A stretch of DNA of 64,000 nucleotides, from NCBI RefSeq assembly GCF_002162315.1, contig NZ_CP021416.1, positions 2,678,207 through 2,742,206 on the forward strand, given 5' to 3'. This stretch comes from Sulfurospirillum diekertiae (lineage in GTDB: Bacteria; Campylobacterota; Campylobacteria; Campylobacterales; Sulfurospirillaceae). This document shows positions 1 to 64,000 of this stretch, piece by piece. The first letter of the stretch is position 1, and the number at the start of each line of letters is the position of its first letter. Below the pieces are notes generated by a model that did not search any database, was not told the origin of the DNA, and saw only the letters and a program-made list of their open reading frames with translations. Position numbers and translations under genes: made by a program.

Positions 1-1482
1 CCTACATATAAACCTCGTTATGAGAACTTTATCGGCGGCGAGTGGGTTGCTCCACTTAGCGGTGAATATTTCGACAATCTTTCCCCTGTTGATGGCGAAT
101 TTTTAACTAAAATCCCTCGCTCCTCTGAAGCAGATGTTGATGCAGCAGTTGCAGCTGGCGTTAAAGCGTTTGAAACCTATAAACATACCTCCGTTATTGA
201 ACGAAGCACATTACTTAACAAAATTGCTGACGCTATCGAAGCCAATTTAGAAGCTCTTGCTATTGCAGAAACACTCGACAATGGTAAAGCGATTCGTGAA
301 ACTCTCAATGCAGACGTTCCTTTAGTTGTGGATCACTTTAGATATTTCGCTTCTGTTATTCGAGCAGAATCAGGAACCGTTTCAGATTTGGATGAAAACA
401 CAATTTCCCAAGAAATTCATGAACCACTCGGTGTTGTTGCGCAAATCATTCCATGGAACTTCCCACTCTTGATGGCAGCATGGAAAATCGCTCCTGCTAT
501 TGCTGCTGGTAATTGCGTTGTTTTGAAACCAGCAAGTGCGACACCAATGTCTATTTTAATTTTGATGGAAACCATTCAAAATATATTGCCAAAAGGCGTT
601 GTTAACATTATCAATGGTGCAGGTGGAAAGATTGGTAAACACCTTGCAACGCATCCTGACATCAAAAAAGTAGGCTTTACCGGTGAAACGACGACAGGTC
701 AGCTTATCATGCAATACGCTACTGAAAACATCATCCCTTCGACATTGGAACTCGGTGGTAAATCGCCTAACGTTTTCTTTGAATCTATCATGGCAAAAGA
801 CGATGAATTTTTTGACAAAGCGATTGAAGGACTTGTTTTATTTGCCTTTAATAGTGGTGAAGTCTGCACATGCCCATCACGTGCCCTCATCCAAGAGTCT
901 ATTTATGAGCCGTTTATGAAACGTGTTTTAGAGCGTGTAAAAGCAATCACTCAAGAAAATCCTCTTGATCCAGCAACTAAAATGGGAGCACAAGCTTCTG
1001 TCAATCAAAAAGAGAAAATCTTAGATTACATCCGCATTGGTAAAGAAGAAGGTGCAGAGTGCCTCATCGGTGGTGCAGAATACAAAAACAAAACCTTCCC
1101 AAAAGGAAATTACATTCAACCTACTATCTTCAAAGGTCACAACAAAATGCGTATCTTCCAAGAAGAGATTTTTGGACCCGTACTATGTGTCACAACCTTT
1201 AAAGATGAAGCGGAAGCACTTGCCATTGCCAATGACACAATTTATGGTCTAGGCTCAGGCGTTTGGTCAAGGGATGCGCATCAACTTCATAGCATGTCAC
1301 GCGGCATTGAAGCGGGACGTGTATGGGTAAACTGCTACCATCTCTACCCATCTCATGCCTCTTTTGGTGGTTATAAAAAATCAGGTATCGGACGTGAAAC
1401 ACACATGATGATGCTTAACGCTTATAGACACACCAAAAATATCTTGACATCATTCAATAAAAATAAACTCGGATTTTTCTAA
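1..1482 (+). CDS. Aldehyde dehydrogenase, AldB/ExaC type (5' end outside window)
   Basis: NAD(P)-dependent oxidation of an aldehyde (acetaldehyde is the usual substrate of this subgroup) to the acid in the cytoplasm. The reading frame is open from base 1, so the start lies upstream; 493 residues are visible and only about a dozen should be missing. Visible landmarks are the cofactor-binding IPWNFPLLM and VLKPASATP stretches, the general-base glutamate in LELGGKSP and the catalytic cysteine in GEVCTCPSR. The double-cysteine CTC form is typical of AldB/ExaC/AcoD enzymes. A strong terminator follows, and the next gene is a DUF779 protein, a common neighbour of this dehydrogenase group. Family is clear; substrate is inferred. 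Confidence 0.93.
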   Translation, partial: PTYKPRYENFIGGEWVAPLSGEYFDNLSPVDGEFLTKIPRSSEADVDAAVAAGVKAFETYKHTSVIERSTLLNKIADAIEANLEALAIAETLDNGKAIRETLNADVPLVVDHFRYFASVIRAESGTVSDLDENTISQEIHEPLGVVAQIIPWNFPLLMAAWKIAPAIAAGNCVVLKPASATPMSILILMETIQNILPKGVVNIINGAGGKIGKHLATHPDIKKVGFTGETTTGQLIMQYATENIIPSTLELGGKSPNVFFESIMAKDDEFFDKAIEGLVLFAFNSGEVCTCPSRALIQESIYEPFMKRVLERVKAITQENPLDPATKMGAQASVNQKEKILDYIRIGKEEGAECLIGGAEYKNKTFPKGNYIQPTIFKGHNKMRIFQEEIFGPVLCVTTFKDEAEALAIANDTIYGLGSGVWSRDAHQLHSMSRGIEAGRVWVNCYHLYPSHASFGGYKKSGIGRETHMMMLNAYRHTKNILTSFNKNKLGFF

Positions 1483-1493
1483 ACCGCAAGAAC

Positions 1494-1522
1494 GCATGGG
1501 CTTTTACGCCCATGCACTTTTT
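1494..1522 (+). terminator. Rho-independent terminator after aldehyde dehydrogenase
   Basis: Perfect 8-bp stem GCATGGGC/GCCCATGC with a 6-nt loop, followed by a run of T. It sits 12 nt after the stop codon and just before the ribosome site of the DUF779 gene, so it probably sets a ratio between the two genes rather than fully separating them. Confidence 0.85.
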
Positions 1523-1536
1523 TTAAAGGAGCCTTC

Positions 1537-1914
1537 ATGACTATTCATCGACTTACTGCAACCTCTGAAGCTCTCAAAGTTATCGAAATGCTTAAAAATG
1601 AATATGGCGAACTCGTTTTCAACCAAAGTGGTGGCTGTTGCGATGGCACAGCACCGATGTGTTATGAAAAAAAAGACTTTCATGTTCCCTCACGCAATAT
1701 TAAAATGGGCGAAGTCGGAGGATGTGAGTTTTTTATCGATAAAGACCAATTCGAATACTTTCGTTATTCTCAAATTGTCCTAGATGTGAAAGAAGAAAAA
1801 GCCGCTTTTGGAAACTCCTTTTCATTGGAAATTGATGAAGGGTATCAGTTTATTACACGTTCGCGTATCTTTAGTGATGAAGAAAACAAACTTTTAGCAG
1901 AACAAGAGAAGTGA
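1537..1914 (+). CDS. DUF779 family protein
   Basis: A 125-residue cytoplasmic protein of the DUF779 family, whose members are encoded beside AldB-type aldehyde or alcohol dehydrogenases; the biochemical role is not established to my knowledge. The signature is the cysteine-rich GGCCDGTAPMCY near residue 31, which could hold a metal or a redox thiol pair (inference). An AAAGGAG ribosome site lies 5 nt before the ATG. Position directly behind the dehydrogenase terminator fits a partner role in aldehyde metabolism. Length is normal and I see no break. Confidence 0.85.
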   Translation: MTIHRLTATSEALKVIEMLKNEYGELVFNQSGGCCDGTAPMCYEKKDFHVPSRNIKMGEVGGCEFFIDKDQFEYFRYSQIVLDVKEEKAAFGNSFSLEIDEGYQFITRSRIFSDEENKLLAEQEK

Positions 1915-1927
1915 AATTCACTTCTCT
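1905..1927. terminator. Bidirectional hairpin between convergent genes
   Basis: Stem AGAGAAGTG/CACTTCTCT (9 bp, 5-nt loop) overlaps the DUF779 stop codon and ends 6 nt before the stop of the convergent gene on the minus strand. There is no long U-run on either side, so strength is uncertain. Confidence 0.6.
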
Positions 1928-1933
1928 TACATG

Positions 1934-2368
1934 TTAGAGTTTATCTTTAAAATCAATAGCCGTAACATTGAGATTATTAAGTGTAATGATGGTGATTTGA
2001 TCCTCTTTTTTAGGAAAATACGCCACATCTTTTTCATTTTCTAAAAGTCCAATAGCATAAGAATATTTTTTAAATTTTGGTAGCATAAACATACTCATCA
2101 CCATGCTAGGAACTGCTGTTGCATCCATCAAATAAAGTGCACTGTTCTCGCTTAAATAGTTTGGATTTGCTTCCAAAAAGCTCTTTAACAGATCCCCTTG
2201 AGCTTTAGTATATGCGATGATAATCTGCTTGGTTTGAGGTGTAATGTCCACCGTTTTTTCAAACTGGTCTTTAATAACAGGTGCTTGTATTGTCGTACCC
2301 TCTTTCAGCGTATCGGCAAAGAGTCCAAACGGTAGAAGAAGCATTACTGCAAAAAAAAGTTGTTTCAT
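1934..2368 (-). CDS. Hypothetical secreted/periplasmic protein
   Basis: A 144-residue protein of unknown function. Residues 1-18 form a clear signal peptide (two basic-polar residues, then a Leu/Phe/Val core ending LFAD), so the mature protein should be periplasmic. The rest has no membrane segment and no cysteines. Segments such as TKQIIIAYTKAQGD and DDQITIITLNNLNV-like strands hint at an alpha/beta fold, perhaps thioredoxin-like without the CxxC, but this is weak. A Fur-type inverted repeat lies 15 nt upstream of the start, so iron control is plausible. The start is fixed by AAAGGAACT 6 nt upstream of ATG. Confidence 0.75.
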   Translation of the reverse strand: MKQLFFAVMLLLPFGLFADTLKEGTTIQAPVIKDQFEKTVDITPQTKQIIIAYTKAQGDLLKSFLEANPNYLSENSALYLMDATAVPSMVMSMFMLPKFKKYSYAIGLLENEKDVAYFPKKEDQITIITLNNLNVTAIDFKDKL

Positions 2369-2382
2369 AGAGTTCCTTTATT

Positions 2383-2395
2383 GATAATAATTATC
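2383..2395 (-). promoter_or_regulatory. Candidate Fur box
   Basis: GATAAT-A-ATTATC is a perfect 6-1-6 inverted repeat, the core geometry of a Fur operator. It sits 15 bp upstream of the minus-strand gene at 2368, where it would cover the transcription start. One site only and no biochemical support. Confidence 0.5.
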
Positions 2396-2515
2396 TGATT
2401 GTATCTTTTCAAAGTAAATAGCAGATTAACAAAAATTGATCAATCTTCTCAATAAAGTTTCTCAAAAGCATGCTATACTTTTTAAAAAGATGTTTTACAT
2501 GTAAAAGGAAATTTC

Positions 2516-3436
2516 ATGAAAATTGCTGTTATCACACCCCTCTTTTCTCGCTCATCCGAACTCATGAATGAACTTACATTTCATTTTCCAGATGTTAAAA
2601 ACAACGCCGACAACAGACTGAAAACCAAAAAAGATATCATCGCTTTTTTGCAAGACATGGATGGTGCCATTGTTGGTCGTGAAGAGATAGACGATGAGAT
2701 ATTAAGCGCTTGTCCAAAACTCACAATACTCTCCCGTTATGGTGTAGGACTGGACAATTTAGATCTTGATACAATGAAAAAAAGAGGTGTCAAACTCGGT
2801 TGGAGTGGTGGAACAAACAGTAACTCAGTTGCAGAAATTACTTTGAGTCTCATGCTCTCGCTCATTCGAAACTTACATATAGCCACAACACTTCTTAAAC
2901 AGCATGTTTGGAAAGTTAACGGAGGCAGCGAGCTTACAGGAAAGACTATTGGCCTTTTTGGCTTTGGCAACATTGCAAAGCGTGTCATAGAGCTTTTAGC
3001 CCCTTTTCACTGTACCATTTTGGTCTTTAATCGTACTCAAGATGAAGCAGAAGCCCAAAAATATGGCATTACCTTTGCCAGTAAAGAACGCATCTTAGAA
3101 GAAGCAGACATCATCTCCATTCATCTGCCACTTACATCGGAGAGTAAAAATCTCTTCTCAACAGCCGAATTTAAAGCGATGAAAAAGAGTGCGTTTATTA
3201 TCAACACAGCCCGTGGCGGTATCATCGATGAAGAAGCCCTCAAAGTGGCACTCAAAGGTGGTGAAATTGCAGGCGCTGGCCTGGAAGCCTTTTTGGCTGA
3301 ACCAACACAAGATTGGGAACTGATCGATCTACCTAATCTTGTCTGCACTCCCCATCTTGGAGGTAACTCAAAAGAGAGTATCTTGGCAATGGGATATAGT
3401 TGTATTGAACATCTTAAAGCCCATTTTGCACATTAA
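2516..3436 (+). CDS. D-isomer specific 2-hydroxyacid dehydrogenase (PGDH-like)
   Basis: NAD-dependent oxidoreductase of the D-3-phosphoglycerate/2-hydroxyacid dehydrogenase family, 306 residues, cytoplasmic. The Rossmann signature is GLFGFGNIAKR near residue 148. The catalytic set is present: Arg in INTARGGIIDEEAL, Glu in GAGLEAFLAEP and His in CTPHLGG. The N-terminal half has RYGVGLDNLDL, typical of the substrate-binding domain. The ACT regulatory domain of SerA is absent, so it is a short-form enzyme and substrate cannot be told from sequence. It is monocistronic. One TTACATGTAA copy lies just before its ribosome site (AAAAGGAAATTTC-ATG). Confidence 0.88.
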   Translation: MKIAVITPLFSRSSELMNELTFHFPDVKNNADNRLKTKKDIIAFLQDMDGAIVGREEIDDEILSACPKLTILSRYGVGLDNLDLDTMKKRGVKLGWSGGTNSNSVAEITLSLMLSLIRNLHIATTLLKQHVWKVNGGSELTGKTIGLFGFGNIAKRVIELLAPFHCTILVFNRTQDEAEAQKYGITFASKERILEEADIISIHLPLTSESKNLFSTAEFKAMKKSAFIINTARGGIIDEEALKVALKGGEIAGAGLEAFLAEPTQDWELIDLPNLVCTPHLGGNSKESILAMGYSCIEHLKAHFAH

Positions 3437-3499
3437 ATGTCACCAAAATTTTATTATTTTCAGGTACAATGAAACCGATTTTACACAGATAGGGAAGTT

Positions 3500-4762
3500 A
3501 TGGAAGAGTCATCATTTAGTCTTGTTGAAAAAACAATTGAAAAATTTTTTGAAAATTTTGAGCCGAAAGAGTATTTATATCTGGATGTGTTGTACCGTTT
3601 TGAAGAAGAAAATATTGAAGAGATTCTTACCAATGCGCGCAGTTGTAAGCTACCCAAAAAATACCATTCATACAAAGACCTTTTACAAGAGCAGATCGCT
3701 AAAAAACTCTCGTTAACCAACAATGATCTCTTTTTATATACGGAAAATGTCATTTATGTCAAACGGTTTTTTCAAGTGGAAACCCCTGCAGATGGACCCG
3801 ATAGAAGAGCATGTGGTATTCCTCCTGAAATGTTACAAGAGTATAAAAAACGTTTTTTCCCGAACGATGAGTACAAAGCACGTATGTTGGAACTGCTCAC
3901 TTTTGCACTTGATAGTACCTTGAATATTAAAAAAATAAATCCGTCTGAATTTCGTGCTCTTTTTATCCCAGTCTTTGTTAACATCTCCGATATTGTTGTA
4001 ATTGAGTCCAGCGAACTTGAAGATTTGCGGGAAATTCGAGGACTAAGCTACTTTTTACTGCGTGAGATGTTTGAAAAAATGATGCTTAGCATCGCTGAAA
4101 TTATTTTATTTCACTTTTCAAATCAAGAGAAAAAAGCCATTGAATTTTTAAGTCACTATGGTATTCATGAGACCATCGACGCCAAAGGCAATCATTACAA
4201 ACCAAACCCTATTTTAGACGAAAGCAATCGTGCATGGAATATGACAACCATTCGCTCTACAATGATTCAGCACAAAAAATCCAAACAAACACTTTACGAT
4301 AAAACGAAAACGATATTATCGCTATTAAAAAAGAAACTCAACACTTACCGAAATGAACACAAAGAGCTTACAAAACACCTTTATAAAGAACATAAGGAAT
4401 TTGAGAAAGTTGAAGAGAAGCTAGATCATATCCATCAAACACTTGATAGACTTGAATATACCGATGCTAAAGAGGTAAAATTTTTAGAAAATGGCGAAGA
4501 AAAGTTGTATGAGCGTAAACCCTTAATCACACATCTTTTCAAAAGTGAAGACCTACTGCTAAACCAAAAAGCCCAGCTTCATAAATCCACCAAAGAGCTC
4601 GAACTTGCTCTTTCAAATAAACAAAAAGAGATTTACGTATGGGAGAAGAAACTGGCAGAAAGCGAAAGCGCCCTTAAAAATCTTGAATCACATGGACACC
4701 CCATAGATTCACAGTATGAGAGAATTCAGCGAGCACTGGCTAAAACTCTCTCACAGAGATAA
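3500..4762 (+). CDS. Conserved coiled-coil protein of unknown function
   Basis: 420 residues, no signal peptide and no membrane segment. The N-terminal 250 residues are a mixed alpha-helical domain that I do not recognise. Residues about 260-415 are very rich in Lys, Glu and Leu with heptad spacing and should form a long coiled coil, interrupted near residue 325 by an ENGEEKLYERKP turn. No catalytic motif is visible. It stands alone on this strand and converges on the SHOCT gene, 3 nt away. I assign no function; a structural or scaffolding role is the most that composition allows. Confidence 0.7.
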   Translation: MEESSFSLVEKTIEKFFENFEPKEYLYLDVLYRFEEENIEEILTNARSCKLPKKYHSYKDLLQEQIAKKLSLTNNDLFLYTENVIYVKRFFQVETPADGPDRRACGIPPEMLQEYKKRFFPNDEYKARMLELLTFALDSTLNIKKINPSEFRALFIPVFVNISDIVVIESSELEDLREIRGLSYFLLREMFEKMMLSIAEIILFHFSNQEKKAIEFLSHYGIHETIDAKGNHYKPNPILDESNRAWNMTTIRSTMIQHKKSKQTLYDKTKTILSLLKKKLNTYRNEHKELTKHLYKEHKEFEKVEEKLDHIHQTLDRLEYTDAKEVKFLENGEEKLYERKPLITHLFKSEDLLLNQKAQLHKSTKELELALSNKQKEIYVWEKKLAESESALKNLESHGHPIDSQYERIQRALAKTLSQR

Positions 4763-4765
4763 TAC

Positions 4766-4987
4766 TTAAGCGTTAAGCTTCTCTTTGATCTTCTCAAAAG
4801 CCTCTTCGTCAATCTCACCACGGGCAAAACGCTTACGGGCGATTTCTAACGCTTCGTCTTCCTTTTCATGATGATGACACGATGCTCTACCGCCTCGCAT
4901 CACCATAAAAAACACTAAAAGTATTATGGGAAATATAATCATCCACGGCATAAAAAACCCATGTCCCATCCATTCATATCCATACAT
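4766..4987 (-). CDS. Small membrane protein with SHOCT domain
   Basis: 73 residues. Residues about 12-30 are one hydrophobic membrane helix (FFMPWMIIFPIILLVFFMV), followed by a short His/Cys-rich linker (SCHHH) and a C-terminal SHOCT domain (EALEIARKRFARGEIDEEAFEKIKEKL). SHOCT domains are short helical oligomerisation modules at the C-terminus of many small bacterial membrane proteins; the role is generally unknown. The linker could bind metal, and a nickel/cobalt exporter gene lies on the other side of the upstream region, but a link is only inferred. Start has GGAGTCAC upstream. Confidence 0.85.
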   Translation of the reverse strand: MYGYEWMGHGFFMPWMIIFPIILLVFFMVMRGGRASCHHHEKEDEALEIARKRFARGEIDEEAFEKIKEKLNA

Positions 4988-5095
4988 TGTGACTCCTTTG
5001 AATCAGATTACACTATTGTAACCCTTTTGTGTGAACAGCATGTTAATTAAAAGAATTTAGCTAAAATAGCGCTACTTTTAAGATAGGAACTTTCG

Positions 5096-5146
5096 ATGCC
5101 TCAACATTTTGTTCACATATATTCCAGGACTATCGCACATGACTGA
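5096..5146 (+). CDS. Possible 16-codon upstream ORF coupled to rcnA
   Basis: ATG at 5096 follows a good ribosome site (AGGAAC, 5 nt spacing) and encodes 16 residues, MPQHFVHIYSRTIAHD, ending TGA at 5144-5146, just past the rcnA ATG at 5139 in another frame. The rcnA start has only a weak AGGA of its own, so ribosomes could be delivered by this ORF. Three histidines in 16 codons are suggestive for a nickel/cobalt gene but could be chance. Not recognised from other genomes. Confidence 0.4.
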   Translation: MPQHFVHIYSRTIAHD

Positions 5147-5981
5147 TATCGCCTCAATCCTTCAAAACAGTTCAGGTAACGCATGGCTTTTTCTACCTAG
5201 CGCTATTCTTCTTGGTGCCCTGCATGGCTTAGAACCAGGTCACTCCAAAACGATGATGGCGGCGTTTATTATCGCGATTAAAGGAACGGTGAAACAGTCT
5301 ATCATGCTCGGACTTGCTGCGACACTTTCACATACTGCGGTAGTTTGGGCTATCGCGCTTTTGGGTATGCATTTTGGTGCTCGCTTTGCAACCGAAGCAG
5401 TAGAGCCGTATCTTGAAATTGTTTCAGGTTGTATCATGACGTTTATCGCACTTTGGACGCTTTGGCAAACACGAAAAAATGAACGTGCCTGCTTCACCAC
5501 ACATGAACATGACGACCATCATCATTCGCATGACCACGATGAGCACCATCATCACGAGCACCACCACAGCACAGAAGAGATCATCTTTGAAGAACTTGGA
5601 AGTTGCAGTGATCCCCATGAACTCGCACACGCCAAAGATATTAAAAAGCGCTTTTCAAACAAAGAGGTTACCAACGGACAGATTTTGCTTTTTGGACTAA
5701 CGGGCGGACTTATCCCCTGCCCTGCGTCGATCACGGTGCTTCTCATCTGTCTACAACTCAAACAGTTTACACTCGGTGTTGCGCTTGTGTTAGCCTTTAG
5801 CATTGGTCTTGCACTTACGTTGGTAACATCAGGTGTCATCGCCGCGTTGAGTATGCGCCATCTCTCAAAAAGATGGAATGGCTTTGGGGAATTTGCCAAA
5901 AAAGCGCCTTATTTCTCAGGCGGCCTTATTTTGCTTGTGGGCTTGTATATTGGGTATCAAGGCTTGCACCATTTTTTCTAA
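5139..5981 (+). CDS. rcnA: Nickel/cobalt efflux protein RcnA
   Basis: Inner-membrane exporter of Ni2+/Co2+, NicO/RcnA family, 280 residues. It follows enterobacterial RcnA closely: NAWLFLPSAILLGALHGLEPGHSKTMMAAF at the start, a cytoplasmic His/Asp/Glu-rich metal-binding loop around residues 120-145, then LFGLTGGLIPCPASITVLLIC and a C-terminal KRAPYFSG-like segment. The HGLEPGHSK motif holds the conserved metal-site histidines. I chose ATG 5139 because RcnA proteins begin MT(E/D) at this point; an in-frame TTG at 5109 would add ten residues not seen in the family. No RcnR repressor gene is visible nearby. Translation is probably coupled to the short ORF at 5096. Confidence 0.93.
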   Translation: MTDIASILQNSSGNAWLFLPSAILLGALHGLEPGHSKTMMAAFIIAIKGTVKQSIMLGLAATLSHTAVVWAIALLGMHFGARFATEAVEPYLEIVSGCIMTFIALWTLWQTRKNERACFTTHEHDDHHHSHDHDEHHHHEHHHSTEEIIFEELGSCSDPHELAHAKDIKKRFSNKEVTNGQILLFGLTGGLIPCPASITVLLICLQLKQFTLGVALVLAFSIGLALTLVTSGVIAALSMRHLSKRWNGFGEFAKKAPYFSGGLILLVGLYIGYQGLHHFF

Positions 5982-6023
5982 GGGATCTTTACATGTAAAG
6001 TATTTCATGTCGAGTTATTTACT

Positions 6024-6093
6024 TGATTAATAAATAGGCAAATAGCGTTTTTATTCACATCAAAATATTTCAAAATTGATTATTTATTAATCA
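6024..6093. promoter_or_regulatory. Spaced 13-bp inverted repeat upstream of chemoreceptor
   Basis: TGATTAATAAATA at 6024-6036 is repeated exactly, inverted, at 6081-6093, 44 nt apart. Both arms lie between the upstream TTACATGTAA copy and a likely -10 (TAAAAT near 6126) of the chemoreceptor gene. Two operator half-sites for one regulator is the simplest reading; an RNA hairpin is less likely if transcription starts at the -10. Confidence 0.4.
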
Positions 6094-6166
6094 GCCAAGG
6101 ATGACCTAGCATTTATTTCTCCTGTAAAATACGGCGTAGCATTTGAAATTTTACAAAGGATCTTTA

Positions 6167-7801
6167 ATGTTTAAGTCCATCACCATAAAACTGCGGCTTT
6201 GGGGTATTGCAATTGTCTTTATCTCAGGCTCATTTTTATTTGCATTTTTTGCCTATACAACCATTCATGAAGTTAAAATCAATGGTAAACTTTACAATGA
6301 AATTATCCTCGCCAAAGATTTGGTTGCTGATATCCTACCACCACCTGAATATATTATTGAAACGCGTCTGGTTAGCTTAGAGATGTTACGCACCGAGAAC
6401 AGCGCTGAACTTGCCACTTTTATCGCAAAAATCAAAACATTAAAGCAAGAATACGAAGAAAGACATGCCTTTTGGGTCAAAAACCTTCACCATGAGAAAA
6501 TAAAACCGTTGATGGTTGAAAAAGCATATGCTCCAGCGATGCGCTATTTCACACTTTTGGAGACAGAGTTTATCCCTGCTGTGCAAGCAGGAGACTTCAA
6601 ACAAGCATCTCTCTTAGCCTCTGGAAAACTGAAAGATGCCTATGTAGAACATCGAAATATTGTTGATCAAATTGTTGTATTAGCCAATGAATATGCCAGT
6701 GCCAATGAAACCAATGCCAGTGATCTTTTGCGCAATGAAAGTATCATGCTTAGTTTTATATTCGCGTTTATCTTTCTTGCGACCATTACTTTAATTTATC
6801 TCTCCATTAAAGTTATTTTGCACCGTATTAAAGCCATTTCCTTCTTAGCTCAAGAGTTCCAACAAGGCAACCTTCTTTACCAAGTGACCTTAGATGGAAA
6901 CGATGAAATTTCAAATGCTACCGACAATTTTAACCATTCCATTGCCAAAATGCAGAGCATTATGCACAATGTCAAAGAGGCTTCTGAAAAAAATGCCCTC
7001 ACGGCTGCAGAGCTGAGTCAAACGTCCCATACCATTGGCATGCATATTGAAGATAATGCCAAAGAGATCAATCTCAATCAAGTAGAATTACTCAAACTTG
7101 AAGAGGTCATAGAAGCAACAACAGAGCAATCCGTCATGATGGTTCAAGAGATTGATAATGCGAACACCATGTTGCAAGAAGCAAAAACTAAAATCAGTCG
7201 CATGGAAGCGGACATCCAACAAAGTTCAGAATCCGAAAATGCCCTTGCTGGCGACTTAGAGAGGCTTTCACAAGAGACGGAACAAGTACAATCCATCTTA
7301 ACCATGATTAGCGATATTGCCGATCAAACCAATCTTTTAGCGCTCAATGCCGCCATCGAAGCGGCGCGCGCGGGTGAACATGGGCGTGGATTTGCCGTGG
7401 TAGCCGATGAAGTACGAAAACTCGCAGAACGAACCCAAAAAAGCTTACTGGAAATCAACGCGACCATTCAGGTCATCGTCCAGTCGATCAATAGCGTCAG
7501 CGAAAAGATGAGCGTCAATGCTCGTTTTATTCAAGAGAGCTCAGAATCTTCTAAAACGGTTCAAAAGGTCATTACCTTAACAGTCGATACGATGTCAAAA
7601 GCGAAAGCCAAAGTCGAAGTCACTGCCAATAATTCTACACAGATCAAACTTGGCATCCACAATATCTTAGCACTCTTTGAAAAGATCAATACTTCTGCTG
7701 CCTCAAATGTTGTAAGCATCGAACAGATCGCTGCAACTTCGCATGATCTTGATGCCATGAGTGAAGCACTCAACGCTCAACTCAAACAGTTTAAAGCCTA
7801 A
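6167..7801 (+). CDS. Methyl-accepting chemotaxis protein
   Basis: Inner-membrane chemoreceptor of 544 residues. Order: membrane helix about residues 10-30, a periplasmic domain of about 160 residues that looks helical (four-helix-bundle type; ligand unknown), a second membrane helix near 195-215, HAMP linker, then the cytoplasmic signalling coiled coil with the CheA/CheW-binding hairpin tip [21 protein letters not shown] use ATG 6167, preceded by AAAGGA at 6 nt; an in-frame TTG eight codons upstream has no ribosome site. It lacks a C-terminal CheR-tethering pentapeptide and ends shortly after the coiled coil, as many Campylobacterota receptors do. Confidence 0.93.
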
Positions 7802-7812
7802 AAAACGAAATG

Positions 7813-7835
7813 GAGCTACCGACCTACGGTAGCTC
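7813..7835. terminator. Bidirectional terminator between chemoreceptor and tex
   Basis: Stem GAGCTACCG/CGGTAGCTC (9 bp) with a 5-nt loop. On the plus strand it is followed by TTT; on the minus strand by TTTCGTTTTTT. Its right arm overlaps the last codons of tex, so one hairpin serves both convergent genes. Confidence 0.8.
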
Positions 7836-9943
7836 TTTAAGACTAAGACTCACTTTGCCTTTTTCTTTATCCACTTCAAGGACGCGAATACGTGTGAGTT
7901 GTTGGTTGATGCTGAGCACTTCCAAAGGATGAGCGATGCGTTTGTCGCTCATTTGCGAGATATGAATGAGTCCGTCGTTTTTAAGCCCAATGTCCACAAA
8001 TGCCCCAAAATCAGCAATGTTTCGTACCACACCTGAGACGATAGAACCCTCACTCAGCTCGCTGATGTCGGTCAAATCCGAGCGAAAGGCAATCGGCGGC
8101 AAGCTCTCTCTAGGGTCAAACCCTGGTTTTAAAAGCTCGGCAATGATGTCTTGAAGCGTTGCTTCGCCAATGCCCTGCTCTTTGGCTAAAGCGATAATCT
8201 GTTCTTTGGAAAGTGTTGCCAAATCAGCACGCGCCAAAAGCTTTTGTGCAATGGCATAACTCTCAGGGTGAACGCCTGTGTTATCAAGAACACTTTTCCC
8301 CTCACGAATACGAAAAAACCCCGCACACTGCTCGTACGCTTTCGCCCCTAAACCTTTTACATGTAAAAGTTCAGACTTACATGTAAACGCCCCTTTACTC
8401 TCACGGTGCTCGACTATGGCTTTGGCAAGTTTCGCGCCAACGCCTGCCACGTAGGAGAGTAGTGAAATCGAAGCGCTGTTAGGATCAACCCCGATGCGAT
8501 TTACCAAATCTTCGATCACTTCATTCAGTTTCTTCTCGAGCTGTTTTTGATCGACATCGTGTTGGTACTGACCAATGCCAAGCGATTTTGGGTCGATCTT
8601 GACGAGTGCTGCCATCGGGTCACGTAGACGTTGCGCGATGGAGATCGCTCCCCTGATCGTCACGTCAAGGTTCGGGTACTCTTCGGTGGCAATTTTCGAC
8701 GCGGAGTAGATCGAAGCCCCTGCTTCGGAAACGACGGTATAGGCAAGATTCAATCCCTCTTCACAATTCAGGCGCGCGAAAAATTCTTGGCTTTCGCGCG
8801 AACCCGTACCGTTGCCAATCGCCACGGCGGTGATGTGGTACTTTTGTGTAAACTCTTTAATAACTTTGGCAGATTTTTCATAGTCACTTTGGGGTGGTGT
8901 CGGGTAGATAACAGCATGCGTCAGGTATGTGCCATGCTCATCCACGACGGCGAGTTTACACCCAGTGCGATATGCGGGGTCAACGCCCAAAATCACGCGC
9001 TTGGTAACGGGTGGTGTGTTGAGCAGTTGCGAGAGATTTTTACCAAACGTCGCAATCGCTTGTGTATCGGCTTTCTCTTTGATAAGTGCGTGAATTTCGC
9101 GCTCTAACGAAGGAAAGAGAAGCCTTTTAAACCCGTCAAAATAGGCTTCCAAAAGATAGCTTTTCGAGCTTTTGGCGTTACGAGGAATGCGGTAACGCTC
9201 TATCGCACTCTCCACCCTTTCCATGTCATGCAATATCTTTACATGTAACTCTTTTTCCGCAACACCTCGCATCATCGCAAGGTAACGATGCGAAGGAATG
9301 GAGGCGATTTTCTCGGCTTTGCCTGCGAGCTTGGCGTAAAGTCCATCAGGCTTGAGCGTTTTAGTAGCTTTGATCTCAAATGAAGCGTAGTCATGCAGTT
9401 GCGCTCTCCAATACTCACGCTCTTTCGCATCATCACTGTAACGCTCCGCGATGATGTCCTGCGCCCCTATGATTGCTTCTTTCACGCTTTTAACCGTGTC
9501 ATTCACAAAACTCTGCGCCCTCTTTTCAAACGCTTCGAGTTCTAACTCTGCCCTCTCCAAAACATCCGCCAATGGTGTAAGCCCTGCCGCAATAGCCAAC
9601 GCCGCACGGGTATTTTTCTTCTCTTTGTACGGTCTGTAAATGTCTTCCAACTCTTGAAGTGTTTGCGCTTTTTCCACCGCTTTTTTTACCTCATCGCTTA
9701 ACTGGGCTTTTTCAGCGATGAGGCGTAAAATCTCCTCTTTGCGCTCATGCAGTTTTTTTTGCATACGCATAAATGCTATCAAACTCCCGAAGCTGCTCAT
9801 CGCTCGCCCCACCTGTCATCTCCTTGCGATACCGTGCGATAAAAGGGATGGTCGAGCCTTCATCTAACAGCTTTAAAATGTTGATAATGTTCTCTTTGGC
9901 AATGCCAGTTTTTTTGCACTAAAATGGGAATAAGTGGGTTCAT
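7824..9943 (-). pseudogene. tex: Transcription accessory protein Tex, two frameshifts near 5' end
   Basis: Tex is a conserved cytoplasmic nucleic-acid-binding protein of about 705 residues here. The uninterrupted part from 9812 to 7824 contains the YqgF/RuvX-like RNase H fold (ILGVDPAYRTGCKLAVV), the SEAGASIYSASK core, helix-hairpin-helix segments and a C-terminal S1 domain (GVVRNIADFGAFVDIGLKNDG). The true start is ATG 9943 (MNPLIPILVQ). The frame breaks in an A7 tract (9909-9915), continues in another frame through LLDEGSTIPFIARYRKEMTG, and breaks again in an A8 tract (9753-9760). Removing one A from each restores a complete Tex. So the gene is disrupted only by two one-base gains in homopolymers: sequencing error, slippage or real mutation. 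It carries three TTACATGTAA copies. Confidence 0.85.
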
Positions 9944-10006
9944 ACTTTCTGCTTTCCTAGGTTTTACATGTAAAGATTTTTTGGAGAAGTATTTTAGCGG
10001 AAATGA

Positions 10007-10039
10007 GCCAACAAATTGGACATAGGGTAATTTGTTGGC
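10007..10039. other. 11-bp inverted repeat between tex and GGDEF-EAL gene
   Basis: GCCAACAAATT and AATTTGTTGGC are exact arms with an 11-nt loop, in the 173-nt gap between tex (start) and the downstream end of the GGDEF-EAL gene, both minus strand. There is no U-run, so it may be a weak or Rho-assisted terminator for the upstream gene. Confidence 0.45.
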
Positions 10040-10116
10040 TTCAATGTTTTGTTATAACTTAGTGCTAATATCATCCATAGTTAAATCCAGTTCCTCTATT
10101 AGTCTAAAATATTGGT

Positions 10117-12015
10117 TTAGGACAGCTTCCCATTTTCATCCAAAAACGCTTCAAGCTCCTCATCTGGTAAAGGACGACTAAACAAATATCCTTGAAAGAA
10201 TTGGCATCCATTGGCAAGGAGAAACTCTTTTTGTACTTGTGTTTCCACGCCCTCGGCAATAACATTTATCTCCATTCCTTCTCCCATGGCGATGATGGTT
10301 CGTGTTACCATCTCATTGTTTTTTTCCCCAGGAATATTATCGATAAAAGATTTGTCGATTTTAAGTTGGCTGAGTGGAAGTTGTGTAAGATAGGAGAGTG
10401 ATGAATACCCCGTTCCAAAATCATCCATTGAAAACGTCACTCCCAATTTTTTGAGTTCATACATCTTTTCAATGCTACCTACACTATCTTCCAACACAAG
10501 GCTTTCGGTTAATTCAAATTTTAGCAGTGCTGGATTGACGCCGCTTTTTTTGAGTACTTCTTCTACTTCAGATACATAGTTTGGCTGTCGAAATTGTCTG
10601 GAGCTTACATTGATAGCCATTTTAAATGTTTGTCTGTTTGGGTGTTTTTCCCACTGCTTAAGCTTAGCACATGCGCTCTCGAGTACCCACAGACCAATAG
10701 GCAAAATCAATCCTGTATCTTCAGCAAGTGATATAAAACTCAAAGGCGACACAAATCCTCATTTTGGATGGTTCCATCGTATAAGAGCTTCAACACCAGT
10801 GCAATGACCCACTTTATCAACTTGGGGTTGATAATAGAGACAAAATTCTTGAAATGCGATAGCAGAATGAAGGTCTGACTCTAAAGTTGTGCGTAGATTT
10901 ATCGCTTCTTGCATTTTAGGGTCAAAGAAACGGAGTGTATTTCGACCTGCCTCTTTAGCATGGTAAAGCGCAATATCTACATATTTGAACAGTTCTTCAA
11001 TACTACTGTCTTTTTGAAATAAGGAGATACCTGTACTGATTTTACAATTATATTCAAATCCATTCAAGTCAAAAGGTTTTTCAAATATTTCATATATTTT
11101 TCGACCAAATTGCAATGCCATGGCTGCCGCCTCTGTACTTTCCACACTCAGATTGCTTAAGAGGATAATAAACTCATCGCCCCCTTGACGTCCCACTGTA
11201 TCGCCAAAACGTATATTTGAACGCAAACGATTCGCTATTTCGATGAGGAGCAAATCTCCAACATCATGACCTCTCGTATCGTTAAGTGACTTGAAGTAAT
11301 CTACATCTATAAAAAGAAGTGCCCCATAAAGTCCACTGCGCGCTACAGCACCGATGGCTTGAACTAAGCGGTCTTGCACTAAACGACGATTGGGTAATTG
11401 AGTGAGCACATCATAGTAAGCAAGAGTATAGACGGTGGCTTCAAACTCAATTTGAGCTTCTTTTTGCGAGGAGATGTCACTTAGCATAAGGTGCAATGCC
11501 ACGACGCCATGCACATCATGCTGAATAGATACATCCAAATGAGCCCAAAATAGCGTACCATCTCCTTTGGCCATCTGCAACTCACAGGGCTCTGTTTTGT
11601 GCGTTTTAAGAAGTTTCTGGAGGTATAGATACCACGTATCTTGATTTTCACGAGAAATAAAGGTCTTGATAGACTGTCCCAACAGTTTGCCTCTAGGCAA
11701 AACAAGCAATGTTGCCATCGTAAGGTTTGCTTGAAGAATTTTTCCCTCTTCGCTGAGCGTACAATAGCCAATAGGAGCTTGTTCATACAGATCAAAATAG
11801 CGTTCTTTTACACTGTAAAGCTCTTCTTTACTCTGTAGCAACTCCTCATTTTGCATCTCAAGTTCGATTTGATGAATACATAATTCTTGAAGAACTTTTT
11901 GAATCATTTCAAGAGAGTTTTCTTTTTTTTGTAAATTAACCTTCTTAAAAAAAAGATATTCTGCCTTTTCGCGCAATGTGGGTTGTAACGCTTCTAGATT
12001 ACTCATTTCTTTCAT
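10117..12015 (-). pseudogene. PAS-GGDEF-EAL c-di-GMP protein split by an in-frame TGA
   Basis: Cytoplasmic c-di-GMP turnover protein. The first part (12015-10759) has a coiled-coil leader, a PAS domain (residues about 75-190) and a GGDEF cyclase domain with an intact GRQGGDEF active site, then the start of an EAL domain through GVEALIRWNHPK. A TGA follows at 10761-10759, and the same frame resumes immediately as GFVSPLSFISLAEDTG and runs to 10117 with the remaining EAL residues (DDFGTGYSSL, KIDKSFI, ETQ). Homologues usually have Arg or another residue at the stop position, so a CGA-to-TGA transition is likely. The upstream product would be a PAS-GGDEF cyclase without phosphodiesterase. It overlaps the CheB-CheR gene by 17 nt. 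Confidence 0.85.
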
Positions 12016-14566
12016 TGGGATACACCTCTAAGGTAGGATCAAACAAGCGCTCTGTAGTCGCTACTGCATACATTTTACCCGTCTCATCAACCAGTGCCGT
12101 TGCGGTAATCCAAACATCTTTTATCGACCCATCTTTGGCGAGGCGTTGTGTAAGATAGGGCGCTAAAATCTCATGACGACTGAGCTGAATAATTTTTTTC
12201 AGCGCTTCTTTGCGTGTGGACTCAGGGACATGGTCGTTCATCATTAACGTTAACGCCTCTGTTTCGCTCCAACCGTACATCTGCGTTGCACTTTTATTCC
12301 AAGCAAGGATATTTCCTTCTAAATCATGCATAATGATGGCATCATTGGCATCATTCACAATCACCGCCAAACGACGCAGAGCTTTAATCTCCGTGATATC
12401 AACAAAACTCACCACCACGCCCTCAACGATATTTTCAAGGGTTCGATAGGGAATGATGTGCATCATATACCACTTATCTGTCGTCGAGCATACTCTTATC
12501 TCTGTGGGGATGAGCGTATCCAGTACGCCTTGGGCATCCGCTTGTAAAGTGGTGTAATTAATGAGGTTGGGGACGATATGCCCAATGGGTCTGCCAATAT
12601 CACCCGTAATAAGATTGATGATGAGCGCACACGAAGGAGTAAAGCGCATCACATTAAGCTTTTTGTCTAAAAAGAGTGTCGCAACACCTGTGCCTGAGAG
12701 TAAATTGTTCATGTCATTGTTGGCTTGGGAAAGAGCGATAATTTTTGTTTGAAGTTCGGAATTGACCGTGGAAAGCTCTTCATTGAGCGATTGCATCTCT
12801 TCTTTGGAGGTTTCTAGCTCTTCATTGGTTGATTGAAGCTCTTCGTTGATGGATTGTAACTCTTCATTGAGCGATTGCAACTCTTCTATGGCTGTTTCTC
12901 CATTTTTCAAAGGAGAACTTTTTGGCGCTAATCCTGCCTCGCTATAAAGATAAAGCTTATCGCCTCCAGCGTTAACAAAGACATTGGCTAAAGGTTGCTT
13001 GTTTTGTTCACGCACCAATGGAATGTTAGAGGAAGAAAAGCGTCTGCTTTCCAAAGTAGGAAGAGGCAGAACATGCTCCATCAGCTTTCGTCTTGAATCA
13101 TCTGGGTTGACAACACAGCGATAGAGTTTTGCTTTTTGGTCGATGACGGAGAAAAGATGTTCAAATTCGCCAACACCCTCAGAATTACCTAAAAAAAGCA
13201 CGCCGCTAGGATTGAGGGCATACTGAAATAAGGGAATGATTTTTTTCTGCAAAGAGGGATTCATGTAAATCAAAAGATTGCGACAGCAGATGAGATCAAG
13301 TTTGGAAAAAGGTGGGTCTCTGGTGATATTTTGTTCAGAAAAGATGACCATATCGCGAATATTTTTATTGATGCGGTATGTTTTACCATCAGACCCTAGC
13401 GTGAAATAAGACGCAAGTCGTTTGGGTGAAACATCCTCTGCGATATCCGAAGTATAAAGACCTGAACGCGCGTTTGCAATGGCTCGCTCATCAATGTCGG
13501 TCGCAAAGATTTGAATCGCAAAAGAGAGTTTAGATACCTCTTTGTATTCGGCTAAAAGTATTGCCAAAGAATACGCCTCCTCGCCACTCGAACAACCACA
13601 AGACCAAGCTCGAAAAGGGTTGCTCATAGACTTGCTCCTTAAAAGTTCAGGAATGATTTTTTCCAATGCTTCAAAGGCGCTTTTGTCACGAAAAAAATGC
13701 GTGACGCCTATGAGGACATCTTGAAACAACGCCTCAACTTCATCAGGTGTTGTTTGCAGATAAGTAAGATAATTTTTCAATGACTCAATGCCTACAACAT
13801 CCATCCTTCTCGCAATGCGGCGATGAATGGTATTGGGTTTGTACTGTGAAAAATCATGCCCTGTTTGTTCACGAAGAAGAATAAAAATATTTTTAAGAAC
13901 ATTTTCATGTTTGAGTGCAAAATCAAAAGGAGCCTCCGTTAAAAGTGTGCCCCATGTAGACTTGATGTAATTCATAAGCACAACACCCATCTCTTCAGGT
14001 GGCAGGGTATGATCAACCAGACCCGTCCCTATAGCACTACTTGGCATACCGTCATATTGGGCAGAAGCGATACTTTGCGCCATAACCATACCGCCATTTT
14101 CCTTGATACTCAAAATGCCTTTTGTGCCATCGCTTCCTGTACCTGAGAGCACGATACCAATGGCATTTTGGTGTTGGTCTTTGGCTAAAGCATTAAAAAG
14201 AAGTTGATGGGGAGGTGTAGACCTTTTTTTTTTGGTGCGATTTAACAGCTCAAATACTCCCTTCATAAGGGCAATATCGTGCGCTGGGGGGATGATGTAA
14301 ACACAATTGGGTTTTACCACCATGCCGTCCGTTATCTCAAAAACGCTCCTGGGGGTATATTTTCCGATAATCTCGACAAGGCTACTTTCAAAATCAGGAG
14401 AGAGATGCTGAATTAATACAAAAGCACAAGGAACAGGTTCCAGTGGCATACGAGAAAAAAAAGCTTCAAATGCCGCTAATCCACCAGCAGAAGCCCCAAT
14501 ACTAACAATGGGAAACGTTTTTGTGTGTGTCTCTTTTGGCAGAGTATGGTTCCCCTTTTGTTGCAT
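11999..14566 (-). CDS. CheB-CheR fusion sensor with PAS domains
   Basis: A 855-residue hybrid: an N-terminal CheB methylesterase domain (IVSIGASAGGLAAFEAFF, with the catalytic Ser, and LSGTGSDGTKG), a CheR methyltransferase (IHRRIARRM; SAM site WSCGCSSGEEAYSLA; NLLIYM), a coiled coil of repeated Glu-Leu-Gln-Ser motifs around residues 560-605, and two PAS domains. It lacks a receiver, so input is probably through PAS. Such fusions are thought to act in non-classical chemotaxis-like or two-component signalling. I prefer ATG 14566, with GGGAG 7 nt upstream; an in-frame ATG at 14581 has no ribosome site. Its 3' end overlaps the GGDEF-EAL gene, so the two are probably co-translated. Confidence 0.9.
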   Translation of the reverse strand: MQQKGNHTLPKETHTKTFPIVSIGASAGGLAAFEAFFSRMPLEPVPCAFVLIQHLSPDFESSLVEIIGKYTPRSVFEITDGMVVKPNCVYIIPPAHDIALMKGVFELLNRTKKKRSTPPHQLLFNALAKDQHQNAIGIVLSGTGSDGTKGILSIKENGGMVMAQSIASAQYDGMPSSAIGTGLVDHTLPPEEMGVVLMNYIKSTWGTLLTEAPFDFALKHENVLKNIFILLREQTGHDFSQYKPNTIHRRIARRMDVVGIESLKNYLTYLQTTPDEVEALFQDVLIGVTHFFRDKSAFEALEKIIPELLRSKSMSNPFRAWSCGCSSGEEAYSLAILLAEYKEVSKLSFAIQIFATDIDERAIANARSGLYTSDIAEDVSPKRLASYFTLGSDGKTYRINKNIRDMVIFSEQNITRDPPFSKLDLICCRNLLIYMNPSLQKKIIPLFQYALNPSGVLFLGNSEGVGEFEHLFSVIDQKAKLYRCVVNPDDSRRKLMEHVLPLPTLESRRFSSSNIPLVREQNKQPLANVFVNAGGDKLYLYSEAGLAPKSSPLKNGETAIEELQSLNEELQSINEELQSTNEELETSKEEMQSLNEELSTVNSELQTKIIALSQANNDMNNLLSGTGVATLFLDKKLNVMRFTPSCALIINLITGDIGRPIGHIVPNLINYTTLQADAQGVLDTLIPTEIRVCSTTDKWYMMHIIPYRTLENIVEGVVVSFVDITEIKALRRLAVIVNDANDAIIMHDLEGNILAWNKSATQMYGWSETEALTLMMNDHVPESTRKEALKKIIQLSRHEILAPYLTQRLAKDGSIKDVWITATALVDETGKMYAVATTERLFDPTLEVYPNERNE

Positions 14567-14699
14567 CACGGTATCTCCCATGTAAAAATATAAGCATTAC
14601 CTTAGAGTATACTCCGATATAACCTCTAAAGAGGGAGGTGTTAGGAAATCGTGCGAAATTTCAAAAAACATTTGAGTTTTTATAGGGTTTTGCAGGAAT

Positions 14700-15046
14700 G
14701 TACCGCACGGTCTAATTGATTATTCCACGACTATTGAAAACAATGCCCATATCGAAGCTTCCCTCTTGTATGTGCACCTCGTTATCTGTTTTCAATCGCA
14801 CCAGTGGAAGATGGCACTCCATATTTTGACAATATTACAAAGCCATATGAGGATTTAATCCTTAAAGCCATCTAAATTGCAAGGCGTGAACCTTATTGTG
14901 ACAAAGTCACTGATGCAGATTTGAGTTCTTCAGAAGGAACAAAAGAAAATCCTGTAATCTTTGTAAGATATATACGAAGTGATGGGTTCACAAGAAATTT
15001 TTTTATATCAAAAAATGAAATATTAACTTGGGAAATAGAAAATTAA
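14700..15046 (+). pseudogene. Decayed gene remnant, function unknown
   Basis: The 545-base gap 14582-15126 is not empty. Frame 14700-14778 reads VPHGLIDYSTTIENNAHIEA; a shift then leads into a second frame reading APRYLFSIAPVEDGTPYFDN, on to LKAI, a TAA near 14874, and then about 56 codons from IARREPYCDKVTDAD to WEIEN with a stop at 15044-15046. Codon use is normal and no start or ribosome site remains. It looks like a gene broken by one frameshift and one nonsense change, with its 5' end lost. I do not recognise the family. Confidence 0.5.
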
Positions 15047-15126
15047 AAAAGTCTATTTTTTCACTCCCATCATCTTTACATGTAAAGCTAAATTATACTT
15101 CACACCAAACCATGAAAACTAAAAAA

Positions 15127-15684
15127 TCATTTCTGAATTGTAGTAGTATCTTGTGCCAAGGGGACTCTTCGTATCACGAAGCCTGTTGGGGTTTTATAGA
15201 TTTCAAAGACTTGATTAAGTGTGATTTCTTGGTAGACGGAGCTTCCATATTCAATGTCGACAAAGGGGTTCCATCCCAGCAGGGTGAAACGATCTAATAA
15301 GGTGTTTTCGCCAAGATCGTACGAGAGGTTTTGATGGCTGTTTTGGTCTTCACTCTTTTTATAACGCCCTTCAAAGCGCTCTAAAACGTAGCGTGAGTCC
15401 AGTTTTAAAAGATTGGACCAGTATTTCATTTTCATAAATTTAGCATCGATGCGCCACTGTTCACCATAGATCTTAAAATCTCCAACCACTTTGCCATTTT
15501 CGCCATTCAAATGCGCGACATGAAAACCACCGCTATCGTAGGGTTTTGTAAAGTAAACCGTTGCGACGAGTGTCTCTTGCGTGAGGGCGGTATAGGTCCA
15601 TGAAAACATCACCACCAAAACAGCATTTAATACAAGACTTGCGAGGATCAGCCCAAAAGAGATTCGCATCAAAAATCGTCTCAT
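15127..15684 (-). CDS. Membrane-anchored protein of unknown function
   Basis: 185 residues. A single hydrophobic helix at residues about 8-32 (FGLILASLVLNAVLVVMFSW) anchors the protein, with the rest predicted outside the cytoplasm. After the helix comes LVATVYFTKPYDSGGFHVAHL and a beta-rich region with EQWRIDAKFMKMK and DSRYVLERFEGRY, a pattern I have seen in conserved proteobacterial proteins loosely labelled multidrug-efflux related, without evidence for that role. It is monocistronic and faces the decayed gene. Function unknown. Confidence 0.75.
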   Translation of the reverse strand: MRRFLMRISFGLILASLVLNAVLVVMFSWTYTALTQETLVATVYFTKPYDSGGFHVAHLNGENGKVVGDFKIYGEQWRIDAKFMKMKYWSNLLKLDSRYVLERFEGRYKKSEDQNSHQNLSYDLGENTLLDRFTLLGWNPFVDIEYGSSVYQEITLNQVFEIYKTPTGFVIRRVPLAQDTTTIQK

Positions 15685-15947
15685 TTTTTCTCCCTTAGCA
15701 CGTTTATCTTTCCTCTATCATAACTCAATTATTCCATACAATGCTAAAAATTATGCTCGCTCTGAACCCTATGATAAACTTTTCTACTCGATTTCCAACG
15801 AAAAAAGTTTATTGATATCTCTCTTTATTATTTTAATTTTACGTCATAAAATTACTCATAAATTATAAGATGATGTAATAGTTTGGTAATTTCCACTCAG
15901 TATCATTGCATGAAAAATTGCACGATTGAGTCAAATAAAGGAACAAT

Positions 15948-17846
15948 ATGCATCTCGGATTTAAGCAAAAAATCATTGTATCAGCAGGCCTATTTTTAGG
16001 AGCATCTCTCTTTATTTTTGGAATGTTAAGTTTTATCAATCTTAAACAAGACCTACGGCAAGAGATAGAACAGACGCAATTAGCCAAAGCACATGCGTTA
16101 AAACTGGAGATTGATTCGTGGTTTGATGCTCAAAAACTCGTCCTAGAGACAACCGCGGAAGACATTGCCCACTTGCCAGAATTTACAGATGTTACGATGA
16201 AACCTTATCTCCAAACAGCGTTTAAAAAGACTAAAGCTGCCGTAGCATACATGGGTGTAGAAGAGAGTGGTTTGATGATCTACAGTGACCAAACGAAACA
16301 AAAAGAGGGGTACGACCCTAGAAAACGACCGTGGTACATCAAGGCAAAAGCGGAAGGAAAATCTGTCGTCACCGATGTTTACACCGATGCCACCACAGGA
16401 CAACCCACCATTTCTATCGCCACGCCTGTATTTGTGAATGGTGTATTCACAGGTGTTGTTTCCAATGATGTTTATTTAACCCAAGTGATTGAGAAAATTA
16501 ATGCAAAAAAATTTGAAGGTGGTTATGCCTTTGCAACCGATGCTATGGGGAAAAGAAATGTTCATCCTGATCCAAAATTAATTGGGAAAGTGCTGTATGA
16601 CGCCAATGAGTCGCTTAAGCATCTTGAGCTTCTTGTCAAAAATAACCCTGAAGGCATTTATGACTATCAAGCAAGCGACGGAAAAGATAAAGTATTAGTT
16701 TTCAATAAGCTAGAAAATAGCTGGATTATTTTTGTGACCATAGACAAAGACGTTGCTTTCAAAGCTATCGATCACATGTTCATCACGTTAACTATCTCTG
16801 GAAATATCCTGCTTGGTCTTTCACTGATTCTGTTGTGGTTCATTCTCAATGCGCAGTTTAAGCCTCTGGAGAGACTCAATGATGTCATCAAAAACCTTTC
16901 TAGCAATGATGGTGATTTGACACAACGCCTTACGATACATTCAAGAGATGAGTTAGGCAAGATGAGTCAAAACATCAATCTCTTCATCGATAAAATTCAT
17001 ACCATCATTACAACGGCAAAAACAAACAGTGCGGAAAATGCTTCCGTGGCACATGAACTCTCTATCTCTGCGATTGATGTGGGTAAACGTGCTGAAGAAG
17101 AGGCGCTTATCGTGACTAAAACCACCACAGAAGCGACTTCATTAAAAGCCTATTTGAGAGAATCTAGGCATAGTGCAGAAAGCTCTAAAAATGAATTACA
17201 TGAGGTCACACAAAGCCTTAAAAGAGTCGAAGAAAATGTCTCTAACCTCTCAAGTCTTCTTCAAAATACCGCCCACAACGAAATCGAACTTGCGAACAAA
17301 CTCACTCTTGTGAGTGATAATACCAATGAAGTGAAAAACGTCCTTAATGTCATCAATGACATCGCCGATCAAACCAATCTCCTCGCACTCAATGCCGCCA
17401 TTGAAGCAGCAAGGGCAGGAGAACATGGAAGAGGATTTGCAGTCGTTGCGGATGAAGTACGCAAACTAGCTGAGCGTACGCAAAAATCCTTGGTCGAGAT
17501 CAATGCGACCATCAATGTTGTCACACAATCCATCAATGGTGTCAGTGTTGAGATGAATACCAACTCTGAAAATATCACTAAAATCTCTGGCATTTCCATC
17601 AATGTCCAGTCCAATGTTTCAGAAGTGGCAACCGTTCTCTCACGTACCATCACCAACACGCAAAAAACCGTTCAAGACTATATCGATACATCCAATCAGA
17701 TTGATGCCATTACCAAAGATATCGAAGCAATTAGTACATTGACCCATACCAATACACGTAGTGTCGAAGAGATCGCGGGAGCGAGTGAGCACCTTCATGA
17801 ACTCACGGAAACACTCAATCATGAATTGTCGAAGTTTAAATCGTAG
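15948..17846 (+). CDS. Methyl-accepting chemotaxis protein with dCache_1 sensor
   Basis: A 632-residue inner-membrane chemoreceptor. Membrane helix at residues about 10-30; periplasmic double-Cache domain about 35-275; second helix near 278-300; HAMP; signalling coiled coil with the [20 protein letters not shown] tip. The distal Cache pocket has [13 protein letters not shown] followed by [19 protein letters not shown] and a later Asp (SNDV). The Arg-Pro-Trp-Tyr plus Asp pattern resembles the amino-acid-binding signature of dCache_1 receptors, so an amino acid ligand is a fair guess. AAAGGAAC precedes the ATG by 4-5 nt. The tip region is nearly identical to that of the receptor at 6167. Confidence 0.93.
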
Positions 17847-17855
17847 TTTTTTTAG

Positions 17856-17875
17856 GGGCAACCAAGTAGTTGCCC
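17856..17875. other. Short GC-rich hairpin between convergent genes
   Basis: GGGCAAC/GTTGCCC, 7-bp stem with 6-nt loop, between the chemoreceptor stop and the end of the exporter operon. It has the position of a shared terminator, but no T-run follows on either strand. Confidence 0.5.
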
Positions 17876-17894
17876 ACACACGATTTATATATAC

Positions 17895-18989
17895 TTAACG
17901 CGATTTCCGTCTAAAAAATACCATAGCTACACTCATAGAAATAATGCCTAATCCAAACATAGGCGCAATCAGTGGCCATGCAACGCTCCATGTGATATTT
18001 TTTAAGAAAACCCCTTTGATCAGAATAAGGTAGTATTTAAGGGGAATAAACTCGGTCAGCGGTTGAAGCCATAAAGGCATATTTTCCACAGGTGTCGCGA
18101 AGCCTGAGAGTAACAACGAGGGAAGTAAAAAGACAAATGCCCCTAAAATAGCTTGCTGTTGAGTATTGCAGATTGCCGAGATAAACAAACCGACTCCTGA
18201 TATGGAAAATAAAAAGACAACCACACTGGCATAAAGAATGGCTAAAGAGCCCATAAGTGGGACACCAAAAAAATAAATGGCAGACAGTAAGATTAAGGTT
18301 GATTCAAAAATGCTGATCACTAAGGCAGGGATGAGTTTACCTAAAAGAATTTCAAAAGGGCGCAACGGTGAGACCAAGATCTGATCAAATGTGCCAAGTT
18401 CTCGCTCTCTGGCAATGGAAAGCGATGTTAAAAGCATGGCAACCACCATCGTGATGGAGCCAAAAAGGTTAGGGACAATCCACCAAAAATTGCTAATATT
18501 GGGATTGTATAAAAATCGAGTGTTGATCGTGACATTGAGTGTTACATGTGATTGGGCGAGAAAAAATGTCTGCACAATGCTACTGATGTAACCCTCCGCG
18601 ATTTGTGCTGTATTGGAACGCCTACCATCTAACAATAACTGCACCGTTGCTTTTTCATTTTGAATTTGTTTGCTAAAGCTTTGAGGTATGACAAGAACTG
18701 CTAAAACTTTTTGGGTATTGAGAAGTTCTGCCACGTCATGCTCACTCTTAATCTGCACAAGGTTTTTAATGTACGAAGAGCCTTTAAAGTCTTGAATCAG
18801 AGCTTGACTTGCCTGTGAGCCATCGTGATCAAACACCGCTAAATCAATATTTTTTACCTCCAATGTCGCGGCAAAAGAAAATATTAACACTTGTATTAAA
18901 GGTGGTACGATCACCACAAAAAGACTTTTTTTGTCATTTTTTATGGCTAACGCTTCTTTACGAATGAGGGCCCATAACCGTGTAATCAT
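17895..18989 (-). CDS. ybhR: ABC-2 type exporter permease (YbhR-like)
   Basis: 364-residue inner-membrane permease of the ABC-2 family: one N-terminal membrane helix, a large periplasmic loop (residues about 45-170), then five helices in the C-terminal half, with the conserved ERE(L/R)GTFDQILVSPLRPFEILLGK segment at about 190-215 that couples to the ATPase. Last gene of the operon TetR regulator - HlyD adaptor - double ATPase - permease - permease, the same order as enterobacterial cecR-ybhG-ybhF-ybhS-ybhR. Substrate unknown; the E. coli system has been linked to drug and cation export. It overlaps the preceding permease gene by 4 nt. Confidence 0.88.
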   Translation of the reverse strand: MITRLWALIRKEALAIKNDKKSLFVVIVPPLIQVLIFSFAATLEVKNIDLAVFDHDGSQASQALIQDFKGSSYIKNLVQIKSEHDVAELLNTQKVLAVLVIPQSFSKQIQNEKATVQLLLDGRRSNTAQIAEGYISSIVQTFFLAQSHVTLNVTINTRFLYNPNISNFWWIVPNLFGSITMVVAMLLTSLSIARERELGTFDQILVSPLRPFEILLGKLIPALVISIFESTLILLSAIYFFGVPLMGSLAILYASVVVFLFSISGVGLFISAICNTQQQAILGAFVFLLPSLLLSGFATPVENMPLWLQPLTEFIPLKYYLILIKGVFLKNITWSVAWPLIAPMFGLGIISMSVAMVFFRRKSR

Positions 18990-20077
18990 TCCAATCCCTT
19001 TTTACTTTTCTTGACAACCAGTAAGAAAAAGAAAAGCCCGACAAGAAACATACACACCATGTCTTTGATAAAAATAGAAGGTATATCTCCCACAAGAAAA
19101 ATTGTCTGCAAGGACTCAACAAAATAACGCGCAGGAATGATGTGTGTAAAAATTTGCAACCAGTAAGGCATATTGTTGATCTCAAATAAAAAACCCGATA
19201 ATAAAAATGCCGGTAGATAGCCTGCAACGATTGAAACTTGTGCAGCAACAAATTGGTTTTTTGCAACCGTGGAAATCAGTAAGCCAATGCTAAGCGAAGG
19301 AAAAAGGTAAAAAGCACTTAAAAGAAATAAGATCCAGATACTGCCTTCAAAAGGAATCTCATACCAAAAATAAGCCACACCAAAACAGAGCACCATCGAG
19401 CCCATACCTAAACAAAAATACGGTATTAATTTGCCAAGTATAATCTCCATCATCGAAGCGGGTGTTGCCATCAATGCTTCCATCGTACCTCGTTCCCACT
19501 CACGCGCGATCACCAAAGCCGTCAGCAAAGTACCGATCAATGTCATGATAACCGCGATGGAGCCTGGAAGTAAAAAATAACGACTCGAAAGTGGCGGATT
19601 GAACCAATAGCGTGGAATAACACTAATACCTGTTGAGGGCATTATTCCTTCTTGTACCGCCCATTTTTGGATAATCTTCGAAGCATAATTTTGAATTAAA
19701 CCTCCTGTGTTAGGCTCTGTCGCATCGATTAAAAGTTGTATCGCGTAGGTATTGTTTTTTCCGAAATTGCCAGAGACTTCCATCACGCCCTTAAGATGGC
19801 CATCTTGAAGCGATTGGATTAATTTTTGTTTATCATACTGTATTGATGTGTCGAAAAAAGGCGATCCAACAAAAGAAGTTACTAGTTCATGAGCCTCTTT
19901 CGTATTACTTTTAGGAAATATTCCCAAAGGAATATGTTTCGCATCTAATGAAACAGCATATCCCATCAAAAAAAGTAAAATAAGGGGCAAAATAACGGCA
20001 ATTAAAATGGCACTTGGATCACGTATGATTTGAAGGCTTTCTTTGATCAAAAGGGCAACAAGACGTTTACTTTTCAT
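18986..20077 (-). CDS. ybhS: ABC-2 type exporter permease (YbhS-like)
   Basis: 363 residues, paralogous to the next permease: N-terminal helix (ILIAVILPLILLFLMGYAV), periplasmic domain, and a C-terminal bundle with AREWERGTMEALMATPASMMEIILGK before helix 3. The two permeases would pair around the fused ATPase. Start overlaps the ATPase gene by 11 nt, indicating translational coupling. A complete gene with no odd features. Confidence 0.88.
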   Translation of the reverse strand: MKSKRLVALLIKESLQIIRDPSAILIAVILPLILLFLMGYAVSLDAKHIPLGIFPKSNTKEAHELVTSFVGSPFFDTSIQYDKQKLIQSLQDGHLKGVMEVSGNFGKNNTYAIQLLIDATEPNTGGLIQNYASKIIQKWAVQEGIMPSTGISVIPRYWFNPPLSSRYFLLPGSIAVIMTLIGTLLTALVIAREWERGTMEALMATPASMMEIILGKLIPYFCLGMGSMVLCFGVAYFWYEIPFEGSIWILFLLSAFYLFPSLSIGLLISTVAKNQFVAAQVSIVAGYLPAFLLSGFLFEINNMPYWLQIFTHIIPARYFVESLQTIFLVGDIPSIFIKDMVCMFLVGLFFFLLVVKKSKKGLE

Positions 20078-21779
20078 CTATAAGCCTTTGATCATATGCT
20101 TGTATCAAATGAATAAAAGCCTCTTCCATCGTCGCATCCAAAGAGACAAGATGTTTAAGCTCATCGGGTGTTCCCGAAGCAATGGCTTTGCCTTTATAAA
20201 TCAACATAATCCGATCACAATACTCCGCTTCATCCATAAAATGCGTGCTCACCATTACAGAAACACCTTTTTTGACAATGCCGTTGATGTGTGTCCAAAA
20301 CTCTTTGCGAGTGATGGGATCAACTCCGCTGGTCGGTTCATCTAAGAACAGAACCAAAGGCTCATGCATTAAGGCACACGAAAGCGCTAAACGCTGTTTA
20401 ATGCCTAGAGGTAAGAGATCTGCTTGGGTTTGAAGATGCGGTTTGAATTCAAATGTTTGAATGATATCTTTTATTTTTTGCGCGCATTTTTGACCAGATA
20501 AGCCATACACGCCTGCAAAAAAATCTAAGTTATCTTGAACACTTAAACTCCCGTATAATGAAAATTTTTGTGCCATATAGCCTATATGTGTTCGCGCATT
20601 TGCCCCAGCAACATACAGGTCTTCACCCATCACTTTCGCAGTACCTTGTGTTGGAATAAGCAATCCGCAAAGCATTTTAAAAGTGGTTGATTTTCCAGCA
20701 CCATTAGGTCCTAAAAAGCCAAATATTTCCCCTCGTCCAATTTCAAAATCAATACGATCTGTTGCTGTAAAATTACCAAATTTTTTGGTTAAATTCTTGG
20801 CTTCTATCAGAAGTGAATGGCTCATTGGAGTCGTAGCCATTTTTGTGGCTAAGAGTGATTCAGGTTCGGTTTTAACTCCCAATAAACGGACAAAAGCATC
20901 TTCAAAGGTGGGATCACACACCACCGCTTTTGCTTTGGCATCATAGGCATATAACGCATCAAAGGGGAAAGAGGCATTTTCTTTCAGGTTAACGCGTATC
21001 GCTTCACCCACTAACACTGCGTCCATGACGTCTTCTAAATGCAACAACGCCGTTAAGAGTGCTCGCTTATCACTGCTTATGTTTTCAATACGGTACACAT
21101 AGCCAATCAACGGCGCTTTCATAATTGTAGGCGTGCCTTGGTACAAGGCATTACCTTCATTGAGCAATATCACAGAATCACATTTATCGGCTTCATCTAA
21201 ATACGATGTTCCCCACAAAACTGCAATATCTTCTTTCAGAAGACTCTGAATCATTTCCCAAAGATTTTTACGCGAGATTGGGTCAACTCCAACACCTGGT
21301 TCATCTAACAGTAATAGTTTTGGTTTTTTAATCAACGCGCAGGCTAGACCTAGTTTTTGCTTCATCCCGCCTGAAAGTGCTCCTGCCTTACGTGTATAAA
21401 AAGCCGAAAGATCGGTAAAATCTAAGAGCTCTTTGATGCGTTTTTTAGGTTCTTCAACGTCTTGCAAAGTCGCATAAAGTCGCATATTTTCTGCGACACT
21501 CAAGTCTTCATATAAACCAAATTTTTGAGGCATATAACCAATTTGCTGTAAAAAGTCACTTTGAGAACAAGGCATGGTCGTACCTAAAATTTCCAACGAT
21601 CCACTACTGGATTTTAGCAGCCCTGCTAAGATACGAATCAGTGTTGTTTTTCCAGCACCATCAGGCCCCACCAGTCCTGTAATCTTTCCACTCTCGATAT
21701 TAAAATTTAACGCATCGAAAGCTGGTTTCTGACTATTTGCAAATGTTTTAGAGAGGTTTTGAGCCGTTACAATCGTCAT
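20067..21779 (-). CDS. ybhF: Fused double ABC ATPase (YbhF-like)
   Basis: Cytoplasmic ATPase of 570 residues holding two complete nucleotide-binding domains in one chain. Domain 1: Walker A GPDGAGKTT, signature LSGGMKQKLGLA, Walker B LLLLDEPGVGVDP. Domain 2: Walker A GPNGAGKST, signature with degenerate LPLGIKQRLALS, Walker B LFLDEPTSGVDP and the switch histidine region MVSTHFMDEAEYC. This layout and the phrase GYMPQKFGLYEDL match E. coli YbhF. I place the start at ATG 21779, 2 nt after the adaptor stop, because family members start just before the first strand; an in-frame ATG at 21800 would overlap the adaptor gene. Confidence 0.9.
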   Translation of the reverse strand: MTIVTAQNLSKTFANSQKPAFDALNFNIESGKITGLVGPDGAGKTTLIRILAGLLKSSSGSLEILGTTMPCSQSDFLQQIGYMPQKFGLYEDLSVAENMRLYATLQDVEEPKKRIKELLDFTDLSAFYTRKAGALSGGMKQKLGLACALIKKPKLLLLDEPGVGVDPISRKNLWEMIQSLLKEDIAVLWGTSYLDEADKCDSVILLNEGNALYQGTPTIMKAPLIGYVYRIENISSDKRALLTALLHLEDVMDAVLVGEAIRVNLKENASFPFDALYAYDAKAKAVVCDPTFEDAFVRLLGVKTEPESLLATKMATTPMSHSLLIEAKNLTKKFGNFTATDRIDFEIGRGEIFGFLGPNGAGKSTTFKMLCGLLIPTQGTAKVMGEDLYVAGANARTHIGYMAQKFSLYGSLSVQDNLDFFAGVYGLSGQKCAQKIKDIIQTFEFKPHLQTQADLLPLGIKQRLALSCALMHEPLVLFLDEPTSGVDPITRKEFWTHINGIVKKGVSVMVSTHFMDEAEYCDRIMLIYKGKAIASGTPDELKHLVSLDATMEEAFIHLIQAYDQRLIDEK

Positions 21780-21781
21780 GG

Positions 21782-22762
21782 TTACTGATCTTTTTGACAT
21801 GTAATCGTAACAGGCATTCCTTGTTTGAGATGTGAATCAGGCTCTGCAATAATGACGCGAAAACGATACACAAGATCGGGACGAAGCTGTGTTGTTTCAA
21901 TATTTTTAGGGGTAAACTCCGCAACAGGAGAGATAAATCCAATGTGACCTTCATACGGTTTTTTGCGTGAGTCAACATACACAAGCATCTTTTCACCTTG
22001 CGTGATTGAGCCAAGGTCTGGTTCATCAACATAAGCTTGAACCCAATATTCATCTTCTAACGCGATTTGTAAGATACTCTGCCCAGCAGACACAATCGAA
22101 GAAGGCTCTTTGTGACGAGCAAGGATAGTTCCTTTGGTTGGTGCATAAATCGTCGCATCTTTAATGTCATATTCAAGGCTTTTGGCTTTAGCTTCAAGTG
22201 CCAATACTTTGGCTTTTTGCACCTCAACATCTTCTACTTGATACCCACTTTGAAGGAGTGCATAATTGCTCTTTGCTTTATCGTATGTGGCTTTTGCTTT
22301 ATCGTATTGTGTCTTTGCTGCGATATAGTCTTGCTCTGTTGTAGCATCCAAATCAAACAGTTTTTTTTGTCTATTATAGATATCTTGTACCCCCAAAAAT
22401 GCTGCATAGCTTTCTTGCACACTGGCTTGTGCTTGAGCAATATCTTCTGTACGATACCCTTTCATCAGCCTCTTTAGCGTTGCCTTTTCAGCTATGATTT
22501 GCGCATTGATATTTTCCAATTCATACCGCAATAATGTAGTATCTAGCGTAACAAGCATTTCGCCTTTTTCGATAGACTGACCTTCATCTTTTGCAATTGT
22601 TTCGATCTTGCCAAGAAAACGAAACGCCAGATCTTGTGTACGATTTTCGATATTTCCATAAAAATGTAGTGTCTTATCCAATACTTTGACATAGTTCTGA
22701 TAATAGTACCATCCACCACTTCCTAAAAGTGCCAATGCAATCACTATTGCTATCTTCTTCAT
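21782..22762 (-). CDS. ybhG: HlyD-family periplasmic adaptor (YbhG-like)
   Basis: Membrane fusion protein, 326 residues, anchored by one N-terminal helix (IAIVIALALLGSGGWYYY) and otherwise periplasmic. Biotinyl-lipoyl half-motifs (IAKDEGQSIEKGEMLVTLD and APTKGTILARHKEPSSIVSAGQSILQI) flank a long coiled-coil hairpin at about residues 85-200. It should link the ABC permease pair to an outer-membrane TolC, which is not in this operon. Preceded by the TetR gene with a 2-nt gap. Confidence 0.9.
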   Translation of the reverse strand: MKKIAIVIALALLGSGGWYYYQNYVKVLDKTLHFYGNIENRTQDLAFRFLGKIETIAKDEGQSIEKGEMLVTLDTTLLRYELENINAQIIAEKATLKRLMKGYRTEDIAQAQASVQESYAAFLGVQDIYNRQKKLFDLDATTEQDYIAAKTQYDKAKATYDKAKSNYALLQSGYQVEDVEVQKAKVLALEAKAKSLEYDIKDATIYAPTKGTILARHKEPSSIVSAGQSILQIALEDEYWVQAYVDEPDLGSITQGEKMLVYVDSRKKPYEGHIGFISPVAEFTPKNIETTQLRPDLVYRFRVIIAEPDSHLKQGMPVTITCQKDQ

Positions 22763-22764
22763 CG

Positions 22765-23451
22765 CTATTTCCTTTGTCTGCTCAACTCTTGTAAGACATA
22801 CTCTGTATTTTCTAAAATTGTACGAATAATAATTTCCATGTTTGTATCCACATCTTCCCCTAAAAAAGGGATACGCTGTGAAATGGTACTTTGTTGAACA
22901 CTAAATACGATGATCGAGCCAAGAAGGGCATGAGTGCGTGCTTTTACTTCGATGGTAGCGCTATCTTGGTGCATGATATGTGCCACCAAGCTATCTAATG
23001 TATTCAGCATTGGCTCAAGTCCCTTGGTATAGAGAAGCTCAAAACCATTGGAAGGTGTCATCTGCTCACGTATTAAAATACGATGCAGATAATTATTGGT
23101 TTTCAGTTTACCAAGCATCGTTCGAGCCAATGTTTCGATAAGATATTTTACCCACATTATATAAAATGCATCAGAAGGTATTGATGTTTTGAGCGCTGTT
23201 TCATAGGCAAGTGTAAACGCACTGTATTTTTCAGCCATGAGTTCTGTAATATTGGTCACAACAGCAAGATATAATGCTTCTTTACTTCCATAATAATAGT
23301 GAATTGAAGCAATATTGACCCCTGCTTCTTTGGCAAGCTCTCGGATAGAAACATCTTCTGGAGAACGCTCTCCAAAAAGACGATAAGCCGTTTCTAAGAT
23401 CTTTGCTTTGGATTGGTTGATTGTTTTTGCTTTGCTAGGAATCTTGAACAC
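22765..23451 (-). CDS. cecR: TetR-family repressor (CecR-like)
   Basis: 228-residue transcription regulator. N-terminal helix-turn-helix in residues about 15-60 (ETAYRLFGERS, IRELAKEAGVNIASIHYYYGSKEALY). The C-terminal ligand domain has IREQMTPSNGFELLY and RTHALLGSIIVF, the pattern of the CecR/YbiH subgroup, which controls the exporter operon it heads. It begins with GTG, preceded by AAGGAAGACA. As first gene it should repress its own operon; palindromes fitting a TetR operator lie 40-65 bp upstream. Confidence 0.88.
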   Translation of the reverse strand: MFKIPSKAKTINQSKAKILETAYRLFGERSPEDVSIRELAKEAGVNIASIHYYYGSKEALYLAVVTNITELMAEKYSAFTLAYETALKTSIPSDAFYIMWVKYLIETLARTMLGKLKTNNYLHRILIREQMTPSNGFELLYTKGLEPMLNTLDSLVAHIMHQDSATIEVKARTHALLGSIIVFSVQQSTISQRIPFLGEDVDTNMEIIIRTILENTEYVLQELSRQRK

Positions 23452-23491
23452 TGTCTTCCTTTATGAAATATATGAGTCAAATGCTATCACA

Positions 23492-23517
23492 AAACAGATG
23501 TTTATGTCAAACGTTTG
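23492..23517 (-). promoter_or_regulatory. Candidate TetR-type operator upstream of cecR
   Basis: Two adjacent palindromes: AAACAGATGTTT (23492-23503, arms AAACA/TGTTT) and CAAACGTTTG (23508-23517). They lie 41-66 bp upstream of the GTG start of the TetR gene, where a repressor would block its promoter. Assignment is by position and symmetry only. Confidence 0.45.
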
Positions 23518-23560
23518 TTTTAATTTTAATAGTGACTCTTTACATGTAAAAGAAGAGAAA

Positions 23561-23580
23561 AGGAATGCCTTGGCATTCCT
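23561..23580 (-). terminator. Terminator of the nitroreductase transcript
   Basis: Perfect 9-bp arms AGGAATGCC/GGCATTCCT, read on the minus strand and followed by TTTTCTCTTCTTTT. It ends the transcript of the two minus-strand genes upstream, 13 nt after the stop codon, and insulates the TetR operon. Confidence 0.85.
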
Positions 23581-23592
23581 CTGTTTGAAAGG

Positions 23593-24348
23593 CTATTCGT
23601 CCTTAAACGCAAACCCTTGTGCCATTAAAACTTTGCCTGTCTTTCGGTAGTAAATACTCGAATACGCATTTGAGGTAATCTCTGCGTAAGTAGGCATTGA
23701 ACCGCTTCCTGTCGCATCTCTGAAAGCTTTAAAGGTCTTATTATATTCCAATACCCCTTTTTTCACTTTTTCACTATCGTAGGTATCTTGCATTGCGAAG
23801 CTCTCGAGTGCAACACGTGGTTTCAAAGGAGCATTTTTGGCTTCTTTGGTTGGAACACCGATGGTACACCCTACCGCTAAGAACGTTTTGGGAGGAAGGT
23901 TGAAAAGTTTTATCATCGTGTCAGAATTTTCACGCACCGCACCGATAGATGTTGTGCCATACCCCAAAGCTTCAGCAGCCACTTGAAGCTGAATAAGCAT
24001 AATCCCCGCATCCACAGCTCCCACCATAATGCCCTCCGCACTCTGCTCGATGACGTGTTTTTTTCCCATGCTCTCGGTAATGATGTTTGTACGATTGAAG
24101 TCAATAACAATGCCCACAAACACGTCCGCAGTGGCAATATGCGCTTGATGGTTGCACAACTCGGAAATCTGTTTGAGTTTGGCTTTATCGCGTGTGTAAA
24201 CGAGGCTTATTTGTTGCGCATTGATGGAAGTTGGTGCGCGTTGCGCTGTTTTAAAGATAAGCTCTAAGTGCTCATCGTTGATCACTTCACCCGTGAATTG
24301 ACGGATGGATTTTCGATTTTGCAGTTGTTTGATTGTTGGATTTTCCAT
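23593..24348 (-). CDS. NADPH-dependent nitroreductase-family oxidoreductase
   Basis: 251-residue flavoenzyme of the nitroreductase superfamily, NfsA/FRP-like in length and layout, cytoplasmic. FMN-binding Arg-Ser-Arg-like start is seen as NRKSIRQFTG (residues 11-20), with RAPTSINAQQ for the phosphate site and EALGYGTTSIGAVREN in the core; the C-terminal third (FKAFRDATGSGSMPTYAEI) matches the long-form enzymes. Likely reduces nitro compounds or quinones with NADPH and FMN. It is encoded 8 nt after an antibiotic-biosynthesis-monooxygenase-domain gene, and the pair probably forms a redox/stress operon. Confidence 0.88.
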   Translation of the reverse strand: MENPTIKQLQNRKSIRQFTGEVINDEHLELIFKTAQRAPTSINAQQISLVYTRDKAKLKQISELCNHQAHIATADVFVGIVIDFNRTNIITESMGKKHVIEQSAEGIMVGAVDAGIMLIQLQVAAEALGYGTTSIGAVRENSDTMIKLFNLPPKTFLAVGCTIGVPTKEAKNAPLKPRVALESFAMQDTYDSEKVKKGVLEYNKTFKAFRDATGSGSMPTYAEITSNAYSSIYYRKTGKVLMAQGFAFKDE

Positions 24349-24356
24349 AGTGTCTC

Positions 24357-24647
24357 CTATAAGATTTTTTCCAATTTTTGGAGCGTTATGCTCTTTAGTT
24401 TATCACCCATAAATGCTTTATACACTTTATAGTGCTCTTTTTCCATATGTGCCGCCAAAAGCGCTTCGCTCCCCCACGTCTCAATAAAAACATAGGTATT
24501 TTCTTTTTCGATGTCTTGATGAACATCATACTGCAAACAGCCCTTATCGTCTTGATGGGTTGCTTTATGCAACGTGGTTAACGCCTCCAAAACACCTTCA
24601 CGTGAGTCTTTCAATACAAGGGTTGCGATTAAAACGATTTTTTTCAT
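24357..24647 (-). CDS. Antibiotic biosynthesis monooxygenase (ABM) domain protein, YgiN-like
   Basis: 96 residues, the length of a single ABM ferredoxin-like domain that dimerises. Typical features are VLEALTTLHKATHQDDKGCLQYDVHQDIEKENTYVFIETW and the H-x-x-x-x-H-like MEKEHYKVYKAF helix. Members such as YgiN act on quinols; the exact reaction here is unknown. First gene of a two-gene operon with the nitroreductase, which suits a quinone/quinol redox role. Start ATG has AGAGCAG upstream, a modest ribosome site. Confidence 0.85.
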   Translation of the reverse strand: MKKIVLIATLVLKDSREGVLEALTTLHKATHQDDKGCLQYDVHQDIEKENTYVFIETWGSEALLAAHMEKEHYKVYKAFMGDKLKSITLQKLEKIL

Positions 24648-24801
24648 CTGCTCTCTTTTTTAAGTTATCTGCAAAGTATAGAAGTTATGCACTTAAAATA
24701 CTCTTACGATACTTTTGGAATGTAAGAGAAAAATAGCATTTCACCTTTACATGTAAACCTCATCTACTTTGTTATAATGTCGTATCGACGTAAAGGAGAC
24801 G

Positions 24802-25542
24802 GTGGAAGTGTTGATAGAATGGTATATTTTTGCTGTCTTTATCCTTTCAAGCTTTTTACAAACCACGACTGGATTTGGCTATGCGATCATAACAGCGCCG
24901 CTTTTAGCCCTTGTGTTAGACCCCAAAGATACGGTGATGATCACCATGCTCACCGGTCTTATCATACGACTGATGATGATGAAAACAACGCATCATGACG
25001 GTAGTTTCAAAGCGATCTCACCTTTTCTGATCACGAGTATTTTAGGGGCAATGATTGGGGCGTATTGTCTGCGTGTCATCAATGTGGATCTGCTGAAACT
25101 CTTTATGGGCGGAATCTTACTTATTTTTACATTCCTTTTGTGGAAAAACTATCACGTCACGATTCGTCATCATACCTTTGCAAAAGCCATTGCAGGCGGA
25201 TTAAGTGGTTTTTTGGCGACGACCACGAGTATCAATGGGCCACCGATTATTTTATATTATCTCAACGCCAAAGCAGAAGAACATGCACGTGTTCTCAGAG
25301 GAAATCTGACGCGGTATTTTTTACTGATCAATCTCGTGTCTATCATTTTGTCGTACATGGCAGGCACCCTCAAAGTAAAAGAACTCTGGGTCATCTTGCT
25401 TTTTTCTATTCCGGCATTGGCTATAGGATTTTATCTGGGGGAAAAGTTGTTTCACCGTATTAATGCGGAGATTTTCAAAAAAATAGCATTGTGCATGGTT
25501 GTGGTGAGCAGTGTCGTGCTGATCTTTAAAGCAGTCAGCTAA
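24802..25542 (+). CDS. TSUP-family (TauE/SafE) permease
   Basis: 246-residue inner-membrane protein with about eight hydrophobic helices arranged as two repeats, each opening with a conserved motif: FLQTTTGFGYAIITAPLLALVLDP (residues 13-36) and GGLSGFLATTTSINGPPIILYYL near 133. TSUP proteins export or import small sulfur or carbon anions such as sulfite or sulfoacetate; substrate here is unknown. The start is GTG, chosen for AAAGGAGACG directly upstream. A TTACATGTAA copy lies 45 nt upstream and a strong terminator follows. Confidence 0.88.
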   Translation: MEVLIEWYIFAVFILSSFLQTTTGFGYAIITAPLLALVLDPKDTVMITMLTGLIIRLMMMKTTHHDGSFKAISPFLITSILGAMIGAYCLRVINVDLLKLFMGGILLIFTFLLWKNYHVTIRHHTFAKAIAGGLSGFLATTTSINGPPIILYYLNAKAEEHARVLRGNLTRYFLLINLVSIILSYMAGTLKVKELWVILLFSIPALAIGFYLGEKLFHRINAEIFKKIALCMVVVSSVVLIFKAVS

Positions 25543-25569
25543 AGAAGCCCTAGATAACTAGGACTTCTT
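25542..25569 (+). terminator. Terminator after TSUP permease
   Basis: AAGAAGCCCTAG/CTAGGACTTCTT with an ATAA loop (one mismatch), followed by CGC and nine T. The right half also encodes the C-terminal codons of the small basic gene on the other strand. Confidence 0.85.
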
Positions 25570-25654
25570 CGCTTTTTTTTTCTTCGCGTTTCTCTTTGAG
25601 CGACTTCTCGGGTTTCTTCTTGACTTCTTTTTTCATATCTTTACTTTTTGCCAT
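25550..25654 (-). CDS. Small lysine/glutamate-rich protein (34 residues)
   Basis: ATG at 25654 has an excellent ribosome site (AGGAGAGACC, 5 nt spacing). The product begins MAKSKDMKKEVKKKPEKSLK and ends SEEVLVI; nearly half the residues are Lys and a quarter Glu, giving a single charged helix. Similar short Lys-rich proteins beginning MAKxKDxKK exist in other bacteria; their role is unknown, nucleic-acid or ribosome binding being a guess. It is antisense-adjacent to the terminator of the permease gene. Confidence 0.7.
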   Translation of the reverse strand: MAKSKDMKKEVKKKPEKSLKEKREEKKSEEVLVI

Positions 25655-25723
25655 GGTCTCTCCTTTTTGAAGTTGGTTACTACGCATTTATTGTACAAAG
25701 GTTATGCTTAATTTGGATCAATA

Positions 25724-25737
25724 TTGATATTCGTCAA
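25724..25737 (+). promoter_or_regulatory. FNR/CRP-type site upstream of cytochrome c gene
   Basis: TTGAT-ATTC-GTCAA, one mismatch from the TTGAT-N4-ATCAA consensus. A -10-like TATATT at 25760-25765 would start transcription near 25772, placing the site centre at about -41.5, the class II activator position. Confidence 0.55.
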
Positions 25738-25794
25738 GGACATAATTTTCTATTTATTATATATTTTTAAAAATTCATTCCAAAAGGGAAAATC

Positions 25795-26091
25795 GTGAAA
25801 AAAATTCTTTTAAGTTTACTCATTGCCTCTGTTTCAACTTTATTTGCAGCCGATGGTGCTGAAATTTATAAGGCGAAGTGCTTCTCTTGTCATGGGGAAA
25901 AAGCAGCTAAGGTAGCATTGAACAAGTCTCAAATTATTGCAGGCTGGGATGCAGACAAAATCATTGCCTCTGTCAATGGTTATAAAAATGGCGAAGGTGG
26001 CGCAATGAAAGGCGTTATGAAACCTATCGCTGTGGGATTAAATGACGATGATTTAAAAGCAGTTGCAGCGACCATCGCTTCTTACAAATAG
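25795..26091 (+). CDS. Periplasmic c-type cytochrome (cytochrome c553-like)
   Basis: 98 residues with a signal peptide (residues 1-18, LLIASVSTLFAAD), one haem site CFSCH at about residue 33 and a distal Met ligand candidate in GGAMKGVMKP. Small monohaem cytochromes of this kind carry electrons in the periplasm between the bc1 complex or dehydrogenases and terminal oxidases or reductases. GTG start with AAGGGAA upstream. The FNR-like promoter suggests control by oxygen or an alternative acceptor. It is followed by another FNR-like promoter for the export operon. Confidence 0.93.
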   Translation: MKKILLSLLIASVSTLFAADGAEIYKAKCFSCHGEKAAKVALNKSQIIAGWDADKIIASVNGYKNGEGGAMKGVMKPIAVGLNDDDLKAVAATIASYK

Positions 26092-26124
26092 TCACACGTA
26101 CCGATAACGCTCACACTTGCAAAA

Positions 26125-26166
26125 TTGATACGAATCAAGTAAAGACTCACGTGGACATAGTACAAT
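26125..26166 (+). promoter_or_regulatory. FNR/CRP-type promoter of the TolC/HlyD/ABC operon
   Basis: Perfect TTGAT-ACGA-ATCAA at 26125-26138 and a -10 TACAAT at 26161-26166. With a start near 26173 the box centre is at -41.5, the exact class II geometry. The transcript would have a leader of about 16 nt before the ATG at 26189, including TAGGAGCG. Confidence 0.65.
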
Positions 26167-26188
26167 ACGTTACCGTATAGGAGCGCTT

Positions 26189-27466
26189 ATGATGACACTA
26201 CTGCGAACTGTTATTTTAATTTTTTTGGCACTGCAAACACTTTTTGCGAAAACACTTTCACTGCAAGAAGCCATTGACGCCACGCTTATATCGCATCCCG
26301 ATGCCAAACTCGCACTGTATCAATTAGATTCGGCACGCGAAAGTATCGGTATAGCACAAGCCGCTACGTATCCCGAGCTAAGTCTTAATGCAGAATATTA
26401 TCCCACAAAAACGCTCGTTTCGCAAAATAGTGGCAGTTTTGTAACCAGAGATCATTTTTCAACACATGTCGATGTGACACTGACCTATACCTTGTGGGAT
26501 TTTGGTCGAACACAAAAACGCATTGATGCGGCACAGCAAGATGCAGAGTCTGCTTTAGCACTGAATGAAAATGCCAAAGCATTGCTGGGCGAAAGAGTCT
26601 GGCAAGCGTACTATTCACTCGCATACCTTCAACGCGTCAGCACAGCTAATGCCCTCTCGCTTGCCTTTTACCAAGCACTGTACGATCAATCGCGTCAAAT
26701 GAAACATGTGGGATTGAAAACGGAAGCCGATAGCGAACGCTTTTATGCTTCGTTACTGGACGCTAAAGATTTACTGGAAACCAGTCGCAATGAGGAGCGT
26801 AAATTTACCCATTTGCTGAGCATGCTCACCGGTTTTTCGGAACAGGACATTAGCATTGAAGATGATTTTACAGCACTCTCACACACCACGTTACCTTCTT
26901 TTCCTGATGCACAATGGCGACACATGCTCAAAGAACATAACGCTGAGCTTGAAGCATTGGGCGCTAAAATAAAACAAAGTCACGCCTTATACGAATCATC
27001 GAAAGCAGAACACTATGGCACCATCCTCTCCGCAGGTTCGCTAGGAAGTGATACCTCCATCTCCTCTTATTCAAGCAATCAAATTGGCATTAAGGCCTCT
27101 ATCCCTCTCGTAACAGGTGGTAGGATTTCCCATCAAATCGAAAAAGATAGAGTCAGTATTTTAATGGCAGAAGAAGCATTGCGAGCGCGTGAATTAACCC
27201 TTTGGCAAGAGTTGTATGAAGCCATTTTAGATACAAAGCGCTTGGATGCGACCATTCAAGCCAAACAGATGGCAGCACTCGCACTTGCCAAGACCGTTGC
27301 CATTACCAAAGGGCGTTACAAAGAGGGGTTAGCCACCTACATTGAAGTGCTTGAAGCCCAACGCGCCTATGACAATGCTTTGATTGCGCAAAGTGCTGCT
27401 ATGTTGCAAAAAATAGCCTCTTTAGCCCATATTAAAAGACTCATTCCCAAAGGAGCTTCCCTATGA
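26189..27466 (+). CDS. TolC-family outer-membrane efflux protein
   Basis: 425 residues with a signal peptide (TVILIFLALQTLFAKT) and the two repeated OEP domains of long helices: LQEAIDATLISHPDAKLALYQLDSARESIGIAQAATYPEL in the first and the GRYKEGLATYIEVLEAQRAYDNALIAQ hallmark near the C-terminus. It forms the outer-membrane channel for the adaptor, permease and ATPase encoded immediately downstream; the stop overlaps the adaptor start by 4 nt. The operon is therefore a self-contained tripartite ABC exporter, similar in design to DevBCA/TolC. Confidence 0.92.
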   Translation: MMTLLRTVILIFLALQTLFAKTLSLQEAIDATLISHPDAKLALYQLDSARESIGIAQAATYPELSLNAEYYPTKTLVSQNSGSFVTRDHFSTHVDVTLTYTLWDFGRTQKRIDAAQQDAESALALNENAKALLGERVWQAYYSLAYLQRVSTANALSLAFYQALYDQSRQMKHVGLKTEADSERFYASLLDAKDLLETSRNEERKFTHLLSMLTGFSEQDISIEDDFTALSHTTLPSFPDAQWRHMLKEHNAELEALGAKIKQSHALYESSKAEHYGTILSAGSLGSDTSISSYSSNQIGIKASIPLVTGGRISHQIEKDRVSILMAEEALRARELTLWQELYEAILDTKRLDATIQAKQMAALALAKTVAITKGRYKEGLATYIEVLEAQRAYDNALIAQSAAMLQKIASLAHIKRLIPKGASL

Positions 27467-28611
27467 ACAGGGCGTCTGTTATGAAAAATACATTGATTTT
27501 AGTGGTGGTGATGGCCATTGGAAGCTTTTTTTATTTCAAAGTGTATCTGCCGAAGATCACATTTGCTTCGATCTCGCCTATTTTCCAAGATGTCAATGAA
27601 ACCGCTTTTGGAGTCGGAACGATTGAAGCGAAAGAGATGATCGTGTTAGCGCCTAAAACAACAACAAAAGTGCTCTCCCTTTTTGCCGATCAAGGCGAAA
27701 TAGTTGTGAAAGGAAAGATTCTTGCGGTGATGGATCCTTCTGATCTGCTTGCATCCAAGGAAGAAGCCTTGATGGCGATGAAAAAAAGCCAGATGTCGCT
27801 TCTTTCCCAACAAAGTCTCCTGAAAGATTTGGAAGCCAAATATCATTTAGCACACACGACACTGACACGCTATCAGCATCTCATTTCGGAAGGTTTTGTG
27901 GCACAAGCGGAGTTAGATACGGCATTTTCCGTAGAACAAAGTGCCAAAGCTCAAGTGGAAAATGCAACGTGGCAAGTGAACCTTATGCAGGCCGATATCG
28001 CACGAAATGAAGCTCTTGTGAAAAGCAACAACGCCAAAATTGAGGATCTTACGTTAAAAGCTCCTGAGAATATGGTGGTTCTTTCTCGTGATGCCGAAGT
28101 GGGAAGCACCGTTCTTTCGGGCTCACCTGTCTTTCGACTGATCAATCCAAACTCCATTTGGGTTAAAATCTATATCAATGAACGACAAAGTGGAACTTTA
28201 CATGTAGGAGCGTCTGCGTCTATTACATTGCGTTCACATCCTTCCACGCCTTATCATGGACATATCGCTCGAATTGGTTTGGAAAGCGATCGAACCACAG
28301 AGGAGCGAGAGGTCAACATTGCGTTTGATCAGCCACAACACCCTCTTTACGTGGGCGAACGTGCGGAAGCGACGATTGCGCTGGCACATCACACCCATGT
28401 CTTAACCCTTCCGCTCTTAGCGCTTGCAACACACAAAGGTGAAAAAGGCGTTTGGCTCGGCAATGAAGGTCATGCACATTTTAAACCACTGAGCTTTCAG
28501 TCCATCAGCGCCGATGGTCTCATCATCATAAAAAATGGCGTAACGGAGAAGGATACGATCCTTTTACCAGCAGGACGTGACATAACGGAAGGTATGCGGA
28601 TTAAATTATGA
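27463..28611 (+). CDS. HlyD/DevB-like periplasmic adaptor
   Basis: 382-residue membrane fusion protein: N-terminal anchor helix (residues about 8-28), lipoyl half-motif VLSLFADQGEIVVKGKILAVMDPSDL, coiled-coil hairpin about 95-195, second lipoyl half-motif KAPENMVVLSRDAEVGSTVLSGSPVFRL, then beta-barrel and membrane-proximal domains. It bridges the FtsX-like permease and the TolC homologue. A one-base-off copy of the TTACATGTAA motif, again read Leu-His-Val, lies at 28198-28207. Stop overlaps the permease start by 4 nt. Confidence 0.91.
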   Translation: MNRASVMKNTLILVVVMAIGSFFYFKVYLPKITFASISPIFQDVNETAFGVGTIEAKEMIVLAPKTTTKVLSLFADQGEIVVKGKILAVMDPSDLLASKEEALMAMKKSQMSLLSQQSLLKDLEAKYHLAHTTLTRYQHLISEGFVAQAELDTAFSVEQSAKAQVENATWQVNLMQADIARNEALVKSNNAKIEDLTLKAPENMVVLSRDAEVGSTVLSGSPVFRLINPNSIWVKIYINERQSGTLHVGASASITLRSHPSTPYHGHIARIGLESDRTTEEREVNIAFDQPQHPLYVGERAEATIALAHHTHVLTLPLLALATHKGEKGVWLGNEGHAHFKPLSFQSISADGLIIIKNGVTEKDTILLPAGRDITEGMRIKL

Positions 28612-29744
28612 TCAGTTTAGCACAAAGAGACATCGCCCATTCTCTGGGTAAATTTCTCACAACATCGATGGGCATTGGGATGCTTTTAGGCGTTGTTTTA
28701 ATTATGATTGGTGTCTATCGGGGATTGGTGGATGATGCCAATATTTTGCTCAAAGACACCCACGCCAATTTATGGATTGTGCAACAAGACACCCTAGGCC
28801 CTTTTGCGGAAAATTCGCGCCTGCATGAAGACATCAAGTACCAAATCAAAGCCTTTGAAGGCGTGAAAGATGTCTCAGCCCTCACCTTTCAAAACCTTCA
28901 ACTTTACCGTAACAATCAGCCGATTAGGGTTTTTGCGATGGGGTACGATATTGGCTCCTTTTACACGCCCCATCATCTCGTAGAAGGAAGACCGATTCTT
29001 GCGAATCATTTTGAAATGATTGTCGATAAAAAAACGGGATTTAAATTGCATGATGAAATTTTGATTGGAAGAGATATGTTTAACGTCGTCGGCATTACGA
29101 AAGACGCTGTCTCTTCCAGTGGCGATTTGATGGTCTATTTTTCGCTTCCCGATGCACAAAAACTTCAATTTTTATCGAGCAATGAGCAAATTCGCAATGA
29201 CCGTGCCAGAGGCACTAAAGCAACCGATACAACAACCATCAACGCGATCATCGCGACGGTGGAAGAAGGGGCGGATCTTAAAGCAATCGGGCAAGAAATC
29301 GAACGATGGAAACACGTTAAGGTCTTTACCCAAGAGGAACAATCCTCGCTCTTAACCAAAAATCTCATCGAACGTTCCGCCAAACAGATCGGTATGTTTA
29401 CGGTGATTTTATTGCTCGTCGCTTCCGTGATTATCTCACTCATTATTTACACCATGACCATGGGCAAACTCAAGGAAATCGCCATTTTAAAACTCATCGG
29501 TGCTTCGAATGGGGTGATTATAAAAATGATTGTGCAACAGTCCGTGCTTTTAGGCATCTTATCGTTTATAGCAGGCAATCTCTTCTCACACAGTTTAATG
29601 GACTTATTTCCCAAACGCACTATTTTGATGAGCGCTGATGCGTTCAGTCTTTTGGAAATTGTCATCATCGTGAGTATCCTCGGTTCGCTTTTTGGCGTGC
29701 GTTCAGCACTCAAAATTGACCCCGCTAGCGCCATTGGAGGGTAA
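28608..29744 (+). CDS. ABC exporter permease, FtsX/MacB (DevC) type
   Basis: 378 residues: one N-terminal membrane helix (MGIGMLLGVVLIMIGVYRGLV), a large periplasmic domain of about 220 residues, then three C-terminal helices with the MGKLKEIAILKLIGASNGVIIKM coupling segment between helices 2 and 3. This is the MacB/LolC/FtsX topology, used to push substrates from the periplasm or outer leaflet through an adaptor-TolC conduit. One base separates its stop from the ATPase start. Confidence 0.91.
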   Translation: MISLAQRDIAHSLGKFLTTSMGIGMLLGVVLIMIGVYRGLVDDANILLKDTHANLWIVQQDTLGPFAENSRLHEDIKYQIKAFEGVKDVSALTFQNLQLYRNNQPIRVFAMGYDIGSFYTPHHLVEGRPILANHFEMIVDKKTGFKLHDEILIGRDMFNVVGITKDAVSSSGDLMVYFSLPDAQKLQFLSSNEQIRNDRARGTKATDTTTINAIIATVEEGADLKAIGQEIERWKHVKVFTQEEQSSLLTKNLIERSAKQIGMFTVILLLVASVIISLIIYTMTMGKLKEIAILKLIGASNGVIIKMIVQQSVLLGILSFIAGNLFSHSLMDLFPKRTILMSADAFSLLEIVIIVSILGSLFGVRSALKIDPASAIGG

Positions 29745-29745
29745 T

Positions 29746-30447
29746 ATGAAGCCATCGCATCAAAGTGTCATTAAAGTAGAGCAGCTTGCAAAAACCTATG
29801 GAAAAGGTGAAAATGCTGTCATGGCCATTAAAGCGTGCTCGTTTGAAATTTTCAAAGGCGAAACCGTTGCGCTTTTGGGCCCTAGTGGTTCGGGAAAAAC
29901 AACGCTCATCACCATGATAGGGTGCATCACCGAACCAACACAGGGGAAGTTGTATCTGGATGGGGAACTGATTTTTGATCAACACTGGTGCATCAGCGAC
30001 ACACGGAAATTACGCCGTCAAAAGATCGGCTTTATCTTTCAGTCGCACAATCTCATCCCTTTTTTAAACGTCGAAGAGAACATAACACTCGTTCCGCTGA
30101 TGAATAAAACCAACCCCAAAGAAGCGACTCAAAAAGCGAAAGAGTTGTTGGAGTATTTGGGTGTGGGGAACAAACTCACCGCGATGCCCTCACAACTTTC
30201 AGGCGGACAAAGTCAACGCGTGGCCATCGCAAGATCGCTCGCCAATAATCCAAAAATCATTTTAGCCGATGAACCAACAGCTGCATTGGATGGAGAACGT
30301 GCCCTTTCGGTGATGCAGTTACTTAAAAAACTTGCTACCGAACAAGAGGTTGCTATCTTGGTCGTCACGCATGATGAACGGATGATTCCGTTATTTGATC
30401 GAATTATTCGTGTGAATGATGGGGTTGTGAGCGAAGAGCTAAAATAA
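29746..30447 (+). CDS. ABC exporter ATPase, MacB/LolD/DevA type
   Basis: 233 residues, cytoplasmic. Walker A GPSGSGKTT, Q-loop FIFQSHNLIPFLNVEENI, signature LSGGQSQRVAIA, Walker B IILADEPTAALD, switch VVTHDERM. All nucleotide-binding residues are present. I start at ATG 29746, with GGAGGG 3-8 nt upstream; an earlier in-frame codon would run deep into the permease gene. Completes the four-gene exporter operon; substrate is unknown. Confidence 0.92.
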   Translation: MKPSHQSVIKVEQLAKTYGKGENAVMAIKACSFEIFKGETVALLGPSGSGKTTLITMIGCITEPTQGKLYLDGELIFDQHWCISDTRKLRRQKIGFIFQSHNLIPFLNVEENITLVPLMNKTNPKEATQKAKELLEYLGVGNKLTAMPSQLSGGQSQRVAIARSLANNPKIILADEPTAALDGERALSVMQLLKKLATEQEVAILVVTHDERMIPLFDRIIRVNDGVVSEELK

Positions 30448-30539
30448 ATATTTTGCCTTAAAAAGGTACCAAACTATGCGCATGATCTTAAGCTCCTATA
30501 CTATAAAATAATTTTATCGATCATAGACAAGGAGTCCTT

Positions 30540-31640
30540 TTGGAAAATAACAAACATCATCTCATCGCCGAATATGAAAAAGAGCTCAAGCAATATGAGA
30601 ACTTTAGTGACAAAATGGATATTTTACTCAAAGAACTCCTTGAGCAAGAGAAAATTTCGTACCACTCCATTGAAAACAGGGTCAAAGAAAAAAGCAGTTT
30701 AGCCAAAAAAATTGACGGGAAAAACAAATACCAAGACCTCAGCGAAATCACCGATATTGTGGGCTGTCGCATCATCAGCTACTTTGAAATTGATGTGGAA
30801 AAGATTGTCAATCTGATTTTTAAAGAGTTCAAAATTGACGAGGTCAACTCCATTGATAAAAAGAAAATCTTAGATCCTGATCGCTTTGGCTACCTCTCCT
30901 ACCACATCATCTGCTCGATCAACGATGAAAGAGCACAACTCAGAGAGTATAAAAACTACAAAAATCTCAAATTTGAAATTCAAGTGCGAACCATTTTGCA
31001 ACACGCATGGGCAGAGATAGAACATGACATCGGTTATAAGTCCAACATCGCCGTTCCAAGAGAGTTTCGCCGAAAATTCTCACGTATCGCCAGCATTCTT
31101 GAAATTGCCGATGATGAATTTAGCAGGCTCAAACTTGACATCCATAACTACGTTGAAACCATCTCCAAACAAGGGTTTGAGAACATTGACATTAACGCTG
31201 AAAGCCTCAAACTTTTCATCGAGCAATCGTATGATCTCGAAGAGATAGAAGCCTATATCATCGAAAAATTAGAACTCAAATCGGTTGCTTTTTCAGAGCA
31301 AATGCAATCGGCGAATATCAGCCTTTTTTTAAATATTATCAACACCTTTACGACCTTTAAAGAGATATTGGAGATTCAAAATTCCCTTCAAAAACACAAA
31401 GAGCTCATCAAAAAATTCATCGTCAAATGGGCACACGCCAGAGGCAAATTGCTGGAGCGATTTCGTGAAAATTTCGAGCAAAAAGATGGTTTTATCATCG
31501 GTTACGCTTTGATGATCGAGTTTTTAGAAACCAACCACAAGGAAGGGCTCGGAGCCTTTTTCCCAAGCCTTTCTATCCCTGAGAAAAATGAAGCGGTAGC
31601 ATTGGCAGTGCATATTTACAAAGAAATCACAAGCAACTAA
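30540..31640 (+). CDS. RelA/SpoT-domain nucleotide synthetase-like protein
   Basis: 366-residue cytoplasmic protein with a RelA_SpoT catalytic domain at residues about 30-185: IENRVKEKSSLAKKI, TDIVGCRIISYFEIDV, DRFGYLSYHIIC and the signature FEIQVRTILQHAWAEIEHDIGYK. No HD hydrolase and no TGS/ACT regulatory domains, so it resembles small alarmone synthetases, but the 180-residue helical C-terminal extension is unusual for them. It probably makes (p)ppGpp or a related nucleotide, or modifies another target like toxic SAS proteins (inference). TTG start, set by AAGGAG at 6 nt. The pentapeptide gene follows after 10 nt. Confidence 0.87.
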   Translation: MENNKHHLIAEYEKELKQYENFSDKMDILLKELLEQEKISYHSIENRVKEKSSLAKKIDGKNKYQDLSEITDIVGCRIISYFEIDVEKIVNLIFKEFKIDEVNSIDKKKILDPDRFGYLSYHIICSINDERAQLREYKNYKNLKFEIQVRTILQHAWAEIEHDIGYKSNIAVPREFRRKFSRIASILEIADDEFSRLKLDIHNYVETISKQGFENIDINAESLKLFIEQSYDLEEIEAYIIEKLELKSVAFSEQMQSANISLFLNIINTFTTFKEILEIQNSLQKHKELIKKFIVKWAHARGKLLERFRENFEQKDGFIIGYALMIEFLETNHKEGLGAFFPSLSIPEKNEAVALAVHIYKEITSN

Positions 31641-31650
31641 GCTGTCAAGG

Positions 31651-32253
31651 ATGACTTCTTTATCTATCACGGACAAAATGGACGTATTTGCAGAGAATTT
31701 CACAGGGGTAAATCTGTGCAAACAAAAAATCACCAAAGCGGAATTTGACGACTGCACCTTTGTCTCCTGCGATTTTAGTGAAACCTTTTTCTCATCGTGC
31801 AGATTTATAGGGTGTCGTTTTGAAAACTGCAATCTAAGCCTTATGAAACTCACCGACACTAAACTAAACGCTGTTAACTTCTCCTCGTGCAAAATGATCG
31901 GGATTGATTGGACGATGGCAAACTGGGAGAGTCTTCTCTCTATCGAGCCCCTCCAGTTTCGAGACTGTCTTCTGGGTGACAGCAATTTTTTTGGCTTAAC
32001 CTTGAACAAAGTGGTGATGAGTGAATGCCGTATCACCGAAGCTGACTTTCGAAATGCAAAACTCGAAAAATCAGACTTTCGAGGCTCTGACCTCAAAGGT
32101 ACGCTCTTTGGCAACACCCATCTGGAATACGCCAATTTCACAGATGCAAGTAACACGACGATCGATCTGCGCACCAACCACCTCAAAGGAGCTATTTTTA
32201 GCCGATTTGAGGCGCTTTCTTTGCTTGAATTAATGGGAATTGTGTTGGTGTGA
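31651..32253 (+). CDS. Pentapeptide repeat protein
   Basis: 200 residues made largely of A(D/N)LXX-type repeats: FTGVNLCKQKITKAEFDDCTF, CRFIGCRFENCNLSLMKL, ADFRNAKLEKSDFRGSDLKG. Such repeats form a right-handed quadrilateral beta-helix. Length and the interruption near residue 90-110 recall the Qnr/McbG class that mimics DNA and protects gyrase, but the repeat register alone cannot prove this. Encoded 10 nt downstream of the RelA/SpoT-domain gene and possibly co-transcribed. A TTACATGTAA copy follows in the short gap. Confidence 0.88.
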   Translation: MTSLSITDKMDVFAENFTGVNLCKQKITKAEFDDCTFVSCDFSETFFSSCRFIGCRFENCNLSLMKLTDTKLNAVNFSSCKMIGIDWTMANWESLLSIEPLQFRDCLLGDSNFFGLTLNKVVMSECRITEADFRNAKLEKSDFRGSDLKGTLFGNTHLEYANFTDASNTTIDLRTNHLKGAIFSRFEALSLLELMGIVLV

Positions 32254-32298
32254 TTGAGGGCTAAAAATCTTTACATGTAAAGGTTTGGATTAAAAATT

Positions 32299-33522
32299 TT
32301 ACTTTTTTTCAAAAATAGATGGATATAAATCATTGATAAAAGCGATATGTCCTTTTTGAGAAATTAGTTTATCTATAACAAAAGAATCTAGTGCGCTATA
32401 TGCCATTCCCATTCCTTTATAGCCACTCATCTCCTCTAGTGGTGAAATTATTTCACCGACTAGCCATCTTATAGTTTTTCCTACTTTAGAATTAGCCAAA
32501 GAAGCAATCTTGTTGCGATAATTATTTAGTTCATTTCTTATTTCTTGCTCATCTTTGAAATCTATAGTTTTTAGCCATTCCCTAAAAGCTTTACATTCAG
32601 AACTTTTTTGAATTTCTAATAACTTATGTACATCAACCTTAGCATAATCGTGGGATGTAGTGAATTTTGGGAAATCTTTAATTTCAAAAATTCTTCTTAT
32701 TTGAGTTTCTTGTTTTTTAGGGGAGTGGTGTTCTTCTATAAAGTTTAACTTATCTTCAAATAAAGAAATTTCGTTCCCCATAAATCCTGAAAGAGCATTA
32801 TGAAAACTCATCTCTTCAATTTTCATATTTAAAGCTCCTATACCAAGAAGTGCTCTCTCGATAATTTTATGAGAATCTTCTTTGCTTAAATGATATAAGC
32901 TTTCTAAATTACTTTCGACTAAAAAATCATCTTCATTTATTTGATGAATGCGAATACTCACATCATCTGATATATTTGTAATTTGAAACATCTGGAATAA
33001 AACTTTATTAATATGCCTCATTACTAAATCTTTCCGATGCACTTCTGATTTCATTTGCTCTATTGAAATACTTCCAAATTTTTCAGGTAAATGAGTTAAA
33101 TTATCAATAACTGCATGTTTAAGTTTTATTTTTTGTTTTGTCGAAATACTTTCAATATCATCGGTAATTTTTAAACAACTACTAATATATTCCTTTTCGT
33201 CGGCAGATTGTAATGTAGAAAAAGAAAATGAGCCAAGTGGCAAAACATTTTTCCCTTGATGTGTTCGAATAAATGATTGTCCAATTTGAGCAATCGTATT
33301 TGCAGAAGCTTGAATTTTTAACACATCAGAATTAAGTAGCTCCATTAAACCTTCATATCCAAAATAATTGATTAAATATGGTATTTCTTTTAACCTAATG
33401 GAATCCAATATATGCGTATCAAACAAAAGAATTCTCTGTAAGAATAAATCGAAATCAAACTTGATCGTATCTTGGTCAATTATTTGTGAACTCCGACCAA
33501 TAAGTCTATTTTGTAAACTCAT
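32299..33522 (-). CDS. Hypothetical protein, AT-rich orphan
   Basis: 407 residues, no signal peptide or membrane segment. It is predicted mostly helical; the N-terminus (FDFDLFLQRILLFDTHILDSIRLKEIPYLI) suggests a PIN-like or restriction-associated fold only very loosely. The C-terminus carries a hydrophobic-amphipathic stretch (KTIRWLVGEIISPLEEMSGYKGMGMAYSAL) that could contact membranes or a partner. Base composition is clearly more A+T-rich than its neighbours and codon use is biased to AT-ending codons, as in darTG, so recent transfer is likely. No function assigned. Confidence 0.65.
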   Translation of the reverse strand: MSLQNRLIGRSSQIIDQDTIKFDFDLFLQRILLFDTHILDSIRLKEIPYLINYFGYEGLMELLNSDVLKIQASANTIAQIGQSFIRTHQGKNVLPLGSFSFSTLQSADEKEYISSCLKITDDIESISTKQKIKLKHAVIDNLTHLPEKFGSISIEQMKSEVHRKDLVMRHINKVLFQMFQITNISDDVSIRIHQINEDDFLVESNLESLYHLSKEDSHKIIERALLGIGALNMKIEEMSFHNALSGFMGNEISLFEDKLNFIEEHHSPKKQETQIRRIFEIKDFPKFTTSHDYAKVDVHKLLEIQKSSECKAFREWLKTIDFKDEQEIRNELNNYRNKIASLANSKVGKTIRWLVGEIISPLEEMSGYKGMGMAYSALDSFVIDKLISQKGHIAFINDLYPSIFEKK

Positions 33523-33597
33523 ATAAAGCCTTCCCTCCTAATCTTTATCATCTTCCTTCCATATTTTAGTATAATCCCAATTATTTTAAGGCAGGCG

Positions 33598-34266
33598 ATG
33601 CAGACGATTTACGGTGATAGAGCGAAATGTTACAACTGTTACAGACCCAAAAGCTCGTGCATGTGTAGCCACATCCGCCCCATTGCGACACAGACAAAAT
33701 TCATCGTCTTAATACACCCCAAAGAGTTTAAAAAAACCAAAAATGGTACGGGGCACTTGACGCATCTATCCTTACCCAACTCTGAGCTTTTTATGGGTAT
33801 CGACTTTAGTGACAATGCGCGCATCAAAGAGATTATCGCAACATATGAGAGTTTTATACTCTATCCTTCAAAGCATGCCATCAACCTCAGTCATGCAAAT
33901 CCTCTGGCTGAAAAAGCTTTACATGTAAAGAAGCCCATGGCTATTTTTCTTATTGATTCGACATGGGCATGTTCACTCAAAATGATGCGTGAGAGTAAGA
34001 ATTTACATGGACTTTCTCACATTAGTTTTGACTCTACGAAACGTTCAGAATTTAAGATCAAAGAGCAACCCCTAGAGTATTGCCTCTCGACCATTGAGTC
34101 AACGCTTACAGTCTTGGAACTCCTGAACCAGTGGCAGATCGAAACGATAGCGCAAGAAAAATTAGAAATGTTTCTCACTCCTTTTCACGCGATGATCGAC
34201 TATCAATTGCATTGCATACAAAATCCTCTGCATCAAGCCGTGAGATTCAAACCTAAAAAATCCTAA
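33598..34266 (+). CDS. DTW-domain protein, probable tRNA-uridine aminocarboxypropyltransferase
   Basis: 222 residues. DTW-domain enzymes transfer the 3-amino-3-carboxypropyl group of SAM to uridine in tRNA. N-terminal zinc-type cysteines CYNCYRPKSSCMC (residues about 9-21), then VLIHPKEFKKTKNGTGHL, and the name-giving segment as IFLIDSTWACSLKMMRES (here D-S-T-W), followed by QPLEYCLSTIESTLTVLELL. The family match is good, while the exact tRNA position is inferred. Carries one in-frame TTACATGTAA. Confidence 0.87.
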   Translation: MQTIYGDRAKCYNCYRPKSSCMCSHIRPIATQTKFIVLIHPKEFKKTKNGTGHLTHLSLPNSELFMGIDFSDNARIKEIIATYESFILYPSKHAINLSHANPLAEKALHVKKPMAIFLIDSTWACSLKMMRESKNLHGLSHISFDSTKRSEFKIKEQPLEYCLSTIESTLTVLELLNQWQIETIAQEKLEMFLTPFHAMIDYQLHCIQNPLHQAVRFKPKKS

Positions 34267-34302
34267 CTGCGCTATAATTTTTAAAAAATAGAAGGATATT
34301 TT

Positions 34303-35389
34303 TTGCGCAAAATTATTCCCTTTTTGATGCTTTTACTACTCGCTACACTTCCCCTTCAAGCGATGCCAGACGATGCTGTTTTAAAAAAAAATGATAGGTC
34401 ACATGCTCGTTGTTGGCTTTGATGATGCAACGATTGATGCGCAAAGTACCATCGTTAAAGACCTACAAAACTATGAACTGGGTGGGGTTATTTTATTTGA
34501 TAGGTTTTACCGTGATAGAGAGCGTACAAAAAATATTAGCTCTCCCGCACAGCTGAGAGAACTTACCAAACAACTGAAACATTACGCGACAAAACCGCTT
34601 CTCATCTCCATCGACCAAGAGGGTGGCAGAGTGGCAAGGCTCAAAGCGCGTGATGGGTTCGAAGAAATTCCCTCCGCGTTTGCACTTTCTAAAATGTCGC
34701 TTGAACAGACCAAAGAGGTTTACACACATATGGCAGAAATGCTCAAAGAGCATGGCATCAACTGTGATTTCGGACCTGTGGTGGATTTGGCGTTGAACCC
34801 AGAAAATAGAGTCATCTTTAAACTAGAGCGCTCGTACGGCAAAGAGAGTGCCATAGTCGTGCAATACGCCACTGTGTTTATCAATGCGCTCAGAGAAAAA
34901 GGCGTTATCAGTGTGCTTAAACATTTACCAGGGCATGGCTCTTCCTTAGGTGACTCGCACGAAGGTTTTGTTGATGTGACTCAAACATGGAGCGAAAAAG
35001 AGCTAGAGCCGTACCAAAAGCTCATCAACACGAACAGTGTCTCTATGATCATGTCCGCGCATGTCTATAACGCAAAGCTCGATAACACTTACCCCGCAAC
35101 GCTTTCTTACACCATAAACACTCAACTTTTAAGAGAAAAAATGCACTACACAGGTGTACTCATCAGCGATGATTTACAGATGGAAGCGATTGCAAAGTAT
35201 TACACGCTTAAAGATACCGTGACCTTAGCAATTAACTCAGGCATTGATATGCTTCTCTTTGGAAACCAACTTTCAAAAACGAAAACCGACGAGATCGTCG
35301 AAACTATTTTGGCACAAGTCAAAAACGGTGCCATCCCACTTGAGCGTATCACTAAGGCCAATGAACGCATTGCAAGATTAAAGTTCTAA
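34303..35389 (+). CDS. NagZ-like glycoside hydrolase family 3 protein, frameshift after signal peptide
   Basis: Beta-N-acetylhexosaminidase-like enzyme of GH3 (NagZ group). The catalytic region from 34391 has GGVILFDRFYRDR, DQEGGRVARL, GPVVDLA, LKHLPGHGSS and LISDDLQMEA, including the His of the KH(F/L)PGHG loop and the nucleophile Asp in SDD. A TTG start at 34303, with GAAGGA upstream, encodes a good signal peptide (IIPFLMLLLLATLPLQA) but runs into a stop because of an A9 tract at 34383-34391. One extra A, or two fewer, joins the parts as VLKK(K)MIGHMLVVG. The enzyme is then exported, unlike cytoplasmic NagZ of E. coli. Without the repair the ATG at 34391 has no ribosome site. Confidence 0.85.
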
Positions 35390-35415
35390 AAATAATTTTA
35401 CATGTAAGGACAACC

Positions 35416-36891
35416 ATGCGCTATCTCAAACACTTAAGCCTACTACTACTTTTGAGCTTTTTGGTAGGCTGTGCCCCCATGCCGAACCTACCGCAAAGCG
35501 ATGATGAAGGCGCAACTTCGGCACTGTATGAGCGCTCTTTTGAGACGCATGTTCCCAATGTTGCCATGCTCAATCTCTTTTTCACCCAAATGCCCAAAGG
35601 TGGTGACTTGCACCACCACTATACGGGTTCTATTTATGCCGAAACGTACCTTGAATGGGTGAAAAACAAAGGTTGGTTTATCGACTCATGTACTTTCAAA
35701 ATTGTTAAAGTCAAAGGCAATGAAACCTGTAAAAGTGTCAGCGTGGATGAACTCATCTCCAATGATACGCTCTATCGTAAACTGCTCACACTCTGGTCTG
35801 ACAAAGACTTCGACAACCACAGCCATGAGCAACTCCCGCCCGATAGCAACTTTTTCAACACCTTTGGTTATTTTTCACCGATCTCTGATCAATATATGGA
35901 CGTGGGACTGAACATCATCAAAGAGCGTGCACTCAATGAAAATGTCTCCTACATCGAAACCATGCTCTCGCGTGTGGGCGTCAATAGTGCTGAATTTTTC
36001 AGCGCCGAAGAAGCCAAAAATATCAATGCCGCCCTTCGCCATGCCACCACGCAAGAAGAGGTCAACGCTCTGTTAGATCGCATCAGTACGGTTTATACAC
36101 AAAACCAATCCTTTGACGCAAAAGTGCACCATTTTGTCAGCGAGGTAGAACACCGACATGAAGGCATCGACACCGAAAACTTTACGATGCGCTTTCAAAC
36201 CTATGCGGTGAGAGTGCTCGAACCACTTCAAGTCTATACCGATCTACTTGCGGGCTACAAAGCCGTACTTAGCTCACCGCTTATCGTGGGTGTGAACATC
36301 GTAGCACCAGAGAACAACACTGTGGCGATCAACGACTACACCCTTCATATGCGTATGTTCAACTACCTCGTAAGTCACTATCCACAAGTGCCTCACTCCC
36401 TTCACGCGGGAGAGCTGACCATTGGTATGGTGGAGCCAAAAGAGCTTCTCTTTCACATTACCCAAGCGCGTAAAATCGCAGGGGCAGATCGCATTGGGCA
36501 TGGTGTGGATATTGCCTATGAAAAAGAGTCACTCTCGCTTCTTAAAGAGCTCAAAGAGCATGCCGCCGTGGAAATCAACCTCTCAAGCAATGAGTTCATC
36601 TTAGGCGTCGCAGGTAAGGAACACCCTTACACCATTTATGCCGCTTATGGCGTGCCTATCGTCATTTCTACGGACGATTCAGGCGTTTCGAGGGATAACT
36701 TGGCGCATGAGTATGTTCTACTTGCCAGTCGTTACCACCCAAGTTACGCCACCATTAAAACATATGTGTATAACAGCATCAATTATTCATTTTTAACACC
36801 TGCGGAAAAAGCTAAAGTAAAAATACAACTGGATAAAAAGTTTGAAGTATTTGAGAGAGAGATGAGTACGTTAGCAAAGAATTTGAAATAG
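35416..36891 (+). CDS. Lipoprotein with adenosine deaminase domain
   Basis: 491 residues. A lipoprotein signal peptide ends in the lipobox LVGC at about residue 20, so the protein is membrane-tethered outside the cytoplasm. The rest is a metal-dependent adenosine/AMP deaminase fold: GDLHHHYTGS (zinc His and substrate), SLHAGE, RIGHGVDI and STDDSGVS (zinc Asp). An N-terminal extension of about 60 residues and insertions recall the ADGF/CECR1 group of secreted deaminases. It likely deaminates adenosine or a related base in the periplasm or at the surface for purine scavenging. Ends with a strong terminator. Start ATG has AAGGACAACC upstream. Confidence 0.88.
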   Translation: MRYLKHLSLLLLLSFLVGCAPMPNLPQSDDEGATSALYERSFETHVPNVAMLNLFFTQMPKGGDLHHHYTGSIYAETYLEWVKNKGWFIDSCTFKIVKVKGNETCKSVSVDELISNDTLYRKLLTLWSDKDFDNHSHEQLPPDSNFFNTFGYFSPISDQYMDVGLNIIKERALNENVSYIETMLSRVGVNSAEFFSAEEAKNINAALRHATTQEEVNALLDRISTVYTQNQSFDAKVHHFVSEVEHRHEGIDTENFTMRFQTYAVRVLEPLQVYTDLLAGYKAVLSSPLIVGVNIVAPENNTVAINDYTLHMRMFNYLVSHYPQVPHSLHAGELTIGMVEPKELLFHITQARKIAGADRIGHGVDIAYEKESLSLLKELKEHAAVEINLSSNEFILGVAGKEHPYTIYAAYGVPIVISTDDSGVSRDNLAHEYVLLASRYHPSYATIKTYVYNSINYSFLTPAEKAKVKIQLDKKFEVFEREMSTLAKNLK

Positions 36892-36906
36892 AGGTTATTT
36901 TTTAAA

Positions 36907-36938
36907 AGAGACAAAGCTAGAAATTTGGCTTTGTCTCT
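36907..36938. terminator. Terminator between adenosine deaminase and LysE/RhtB genes
   Basis: Perfect 11-bp arms AGAGACAAAGC/GCTTTGTCTCT with a 10-nt loop; the right arm runs straight into a CTTTACATGTAAAG copy (36937-36950). It can serve both convergent genes. Confidence 0.85.
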
Positions 36939-36952
36939 TTACATGTAAAGCA

Positions 36953-37582
36953 TTACCCAAACGCCAACCACACACCCACACCGAGCATCAAAGTACCTGC
37001 AATGCGGTTCATCAGCCTGACATTATTGCTTTTTTGCAGAAACTTACGCATGGTGCTACCGCCACTCGCGTAGATAATCAAACAGATAAATTCAAGCACT
37101 AAAATAATGGCTAAAAGCACCGACACCTGAGGAATCAGCGGCTTAGTTTGGTTGATAAAAGGCGGTAAAAGTGCGATGAAAAACGCCCACCCTTTAGGAT
37201 TGGCAATGGCTGTGACAAAACCTTGCGTAGCTAAAGAAGCAGCAGAAATCGTGGCAGAACATTCGGTTTTTGAAAGTGCCATCTTGCCACGATTGAGCCA
37301 AAGTTGTAACCCCAAATAACCTAAGTAAAGTCCACCCGCGTACTTGAAAATCGTAAAGATATCAGGATGGTTGATCATAATTGCTGCCACACCAATCACC
37401 GAAGAGAGCGCTACAATCGCCACACCGACCAGTTCACCTGCCATCATATAAAACGTGCGCTTGAGCCCAATACTCATACCCAAACTCATTGCGAGTGTCA
37501 TACACATGCCTGGCGTTACCGAGACAAAAAAGAAGGTGGGAAGAAAAATCGCCATAATTGAAAAATCAACTGCAGAAGCCAC
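36953..37582 (-). CDS. LysE/RhtB-family exporter
   Basis: 209-residue inner-membrane protein with about six helices. The N-terminal FFFVSVTPGMCMTLAMSLGMSIGLKRTFYMMAGE matches the conserved TPGP...G...G motif region of RhtB proteins (here TPGM), and NPKGWAFFIALLPPFI is the family signature after helix 3. Members export homoserine, threonine, lysine and related amino acids; substrate unknown. Start by AAAGGATTTGACGTG upstream. Not part of an operon. Confidence 0.9.
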   Translation of the reverse strand: MASAVDFSIMAIFLPTFFFVSVTPGMCMTLAMSLGMSIGLKRTFYMMAGELVGVAIVALSSVIGVAAIMINHPDIFTIFKYAGGLYLGYLGLQLWLNRGKMALSKTECSATISAASLATQGFVTAIANPKGWAFFIALLPPFINQTKPLIPQVSVLLAIILVLEFICLIIYASGGSTMRKFLQKSNNVRLMNRIAGTLMLGVGVWLAFG

Positions 37583-37645
37583 GTCAAATCCTTTAAAATA
37601 AAGAAGAATTATACCTCATCTTGTAACTGACCTTATACACTTAGT

Positions 37646-37728
37646 AAAAGTACCAAAGGTGCGTGGGCATTCCGCCGAGGAAAACTCAGTGTTAACGTAG
37701 TGTTTAGAGCTTTGCTTTAAACACGTGT
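37646..37728 (+). repeat. 83-nt GTAG-hairpin repeat, copy A
   Basis: First of two copies (other: 60513-60595, minus). A small 5' hairpin (GTACC/GGTGC) is followed by a nearly invariant core containing GGGCATTCCGCCGAGGAAAA and CAGTGTTAACGTAG, then the hairpin TGTTTAGAGC-TTT-GCTTTAAACA. The arms differ from copy B but keep pairing, so the fold is conserved. GTAG at the foot of a hairpin recalls REP elements tied to RAYT transposases. It lies between divergently read genes, upstream of the nitroreductase. Confidence 0.75.
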
Positions 37729-37818
37729 TCAGAATAAAAAATGGAAGTTAATTTTAAACAGTTTCATTTAATTTCAAAAAAGTTTCGTAAAATAAATAAA
37801 ACACGAAAGGGCTCTATT

Positions 37819-38484
37819 ATGACCGTATCGGAAGCACTCAAAACACGAAAATCCACACGCGCTTTTTTACCCCAAGAGGTTTCGCAAACACTCATCGAAG
37901 CGATTTTGAACGATGCCAAACATGCACCTTCTGGTGTCAATATGCAACCGTGGCGTGTGTGTGTCGTCAGTGGAGACAAAAAACGTACATTAGAAACCAA
38001 AGTCATCGAAGCCTTTGAGCGTGGCGCCAAAGAGGTCATGGACTATGCCTACTACCCTTCCTCTTGGGAAGAACCTTATAAAAGTCGCCGAAAAGAGACA
38101 GGACTTTTGATGTACGCCACGCTAGGCATTTCCAAAGAGGATAAACAAAAGCAGATCGAGCAATGGAAACTCAACTACCGCGCCTTTGATGCACCCGTGG
38201 TATTCTACTTTTTTATCGACTCACGCTTAGAAAAAGGCTCTTATCTCGACTATGGCATGTTTTTGCAGTCCATTATGCTAAGCGCTACGGAAAAAGGACT
38301 AGCGTCCTGCCCACAAGCCGCACTTGCCGAATTCCCAAGCATTGTAAAACATGAACTTGGCATCACTGAAACTATGCTCTTACTTGGCGGTATGGCACTG
38401 GGTTACGAAGATACAAGCGCCCTTATCAACAGCTACCGAACACCTCGCATTAGTCTTGAGGAGTTTGTAACCTTTCATTCTTAA
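37819..38484 (+). CDS. Nitroreductase family protein
   Basis: 221-residue FMN flavoenzyme: TRKSTRAFLPQEVS at the N-terminus (FMN phosphate/ribityl contacts), HAPSGVNMQPWRVCVVSG, and GLASCPQAALAEFPSIVKHELGI, then a C-terminal RTPRISLEEFV typical of NfnB/NfsB-like or BluB-like nitroreductases. Substrate unknown. I take ATG 37819 with AAAGGG upstream and the normal family N-terminus; an in-frame ATG at 37741 would add 26 Lys/Phe-rich residues. The 3' end overlaps the convergent acetyltransferase gene by 35 nt. Confidence 0.88.
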   Translation: MTVSEALKTRKSTRAFLPQEVSQTLIEAILNDAKHAPSGVNMQPWRVCVVSGDKKRTLETKVIEAFERGAKEVMDYAYYPSSWEEPYKSRRKETGLLMYATLGISKEDKQKQIEQWKLNYRAFDAPVVFYFFIDSRLEKGSYLDYGMFLQSIMLSATEKGLASCPQAALAEFPSIVKHELGITETMLLLGGMALGYEDTSALINSYRTPRISLEEFVTFHS

Positions 38485-39037
38485 GCGCTTTGGCTGTGTC
38501 ATAGACCAGTTCGTAATAGTCATTGTTATTGAACGAAAACTCTTGAATCATCTCAAGTCCAATTTTTTTCGTATGTGCGGCATAGGAGCGCGTGTTTATT
38601 TTGTTGATAAATGTCACCAAAATGGGGTACTTTTTTGACATCTGCTCTCGTGCAAAATCAAAGATGGCTTCCAGTACACCACTGCCTCGCACACTTTTAT
38701 CAACACAAACGGGTCCATACTGATAGGAGTTTTCAGGTGTTATTTTTTGTCCCAAATACTCAAGATTCACTAAGTCATCCATCATGTACGCGAAAATCGG
38801 CCAAGAAGCTAAAAATTGCCATGAGGCAGACATGACATACGCCACCACCTCACCCTCGCTAATGGCGATGAAAAGCCCTTGCTCTTCGTTGATGAGTTTG
38901 GTTAACTCCTCTTTGGTGAGAGCAGTGGTGACAAAACCATCTTTTTTATCTTCCTCTTGAATCGTACTGATCTGGTATTTCGCGTGGAGTTTTAAAACGT
39001 TGTCGATGTCACTAAGTTCGGCTATTTTGAGCTGCAT
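38450..39037 (-). CDS. GNAT-family N-acetyltransferase
   Basis: 195 residues with a GNAT fold: N-terminal IAELSDIDNVLKLHAKYQ, central strand-turn FIAISEGEVVAYVMSASW, acetyl-CoA loop in YQYGPVCVDKSVRGSGVLEAIFDFAREQM (the R/Q-x-x-G-x-G/A pyrophosphate loop appears as RGSGVLEA), and a C-terminal helix. Acceptor unknown. AAGGATACTTT precedes the ATG. Its last codons overlap the convergent nitroreductase gene. Confidence 0.82.
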   Translation of the reverse strand: MQLKIAELSDIDNVLKLHAKYQISTIQEEDKKDGFVTTALTKEELTKLINEEQGLFIAISEGEVVAYVMSASWQFLASWPIFAYMMDDLVNLEYLGQKITPENSYQYGPVCVDKSVRGSGVLEAIFDFAREQMSKKYPILVTFINKINTRSYAAHTKKIGLEMIQEFSFNNNDYYELVYDTAKALKNERLQTPQD

Positions 39038-39164
39038 AAAGTATCCTTGTCTATCATTGTGCCCAAGTATAACGCAAAGTATCCTCTAGTGCAATCCAAA
39101 AATTGCTCTTTTTGAAGAGGTGTCTTCGAAAAAATCTTTACATGTAAAATGCTACAATTCCTTT

Positions 39165-39635
39165 ATGAAAATCACCATCCTACCCTACACAGACGCATGC
39201 GCTACCGAAATCACAGACTTGCACCATGCTTGCGTGCATGCGATCGACCCACATATTTATTCACGCGAACAGCAAGAAGCATGGGCGCACACACCACCCA
39301 ATTATCCCTATTGGGTCAAACGACTTGCCCTTAAAAAACCGTTTATGGCGATGGTGGAAGCAACCATTGTAGGCTTTATAGAACTCGAAGATAACGGGCA
39401 TATCGACTGTGCCTACACCCATCCAGCGTATCAAAAACGTGGCGTGATGAGCGAGCTTTTTGCGTATACCCAAAATTTGGCAGAGCAAAAAGGCATAAAA
39501 CGTTTATACCTCGAAGCCTCCATCGTGGCAAAACCTTTTTTTGAAAAACGAGGTTTTAAAACACTTCATCGCAATGAAATCAAGAGAAATGGGCAGATGA
39601 TCGTCAATTTTTCGATGGAGAAAATGCTCAGCTGA
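39165..39635 (+). CDS. GNAT-family N-acetyltransferase
   Basis: 156 residues. Acetyl-CoA-binding loop AYTHPAYQKRGVMSELFAYTQNLAEQKG (Q-K-R-G-V-M-S pattern), followed by LYLEASIVAKPFFEKRGFKT, the usual C-terminal half of small GNAT enzymes such as YafP/PhnO-like proteins. Acceptor unknown. I use ATG 39165: no ribosome site precedes it, but TACAAT lies 6 nt upstream, so the mRNA may be leaderless. An in-frame start further up would read through a TTACATGTAA copy. Confidence 0.83.
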   Translation: MKITILPYTDACATEITDLHHACVHAIDPHIYSREQQEAWAHTPPNYPYWVKRLALKKPFMAMVEATIVGFIELEDNGHIDCAYTHPAYQKRGVMSELFAYTQNLAEQKGIKRLYLEASIVAKPFFEKRGFKTLHRNEIKRNGQMIVNFSMEKMLS

Positions 39636-39732
39636 ATCTTTACATGTAAAACTATTTTAAACTCTTTTCTTCTTGTTCTTATAACGTGTTCGTACTATAA
39701 TCGTCCTAACCCTATCGTAATAAGGAATGAAC

Positions 39733-40236
39733 ATGTATTTACTATTGGTTGCAAGTCTCAATGAAAATATGAAGTTGGCACAAAGAATAGAAAAAAGCCT
39801 AGAAACACTGGGTATAAAAAGTCAAATCATCAATTTAATCGATTTGAACATCACCTTGTATGACTCTTCAAAAGAGGTCAATGATGGCATTCCAAGCAAA
39901 ATCCTTGAACTCTCAAACACTATGAAAACCGCCACAGGCTACATCGTCGTATCGCCCGAATACAACTACTCCATTCCACCGTCCCTTAGCAATGTCATCG
40001 CGTGGCTATCTAGAAGCGGTGAAGATTTTAGAGAACTCTTTGCACTCAAATACGTCCAACTCGCCACCCACTCTGGCGTGGGAGGAAATGATGTCTGCAA
40101 CGCGATGCGTTTACAGTTTTCAAAACTCGGAGCCATCGTCGCACCTAGAGAGATTATAACGACACCTAACAAAGAAGTCGAAGAGGGAAGTTTAAAGAGA
40201 ATTTTGACACAGTTTGTGGGAATTTCACAGAAATAA
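39733..40236 (+). CDS. NADPH-dependent FMN reductase family protein
   Basis: 167 residues with the flavodoxin-like fold of SsuE/ArsH/azoreductase proteins: LLLVASLNENMKLAQRIEKSL for the FMN phosphate loop and VSPEYNYSIPPSLSNVIAWLSR, the family signature near residue 78. Likely reduces FMN or quinones with NAD(P)H. ATG 39733 has AAGGA at 6 nt; the ATG 6 nt earlier abuts the ribosome site. A TTACATGTAA copy lies 38 nt after the stop. Confidence 0.88.
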   Translation: MYLLLVASLNENMKLAQRIEKSLETLGIKSQIINLIDLNITLYDSSKEVNDGIPSKILELSNTMKTATGYIVVSPEYNYSIPPSLSNVIAWLSRSGEDFRELFALKYVQLATHSGVGGNDVCNAMRLQFSKLGAIVAPREIITTPNKEVEEGSLKRILTQFVGISQK

Positions 40237-40321
40237 GGGTGGTTTTGAGATAGCAAAAGAAAGGATCAATTTTTACATGTAAAGTTGCCATTTCTTTCTT
40301 ATTGTATATTTAATTGACTTA

Positions 40322-40363
40322 TATATAATTGTCTTGACAATTATATATTCGATGGCTATAATT
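40322..40363 (+). promoter_or_regulatory. Promoter and palindromic operator of the MarR-SDR operon
   Basis: TTGACA at 40335-40340 and TATAAT at 40358-40363 are 17 bp apart, a consensus sigma-70 promoter. A perfect inverted repeat with 13-nt arms (ATATATAATTGTC at 40322-40334, its complement at 40337-40349) straddles the -35. The next gene encodes a MarR regulator, so autorepression through this site is the obvious reading. Confidence 0.85.
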
Positions 40364-40380
40364 CATTGCAAGGAGTTACA

Positions 40381-40821
40381 ATGAAATTTGATATGGACAA
40401 TTCTCTAGGTTTTATTCTTAATAAAACTGCCCTACTTTCCAAAGTCAACTTTAATAATTATCTTAAAAAGTATGACATTTCACCTGAACAATGGTCGCTC
40501 ATTTTTCGCGTTGTCGAACGTAGTGGTCTTACACAAAAAGAACTTTCAGATTCAACCTACAAAGATCAAGCGAATATCACTCGAAGTATTGATCGTTTAG
40601 AACAAAAAGGATTTTTAAAACGTATTGAAAATCCAAATGATCGTAGATCTTTTCAACTTATTCCTACACAAGAAGCCCTAACGTTAGTCGAATATGTGGC
40701 ACCTCTTTCGCAAGCATTTAATCAACGCCTCACACAAGGATTTAGCGAAGAAGAAGCACACACACTCATTGTGTTACTCAAAAAAGTTCATGATAATTTA
40801 GAAGGAGAACCATCATGCTAA
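40381..40821 (+). CDS. MarR-family transcription regulator
   Basis: 146-residue winged-helix protein: LKKYDISPEQWSLIFRVVERSGLTQKELSDSTYKDQANITRSIDRLEQKGFLKRIENPNDRRSF covers helices 2-5 and the wing with the conserved D-x-R-S. MarR proteins repress neighbouring genes until a phenolic or oxidant ligand binds. AAGGAG precedes ATG 40381. The palindrome over its promoter fits autoregulation, and the SDR gene overlaps its stop by 7 nt, so both are controlled together. Confidence 0.9.
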   Translation: MKFDMDNSLGFILNKTALLSKVNFNNYLKKYDISPEQWSLIFRVVERSGLTQKELSDSTYKDQANITRSIDRLEQKGFLKRIENPNDRRSFQLIPTQEALTLVEYVAPLSQAFNQRLTQGFSEEEAHTLIVLLKKVHDNLEGEPSC

Positions 40822-41525
40822 CCAATAAAACCGTTTTAATCACTGGCGCAAACGGCGGGCTGGGACTGGCGTTGCTCAAAGAAGCGCTTGCTCACAATGC
40901 CAAAAAAATTCATGCGTGCGTACGCAATGTTGAAAATGCGACAGCATTAAAAGCGCTTGATCCTAGAGTGGAAATTCATAGCCTTGTCACAACCGATCAT
41001 CAGAGCGTGCAAAATCTAGCCGATAGTATCAGCGAAATTAATATTTTGATTAACAATGCCGGCGTCAATAGTGAAAAAAGAGTTTTTGAACCATGCCGAA
41101 GCGATTTTGAAACCAACGTTTTTGGAACACTCAATATGTGTCAGGCCTTTGAAAACAAGATTGCCAAAAATGGTGCCGTGATCACTATAACGTCCATTTT
41201 AGCGTTGGTAAATTTACCCATTATGGGGTTATACTCTGCATCCAAAAGTGCGCTTCATTCGATCACACAAGCCTTACGAGCAGAATTTGCCTTAAAACAG
41301 ATCGACGTTTACGAAGCATTCCCAGGGCCAATGGATACCAAAATGTCCCAAAATCAACACCTTGATAAAGCCAAACCTGAAGATATAGCACGAGAAATTT
41401 GGGCAGGATACAAAGCAAAAAGATTTGAAATTTATCCGGACATTGCATCCAAAGGCATTAAAGAAGGACTCCTTCACGATCCAGAAGCTGTTGCGGACGA
41501 GTGTGCAAAATCTCTTTTAGCATAA
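40815..41525 (+). CDS. Short-chain dehydrogenase/reductase
   Basis: 236 residues, classical SDR. Cofactor motif TGANGGLGLAL at residues 9-19, NNAGVNS near 84, catalytic Ser in ITITSILAL and the YSASK Tyr-Lys pair near 142, then FPGPMDTKM after strand beta-6. NAD(P)-dependent reduction of a small carbonyl is expected; substrate unknown. Co-transcribed with the MarR regulator, which suggests induction by a toxic aldehyde or ketone. An inverted pair of TTACATGTAA copies forms the terminator just after the stop. Confidence 0.9.
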   Translation: MLTNKTVLITGANGGLGLALLKEALAHNAKKIHACVRNVENATALKALDPRVEIHSLVTTDHQSVQNLADSISEINILINNAGVNSEKRVFEPCRSDFETNVFGTLNMCQAFENKIAKNGAVITITSILALVNLPIMGLYSASKSALHSITQALRAEFALKQIDVYEAFPGPMDTKMSQNQHLDKAKPEDIAREIWAGYKAKRFEIYPDIASKGIKEGLLHDPEAVADECAKSLLA

Positions 41526-41526
41526 C

Positions 41527-41556
41527 TTACATGTAAGGAAAAATCCTTACATGTAA
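41527..41556. terminator. Hairpin made from two inverted TTACATGTAA copies
   Basis: Arms TTACATGTAAGGA (41527-41539) and TCCTTACATGTAA (41544-41556) pair over 13 bp around an AAAA loop, exactly between the SDR stop and the convergent cusA stop. The arrangement is like uptake-sequence pairs used as terminators in Neisseria. No long U-run. Confidence 0.65.
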
Positions 41557-41563
41557 AACCCTC

Positions 41564-44500
41564 TTACTCCTCGATTTTCTGCATCCGATAGTACAAAACA
41601 GGAATCACCAAAAGCGTCAAAATCGCCGAACTTACCACGCCACCGATCATCGGGGCGGCGATGCGTTGCATGACTTCGCTTCCGACACCGTTTAACCACA
41701 TGATCGGTAAAAGTCCGCCGAGGATGGCAAACACAGTCATCAGTTTGGGGCGGACTCTCAGCACCGCGCCTTCAAAGATGGCTTCTTGCACTGCTTCTTT
41801 GGTTCTAACTTTTACATGTAAAATGGCTTCTTCAAGATAGATGATCATCACGATCGCCGTCTCCACCGCGATGCCGATGAGTGCTAAAAAGCCTACGATG
41901 ACGGCAATGGAGAGGTTGAAATTCAGATAATCAACATACAAAAATCCACCTACAGCCGCAAGCGGTAAGGTCAAAAAGACCAAAAGCGCATTTTTAAACG
42001 AGCCTAGTCCTAAGTAGATGAGCATAAACGTGACCAAAAGTGTGAGCGGAAGAATGAACTGCAAGCGCTCCATAGCACTCTCTAAGTATTCGCTCTCCCC
42101 TGCCCAACCGATGTAAAAACCTGTTGGAAGCTCCACGCTCTCTTTGAGGATTTTGCTCGCTTCTTCTTTATAGGTTTTAGACGAAAAACCCTCTTTGAGT
42201 GTAATGTAGATGTAGTTGACTTTCTTGCCCATCTCAGACTTGAGCTCACTTGCCCCCACATCGTAACCAAGCTCCACAAAATGCCCAAGACGTTGAAATC
42301 CGTACGGTGTTTTGATGGTCAATTCACTGATGGCATTAATATCTTTACGACTCTCTTCTTCCAGTCTTAGCGTGATCGCATAGCGTTCGATGCCTTGGTA
42401 AAGTGTGGTCACTTTTGAACCACCGATGGCACTGTCCACAAAGTTTAGAACATCGTCTTTGGTAAGTCCATACGCGGCGATATTTTCAGGTTTGAGCGTC
42501 ATATTGAGGTAGTAGCCGCTGTTCGCTTTGTCCGCAAAAACACTTTTAGTTCCCTCATAGTTGGCAAGCACACTGGCAATTTTATTGGCATTGTCTTCTA
42601 GCGCTTGGTCATTGTCGCCATACAGTTTGATGCCAAGCGGCGTTCGTATACCTGTGATGAGCATGTCGATGCGCCCACGAATCGGATATGTCCATGAATT
42701 GACAAGCCCCGTCATTTGAAGCTGTTCGTTCATCTCATCTCGAAGCTTTTCATACGTCATGCCCGCTCTCCACTGCTCTTTGGGTTTGAGCTGTATGATC
42801 GTCTCGATCATCGAAAGGGGAGCTGGGTCAGTCGCACTCTCCGCTCGTCCTGCTTTGGCAAACGTGCTTTCCACTTCGGGAAAGCTTTTGATGATCTCAT
42901 TACTTTTTTGCGCGTACTCTTTGGCTAACTCGATGCTAATGCCAAAAGGAGTGACAGGCATATACATAAAGGTCTGCTCATTCAGAGGTGGCATAAACTC
43001 CCAACGCTGTTTGGTGAACGTATGATAACCGAGTACCAAAAAGCCAATGAACGCAACCATAGCGATATACCAAAAACGCATATGCAGTTTCAAAAGTGGC
43101 GCATAAACCCAGATAAAAAAACGGTTGAGCGGATTTTTATGTTCATCAAGAATTTTGCCTTTGACAAAAAAGAGCATCAAAAGTGGAACGAGCGTGATGG
43201 AAAGCACCGCGCCAATGAGCATCGCAAAGGTTTTCGTGTACGCCAACGGCTTAAAAAGCGCACCCTCTTGCCCACTAAGCGTAAAGATAGGCAGAAAACT
43301 CACCACGATCAGCAAAAGGGCAAAAAAGATCGGGCGACCGACTTGTTTGGACGAAGCGATGATGATGGCTTTGCGCTCCTCTTCGCTTTTAGGCTCGCCG
43401 TGCGAAAGCTTCTTGTGCACATTCTCGATCATCACGATACACGCATCGACCATCGCACCAATGGCAATCGCAATGCCACCCAAACTCATGATATTCGACT
43501 CCAACCCAAAAAGCTTCATCGCCAAAAAGGTCAAAGCAATGGTCAGTGGTAGAACGATGATGACGACCAAGGCGCTTCTAAAATGAAGCAAAAAGAGCAT
43601 CACAACGGCTAAAACAACGATGCTCTCTTCAAAAAGAGCGCGCTTGAGATTATTGATTGCTTTGGTAATGAGATCGCTTCTATCGTACGTTGTGACCACT
43701 TCCACATCGTTTACATGTAAAGATGCCAGCTTCTCTTTTACCGCTTGAATAACCTTGTACGCGTTCTCTTTGTAACGCACCACAACGACACCACCAACGA
43801 CTTCACCCTCACCATTTAGCTCTGCCATACCACTACGATACGTTGGCACGATACGCGCATCCGCAATGTCGGAAAGTTTCAGAGGAATGCCATTAACGGT
43901 TTTGATGGTGATGCCTGCTATCTCGTCCAAAGAACGCGCAAAACCTCTGGCTTGAACGATCTGCTCAAACCCATTTTCAAGCACGACTCGACCGCCGAGG
44001 TCATTGTTATTTTTGGAAAGTGCATTCATAAGATCATCGATGCTTAGGTCATATTTGTAGAGTGCATCTTGGTGCAATGTGATCTCATAGTCTTTGACAT
44101 AACCACCCACACTCGCCACTTCACTCACTCCTTCAACACCAAAAAGTGCGTAACGGTAGAGGTAATCTTGAATGCTACGAAGATCCTCAAGACTGCGATT
44201 GTGAGACTTAAGTGCGTACTCAAATGCCCAACCGATGCCCGTTGCATCAGGCCCTAGCTTGATGGTCGCACTTTTAGGCGCATTTTTAGAGACATTTTGG
44301 ATGACTTCATTGACCCGATCTCGTGCCCAGTAAAGGTCGGTACCCTCTTCAAAAATGATGTAAACGATGGCATTTTCATACGACGTAAAGGCGCGCACCG
44401 TTTTGGTTTTGGCTGTCGCTAAAAGCGCATTGGTCAGCTCATAAATGATCTGATCTTCGATGATTTTGGGTGACTGCCCCAAATACTTAACATTGACGAT

Positions 44501-44641
44501 GACTTGCGGAGGGGTGAGGTCTGGCAAGGCATCCAATGGAGTTTGCCGAATCGCCCAGTATGACAGAAATGCACCAATGAGCAAAGCGATAAGAAGGAGT
44601 GCTTTGTTTTTGACACTCTTTTCAATGATGCTCTCGATCAT
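41564..44641 (-). CDS. cusA: Cu/Ag efflux RND transporter CusA
   Basis: 1025-residue inner-membrane proton antiporter of the heavy-metal RND class. Twelve helices are expected, with ALPDLTPPQVIV at the N-terminus, GAIAIAIGAMVDACIVMIEN in helix 4 (the proton-relay Asp) and matching VGFLALIGIAVETAIVMIIY in the second half. Methionines of the CusA copper site are present: DPAPLSMIETIIQLKP (E. coli M573 position) and RGRIDMLITGIRTPLG (M623 position). This supports Cu(I)/Ag(I) over divalent ions. Last gene of the operon FixH-like - cusC-like - cusB - cusA. It contains two Leu-His-Val TTACATGTAA copies. Confidence 0.92.
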   Translation of the reverse strand: MIESIIEKSVKNKALLLIALLIGAFLSYWAIRQTPLDALPDLTPPQVIVNVKYLGQSPKIIEDQIIYELTNALLATAKTKTVRAFTSYENAIVYIIFEEGTDLYWARDRVNEVIQNVSKNAPKSATIKLGPDATGIGWAFEYALKSHNRSLEDLRSIQDYLYRYALFGVEGVSEVASVGGYVKDYEITLHQDALYKYDLSIDDLMNALSKNNNDLGGRVVLENGFEQIVQARGFARSLDEIAGITIKTVNGIPLKLSDIADARIVPTYRSGMAELNGEGEVVGGVVVVRYKENAYKVIQAVKEKLASLHVNDVEVVTTYDRSDLITKAINNLKRALFEESIVVLAVVMLFLLHFRSALVVIIVLPLTIALTFLAMKLFGLESNIMSLGGIAIAIGAMVDACIVMIENVHKKLSHGEPKSEEERKAIIIASSKQVGRPIFFALLLIVVSFLPIFTLSGQEGALFKPLAYTKTFAMLIGAVLSITLVPLLMLFFVKGKILDEHKNPLNRFFIWVYAPLLKLHMRFWYIAMVAFIGFLVLGYHTFTKQRWEFMPPLNEQTFMYMPVTPFGISIELAKEYAQKSNEIIKSFPEVESTFAKAGRAESATDPAPLSMIETIIQLKPKEQWRAGMTYEKLRDEMNEQLQMTGLVNSWTYPIRGRIDMLITGIRTPLGIKLYGDNDQALEDNANKIASVLANYEGTKSVFADKANSGYYLNMTLKPENIAAYGLTKDDVLNFVDSAIGGSKVTTLYQGIERYAITLRLEEESRKDINAISELTIKTPYGFQRLGHFVELGYDVGASELKSEMGKKVNYIYITLKEGFSSKTYKEEASKILKESVELPTGFYIGWAGESEYLESAMERLQFILPLTLLVTFMLIYLGLGSFKNALLVFLTLPLAAVGGFLYVDYLNFNLSIAVIVGFLALIGIAVETAIVMIIYLEEAILHVKVRTKEAVQEAIFEGAVLRVRPKLMTVFAILGGLLPIMWLNGVGSEVMQRIAAPMIGGVVSSAILTLLVIPVLYYRMQKIEE

Positions 44642-45624
44642 TGCATTGCCCCGCCATTATTTTGAGCATCGGCATCAAACATAAAGAGTGCATTTGAGAC
44701 AACCACATCGCCCTCTTTAAGCCCTGAGACAATCTCATACGTATCGTTGTTCAATCGTTTTGCTTCGATCTCTCGTGGTTCATATTCGCCCTCAAATTCG
44801 CCTTTGACAAACACGCTCGTTTTAGCCCCTTTGGTCATCACGGCACTTTTTGGAAGCGCTAAATACTCACGTTTGGCTGTTCCAAAACGCGCCTTAGCAA
44901 ACGCATTTTCGTAGATTTCGAGGTCTTTGTTATCGATCACCAAACGCACGTCCACACTTTTGGTTTGCGGGTCAACTTTGGGGTAGATAAAATCAATTTT
45001 GGCTTTGTACGGTTTTGCACTCATATCAAAAAAGATGTCGGCCGTTTGGGTACGTTTAACAAAATCAAGGTCTTTTTCATACACTTTGACGATAAGCCAT
45101 AGGTTCGTATAATCGCTGATCTCGTAAAGTTTCATCCCTTTGGGAACGAACGCACCTTGATTGATTGCTTTTTGGGTTACGATGCCACTGTAGGGCGAAA
45201 CGATGGTGATGGACTCAGGCACATTTTTATCAGCCATAATCTTCGAGATGGTCTTTTCATCGACCCCTAAAAGTTTGAGCTTTTGCGTGATGCTCTGTAC
45301 CATACTGTCACTTTTGATACGTAACGCGTTGATGAGTTCCAACTCTGCGGTGTAAATCTCTTGCGAATAGAGCTTCGCAAGTGGCTCACCTTTTTTTACA
45401 TGTAAAAAGTTTTTGTTCACATAAAGCTGCTCGATAAACGCGTCATAACGTAAACTCACTTCTTTGACATTTTCTTCATTGGCTTTGGTATAGCCGTAAA
45501 AATCTTTGGCAGAACCTTCCAAAACTTTTTTCACTTCGATGGTTTTGACATTGAAAATCTGCTTGGCATCAAGCTGCGCACTTACGAGTAAAAGTGCTGT
45601 TAAAATAAGATAGGTGTATTTCAT
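44638..45624 (-). CDS. cusB: Cu/Ag efflux periplasmic adaptor CusB
   Basis: 328-residue membrane fusion protein with a signal peptide (residues 1-20, LILTALLLVSAQLDAK). Lipoyl half-motifs (VKKGEPLAKLYSQEIYTAELEL and IVSPYSGIVTQKAINQGAFVPKG) surround a short helical hairpin, then IWLIVKVYEKDL and ALPKSAVMTKG beta domains typical of CusB. The N-terminal methionine cluster of E. coli CusB is not seen. Overlaps both neighbours by 4 nt. One TTACATGTAA copy, read FLHVKK. Confidence 0.88.
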   Translation of the reverse strand: MKYTYLILTALLLVSAQLDAKQIFNVKTIEVKKVLEGSAKDFYGYTKANEENVKEVSLRYDAFIEQLYVNKNFLHVKKGEPLAKLYSQEIYTAELELINALRIKSDSMVQSITQKLKLLGVDEKTISKIMADKNVPESITIVSPYSGIVTQKAINQGAFVPKGMKLYEISDYTNLWLIVKVYEKDLDFVKRTQTADIFFDMSAKPYKAKIDFIYPKVDPQTKSVDVRLVIDNKDLEIYENAFAKARFGTAKREYLALPKSAVMTKGAKTSVFVKGEFEGEYEPREIEAKRLNNDTYEIVSGLKEGDVVVSNALFMFDADAQNNGGAMQ

Positions 45625-46806
45625 AGCTCGACTCCTAAAAGGGTGTAGATTTTGATGATAGACTCGTTATACGCGAACGTGTTAGCGTTGATCTGTTTTT
45701 GCGCTTCAATGATTTGCGTGAGTACATTGAGAAGGCTTAAGAGCGCGTCATTTTGAGACAATGCGGTGCTTTGGAGCACTTCATACATCTTTTCATTTTC
45801 ATGTAACACCTCTTTTGCCAAAGAGATTTTGTCGTACTGCAACTTTTTGTTGAGAAGCTCGTCTCTTAGCTCAAACTGCAAACTTTTATGCACCGACTGC
45901 ACACTCTGTTCGGAGGAAGCATGGGTGAGTGTGGCTTTTTGGATGGAGGCATTCTCTTTGCCGTAAATCGGAAGCGGTACAGAAACGCCTAAAAAGGCGT
46001 AGTCATCTCTTCCTTGCCTTCGATTGTAGCCAAGAGTTACCGTGACATCGGGTGTTTTATTTGCTTTTTCATAGCGTAAATTGAGCAGCTCTTTTTGGCT
46101 GATCATCATTTGGGTTTGAAGCTTCGGCGATTTTTCCAAAAGCTTCTCTTCATCGCTGAGTGTGTAAGGCAACAACCCTTCGTTTGCACTCATCTCAGGT
46201 ACATGCGCTACAATGATGCTCTCTAACTTGCGCTCGATGGACGCTTTGTCACGAAGCAATGTTTTTTTCTCGATGGCTAGATTTTTTTGCAAAATCGTAT
46301 TGTTCAGCGTATCGACATAGTGCGCACTCGTGGTGTTGTAAGCAAGGTGAGCATTTTTTAAGATCTTCCAACACTTTTTCGTACTTGTTCACTAAAGCAA
46401 GGTCTTGGTTGATACGAATGTAGCTTTGCTCCAACACACCAATTTCTTGTTGCATCTCTAGTTTTTTGGTTTTAAGTTCCAGCTTTTTAATCGCCAAATC
46501 TTGCAAAGCAATCGACTCTTTGATGTCGAGCTTTCCACCCATTGGTATCTTTTGAGAAAGGGAAATTGCCTCATTTTGGGCGTCTTTATCTCTTGTGAGA
46601 GGCTCATTTAAAAAGATGTCGTTGACCCCAAGAGAGAGCATAGGGTTTTCCCAAATCTTGCTTATATCAACCTCTTTTTCAAGCGCGCTCACTTCAGCTT
46701 CAAGCGCCTTTAACTCATAGTTATGCTCATACGCTAAAGAGGTCAATTCGCTTTGCGCCAAAGCGTAGCCCGCAAGGGCTACGAGTATTAAAATGACGCG
46801 TTTCAT
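45621..46806 (-). pseudogene. CusC-like outer-membrane factor, one frameshift
   Basis: TolC/CusC-family outer-membrane channel subunit for the CusBA pump. The first part (from 46806) has a signal peptide (LILVALAGYALAQ) and the first helical repeat to VNKYEKVLEDLKK; the second part (to 45621) carries the rest, with VTLGYNRRQGRDDYAFLGVSVPLPIYG typical of CusC/CzcC. The frame breaks at an A6 tract (minus strand, about 46350-46355). With A5 the two join as EDLKNAHLAYNTTSAHYVDT and give about 394 residues. It overlaps cusB by 4 nt and shares the FixH-like gene's end. Probably functional if the extra A is an error. Confidence 0.82.
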
Positions 46807-47192
46807 TAGAGGTTAACGCTTGATTTTAAGCGTTGTTTTTTGCCATCGCTCGTTTCAACAACGATGTTAAGCTGCCATGTACCATTCATTGAGAAAGTGA
46901 CATGTGCCATATACGAACCATTGACAAACATCGCCTCAGAAGTTTGCTCCATTGCTGGCATTCCTGGCATCGCTGGCATCGCTGCCGTTACGCTTACTTT
47001 CGCATCTTTGATCTCTTTACCATTCTCTTTGACTTTGATGTTGATCATGTTCATGCCCTGAGAGAGTGGTTTCTCACTTCTGTACTCAACTTCTAATGGA
47101 CCCGCCATCCCTTTTTTAGACAACGCCTCTGCCGCAAAAACAGCACTAAGGCTCAACGCCACCGCTAAAAACACACCTAAAATCTTCTTCAT
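46806..47192 (-). CDS. FixH/YtkA-like periplasmic protein of the copper-efflux operon
   Basis: 128 residues with a signal peptide (ILGVFLAVALSLSAVFAAE) and a YtkA/FixH-like beta-sandwich: LEVEYRSEKPLSQGMNMINIKVKENGKEIKDAKVSVTAAMPAMPGMPAMEQ, then MNGTWQLNIVVE. The methionine-rich MPAMPGMPAM loop could bind Cu(I), giving it a CusF-like metallochaperone role (inference; it is not a CusF homologue). First gene of the operon, divergent from darT. Start at ATG 47192 behind AAGGAGTGCGTG. Confidence 0.8.
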   Translation of the reverse strand: MKKILGVFLAVALSLSAVFAAEALSKKGMAGPLEVEYRSEKPLSQGMNMINIKVKENGKEIKDAKVSVTAAMPAMPGMPAMEQTSEAMFVNGSYMAHVTFSMNGTWQLNIVVETSDGKKQRLKSSVNL

Positions 47193-47268
47193 CACGCACT
47201 CCTTGTAAAGTTATAGGGAAAGTATAGAGGGCGTGTGTGGAATATTTGTGGAGTGGTGCATAAAAAAG

Positions 47269-47301
47269 TTTAGTTACAACTAAAGAGAAAATGATTATAA
47301 T
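47269..47301 (+). promoter_or_regulatory. darT promoter with overlapping palindrome
   Basis: TTTAGTT-AC-AACTAAA (47269-47284) is a perfect inverted repeat overlapping a -35-like TTACAA; TATAAT follows at 47296-47301. ATG is 32 nt downstream, with AAAAGGAGC between. The symmetry and position suit a repressor operator. Confidence 0.6.
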
Positions 47302-47333
47302 CTTTCAATCTTTTTAAAATAAAAGGAGCTTTA

Positions 47334-47846
47334 ATGTCCGTTCCTATCAAAGAAGGGAAACTACTTTATCACTTAACTTCTCTGTCAAATATCGAATCAA
47401 TTTTATTGAACGGCTTGCAATCTAGAGCTATTGTAACTAATTTTAAAGACATTGCTGATCCAGATATTGTCAAATTTAGGGATGAAAACAATATTTTAAA
47501 TTCGGTACCATTTCATTTTTTTCTAGGGTCGCCCTTTGCAGGTAGAGCACAAATGAATAATCCTACTGAAGAATTCATTTATATTACTATTCATAGAGAT
47601 ACAGCAAAAAAAAGCAATTTTAAAATTATTCCTACGCATCCAAAGCATATGAATCCTTTAAAAATTTATAATTATGATGAAGGTTTTAAAATAATAGATT
47701 GGGAATTAATGGAGACTAGAAAATACGATAATCCTGAATGTAAGGAAGTATGTATGGCAGAATGTATTTCACCATCATCTGTCATTCAAGCAGACCAATT
47801 TCACTCAATAATTGTTAAATCTGATGATGTAAAAAAAGCATATTGA
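47334..47846 (+). CDS. darT: DarT-like DNA ADP-ribosyltransferase toxin
   Basis: 170 residues, DUF4433/DarT family: modifies thymidine in single-stranded DNA with ADP-ribose from NAD+, halting replication. Visible family features: YHLTSLSNIESILLNGLQSR at the N-terminus, the IADPDIVKFRDEN region followed by VPFHFFLGSPFAGRAQ, and MAECISPSSVI near residue 141, whose Glu matches the catalytic Glu of DarT. Slightly shorter than typical DarT. It is followed at 102 nt by a macro-domain antitoxin. Very AT-rich compared with the adjoining cus operon, a sign of transfer. Assigned from motifs and context. Confidence 0.85.
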   Translation: MSVPIKEGKLLYHLTSLSNIESILLNGLQSRAIVTNFKDIADPDIVKFRDENNILNSVPFHFFLGSPFAGRAQMNNPTEEFIYITIHRDTAKKSNFKIIPTHPKHMNPLKIYNYDEGFKIIDWELMETRKYDNPECKEVCMAECISPSSVIQADQFHSIIVKSDDVKKAY

Positions 47847-47948
47847 AAAGTCTTTTGTGAAAAAACTTTTTCAGCCATAACTGTAAAGCAAAGCTAAACA
47901 TTTTTCATTAATGTTTCTAAAGAATCTTTTAAAAATGGATTTATAACT

Positions 47949-48965
47949 ATGTTACAACTCATCACTGGGAACATCCTATCAAGCAATGCCGACTGTTTAG
48001 TAAATACGGTAAATTGCGAAGGTTTTATGGGGAAAGGGTTAGCATACCAATTTAAAAATCAATTTCCAGAGACAAATAAATCTTATATTGAAGCATGCAA
48101 ACAAAATTTACTACACCCTGGAAAACTACACTACCATATCGAAAATGGGAAATTCATTGTAAACTTTCCAACAAAAGACAAATGGCGTGAAAATTCAAAA
48201 CTCGAATACATTGAAAATGGTATGAAGTCCTTAATTAAGCTTATCAATTCAGAAAATATAAAATCAATAGCAATACCTCCATTAGGGAGTGGTAACGGAG
48301 GATTGCAGTGGGAAGAAGTAAAAAATATTATCTTAAATAATGTAAACCCTCTAATAAACAACATTGACATAACAATCTATGAACCTTCATTATCGTATAA
48401 AGCAACAGTCAAGCAAGTCCCTAAATTAAATATGTCTCATCTCATTTTAATGCATATAAAAAATGATTTGCAAAGATTTTCAAAATTTAGATTGCAAAAA
48501 ACAGCTTTCTTCCTCAACGTTTTTAGCCACAACAATTATTTTAAATTTGAACCACATATCTATGGTCCATATTCTCATTCTTTAGAAATATTGTCTCGAG
48601 ACATAAAAGAATTTCAAGAGTACCATAAGTTTAAAACAGATAAAGCATTAGAATTTGCAAAACAAACTCTTCTTAGTCAAAAAGTGGAAAAAGATTTAAA
48701 AAATTTTATACCATCGATTCAAAAAGCAACTTCTTTTATTAATAATATCTCATCAAATGAAGAACTTGAACTAATATCAACAATTTGTTTTATAGTTTAT
48801 GAACATAGCAGTCTTGATAGCAACTCAATTATTGAAAAAATCCACACATGGTCAGAACTTAAAAAAGAAAAATTTTCAGACAAACAGATTAATAATGGAT
48901 TATCTAAATTAACCGAACAAAATATTTTTCACAAGAATATCTTTGGTGCATTCAGCTTTAAATAA
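47949..48965 (+). CDS. darG: DarG-like macro-domain antitoxin
   Basis: 338 residues. N-terminal macro domain (about 1-150): ITGNILSSNADCLVNTVNCEGFMGKGLA and IAIPPLGSGNGGLQW, which hydrolyse ADP-ribose from DNA. The C-terminal domain has FRLQKTAFFLNVF and FEPHIYGPYSHSLEIL, matching the KxxY-GPYxxxL toxin-binding domain of DarG. It thus can both reverse the DNA mark and bind DarT. Pairing with darT gives a DarTG toxin-antitoxin, a family known to act against phages. AT-rich like darT. Confidence 0.9.
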   Translation: MLQLITGNILSSNADCLVNTVNCEGFMGKGLAYQFKNQFPETNKSYIEACKQNLLHPGKLHYHIENGKFIVNFPTKDKWRENSKLEYIENGMKSLIKLINSENIKSIAIPPLGSGNGGLQWEEVKNIILNNVNPLINNIDITIYEPSLSYKATVKQVPKLNMSHLILMHIKNDLQRFSKFRLQKTAFFLNVFSHNNYFKFEPHIYGPYSHSLEILSRDIKEFQEYHKFKTDKALEFAKQTLLSQKVEKDLKNFIPSIQKATSFINNISSNEELELISTICFIVYEHSSLDSNSIIEKIHTWSELKKEKFSDKQINNGLSKLTEQNIFHKNIFGAFSFK

Positions 48966-49024
48966 TTATTTTAATCAATAATTGAGCAGAAATACTACCA
49001 AATCTATCTTTACATGTAAACCCA

Positions 49025-49048
49025 AAAGTGGCTATCTCTAGCCACTTT
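49025..49048. terminator. Terminator between darG and the EAL gene
   Basis: Perfect 10-bp arms AAAGTGGCTA/TAGCCACTTT with a TCTC loop, 4 nt from the stop of the minus-strand gene, followed on that strand by TTTGGGTTT. It sits next to a TTACATGTAA copy (49010-49019). Confidence 0.8.
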
Positions 49049-49052
49049 CCCC

Positions 49053-50297
49053 TCACAATTTTAGCTTACGCAACGGTTGGGGTTCGTTCCAGAGATAGCC
49101 TTGAAAGTAGTCGATTTTCTGCTCTTGGCATGCTTCGTAAATGTCAAAGTCTGAGACAAACTCAGCGACGGTTTCCATGCCCACTTTTTTGGCAAACGTC
49201 ACAATGGCTTCGACGACGGCGCGGTGTGTTGCATTTTTGGTGATATTTCGAATCAAAGAGCCATCGATTTTGATGAAATCCGCTTGCAATTTTGCAACGT
49301 ACTCAAAGTTAGAATAGCCCGTTCCAAAATCATCAATCGCGATTTTAACCCCTTGTTGTTTGATCGTCGTTAAAAACGCAATTACCTCAGGATGATTTTC
49401 GATGTGTTCACTCTCCACCAACTCTATCGTCAAGCGAGAGCCCACCGCGTAGGCATATATCTTTTCTATAATGAAATTTGCCGTCTCCTGATCTAAGATG
49501 TCGCTGAGCGTTAGATTGACCGAGAATTCCGCTTCTTTATCAGCAAAAAAGGCAAACGACTTTTCGATTACCACTTTGGTGATGCTGTTGTACAAATTGG
49601 CGCGTTTGGCTTGTTCTAAAAAATGATACGGCGAAATGACACCGCCATTGGTACTTTTCATGCGCACCAAACACTCAAATTTTTTGACTTTTCCACCTTG
49701 AATGCCCTGTGCATACACTTCAAAACGGTCTTTCAACAGTGCTTGACGAATCGCTTTTTGCCACTCCAAATCGGCTCTGGCACTGGAATGGGTTGGTCGA
49801 CACAACGTGACACTGGATGAGTCATAAACCACGATGTCTTTACCGATACGTTTGGCTTGTTTGATGGCAAATTCGGCATTGAGAAACAGGTCAACATAGT
49901 CGATGGCGACACCCATACGAATCGCTACGTAAATTTTTTCCTCTTCAATCTCAATGGGCGAATAACCAAAATACCACATACACGCATTGATAGCTTGTAT
50001 AAACGCCTCTTTACCGACTTCTTTACCCGCAAGAACGGCAAAATTATCGCCACCTAAGTGGAAAACAACGGAGTGTGGAAAGCGTTTTTGAAGCCTCCCA
50101 GAGATGATTTTTAAGATTTCATCACCAACGGCATAACCAAAAACATGGTTGAAATTCCAAAAGCCATTGACGTTTAAAAGGGCAAGTTTGTTGGCATTGG
50201 AATGTTTCAAGGTATTAAGAAAACGCTGTCTATCGGGCAGTTCCGTTATGGGGCTAATGCGCCCATATGTTAATTCATATTTGATTTCTTTTTTCAT
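49053..50297 (-). CDS. c-di-GMP phosphodiesterase, degenerate GGDEF plus EAL
   Basis: 414-residue cytoplasmic protein. Residues about 15-160 are a GGDEF domain whose active site is altered to HLGGDNF, so it is probably not a cyclase but may bind GTP. The EAL domain (175-410) keeps the catalytic set: FECLVRM (E of EAL), SVNLT (Asn), ELVESE (Glu), IDDFGTGYSN (two Asp), IKIDGSLI (Lys), TVAEFVSD (Glu) and FQGYLW (Gln). Expected to hydrolyse c-di-GMP. No sensor domain. A 22-codon ORF with its own promoter lies 83 nt upstream on the same strand. Confidence 0.9.
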   Translation of the reverse strand: MKKEIKYELTYGRISPITELPDRQRFLNTLKHSNANKLALLNVNGFWNFNHVFGYAVGDEILKIISGRLQKRFPHSVVFHLGGDNFAVLAGKEVGKEAFIQAINACMWYFGYSPIEIEEEKIYVAIRMGVAIDYVDLFLNAEFAIKQAKRIGKDIVVYDSSSVTLCRPTHSSARADLEWQKAIRQALLKDRFEVYAQGIQGGKVKKFECLVRMKSTNGGVISPYHFLEQAKRANLYNSITKVVIEKSFAFFADKEAEFSVNLTLSDILDQETANFIIEKIYAYAVGSRLTIELVESEHIENHPEVIAFLTTIKQQGVKIAIDDFGTGYSNFEYVAKLQADFIKIDGSLIRNITKNATHRAVVEAIVTFAKKVGMETVAEFVSDFDIYEACQEQKIDYFQGYLWNEPQPLRKLKL

Positions 50298-50379
50298 AGT
50301 TCTATCTCTTTACATGTAAAAACGAGTTTATCGTTAAAATGATATTGAATGGTTAGTGTAGCGTGTTAAAATGAAGGTA

Positions 50380-50448
50380 TCAGCAGCAACGCATGAGGCG
50401 TAAAACAAGTGTAATTTTTCCATGTAGTGAGGCACTATAAACGGTCAT
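50380..50448 (-). CDS. 22-residue leader-like peptide ending in Cys-Cys
   Basis: ATG at 50448 has a very good ribosome site (AAGGAG, 7 nt spacing) and lies about 24 nt after the start point of a consensus promoter (50507-50479). The peptide starts MTVYSASLHGK and ends VLRLMRCC. It is on the strand of, and 83 nt ahead of, the EAL gene. Promoter, ribosome site, short length and tandem terminal cysteines together look like a regulatory leader peptide sensing cysteine supply, but no attenuator is obvious and the 50298-50612 stretch holds no other gene. Confidence 0.6.
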   Translation of the reverse strand: MTVYSASLHGKITLVLRLMRCC

Positions 50449-50478
50449 GGTCGAACTCCTTGTTGAAAAATTGCCAAA

Positions 50479-50507
50479 ATAATAGCACAAACACCGTTTT
50501 ATGTCAA
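50479..50507 (-). promoter_or_regulatory. Sigma-70 promoter of the 22-codon ORF
   Basis: On the minus strand TTGACA (50507-50502) and TATTAT (50484-50479) are separated by exactly 17 bp. Transcription would start near 50472. Confidence 0.75.
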
Positions 50508-50612
50508 CTATATCTACCTTTTTAATAATGTATATTTTTCGGGATGCGAAATTTGAATATTTATTATTTCAACAATAAATCGTTATACTTTGATAAACAA
50601 GGAATGTCATTG

Positions 50613-51551
50613 ATGAAATGTAAAAATTTACTTTTAACGTTAGTGCTAACCGCAAGCTCTGTGTTCGCAACGGAAAATGTTCTCCAAAAAGAAGAGTACG
50701 ATTTTGAGGGTTTAACACTTGGTGTTTCCTTATCTCTGTTTAATTCAACCACTAACGAATATCTTTATGATACGGATATCAATAGAAAAGTGAGTCAACT
50801 TGTATGGAAAGCAAAAAATGTCAAGCTATTAGGCGTAGAGACACGCTATAAGATTACGAATCCTTTAGAGGCTTACTTTGAATATAAAAAAAATATTTCA
50901 AGCAATAATAGTGTCATGGATGATTACGATTGGCAGGATGCTGACCCTACGATTGTATCATTGTGGTCACACCACGAAGAGACTAAAAATCCTAATGTTT
51001 CGCTTCTTGATATTGGATTGAAGTATTCTTTGAATTTCTTTGAAGATGTACCCCTCTGGGTTAGCCTTGGGTATAAAGATGAAAAGGCAAAATTTCAAAG
51101 CTATAATGGTTTCGGAATCTATAATGGGAACTATTTCGAGTTTGATAAGATAGGATACGGAGGATTACTGATCACATTTGAGCAAGAGTACAAAGGGCCT
51201 TATATTGGTATGGGGACATCGTACCAATACGATGATTTTATCTTCGATGCTAGCCTACAATACAGCCCATTTATGAACGTTTCCTATACGGATATACATC
51301 ATTTACGCCCTTTTATCGAAACCAGTCATTTTGATGATACATCAATGATTTCCCTCCATCTCGGAACGACCTATCAGCTCAGTACACATCAAAACATCAT
51401 TTTGTCTTATGCTTTGACCCGCTATGCTTTTGAAAGAGGTGATCGGTATAGAATCTTTACCGATGTAGGAGAGGCCTATTATTGGGAAAATATGGCTGCA
51501 CTTAAGAGCAAAAATAGCCAAATCTCCTTAGCCTATCGTTACACTTTTTAG
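50613..51551 (+). CDS. Putative outer-membrane beta-barrel protein
   Basis: 312 residues with a signal peptide (LLLTLVLTASSVFA) and then alternating hydrophobic/polar strands rich in Tyr and Phe, such as YFEYKKNISSNN, LLDIGLKYSLNFF, GPYIGMGTSYQYDDFIFDASLQYSPFMNV and a C-terminal strand ISLAYRYTF ending in Phe, the usual signal for barrel insertion. Family not identified; a porin-like or adhesin-type barrel of about 14 strands would fit. I use ATG 50613 (MKCKN), with AAGGA at 9 nt. It may be a target of the two-component system encoded next. Confidence 0.75.
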   Translation: MKCKNLLLTLVLTASSVFATENVLQKEEYDFEGLTLGVSLSLFNSTTNEYLYDTDINRKVSQLVWKAKNVKLLGVETRYKITNPLEAYFEYKKNISSNNSVMDDYDWQDADPTIVSLWSHHEETKNPNVSLLDIGLKYSLNFFEDVPLWVSLGYKDEKAKFQSYNGFGIYNGNYFEFDKIGYGGLLITFEQEYKGPYIGMGTSYQYDDFIFDASLQYSPFMNVSYTDIHHLRPFIETSHFDDTSMISLHLGTTYQLSTHQNIILSYALTRYAFERGDRYRIFTDVGEAYYWENMAALKSKNSQISLAYRYTF

Positions 51552-51669
51552 CATACACTTTGATACACATGTGAAAAAAATAGGGCTCATTTTTCAACCC
51601 AATTTTTTTTACATGTAAAAATAAAACAATGCCATAAGCCTCTGCTAGATTTCATGTATAATGCCTCTT

Positions 51670-52332
51670 ATGAAAATCCTACTCCTTGAAGATGATCCAA
51701 TTCTTAGTGAAATAATCGAAGAGTTTTTAGTCGAACATGGTTTACATGTAAAGCTCTTTTATGACGGTAAAACAGCGCTTGATGCCATTTTTGAGCATAA
51801 GTTTGACCTCTTGCTTCTTGACATCAATGTCCCAAGCCTGAATGGGTTTGAGCTTTTAAAAGAGATCAAAAATGCTCGCATTACCACACCTGTCATCTTT
51901 ATAACCTCCTTAGATCAAATTAGCGATGTGAAAAAAGGATTTGCGCTAGGTGCGGAGGATTACCTCAAAAAACCGTTTGATCTTGAAGAGCTCTTAGTGC
52001 GCATTGAGCGTACAAAAAAACTTCACAACATCGATACAAACGAGCGCATCACCCTCACAAACGATCTCTTTTTTGATCCTTCCAATTACGAGATCATCAC
52101 GCCCGAGACGTCGTATAAACTCCGCAAAAAAGAGGCGCAACTGCTGGAGTATTTTTTAAAACATAAAAACCGTGTGCTAAGTTTTGAAGAGATCATCGAA
52201 GAGGTGTGGCGTTTTGAAGAAGTACCGACGTATGCGACGGTGCGTACCTACATCAAAAATCTTCGCAGTTACGGACTTGAAGCATTGATCGAAAATACTA
52301 AAGGGGTCGGTTATGTCTTTAAGCCATTATGA
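51670..52332 (+). CDS. OmpR-family response regulator
   Basis: 220 residues. Receiver domain 1-115: LLEDDP (acidic pocket), LLLLDINVP with the phosphoacceptor Asp near residue 50, ITS (switch Thr/Ser) and LKKPF (conserved Lys). DNA-binding winged helix 125-218: YKLRKKEAQLLEYFLKHKNRVLSFEEI and TVRTYIKNLRSYG. The start is placed at ATG 51670. TATAAT at 51657-51662 lies only 7 nt upstream and there is no ribosome site, so a leaderless mRNA is likely. Overlaps the kinase gene by 20 nt. Two TTACATGTAA copies nearby, one coding. Confidence 0.9.
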   Translation: MKILLLEDDPILSEIIEEFLVEHGLHVKLFYDGKTALDAIFEHKFDLLLLDINVPSLNGFELLKEIKNARITTPVIFITSLDQISDVKKGFALGAEDYLKKPFDLEELLVRIERTKKLHNIDTNERITLTNDLFFDPSNYEIITPETSYKLRKKEAQLLEYFLKHKNRVLSFEEIIEEVWRFEEVPTYATVRTYIKNLRSYGLEALIENTKGVGYVFKPL

Positions 52333-53488
52333 AAAACGCTCTCTCCTTCGTTTTTTACTGATCTATCTCATCTCGATTTATACGTTTATTTTCATTCTCG
52401 CAGGCATGTTTTACAGTATCGAGAAAAAAAATCTGTATGAAAACCATTCATTAAAGATGAATACCATCGCCTCTTCCGTCTCACACAAAATCATCACAGC
52501 GCATATGATGGAAGATGAAAAGTTGGTTCATTGTCTGCATCAAGGCTTTATAGAACAGTGTTTCGATATCGAACAAGGATTTGAAATAGCGCTTTTTGGC
52601 GTAGGTCAAAAACCATTACATGTAACGTTTAGCGATGCACCTGATTTTACGAAAAAATTCTATCTCAAAGACAACAGCTTTTTTTATGTCGATGACAGCG
52701 TGCAACACCATCTTGGCGTGCAATACATTGTCATCAAAGAAAAACATATCTCACACCTTTTGAGTGCCATTTTATATGAGATTATTCTCTATCTTTTGCT
52801 CAGCCTTGCATTTGCGACACTGCTTGGGTATGTGCTTGCAAAACTCTTTTTAAAACCCATCAAAGCAGAAATTGAAACACTCGACACTTTTATCAAAGAT
52901 TCAACGCATGAGCTCAACACGCCGATTACGGCGATTTTGATGAGCATTAGCACGCTTAAAGATGTAGATGAAAAGAAGCGCAAACGCATCGAACTAAGTG
53001 CCAAACGCATTGCGACACTCTATGGAAATCTTAGTTACATGCTTCTGCATGACAAGCAAAATGAAGAAAAAAATGATGTCGATGTGAAAAAACTGATCAT
53101 TGAACGCCTCGAATACTTTGCAGATTTAATGGCAAGTAAACAGATCGACTTAAGCCTAAAACTGGAAGAAAAATCTTTACATGTAAATGAAGAGAGCCTC
53201 ACCAAACTCATCGACAACCTGCTTTCCAACGCCATCAAATACAACCGTTTTCAAGGGAGCATCGAAGTGGCATTGGACTTTGAAAAGTTCCATGTCAAAG
53301 ACAGTGGTATTGGCATCGACAACTCCAAACTAGGCGACATTACCAAACGCTATAAACGTGCCAACAGCGATAAAGGCGGCTTTGGCATCGGTTTAGACAT
53401 CGTCAACACCATCTGCAAAGCCAATGGTTTTAGGCTTGAAATTCACTCCAAAGAACATAAAGGCTCAGATTTTAATATCGTTTTCTAA
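52313..53488 (+). CDS. Sensor histidine kinase
   Basis: 391-residue inner-membrane kinase. Two membrane helices (about 12-32 and 150-175) enclose a periplasmic sensor of about 110 residues. The dimerisation helix has the phospho-His in STHELNTPITAILMSIS near residue 200; the ATP domain has LIDNLLSNAIKYN (N box), VKDSGIGID (G1) and GGFGIGLDIV (G2). No HAMP is evident. Partner of the regulator encoded upstream; the signal is unknown. The stop touches the extended frame of the convergent fbpC gene. Confidence 0.9.
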   Translation: MSLSHYEKRSLLRFLLIYLISIYTFIFILAGMFYSIEKKNLYENHSLKMNTIASSVSHKIITAHMMEDEKLVHCLHQGFIEQCFDIEQGFEIALFGVGQKPLHVTFSDAPDFTKKFYLKDNSFFYVDDSVQHHLGVQYIVIKEKHISHLLSAILYEIILYLLLSLAFATLLGYVLAKLFLKPIKAEIETLDTFIKDSTHELNTPITAILMSISTLKDVDEKKRKRIELSAKRIATLYGNLSYMLLHDKQNEEKNDVDVKKLIIERLEYFADLMASKQIDLSLKLEEKSLHVNEESLTKLIDNLLSNAIKYNRFQGSIEVALDFEKFHVKDSGIGIDNSKLGDITKRYKRANSDKGGFGIGLDIVNTICKANGFRLEIHSKEHKGSDFNIVF

Positions 53489-53537
53489 TCAAACGCGATC
53501 ACTTTTTTTTCATCAATCTCAAAGCCTATCATCTCGC

Positions 53538-54443
53538 CTACACTGAGCTATCATCAAAACTGTACGCCATCAGCGTTTCTTCTTCAAACGCCAAGGTGAT
53601 TTCATAGAAATTGCCGTAAAACACAATCGCTTGAATGCGTGCTTGGTGGGAAAAACCCTTACCTAAAACGATGGCATCAAGTCTGCAATAGCGCTTTTGA
53701 AAACCTTGTGAAAAGCGTTGGGGTAAGATATTGATCTTGCCTAAGAAATTGGCGCAGTAAAGAGAATTGGGGCGATTGTAAATCTCTTTGGGCGTGCCGA
53801 TTTGCAAAAGATCACCGCCGTCCATAATGGCAATGCGATCGGAGAGGTAAAACGCATCTTCTTTGTCGTGCGTGATGAACAGCGCTGTGATGCCAAACAG
53901 TTTGATCATCTCTTTAAGTTCGCTTCGTAAAATGGTTCGTAACTCCGTGTCAATGTTGCTCAGTGGTTCATCGAGCAGTAAAATTTTGGGCTTATCCAAG
54001 ATGGCACGGGCTAACGCAACACGCTGTTGCTGACCGCCGCTGATCTCGTGCGGGTACTTGGAAGAGAGCGTTTCGATCTTGGTTTTTTGCATGACATGTA
54101 AAACTTCTTCTGAGCTTGCTTTGCTTCCAAACGCGATATTTTGAGCGATGTTTAAGTGCGGCAAAAGGGCATAATTTTGAAAAACGATGGCGATTTCACG
54201 CTGGTTAGGAGGCAGGTTTGTTTTGGCATCGTAAACAACCGTATTACCGATACAAATCGTACCACTATCAGGATTTTCAAGACCGCTAATCATACGCAAA
54301 AGGGTGGTTTTTCCACTCCCACTTCTGCCCAAAACGCTAAATATCTCGCCCTCGTTGATCGTAAAACTGATCTCATTGGCGACACACACACTGCCTTTGC
54401 AAAAACGTTTGTGCAAATGCTCAATACTTACGATAGGTTTCAT
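53538..54443 (-). CDS. fbpC: Iron(III) ABC transporter ATPase FbpC, C-terminus frameshifted
   Basis: 301 residues as read. Walker A GRSGSGKTT, Q-loop IVFQNYALLPHLNIAQNI, signature ISGGQQQRVALA, Walker B ILLLDEPLSNID, switch FITHDKEDA, then the TOBE-like C-terminal domain. The frame ends YSFDDSSV with TAG at 53540-53538, but a second frame directly downstream reads LSVGEMIGFEIDEKKVIAFD to a stop at 53485. Adding one base (or removing two) near 53546-53550 would join them and extend the protein to about 319 residues, nearer the family norm. ATPase core is intact. Overlaps fbpB by 4 nt. Confidence 0.88.
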   Translation of the reverse strand: MKPIVSIEHLHKRFCKGSVCVANEISFTINEGEIFSVLGRSGSGKTTLLRMISGLENPDSGTICIGNTVVYDAKTNLPPNQREIAIVFQNYALLPHLNIAQNIAFGSKASSEEVLHVMQKTKIETLSSKYPHEISGGQQQRVALARAILDKPKILLLDEPLSNIDTELRTILRSELKEMIKLFGITALFITHDKEDAFYLSDRIAIMDGGDLLQIGTPKEIYNRPNSLYCANFLGKINILPQRFSQGFQKRYCRLDAIVLGKGFSHQARIQAIVFYGNFYEITLAFEEETLMAYSFDDSSV

Positions 54444-56003
54444 CGTCGACCTCGTACAAATTTTGAATTAAGAAGTAACACCGCAATGGCGGTTGTGCCC
54501 ACCAACAAAAGCGATGGTAACGCACTTTTATAAAGAATCTCGTTGCTCGCAAGCTCGTAAATGCGAATGGCTATCGTGTCGTAATTAAACGGTCTTAACA
54601 GCAAGGTTGCGGGAAGCTCTTTGGCAAGATCAATGTAGAGAATCAAAAAACCGCTCAAAAGGTAAGGTCGCATCAGTGGCAGGTAAACACGCATTATACG
54701 CTCCCAAAGACTCGTACCAAAAACCATCGTCGCATCATCGATACTTTTATCGATCTTGCTAAATCCATTTTCAACCGAGCCAATGCTGGCCGCAAAATAG
54801 CGTGTTAGGTACGCAAAAATAAGGGCAAAAAAGCTTCCCCCTAAAACGACTTTCCCCACACTTTGGTCAATAAAATTGGTAAAGAGTAAAATGCCAATAC
54901 TCACAATGGCTCCTGGAATGGAGTACCCAAGGATGGAGAGTTTATGGCTGATGGCGCCCAGTCTGCTTGGGTAAAACCGAAGGGCATACACCATCATAAA
55001 CGCTAGCGTGATAATGCAAAGCGCCGAGAAAATATTGAGGCTGAGCGTTCGAGAAAGATAGCTCAAAGCTCCCCAATCAAGGCTGTCCCAATCAAGATAG
55101 AACCAATATACCAACACACCTGTTGGAATCAAAAGTGTTGCCATGCAAATCAGAAGCGAAAGGCTAAAGGCTAGAACGTTGCGATAACCCTCTAAAACAA
55201 TTTTCGGTGCCTTAGAAGCGCTGTGCGTTGAGCTGATAAAACGAAACCGAGCTCTAAGTCTGGCTTCTGCAAATAAAAGGACAAAAACAATCCCCAACAT
55301 CACAATCGCAAGGTTGATCGCCTCACTCAAATTGCCATACCCAAACCAACTTTTAAAAATGCCCACACTAAACGTCTCGACACCAAAGTATGCCACCGTA
55401 CCGTAGTCACTGAGCACTTCCATCATCGCAAGGACTAACCCCACAAAAATAGCAGGATACGCCAAAGGCAGATAGACGGTAAAAAAAGGCTTTGCAAAAA
55501 GAGAGCTGTTTGAGTGAAACGAGTTCAACCACCGTGGAAGAGATCGAAGCAAACGAAACACGCGCCAAGATAAAAACATACGGATACATCGCAAACGATA
55601 AAATCGCAACCACCCCATACACATTTAAAATATCCAGTTTTAATTTTGGAAGCGATACAAGCGTGGAAAGAATGCCATGAAATTCAAAAAAGCCCACATA
55701 GGTATAGCCAATGATGTACGCAGGAAATGCCAAAGGAAGGACAAACGCGAGGCTGAAAAAACGACTGCCAACATAAACATATCGTGCACTTAAAAAAGCA
55801 CTGCTGATGCCTAAGAGCAGCACCAAAAAGGCGGTGCCTAAGAGCACAAACAGCGTGTTTTTACTGTAAAGCCATAACTCTGCTTGATTGATCGTTGCCA
55901 CTCCAAAATCACTTTGCGCAATAAAATAAACGATCAGCGAAGCAATGGGAAGAAAGATGACCAGCCCCAAAAAAGGGGCTAGTAAGTAGTTGAACTTTTG
56001 CAT
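54440..56003 (-). pseudogene. fbpB: Iron(III) ABC transporter permease FbpB, one frameshift
   Basis: Two-module inner-membrane permease of the FbpB family, about 520 residues when joined. The first part (from 56003) gives five helices through YPYVFILARVSFASISSTVVELVSLKQLSFCKAFF; the continuation TVYLPLAYPAIFVGLVLAMMEVLSDYGTVAYFG, the EAA-type loop and the next helices, is in another frame ending at 54440. The break is a T7 tract on the minus strand (55481-55487); T6 joins them with correct spacing to the Pro-Leu-Ala motif. The second module has its own coupling loop (DKSIDDATMVFGTSLWERIMRVYLPLMRP). Otherwise undamaged. Confidence 0.85.
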
Positions 56004-57022
56004 TAGCGCCAGTTTGCTTTTGTGGCAATCTCAACGGCTTTTTTGGTGTATTTGCCCACTTCGGAAGGAGGTAAAGTGTCCTCTTTAAATGTTCCAAAGG
56101 TCGCAACCGTTCCAGAAGCCTTGACCGCAGGATTGGCAGGATATTCATAGTTCGCTTCCGCAAAAATGGTTTGCGCCTCAGCGCTGCTTAAAAACTCGAT
56201 CAATTTGATCGCATTCTCTTTGTTTTTAGCATACTTCGTTACACCCGCACCACTGATGTTGATGTGTGTTCCCTCTGCCTTTTGCGCTGGGAAAAAGAGC
56301 TTTACACTTTTCGCAATTTCAACGTCTTTAGGATCTTTGCTATTGAGCATAATACCTAAATAGTAAGTATTCACAATCGCTAAGTCGCCCTCTCCGCTGG
56401 CAACCGCTTTAATCTGATCGCGGTCGTTTCCTTTAGGCTCTCTTGCCAAATTTGCGACTAACCCTTTGGCAAATTCCAACGCTTTGGCTTCACCGTGATT
56501 AGCGATAATGGAGGCTAAAAGCGATTTATTGTACGCTGCAGAAGAGCTACGGGTAAGAATTTTACCTTTAAATTTAGGATTGCTCAAATCCAAATAACTG
56601 CCCAGTTCTTTTTCAGAGATTTTTTCTGGATTATAGACAAAAATACGCGCACGCTTGGTCAGTGCGAACCATTCATGTTCATGATCTCTAAGATGCGCAG
56701 GAATATTTTCCTCCAGTGTTTTAGAAGCGATAGGCTGCAAAAGATGCGCCTCTTTGGCTTCGTATAAATTGCCAATATCAGAAGTCAGTAAAACGTCAGC
56801 CGGTGAGTTAGAGCCCTCAATTTTGAGCTTGGAGACAAGCTCTTCGGCTTTAGCGGTGATGACATTGACTTTAATGCCACTTTGTTTTTCAAACGCTTCA
56901 AACAGAAGTTTGTCACTGTCATAATGCCTGTGAGAGTAGACATTGACTTCACTGGCCATCGCAAAGCCAGACGTGATGCTAAGGCCTATAAAGAGTTTTA
57001 AAAGATGAGATGAAATGCTCAT
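56003..57022 (-). CDS. fbpA: Iron(III)-binding periplasmic protein FbpA
   Basis: 339 residues. Signal peptide 1-23 (LFIGLSITSGFAMA), then VNVYSHRHYDSDKLLFEAFEKQSGIKVNVI, a typical ferric-binding start with the Tyr-His-Tyr-like YSHRHYD ligands, and NTYYLG near residue 217, the paired tyrosines that hold Fe3+ in class II transferrin-like binding proteins. Delivers ferric iron to FbpBC. First gene of the operon; a Fur-like sequence lies about 60 bp upstream. Overlaps fbpB by one base. Confidence 0.93.
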   Translation of the reverse strand: MSISSHLLKLFIGLSITSGFAMASEVNVYSHRHYDSDKLLFEAFEKQSGIKVNVITAKAEELVSKLKIEGSNSPADVLLTSDIGNLYEAKEAHLLQPIASKTLEENIPAHLRDHEHEWFALTKRARIFVYNPEKISEKELGSYLDLSNPKFKGKILTRSSSAAYNKSLLASIIANHGEAKALEFAKGLVANLAREPKGNDRDQIKAVASGEGDLAIVNTYYLGIMLNSKDPKDVEIAKSVKLFFPAQKAEGTHINISGAGVTKYAKNKENAIKLIEFLSSAEAQTIFAEANYEYPANPAVKASGTVATFGTFKEDTLPPSEVGKYTKKAVEIATKANWR

Positions 57023-57081
57023 GGGTATATTTCCTTATACTAATTTTGTGAACAAAGCATACTTGAAAATCCTTTAATAAA

Positions 57082-57099
57082 TCATAATAACCATTATCA
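57082..57099 (-). promoter_or_regulatory. Possible Fur box upstream of fbpA
   Basis: Minus strand reads TGATAATGGTTATTATGA: GATAAT is perfect while the second half is degenerate. It lies about 60-77 bp before the fbpA start, a sensible position for iron repression. Weak on sequence alone. Confidence 0.4.
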
Positions 57100-57263
57100 A
57101 ATAAAAAATTAAAGCTTTTTTGTTTTTGCTACACCCCAAATAATCTCACACCTAAGCAGATAAATTTATTCTTTATTTTTTCGTCTAATTTTTATCACTT
57201 AAACTAAACTTTTTGAGAAAAATCAATTGTAAATTTTATACATTACTATTCTAATAAACTTAC

Positions 57264-57292
57264 TTGACAATACTCTACTAAAATGCTATGAT
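57264..57292 (+). promoter_or_regulatory. Promoter of the sulfate/homocysteine operon
   Basis: TTGACA (57264-57269), 17-bp spacer, TATGAT (57287-57292). Start near 57299 gives a leader of about 18 nt with AAAAAGGAGGC before the ATG at 57317. No obvious palindromic operator. Confidence 0.8.
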
Positions 57293-57316
57293 TCTGAAAA
57301 TTAAAAAGGAGGCAAC

Positions 57317-57544
57317 ATGGTAGAGGATAAAAAACGTAGTATCGTCAAAGCAATCTCATGGAGAACACTCGGAACGGTTGATACCATGTTGATCAGTTTT
57401 ATCGTCACAGGAAGTCCACTTGCCGCCATCTCTATTGGCGGATTTGAGCTTATCACTAAAACGTTGCTCTATTACTTTCATGAGCGCGCATGGAACAAAA
57501 TCGATTTTGGGCGAGAAAAAACACACTTAGAGTATCAGATATGA
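57317..57544 (+). CDS. DUF2061 membrane protein
   Basis: 75 residues with two hydrophobic helices (TVDTMLISFIVTGSPLAAISIGG and ITKTLLYYFHE) joined by a short turn and flanked by KAISWRTLGTVDT and HERAWNKIDFG, the DUF2061 signature. Small proteins of this family are often found in cysteine/sulfate assimilation clusters; the function is unknown, perhaps ion or sulfur-anion handling. First gene here; the cysH ATG overlaps its stop (ATGA). Confidence 0.9.
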   Translation: MVEDKKRSIVKAISWRTLGTVDTMLISFIVTGSPLAAISIGGFELITKTLLYYFHERAWNKIDFGREKTHLEYQI

Positions 57545-58236
57545 ACCAAAACTATGAGGTAAAAGTCGCTGAAGCGATTAACACCCTTCAAGAACTTGTT
57601 GGAGCCAAAGCTCTTAAAGTCACATTGGCATTTAGCCATCAAAGTGAAGACGCCATCAACATCTCACTTGCGCAAAAAGCGGGCATTGATTTTGATATTT
57701 TTACGCTTGAAACACACAAACTTTTTGATGAATCGTTAGTATATGAAAAAGAGATCGAAGCCTTTTTTGGGCTTACCATCAAACGCTTTAGCGCAAGTGA
57801 CGAACAGATCAAAGCTTTAGAAGCAAAGGTCGGAGAATTCGGCATCTTTGATGATATCAACCTTCGCAAAGAGTGTTGCCATGTACGCAAGCTCATCCCT
57901 TTAGCCCACGCACTTAAAGGGTATGATGGCTGGATCAGCGGTATTCGCATCGCGCAGTCCATTACTAGAAGCGACACAAAACTGGTCGAGTTTGATGGAA
58001 AGTTTGAGCTTTTAAAATTCAACCCTATCGCCTATTTTAGCGATGAAGAGGTGGCGCGTTATATGCGTGAAAACGCTATACCTCAAAATGCCTTATACGC
58101 CAAAGGCTTTAAAAGCATCGGCTGTAAGCCCTGCACACGCGCCATTTCTGAGGGCGAAGATATCAGAGCAGGCAGATGGTGGTGGGAGAACCCTGAACAT
58201 AAAGAGTGCGGATTGCATCTGCATAAAAAGGATTGA
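57541..58236 (+). CDS. cysH: Phosphoadenylyl/adenylyl-sulfate reductase CysH
   Basis: 231 residues; reduces activated sulfate to sulfite. Phosphosulfate-site LAFSHQSED near residue 30, [11 protein letters not shown] (Cys-Cys) near 118 and [23 protein letters not shown] near 195. The CC...CxxC arrangement binds a [4Fe-4S] cluster and marks the APS-preferring type. That fits the cluster, which has CysDN (making APS) but no APS kinase CysC. The catalytic Cys lies in HKECGLH near the C-terminus. Start by the ATGA overlap with DUF2061. Confidence 0.93.
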
Positions 58237-58237
58237 T

Positions 58238-59116
58238 ATGGATCATTTAGACAGACTCGAAGCCCAGAGTATCTACATTTTGAGAGAAGCTTACAGAAGC
58301 TTCCCAAATCTTGCCATGCTTTGGAGCATCGGCAAAGATAGCACGGTACTTTTGTGGCTCACACGAAAAGCATTTTTTGGGCATGTGCCCTATCCGCTCG
58401 TGCACATCGACACCGCGTTTAAAATACCTGAGATGATCAAATACCGCGATGAAATCGCGATTCAATGGGACTTAAACCTCGTTGTTGGGCAAAACAAAGA
58501 AGCGCTGGCAAAGGGTGAAACCTTTGTCAATGGACTTGATCGCCTCAGCTGCTGTAAAAAGCTTAAAAGCGACGCGCTCAAAAATACGCTTGATGGAACA
58601 TGGGCACGCCGTAAATGGAATCCTTACAAAAAAGTATGGGAAGATGAGCTAAACGGAGCACCGTATACGGGCGTGATCGTTGGTGTTCGTGCCGATGAAG
58701 AAGGCAGTCGCTCCAAAGAGCGTGTTTTTTCAGCACGTGATGAAAAGAGCGAATGGGATGCGAGTACCCAACCACCAGAGCTTTGGAACCAGTATAAAAC
58801 CGATTTTGCACCTGGAACGCATGTGCGCATCCACCCACTTTTGGAGTGGACGGAGCTGAACATTTGGGAGTACATTGAGAGGGAAAATATTCCTATTATC
58901 AACCTCTATTTTGACCAAGGTAATGGTAAACGCTACCGATCACTCGGATGTTTTCCGTGTACGGCACCTGTGGACTCTGTGGCTCGTAATCCAAAAGAGA
59001 TCATCGAAGAGCTTACCAGTGGTAAGTTTAAAGATATCGCGGAACGCTCAGGCAGAGCGCAAGATAAAGACGGCGGCGGCACACTTGAAGCACTAAGAAA
59101 AGAAGGATATATGTAA
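58238..59116 (+). CDS. cysD: Sulfate adenylyltransferase small subunit CysD
   Basis: 292 residues. Makes APS from sulfate and ATP with CysN. N-type ATP pyrophosphatase loop [13 protein letters not shown] near residue 31 (SxGKDS), [46 protein letters not shown], and the C-terminal [21 protein letters not shown] ending typical of CysD. ATG 58238 follows the cysH stop by one base with AAAGGATTGAT. Stop overlaps cysN (TAATG). Confidence 0.95.
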
Positions 59117-60489
59117 TGCAAAGACTCAATATTGTCATCACAGGACACGTCGATCATGGTAAGAGTACGCTCATCGGGCGTCTTCTTGCCGACACCGACT
59201 CATTGCCACAAGGAAAACTTGAGAGTGTGAAAAAGATGTGTGAAAACAATGCACGTCCCTTTGAGTATGCCTTCTTGCTCGACGCACTAGCCGATGAGCA
59301 AAAGCAAGGCATTACGATAGACAGTGCGCGCGTCTTTTTTCAAAGTAAAAAACGAGAGTACATCATCATCGACGCTCCTGGTCACATCGAATTTTTGAAA
59401 AACATGATCAGTGGAGCGTCTCGCGCGGAGGCGGCTTTACTTCTCATCGACGCTAAAGAGGGCGTGGCGGAAAACTCCAAACGTCACGGAATGCTTCTTT
59501 CCCTTTTGGGCATCAAACAAGTGGCGATTGTGGTCAATAAAATGGACTTGGTAAACTTTAGTGAAATCGCCTTTACAAAACTGAAAGTGGAGTACAGCGA
59601 ATACTTGGCGACACTTGGGATTAAAAGCGACATTTTCATCCCGATCAGTGCAAGAGAAGGTGTAAACCTCATCGAGCATGCCAAAGAGACCCCTTGGTAC
59701 AAAGGACCAACGGTTTTAGAAATTTTAGATAGTTTCAAAAGCGTGGAAGAAAAAGAGAATGATGACTTTAGAATGCCATTACAAGATGTGTACAAGTTTA
59801 CACGCGACAACGATGACCGTCGAATTTATGCGGGAACCGTCACCAGTGGCGAGCTCAATGTGGGTGATGAAGTGGTTTTTTATCCATCTTTGAAACGCTC
59901 CAAAGTCGCAAGCATCGAGAGTTTTAACACCGAAGTCAAAACGAGTGTTAAAGAAAGCGAAGCCATTGGCTTTACGCTTGAAACACAGATTTACGTGCGA
60001 AATGGCGATGTGGTAGCCCGTGCAGACCAGAGTGCGCCAAAAGTCAGTAACCGATTTGAAGCGAATCTCTTTTGGTTAGGCGCAAAACCGTTGGAACTGG
60101 ATAAACCCTACAAGATCAAGATCGGTTCGGCGCAAAGTACCATCTATCTTGAAGAGATCAAACGCGTGATCGATGGCGATACGCTAGACCATGCCGATGA
60201 ACCAAGTGTAGGTCGTCATGAAGCGGCGTGTGTCATCTTTAGAGTGCATGATCTTTTGGCAATGGAATTATTTTCCGAGAACCAAAAGTTAGGTCGTTTT
60301 GTCATCGTCGATGAATTTGACATCGCAGGTGGTGGTATCATCACTGAAGTGTTAGAGCAGTACACCACACGTCGTACAAAGTCTTTACATGTAAGCGATG
60401 TTTTGGTCGACAAAGCAAGCACCAGTGCAGAGTTTGAAGAGGAGCTTTTTGCCCTACTTCGTAAACATTTTCCACATCAGTTCCATTAA
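59116..60489 (+). CDS. cysN: Sulfate adenylyltransferase large subunit CysN
   Basis: 457-residue EF-Tu-like GTPase that drives APS synthesis. GTP motifs: G1 [10 protein letters not shown]2 region [12 protein letters not shown]3 [10 protein letters not shown]4 NKMD, G5 SAREG. Two beta-barrel domains follow. No CysC kinase domain is fused, in line with an APS-based pathway. Contains a TTACATGTAA copy read SLHVS. The 130-nt gap after it holds a hairpin and an 83-nt repeat. Confidence 0.95.
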
Positions 60490-60492
60490 GGC

Positions 60493-60509
60493 GAGTTCTT
60501 GAAGAACTC
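60493..60509 (+). other. Small hairpin after cysN
   Basis: GAGTTC-TTGAA-GAACTC, a 6-bp stem 3 nt after the cysN stop, next to the repeat copy B. Could act as a processing or weak termination site inside the operon. Confidence 0.45.
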
Positions 60510-60512
60510 TCT

Positions 60513-60595
60513 ACACGCTTTGAGGGCAAAGCTCTCAAAGCTACGTTAACACTGGGTTTTCCTCGGCGGAATGCCCGCGCACCCTTGGTGCTTTT
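60513..60595 (-). repeat. 83-nt GTAG-hairpin repeat, copy B
   Basis: Minus-strand copy of the repeat at 37646-37728, the same 83-nt length. Core differences from copy A are single transitions; the 3' hairpin arms are CTTTGAGAGC/GCCCTCAAAG instead of TGTTTAGAGC/GCTTTAAACA, keeping the pairing and the TTT loop. It lies inside the sulfur operon between cysN and hcyS, antisense to the mRNA. Confidence 0.75.
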
Positions 60596-60619
60596 AAATT
60601 TGATACACAAAGGACAACC

Positions 60620-60826
60620 ATGAAATTAACCATTAACGGCGACGTAAAAGAGATTAAGGATGGCGTTAGCTTACCTGAATTACTCATTATTGAAAATGTA
60701 GAGCAACCTGACATGGTCTCGGTACAGCTCAATGATGAATTTGTAAGACAAGACGAACACAAAAGTATTACCCTAAAAGATGGCGATGAGATCAACTTTT
60801 TATATTTTATGGGAGGTGGCGCGTGA
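60620..60826 (+). CDS. hcyS: Sulfur-carrier protein HcyS (ThiS-like, Ala-capped)
   Basis: 68-residue beta-grasp protein like ThiS/MoaD: MKLTINGDVKEI, SVQLNDEFV and the C-terminal YFMGGGA. Mature carriers must end Gly-Gly; here a terminal Ala caps the tail. This is the hallmark of HcyS of the Wolinella succinogenes methionine pathway, where HcyD removes the Ala, HcyF adenylates the Gly, and sulfide forms a thiocarboxylate that MetY uses to make homocysteine. hcyF overlaps its stop (GTGA). Confidence 0.9.
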   Translation: MKLTINGDVKEIKDGVSLPELLIIENVEQPDMVSVQLNDEFVRQDEHKSITLKDGDEINFLYFMGGGA

Positions 60827-61629
60827 AAGAGTTTAGCGATGAGGAATTAGAGCGTTATTCGCGCCACATCATCCTCCAAGACGTCGGTATTGAAGGACAA
60901 GAGAAGATTGCCAATTCAAAAGTTTTAGTCATCGGTGCAGGCGGGCTTGGCTCTCCTGTAGCGCTTTACTTAGCGGCCGCAGGTGTGGGTGAAATCGGTA
61001 TCGTGGATGGCGATGTAGTCGATCTTTCAAACCTTCAACGTCAAGTCATTCACGCCACATCAGACATTGGTGTGCCTAAAGTGCTCTCGGCGAAAGCGAA
61101 AATGGAAGCGATCAATCCGAATGTTAAAGTGACCGTCTATCAAAAATTCTTAGACGCTTCCAACATTTTAGACATCGTCAAAGGCTACGACTTTGTCATC
61201 GATGGAACCGACAATTTTTCGGCAAAATTTTTGATTAACGATGCGTGTGTTTTAGCAAATGTCCCTTATTCTCATGGTGGTATTTTACGTTTTGGTGGAC
61301 AAACGATGACGATTAAACCGCACGAGAGCGCATGTTACGCCTGTGTGTTTGACAGCCCTCCTCCTGCAAATGCCATTCCGACATGTTCAAGTGCGGGCAT
61401 CTTAGGAGCGGTTGCAGGAATGCTTGGAACCATCCAAGCCGCAGAAGCACTCAAGTACATCGTGGGTGTCGGTGAGCCCCTTTACAACAGGCTCTTAACC
61501 TTTGATGCGAAAACAATGAATTTTAGAAATGTGAATTTCAAGAAAAACCCAAAATGTCGCGTCTGTGGTGGAGAGGGAATCAAAGAGATACGAGATTATG
61601 AAGCGGTTGTCTGTGAGGCAAAGCTATGA
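60823..61629 (+). CDS. hcyF: HcyF, ThiF/MoeB-like adenylyltransferase
   Basis: 268 residues, E1-like enzyme that adenylates the C-terminal Gly of HcyS. Rossmann GAGGLGSPVALYLAAAGVG near residue 37, the Arg-x-x-x-x Asp contact set DLSNLQRQVIH and DGTDNFSAKFLIND, plus zinc cysteines CYAC near 172 and CRVC near 245. It uses a GTG start overlapping hcyS. ThiF homologues are common, but position beside hcyS and hcyD assigns this one to homocysteine synthesis. Confidence 0.9.
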   Translation: MKEFSDEELERYSRHIILQDVGIEGQEKIANSKVLVIGAGGLGSPVALYLAAAGVGEIGIVDGDVVDLSNLQRQVIHATSDIGVPKVLSAKAKMEAINPNVKVTVYQKFLDASNILDIVKGYDFVIDGTDNFSAKFLINDACVLANVPYSHGGILRFGGQTMTIKPHESACYACVFDSPPPANAIPTCSSAGILGAVAGMLGTIQAAEALKYIVGVGEPLYNRLLTFDAKTMNFRNVNFKKNPKCRVCGGEGIKEIRDYEAVVCEAKL

Positions 61630-62021
61630 TAAAAATCCCACAAAGCGTGTACGATGAGATCGTCGCACACGCGCTTAGAGATAACCCGATTGAAGCATGT
61701 GGTTATCTTGCGGGGATCAATGGCGAAGTGAAATACGCCATCCATATGAAAAATACGGATGCAAGCAATGAACACTTCAGCTTTGATCCGCAAGAGCAGT
61801 TTGACGCGTTTAAAAAGACGCAAAAAGAAGGGTTGAGACTGATCTCTGTTTATCACTCTCACCCAGAAACACCCGCACGTCCAAGCGAAGAGGACATTCG
61901 TTTAGCGTTTGATCCCAATGTCAGCTACATTATCGTCTCACTTGCAGGCGAAGTACCTGATATGAAGTCATTTATTATTAAAAACAAAACGGTTGAAAAA
62001 GAAGAAATTAACATTATTTAG
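61626..62021 (+). CDS. hcyD: HcyD, JAMM metalloprotease
   Basis: 131-residue Mov34/JAMM zinc protease. Zinc ligands are in YHSHPETPARPSEEDI (H-x-H-P-x7-S-x-x-D), with the catalytic Glu in NPIEACGYLAG near residue 22. In the Wolinella pathway it trims the Ala cap from HcyS and later frees homocysteine from the carrier. Its start overlaps hcyF by 4 nt. A 174-nt gap with a folded element separates it from sir. Confidence 0.9.
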   Translation: MIKIPQSVYDEIVAHALRDNPIEACGYLAGINGEVKYAIHMKNTDASNEHFSFDPQEQFDAFKKTQKEGLRLISVYHSHPETPARPSEEDIRLAFDPNVSYIIVSLAGEVPDMKSFIIKNKTVEKEEINII

Positions 62022-62025
62022 AGTT

Positions 62026-62159
62026 ATGAAGAAGGCGCGTAGAAAAAATCCGAGTAAAACACTTTGAGCCGATGGGACGAATAAGCGGAGCGTTTCGGGG
62101 CTCCCATCGTGCCTCAACCGTGTTGCAAGAGGATTTATTTCGGAAGCTGCCTTCTTCAT
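62026..62159 (+). ncRNA. Highly structured 134-nt element between hcyD and sir
   Basis: It starts 5 nt after the hcyD stop and ends 37 nt before the sir ATG. Nested helices: P1 ATGAAGAAGGC/GCCTTCTTCAT (11 bp, 62026-62036 with 62149-62159); P2 AAATCC/GGATTT (62046-62051 with 62131-62136); P3 AACAC/GTGTT (62058-62062 with 62120-62124); P4 TTGAG/CTCAA (62064-62068 with 62113-62117); P5 GATGGGA/TCCCATC (62071-62077 with 62102-62108); P6 CGAA/TTCG (62078-62081 with 62094-62097). I matched it to no known riboswitch, 6S or SRP RNA. It may be a cis-regulatory RNA, a small RNA, or a MITE-like mobile repeat. Confidence 0.6.
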
Positions 62160-62195
62160 TAAAACGTTTACATGTAACGATAAGGAGTTACGATT

Positions 62196-64000
62196 ATGAG
62201 CCACTATATTATTCCCCAAATGGTCTACGATGACTTGGAAATTTTCAAAAAAAATCATGCCGAATTTTTAGCAGGCACACTGGATGATCTCACCTTTAAA
62301 ACGATGCGCGTTCCCTTTGGCGTGTACGAACAACGTGAAGCCAATACCTTTATGGTGCGCATCAAACTGGCTGGCGGTATCCTAACCCCCAAACAACTTT
62401 TAACACTCTCAGACTTGGCAGAGAAGTACGCGCACGAGGCGATTCACATCACCACGCGTGGTGGCGCACAGCTCCACTATGTCAAGATTGAAGATATTAT
62501 CAGTATTATCGAAACCTTGCACAGCATCGACCTCAGTGGTCGTGGTGGCGGAGGAAATACCGTCCGTAATGTCATGGCTGATCCACTTGCAGGCACAGCG
62601 AAAGATGAGATTTTCGATGTTTCACCTTATGCCCTTGCGATTACCTCTAAAATGCTAGAGCAAAAAGACTCGTTTGCGCTTCCTCGAAAGTTCAAAATCA
62701 CCTTTAGTGGCTCAGAAGCAGACCGTGGTTATGCTACGATTCACGATGTTGGTTTTATCGCCAAGATTCAAGATGGCGTGAAAGGCTTTAAACTCTTTAC
62801 GGCTGGCGGTATGGGTGCAAAATCTCGCTTAGGAACAAAGCTTCGCGATTTCGTGCCAGATACCGAAGTCTTTTTATACTCTCAAGCGATCAAACAAGTA
62901 TTCGACAAATATGGCAACCGCAAAAATAAACATGCTGCGCGTCTTCGCTTCTTGTTTGAAGATCTAGGTCTTGAAGAGTTTAACAAACTCCTTGACGTGG
63001 AGCTTAAAGCGGTAAAAGCCAAAGGTGACTGGGAGATGCCAATCACTGAAATTGAACGTACGGTTGGCGACACAACGCATGAGCCTTTCGTTGTTCCTCA
63101 AAACATTAAAAAATGGTGGAACCGTTACGTTTACGCCCAAAAACAAGAGGGGCTTTACGGATGTAAAGTGCCTGTTCATTTAGGCGACATTCATTTCGAA
63201 AATGCACGCAACCTTGCCAATGCACTGCTTCCATTTGGCGAAGATGTGCTTCGTTTTACAGGAGATCAAAACCTTTACATCCGAAACCTTACAGCGCCTC
63301 AAATGGCAAGTTTGCACGACATCTTGCAAAAATTTTCTGTTGAAGTCTCTAAACCAACGCTCTTTGGCGATATGGTCGCGTGTACAGGTGCGGCAACGTG
63401 TCAACTCGGCATCGCTCGCCCCAGAGGTGCGGTGGATGCGATTCAAAAACGTCTCAATAAACTGATCGATGAGCGTGACTATGACGCCCTTCAAGGATTT
63501 AAAATCCATTTATCGGGTTGTCCGAACAGTTGTGGAAAGCACCTTATCGGCGATCTTGGATTTTTCGGAAAAGTCCAACGCAATGAGGGCTACTCCTACC
63601 CAGCGTACAACGTGGTAGCAGGCTCTCGCACGTCAGGTGATGGCAGTGTGTACGCGCAAAAAGCGGGTGATGTTGCCGCTTTTCATGTTCCTGCCTTTGT
63701 CGAAGAAGTTTTGGATACGTGGCTTTTACATGTAAAGGCTTACAAGAGTTTTGCAGACTGGATTGACGATGGCGGGCTTGCTATCATCACTGAAATCAGC
63801 AAAAAATACGTGGATATCCCTTCATTCAAAGAGGATAAAAACCCTTACTTTGACTATGATGCGGTGGAACTCTTCTCACTAAAAGGAAGAGGAACAGGAG
63901 AATGTAGTGCAGGTATGTACGACCTTATCGAAGCCGATAAAAAGGCACTTAAAGAAGCACTTGAAAAAGAGGAAAAAGACTATGAGTTGATTCGTCTTTT
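62196..64000 (+). CDS. sir: Sulfite reductase, siroheme/4Fe-4S (3' end outside window)
   Basis: About 601 residues are visible and the frame is still open at base 64000. Ferredoxin-type sulfite/nitrite reductase: HITTRGGAQLHYV and GRGGGGNTVRN in the first half, then CTGAATCQLG and SGCPNSCGKH, the C-x5-C...C-x3-C ligands of the coupled siroheme-[4Fe-4S]. Reduces sulfite to sulfide, which is passed to HcyS. Sulfite rather than nitrite is inferred from the operon. ATG 62196 has TAAGGAG at 9 nt. Contains a TTACATGTAA copy (LLHVK). Confidence 0.92.
   Translation, partial: MSHYIIPQMVYDDLEIFKKNHAEFLAGTLDDLTFKTMRVPFGVYEQREANTFMVRIKLAGGILTPKQLLTLSDLAEKYAHEAIHITTRGGAQLHYVKIEDIISIIETLHSIDLSGRGGGGNTVRNVMADPLAGTAKDEIFDVSPYALAITSKMLEQKDSFALPRKFKITFSGSEADRGYATIHDVGFIAKIQDGVKGFKLFTAGGMGAKSRLGTKLRDFVPDTEVFLYSQAIKQVFDKYGNRKNKHAARLRFLFEDLGLEEFNKLLDVELKAVKAKGDWEMPITEIERTVGDTTHEPFVVPQNIKKWWNRYVYAQKQEGLYGCKVPVHLGDIHFENARNLANALLPFGEDVLRFTGDQNLYIRNLTAPQMASLHDILQKFSVEVSKPTLFGDMVACTGAATCQLGIARPRGAVDAIQKRLNKLIDERDYDALQGFKIHLSGCPNSCGKHLIGDLGFFGKVQRNEGYSYPAYNVVAGSRTSGDGSVYAQKAGDVAAFHVPAFVEEVLDTWLLHVKAYKSFADWIDDGGLAIITEISKKYVDIPSFKEDKNPYFDYDAVELFSLKGRGTGECSAGMYDLIEADKKALKEALEKEEKDYELIRL

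What the first reader, a model, noticed from the sequence alone, without database searches (positions are those of the whole stretch)
37646..37728. REP-like 83-nt repeat, copy A, with GTAG-foot hairpin
It shares 83 nt with 60513-60595. In the core only single transitions differ, yet the 3' hairpin arms differ at several positions with compensating changes (TGTTTA/TAAACA here, CTTTGAG/CTCAAAG there) and a shared AGAGC-TTT-GC tip. GTAG at the foot of a hairpin is the mark of REP elements moved by RAYT enzymes, but the long conserved 5' region is not typical of REPs. Could be a new interspersed structured element.
Basis: partly seen in the sequence, partly recalled or inferred. Interest (0 to 1): 0.72.

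Follow-up and report, generated by a model that had tools for sequence, protein, structure and literature searches.

The report
Jumping hairpin repeats in Campylobacterota
The 83-nt repeat is one copy of an apparently undescribed family of short, tightly folded mobile DNA elements, dozens per genome in Sulfurospirillum and scattered through related bacteria, that resembles REP elements but shows no link to the REP-moving enzyme, so what moves it is unknown.

Summary
Copies A and B lie in opposite orientation. They belong to a genome-wide family: 57 covariance-model matches at E<=1 and 48 at E<=0.01 in this 2.88-Mb genome. All 24 genus genomes tested carry 8-81 copies. Relatives occur in other Campylobacterota families. 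Three helices covary strongly (333 double-change cells against 68.5 shuffled). G·T pairs far outnumber A·C, so the written strand is the one that folds.

The element is mobile. Copy A's site is empty in nine related genomes. The cysN-thiS site of copy B is empty, holds this element, or holds a second class in the other orientation. Other insertions sit in RNase P RNA and a 16S-tRNA spacer. Resident copies decay, so the fold seems needed for spreading rather than in place.

The GTAG-hairpin module is REP-like. The RAYT link is not supported: the genus Y1 gene has its own GGGGTCAG repeats, none of 59 Y1 loci has the element within 1.5 kb, and 20 of 50 element-bearing genomes show no Y1 match. 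Best reading: a non-autonomous composite REP-like element moved in trans by an unidentified enzyme.

The parts
37623..37734 (+). Copy A: whole insertion (borders good to a few nt), between a LysE-family gene (minus strand) and a nitroreductase-family gene (plus strand, start 37819)
   Evidence: Replaced by 7-8 nt in G023, G016, G006, G004, G013, G019, G008 and G009, and also empty in G020; Pfam LysE and Nitroreductase
37650..37662 (+). Helix H1, GTACC-AAA-GGTGC
   Evidence: All 5 pairs change on both sides among 80 distinct copies, 95.7% of cells paired
37664..37688 (+). Helix H2, TGGG.CA.TTCC-GCCGA-GGAA.AA.CTCA (two segments, loop usually GCCGA)
   Evidence: 7 of 9 pairs with double changes, e.g. 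UA 45 / CG 31 at columns 38-56
37685..37700 (+). Most conserved stretch CTCAGTGTTAACGTAG; GT-GTTA-AC may be a 2-bp mini-hairpin (GT/AC alternates with GC/GC)
   Evidence: Near-invariant in 75 full copies; GT..AC 51, GC..GC 17, GT..GC 6
37700..37724 (+). Helix H3, the GTAG-foot hairpin; the last G of GTAG pairs with C37724
   Evidence: All 11 pairs have double changes, 97.6% of cells paired
60492..60619 (-). Copy B: whole insertion, antisense between cysN (stop ending at 60489) and thiS (start 60620)
   Evidence: Empty in G019, G013, G008, G006, G020, G014 and G022; same element in G012, G021, G002 and G007; a class-2 element in sense in G009, G004 and G011
60517..60541 (-). Helix H3 of copy B; GTAG at 60544-60541 on the minus strand
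   Evidence: Sequence; fold
60493..60509 (-). Optional 3' hairpin H4 of copy B, GAGTTCT-TCA-AGAACTC; not evident in copy A
   Evidence: Sequence; weaker conservation at +37 to +56 across copies

Best explanation
Copy A is one copy of a non-autonomous, structure-defined mobile element of Campylobacterota. Shown here: it is a discrete insertion; its written strand folds into hairpins H1, H2 and H3 joined by a near-invariant CAG(T/C)GTTA(A/G)CGTAG linker; the fold is strongly conserved across the family while orthologous resident copies decay. Inferred: the folded single strand is what the mobilising enzyme recognises, and the GTAG-H3 module plays the part that GTAG plus palindrome plays in REPs. 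Inferred and weaker (about 0.35): the enzyme is a Y1-type HUH nuclease acting in trans on single-stranded DNA, possibly acquired and lost repeatedly, so most current populations are fossils or served by an enzyme encoded elsewhere.
For: Filled and empty sites at orthologous positions. Most clean 75-200-nt indels between three close genomes are this element or its class-2 relative. An insertion lies in the P12 loop of RNase P RNA in one order-mate and a class-2 insertion in the 16S-tRNA-Ile spacer of S. diekertiae. Covariation: 23 of 25 pairs change on both sides, score 0.563 against 0.202 shuffled, and sliding partners destroys it. Strand asymmetry G·T 97 to A·C 21, leaving out the pair where G·T is commonest and two weak H2 pairs. 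Lineage-specific copies score higher than shared ones (exact p 0.019, n=4 and 6) and shared copies have broken stems. Tandem arrays and half units. Wide but patchy distribution: 74 of 397 phylum genomes, 12 of 68 genera.
Against: No mobilising gene identified. No target-site duplication is consistent: one 10-bp case among few clean sites. No orientation bias with replication (62 to 52, p 0.40, origin assumed at coordinate 1), although Y1 elements that use the lagging-strand template often show one. No Y1 gene beside the element, and 20 of 50 element-bearing genomes show no Y1_Tnp match. Compensatory changes could partly come from template-switch correction of imperfect hairpins or from exchange between copies.
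Confidence: 0.72

Rival explanations
1. A true REP of the GTAG kind, moved by the resident RAYT-type Y1 transposase that nearly every genus genome carries.
For: GTAG at the foot of a short hairpin; dispersed intergenic copies, mostly between co-directional genes; tandem clusters; a ~258-aa Y1 gene in nearly all genus genomes, best NCBIfam match REP_Tyr_transpos though below its cut-off. GTAG repeats are reported from epsilon-Proteobacteria, Sulfurovum sp. NBC37-1 (PMC3733652).
Against: That Y1 gene is flanked by AGGGGTCAGGGCTAAACTTTT inverted repeats, the GGGGWSAS TIRYT signature (PMC3733652, PMC6006769). No element within 1.5 kb of 59 Y1 loci. Twenty of 50 element-bearing genomes without a Y1 match, five of them closed. 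The element is 3-4 times longer than a REP and has a conserved 5' half. The Y1 gene of this genome lacks its C-terminal part.
Confidence: 0.15
2. A retrotransposed or RNA-guided element (a bacterial SINE-like RNA): copied as RNA and inserted through a reverse transcriptase or other RNA-dependent enzyme.
For: Strong strand-specific fold with G-U tolerance; no replication-strand bias; no consistent target duplication; insertions in transcribed RNA genes.
Against: No reverse transcriptase association was tested; no poly-A tail or conserved promoter shown; short perfect GTAG-foot hairpins are typical of DNA REPs.
Confidence: 0.15
3. A cis-acting RNA leader or processing element kept for function where it sits.
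For: Many copies lie in sense just before start codons; the folds are stable.
Against: Both orientations occur: of 30 own copies 12 sense and 6 antisense between co-directional genes, 5 convergent, 7 divergent. Site occupancy differs even between 95%-identical genomes. Resident copies decay.
Confidence: 0.08

Closest known systems
GTAG-tagged REP elements and REPINs (REP with RAYT)
   Same: GTAG at the 5' foot of a short hairpin with a small loop; dispersed intergenic copies; tandem clusters; stem variants that stay complementary
   Different: About 105-130 nt against 20-40 nt; a conserved two-hairpin 5' half and linker; last G of the tag is paired; no RAYT linked; many element-bearing genomes with no Y1 match
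CGTC-tagged repeats (PMC3733652)
   Same: Short palindromes with no dedicated transposase found; reported from Sulfurovum sp. NBC37-1 among others
   Different: Tag, length and overall anatomy differ
TIRYT genes and their GGGGWSAS terminal repeats
   Same: Y1 gene in the same genomes, with a few dispersed solo repeats
   Different: Repeat sequence unrelated to this element
MITEs and mosaic repeats such as BOX (from general knowledge)
   Same: Non-autonomous, small, mobile, modular
   Different: No terminal inverted repeats, no consistent target duplication

Membership tests
GTAG REP | Unpaired GTAG tag at the end of a palindrome | tested here: inconclusive
   GTAG invariant in the aligned full copies, which were anchored on GTAG, but its last G pairs with C (76 of 80 GC); two copies pair the whole tag (L021, L029)
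GTAG REP | Size 20-40 bp | tested here: not met
   Conserved core about 85 nt, insertion about 105-130 nt
GTAG REP | High copy number, mostly intergenic | tested here: met
   48 matches at E<=0.01 in this genome; mostly intergenic
GTAG REP | RAYT gene flanked by the repeat | tested here: not met
   0 of 59 Y1 loci
REP moved by RAYT | Cleavage of the folded strand by cognate TnpA-REP | not testable with these tools
   Needs a biochemical assay
TIRYT (resident Y1 gene) | Y1 domain, C-terminal HTH, GGGGWSAS inverted repeats | tested here: met
   the HTH match is weak and the C-terminal part is missing in this genome
Known Rfam RNA family | Match above gathering score | tested here: not met
   No match for the window or the related elements; best hits to copy A are chance level
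MITE | Terminal inverted repeats and target-site duplication | tested here: not met
   No shared terminal repeats seen; no consistent duplication

The most novel reading that the evidence does not exclude
A phylum-specific class of modular mobile element defined by a conserved single-strand fold (interchangeable 5' modules on a GTAG-hairpin 3' module), moved by an enzyme of a kind not yet linked to short repeats, possibly through an RNA intermediate.
Probability: 0.22. Interest if true: 0.85.

Novelty: new variant of a known kind. Interest (0 to 1): 0.62.

Why it matters
It is an abundant, recently active small mobile element found across several Campylobacterota families, with a very clear covariation record for a non-coding mobile repeat. 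It separates a REP-like fold from the REP enzyme: element-bearing genomes with no Y1 match make 'what moves GTAG repeats without RAYT?' directly testable. It also supplies most of the clean small-indel differences between the close Sulfurospirillum genomes compared, and reaches RNase P RNA and a ribosomal spacer.

Tried and rejected
Rfam in gathering and E-value mode: no family. Riboswitch or leader idea from copies next to start codons: dropped because of both orientations and variable occupancy. RAYT linkage: rejected as above. An autonomous version with a gene between the 5' and 3' halves: searched in 2.8 Mb of held sequence, none found. Phage or plasmid carriage: no phage match, one partial match on a Sulfurovum plasmid, one full-model match on a viral contig, not pursued. 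Replication-strand bias: none. Target-site duplications: inconsistent. Literature searches on Sulfurospirillum and Sulfurimonas repeats found nothing describing it.

Full report
OBSERVATION. The two copies are real and are inverted relative to each other: 37645-37733 against 60508-60596, 89 nt, 84%. Core differences are four transitions; the 3' hairpin arms differ with compensation. The core pattern has no match in shuffles of the window.

FAMILY. Two patterns gave 11 and 20 matches in the whole genome, largely overlapping. An alignment of 19 copies gave three helices with 16 of 25 pairs changed on both sides and no shuffle as high. A covariance model finds 57 matches at E<=1 in this 2.88-Mb chromosome and 48 at E<=0.01. 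All 24 genus genomes carry 8-81 copies, while several order-mates and another genus of the same family carry none. Across 397 phylum genomes 74 have matches, in 12 of 68 genera and five families; copy counts there are capped by the search. One genome used, G023, has a contig of the same length as Sulfurospirillum diekertiae JPD-1, so the window is taken to be Sulfurospirillum.

FOLD. In 80 distinct copies from several families 93.6% of cells pair, 23 of 25 pairs change on both sides, and there are 333 double-change cells against 68.5 (sd 9.8) in shuffles; sliding partners by one column drops pairing to 56% or less. The alignment was fitted to the model, so these counts lean towards it, but the stems of different copies are visibly different and complementary. 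On the written strand G·T cells are 97 and A·C cells 21, after leaving out the pair where G·T is commonest and two weak H2 pairs (arithmetic mine). Cells are not independent. This says the written strand is the folded one, as RNA or single-stranded DNA. Copy A folds at z -2.5 as RNA on the written strand and -1.1 on the other; for copy B the other strand folds at least as well, so single folds do not settle the strand.

ANATOMY. Conservation runs from an optional upstream hairpin, through H1, H2, the CAG(T/C)GTTA(A/G)CGTAG linker and H3, to an optional AGAGTTCT-AGAACTCT hairpin. A second class shares the linker end and H3 but has another 5' module, TCTGCCTC..GAGGCAAGCTTTAGTGCC..TAGTGGC. Tandem arrays with full and half units occur.

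MOBILITY. Copy A's locus is empty in nine relatives, with 7-8 nt in place of about 112 in eight of them. Copy B's locus between cysN and thiS is empty in seven genomes, holds the same element in four others, and holds a class-2 element in the opposite orientation in three. Between G000, G016 and G023 (90-95% identical) most clean 75-200-nt indels are these elements. In an order-mate one copy lies in the P12 loop of RNase P RNA. In S. diekertiae a class-2 copy sits in the 16S-tRNA-Ile spacer of both operons seen, one with its 3' module deleted. Orthologous copies shared between species show broken stems; lineage-specific ones score higher (n=4 and 6, exact one-sided p 0.019), a small sample. 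An earlier test used only three of the lineage-specific copies and counted orthologues twice, and is superseded.

ENZYME. The genus Y1 gene is flanked by AGGGGTCAGGGCTAAACTTTT inverted repeats, with a few solo copies in this genome, which matches the published TIRYT signature GGGGWSAS (PMC3733652; PMC6006769). No element lies within 1.5 kb of 59 Y1 loci (the single E=0.35 match is noise). Twenty of 50 element-bearing genomes, all at least 97% complete, show no Y1 match, including closed G189, G216, G320, G341 and G374. A 181-aa Y1 protein seen in some relatives scores weakly with Pfam, so some Y1 genes could be missed.

MECHANISM. The most economical reading is a non-autonomous element whose fold is its ticket: an enzyme in trans recognises the folded strand, REP-fashion. 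Which enzyme is open. A Y1 HUH enzyme is the leading guess because of the GTAG hairpin and the lack of consistent duplications, but the missing Y1 genes and lack of replication bias weigh against it.

KNOWN WORK. GTAG repeats were reported in epsilon-Proteobacteria (Sulfurovum sp. NBC37-1) in PMC3733652; their consensus is in a figure not held here, so the H3 hairpin alone may have been listed there. The composite element was not found in the papers searched or in Rfam.

Noticed in passing
window, 22 sites, e.g. 2494, 5988, 8356, 33918, 63725: The 12-bp palindrome TTTACATGTAAA occurs 22 times in the window and 112 times in 400 kb of this genome, about 45% of those in the 9% that is intergenic; 202 of 260 ACATGT sites lie in TACATGTA. 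Unexplained.
   Followed up: partly
L097:1338-1788: RNase P RNA of an order-mate carries a copy of the element as a ~116-nt insertion in the P12 loop.
   Followed up: yes
L220 (G023), complement, both rrn copies: A class-2 element sits in the 16S-tRNA-Ile spacer; the second operon has the 3' module deleted.
   Followed up: yes
L032:1453-2142: The TIRYT gene of this genome ends at 229 aa, short of the ~258 aa of its relatives, losing the C-terminal HTH.
   Followed up: partly
L432, L434, L435: A ~181-aa Y1 protein (MGRSRYK...YIHNNPVKRGYVD) in Sulfurimonas-type genomes, weak Pfam match, no element nearby.
   Followed up: partly
window 7284-7511 and 17329-17556: Direct repeat of 228 nt at 72% identity.
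   Followed up: no
L219 and L239: Tandem arrays of class-2 elements at spacings of about 123 and 135 nt.
   Followed up: no

Follow-up and report, generated by a model that had tools for sequence, protein, structure and literature searches.

A predicted cysteine-type leader peptide precedes a probable c-di-GMP phosphodiesterase gene in Sulfurospirillum diekertiae and is homologous to a leader before a sulfate importer

Amino-acid leader peptides are a known kind of regulatory element, and leader-peptide attenuators are mostly known from genes making or importing the sensed amino acid. In Actinobacteria, leader peptides with Cys runs are described ahead of cys operons, where clear terminators are lacking (PMC1262725). 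For cysteine genes of Mycobacterium smegmatis, translation attenuation is cited as the mode of control (PMC9094748 and PMC13236596, citing Canestrari et al. 2020). The Campylobacter jejuni leaders LeuL, TrpL, and MetL show translation initiation peaks by Ribo-seq (PMC3847290, PMC11955535).

The leader described here lies in a 64,000-nt stretch of the S. diekertiae genome (the window; contig NZ_CP021416.1, 2,678,207–2,742,206). It precedes a gene for an EAL-domain protein (the EAL gene), and a c-di-GMP enzyme is an unusual target for such a peptide. A homologous leader in the same genome precedes a sulfate importer operon (sbp-cysTWA); the downstream genes belong to cysteine or sulfur metabolism at sbp and not at EAL. 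By description, the family resembles the mycobacterial polycysteine uORF and the actinobacterial Cys leaders in its short upstream ORF with tandem Cys codons at the end, its association with sulfur or cysteine genes, and the lack of an obvious terminator. The mycobacterial uORFs are leaderless, according to the cited title, whereas the Sulfurospirillum leader has a strong Shine-Dalgarno sequence and one copy precedes a c-di-GMP enzyme. LeuL, TrpL, and MetL, from the same bacterial class, are likewise 20–28-aa peptides with regulatory codons, but they concern other amino acids, precede biosynthesis operons, and are proposed to act by transcription termination (PMC3847290, PMC11955535). The word "cysteine" does not occur in the main text of either paper, and their passages on leader peptides describe no Cys leader. 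Literature searches on leader peptides with c-di-GMP, and on Sulfurospirillum with leader peptides, listed nothing relevant. It may be that no Cys-type leader has been reported from this class before, as judged from a search that covered few subscription journals. The features are as follows.

50479–50507, minus strand: sigma-70-type promoter (TTGACA-17-TATTAT; TG precedes the −10 box), 11/12 consensus positions.
50456–50461, minus strand: leader Shine-Dalgarno AAGGAG, in a block invariant in 12/12 cassettes.
50380–50448, minus strand: leader ORF MTVYSASLHGKITLVLRLMRCC, 22 codons, Cys-Cys-stop end, codons 9–22 strongly constrained.
50298–50379, minus strand: spacer from leader stop to EAL start, 82 nt, C-rich and G-poor (17 C, 7 G).
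50305–50311, minus strand: presumed EAL ribosome-binding site (RBS) AAAGAGA, found by eye, adjoining the palindrome TTTACATGTAAA (50309–50320).
49053–50297, minus strand: probable c-di-GMP phosphodiesterase of 414 aa with a degenerate GGDEF (GGDNF) and an EAL domain (Pfam EAL 4e-55, GGDEF 1.9e-10).
L003 5467–5532, minus strand: sbp leader MKSNFPPIHGNSAHVFCLMCC, 21 codons, same genome as the window.

The earlier note had claimed a promoter with a 17-bp spacer, an AAGGAG site, and a short ORF ending in Arg-Cys-Cys on the minus strand, and all three were located as claimed. TTGACA occupies 50507–50502, the spacer is 17 nt, and TATTAT ends at 50479, 30 nt upstream of the leader start codon; with this distance and the AAGGAG site, the leader does not qualify for leaderless translation. 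The ATG is at 50448 and the TGA ends at 50380. Two window ORFs of 15–35 codons start 4–9 nt after AAGGAG, and the leader is the only one ending in Cys-Cys. The pattern AAGGAG-N3..9-ATG-N30..60-TGYTGYTRA gave 55 matches over 24 genus genomes. Reading frames of 51 were read by script (35 + 16) and the other four were recognized by eye as leaders; only the 12 leaders of the MTVYSASLHGKITLVLRLMRCC/MKSNFPPIHGNSAHVFCLMCC family were in frame.

A c-di-GMP phosphodiesterase gene had also been named downstream, and a GGDEF-EAL gene does begin 82 nt after the leader stop, its activity being predicted. The best solved relative of its product is PA0861. The motifs ECLVR, VNL, ELVES, DDFGTGYS, KIDGS, and AEFV align with PA0861, and we take the aligned residues to be the catalytic ones of active phosphodiesterases. 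The protein is, as judged from these alignments, a probable c-di-GMP phosphodiesterase. Its GGDEF signature reads GGDNF, which makes cyclase activity unlikely.

In G001 and G004 as well, by reading of translations, the leader-EAL unit has a response regulator gene opposite it and a YtkA-like gene nearby; efflux genes are also nearby in G004. Two further features, an omptin gene and a DarT/macro pair, are present at the window locus. The omptin-family outer-membrane protease gene (50544–51551, plus strand, Pfam 2.4e-45) is divergent from the leader and was not seen at the equivalent place in G001 and G004. A DarT-like ADP-ribosyltransferase gene followed by a macro-domain gene (47334–48965, plus strand) is a probable DarTG-type toxin-antitoxin pair, absent from the L105 stretch of G004. 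The 12-bp palindrome TTTACATGTAAA is a highly iterated palindrome. It occurs 22 times in the window, where shuffles predict 0.03, and 792 times in the window's genome, with 14 to 792 copies per genome across 24 genus genomes and low counts in G010 (14) and G022 (62).

A DNA search of the same genome with the leader region found one other place, with 70% identity (E 3.6e-4) over the −10 region, Shine-Dalgarno, and leader. This sbp leader lies 61 nt before a sulfate-binding protein gene, followed by two permease genes and a sulfate-ABC-type ATPase gene; the sbp-cysTWA names were assigned by reading translations. The promoter, Shine-Dalgarno, and leader of 12 loci can be aligned together as a single homologous cassette, and TTGACA-17-TATNAT is kept in 11 of them and missing in G001. 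By this alignment the window and sbp cassettes share ancestry. The two leaders are alike in promoter, Shine-Dalgarno, and an HG...V..LM-CC peptide, and unlike in that the sbp leader has 21 codons and no Arg before Cys-Cys. We infer that the sbp cassette is the older one, because it is found in more genomes.

The sulfate-binding gene is present in 8/24 genus genomes, and the LMCC leader occurs in exactly those eight and in 0/16 of the others. Close orthologs of the EAL protein are found in G005 and G004 (96% identity) and G001 (88%), each behind a leader that ends in LMRCC, so that 4/4 genus genomes with this EAL lineage, the window's included, carry the leader. Eleven more distant EAL copies (67–71% identity), including a second copy in G001, are without it; the leader is not general for the EAL enzyme. 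G001 retains its EAL leader although its promoter is not conserved. Inserts resembling repeats are visible by eye directly upstream of the G001 leader, in the promoter's place (L008, before 1330), and also separate leader from sbp in G008 and G012 (L069 and L070 spacers).

A profile of the 12 peptides against 398 genomes of the order gave 12 strong matches (E 3e-11 or better), all in the genus, and nothing convincing outside it (next best E 0.012). Both leaders of S. diekertiae JPD-1 are among the four stretches that a DNA pattern matched in a genome contig collection; the rest are in a Sulfurospirillum MAG and in a MAG carrying the label Proteobacteria, and the leader peptide of the latter is identical to that of G017. 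Over viral contigs the pattern gave 0 matches. Twenty-six sbp homologs were found outside the genus, four of them without a locus. None of the 22 upstream regions examined, two of which had only 109 and 310 nt, held a short ORF with two Cys in the last five. A looser criterion listed MGQTTCTKLCVN (L125) and MMCDMCKKLL (L128). The latter stands behind AAAAGGA, 114 nt upstream of the sbp homolog, and may be an unrelated Cys leader from a different genus. No NCBIfam family matches the leader peptide, and Rfam gave only sub-threshold matches (ALIL 14.6 bits, cut-off 50; ncr982 23.4, cut-off 50). These comparisons mark the window leader as a genuine Cys-type leader peptide that is specific to its lineage and homologous to that of the sulfate importer.

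M1, H9, G10, V15, L18, M19, C21, and C22 are invariant in 12/12 leader peptides, and the putative regulatory codons next to the stop (C21 C22) are thereby kept throughout. Position 17 is Arg in the window and Cys in the other three EAL leaders. Over codons 9–22, 40/42 nt are identical between the window and G001 and 41/42 between G004 and G001, at EAL synonymous differences of 0.58 and 0.64, respectively; other pairs with G005 keep 37–40 of 42 nt. The spacer is poorly conserved between the window and its relatives (43–49 of 82 aligned). Conservation of codons 9–22 relative to the adjoining spacer was significant for window-G001 (p=1.4e-5) and window-G004 (p=2.6e-6) and not significant for G004-G001 (p=0.067). 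Counts of pN/pS over the whole leader showed no consistent synonymous excess. Variation is unrestricted in the first eight codons and nearly absent from the others, so pN/pS alone would not reveal a coding sequence. Synonymous sites are also conserved, so the RNA sequence itself may be important in addition to the peptide. By the nucleotide identities above, codons 9–22 of the EAL leader are under strong constraint. The earlier note had proposed that a frame not conserved in relatives would count against it; frame and Cys-Cys end are kept in 4/4 leader-bearing EAL loci.

A switch is predicted at sbp. In minimum-energy folds at 8/8 sbp loci, letters coding the HVFCLMCC end of the leader pair with the RBS and start of sbp. 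The predicted unpaired fraction of the RBS is 0.06–0.39 in the free RNA vs 0.59–0.75 with a ribosome on the Cys codons (8/8). With a ribosome at the stop it is 0.33–0.73, which blurs the contrast at some loci (0.73 at L071). The cognate duplex was compared with 69 gene starts, a control set that includes the L003 sbp start itself, and 0–5/69 were as strong in 7/8 loci. The exception is L071, where the duplex is weaker and 14/69 were as strong. Loci with spacers lengthened to 129–198 nt (L069, L070) retain the pairing, and the leader side of the helix hardly varies among loci. In these models the sbp pattern fits translational attenuation, in which low Cys-tRNA would lead to a stall and sbp would be translated. 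Cys sensing is well supported for the leader family by the conserved codons and the predicted folds.

The Cys-end letters of the EAL copy do not pair with the EAL RBS as those at sbp do, and the anti-RBS letters of the sbp cassette are changed there. At 4/4 loci the unpaired fraction of the EAL RBS is 0.47–0.64 free vs 0.51–0.68 stalled, and the cognate duplex is no better than at other genes (41–61/69 as strong). Masking of the EAL RBS by the leader Cys end was rejected at 4/4 loci by fold and duplex. Complementarity between leader CUCAUGCG (the LMR codons) and EAL codons 11–14 is visible by eye, and some predicted folds contain this pairing, which was rejected with 18–40/69 controls as strong. 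A pattern scan of window positions 49800–51000 found no intrinsic terminator in the EAL spacer; the G001, G004, and G005 spacers show, by eye, a hairpin that is missing in the window. The excess of C over G in the window spacer (+10) is reached by 4/58 gene-upstream stretches. A C-rich, G-poor spacer would suit Rho, for which this base composition is weak evidence.

The EAL leader is probably functional, presumably through a switch other than RBS masking. The reading we lean towards is that the EAL element is a copy of the promoter-Shine-Dalgarno-leader cassette of the sulfate ABC transporter (sbp-cysTWA), and that the copy is a Cys-responsive leader acting on EAL by a different downstream step. 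The leader would be translated, and scarce charged Cys-tRNA would stall the ribosome on the terminal Cys codons. At sbp, the stall would free an RBS otherwise paired with the Cys-end codons, as in translational attenuation. At EAL, it would most likely raise expression by the different downstream step; the stalled ribosome perhaps keeps Rho off the C-rich, G-poor spacer, the weakest step of the proposal. Sulfur shortage would then lower c-di-GMP through raised EAL expression.

The main rival to a functional EAL leader is that it is a passenger. Only the promoter and start region would matter, the cassette having been copied as a strong or sulfur-linked promoter. The lack of a switch structure at EAL in folds and duplexes, the diverged spacer, and the altered anti-RBS letters favor a passenger, but codons 9–22 are far more constrained than a passenger would be at a synonymous divergence of 0.58–0.64, and G001 keeps the leader despite promoter loss. 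We consider passenger status unlikely. An arrest peptide, in which the nascent HG...V..LM(R)CC chain itself stalls the ribosome in answer to a different signal, with no sensing role for the Cys codons, is improbable. It would account for the non-Cys residues H9, G10, V15, L18, and M19 being invariant in 12/12 leaders. However, CATGG is complementary to CCATG at the leader start in 12/12, so RNA pairing may explain H-G; pairing of the HVFCLMCC letters with the sbp RBS may explain V-F and L-M; and a sulfate importer as target of the sbp leader fits cysteine. Short ORFs are common and the earlier reader had a single genome, but a chance ORF with a Cys-Cys end is refuted by conservation in 4/4 orthologous loci and homology to the sbp leader in 8/8 genomes, and its probability is negligible.

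A Cys-responsive leader copied from sbp is the preferred reading. The earlier note had proposed a Cys-sensing leader linking sulfur status to c-di-GMP. Its Cys-tRNA-sensing peptide is well supported by the frame and Cys-Cys end in 4/4 EAL loci and by the sbp leader in 8/8 genomes, with its predicted RBS helix. Its link from sulfur to c-di-GMP through EAL is plausible, but the sequestering helix is absent at 4/4 loci, no terminator was found, the G001 promoter is not conserved, and the 11 distant copies are without the leader. Switching of the EAL gene by cysteine is plausible from the sequence, and the c-di-GMP link makes a good hypothesis that is one step short. The full account, in which duplication within one lineage of the genus placed a copy of the sulfate importer's Cys-sensing cassette before EAL and Cys-tRNA charging directly sets c-di-GMP hydrolysis via a switch other than RBS masking, is offered tentatively. 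If true, duplication of a small cassette would have rewired a nutrient sensor onto a second-messenger enzyme, and sulfur supply may tune a lifestyle signal.
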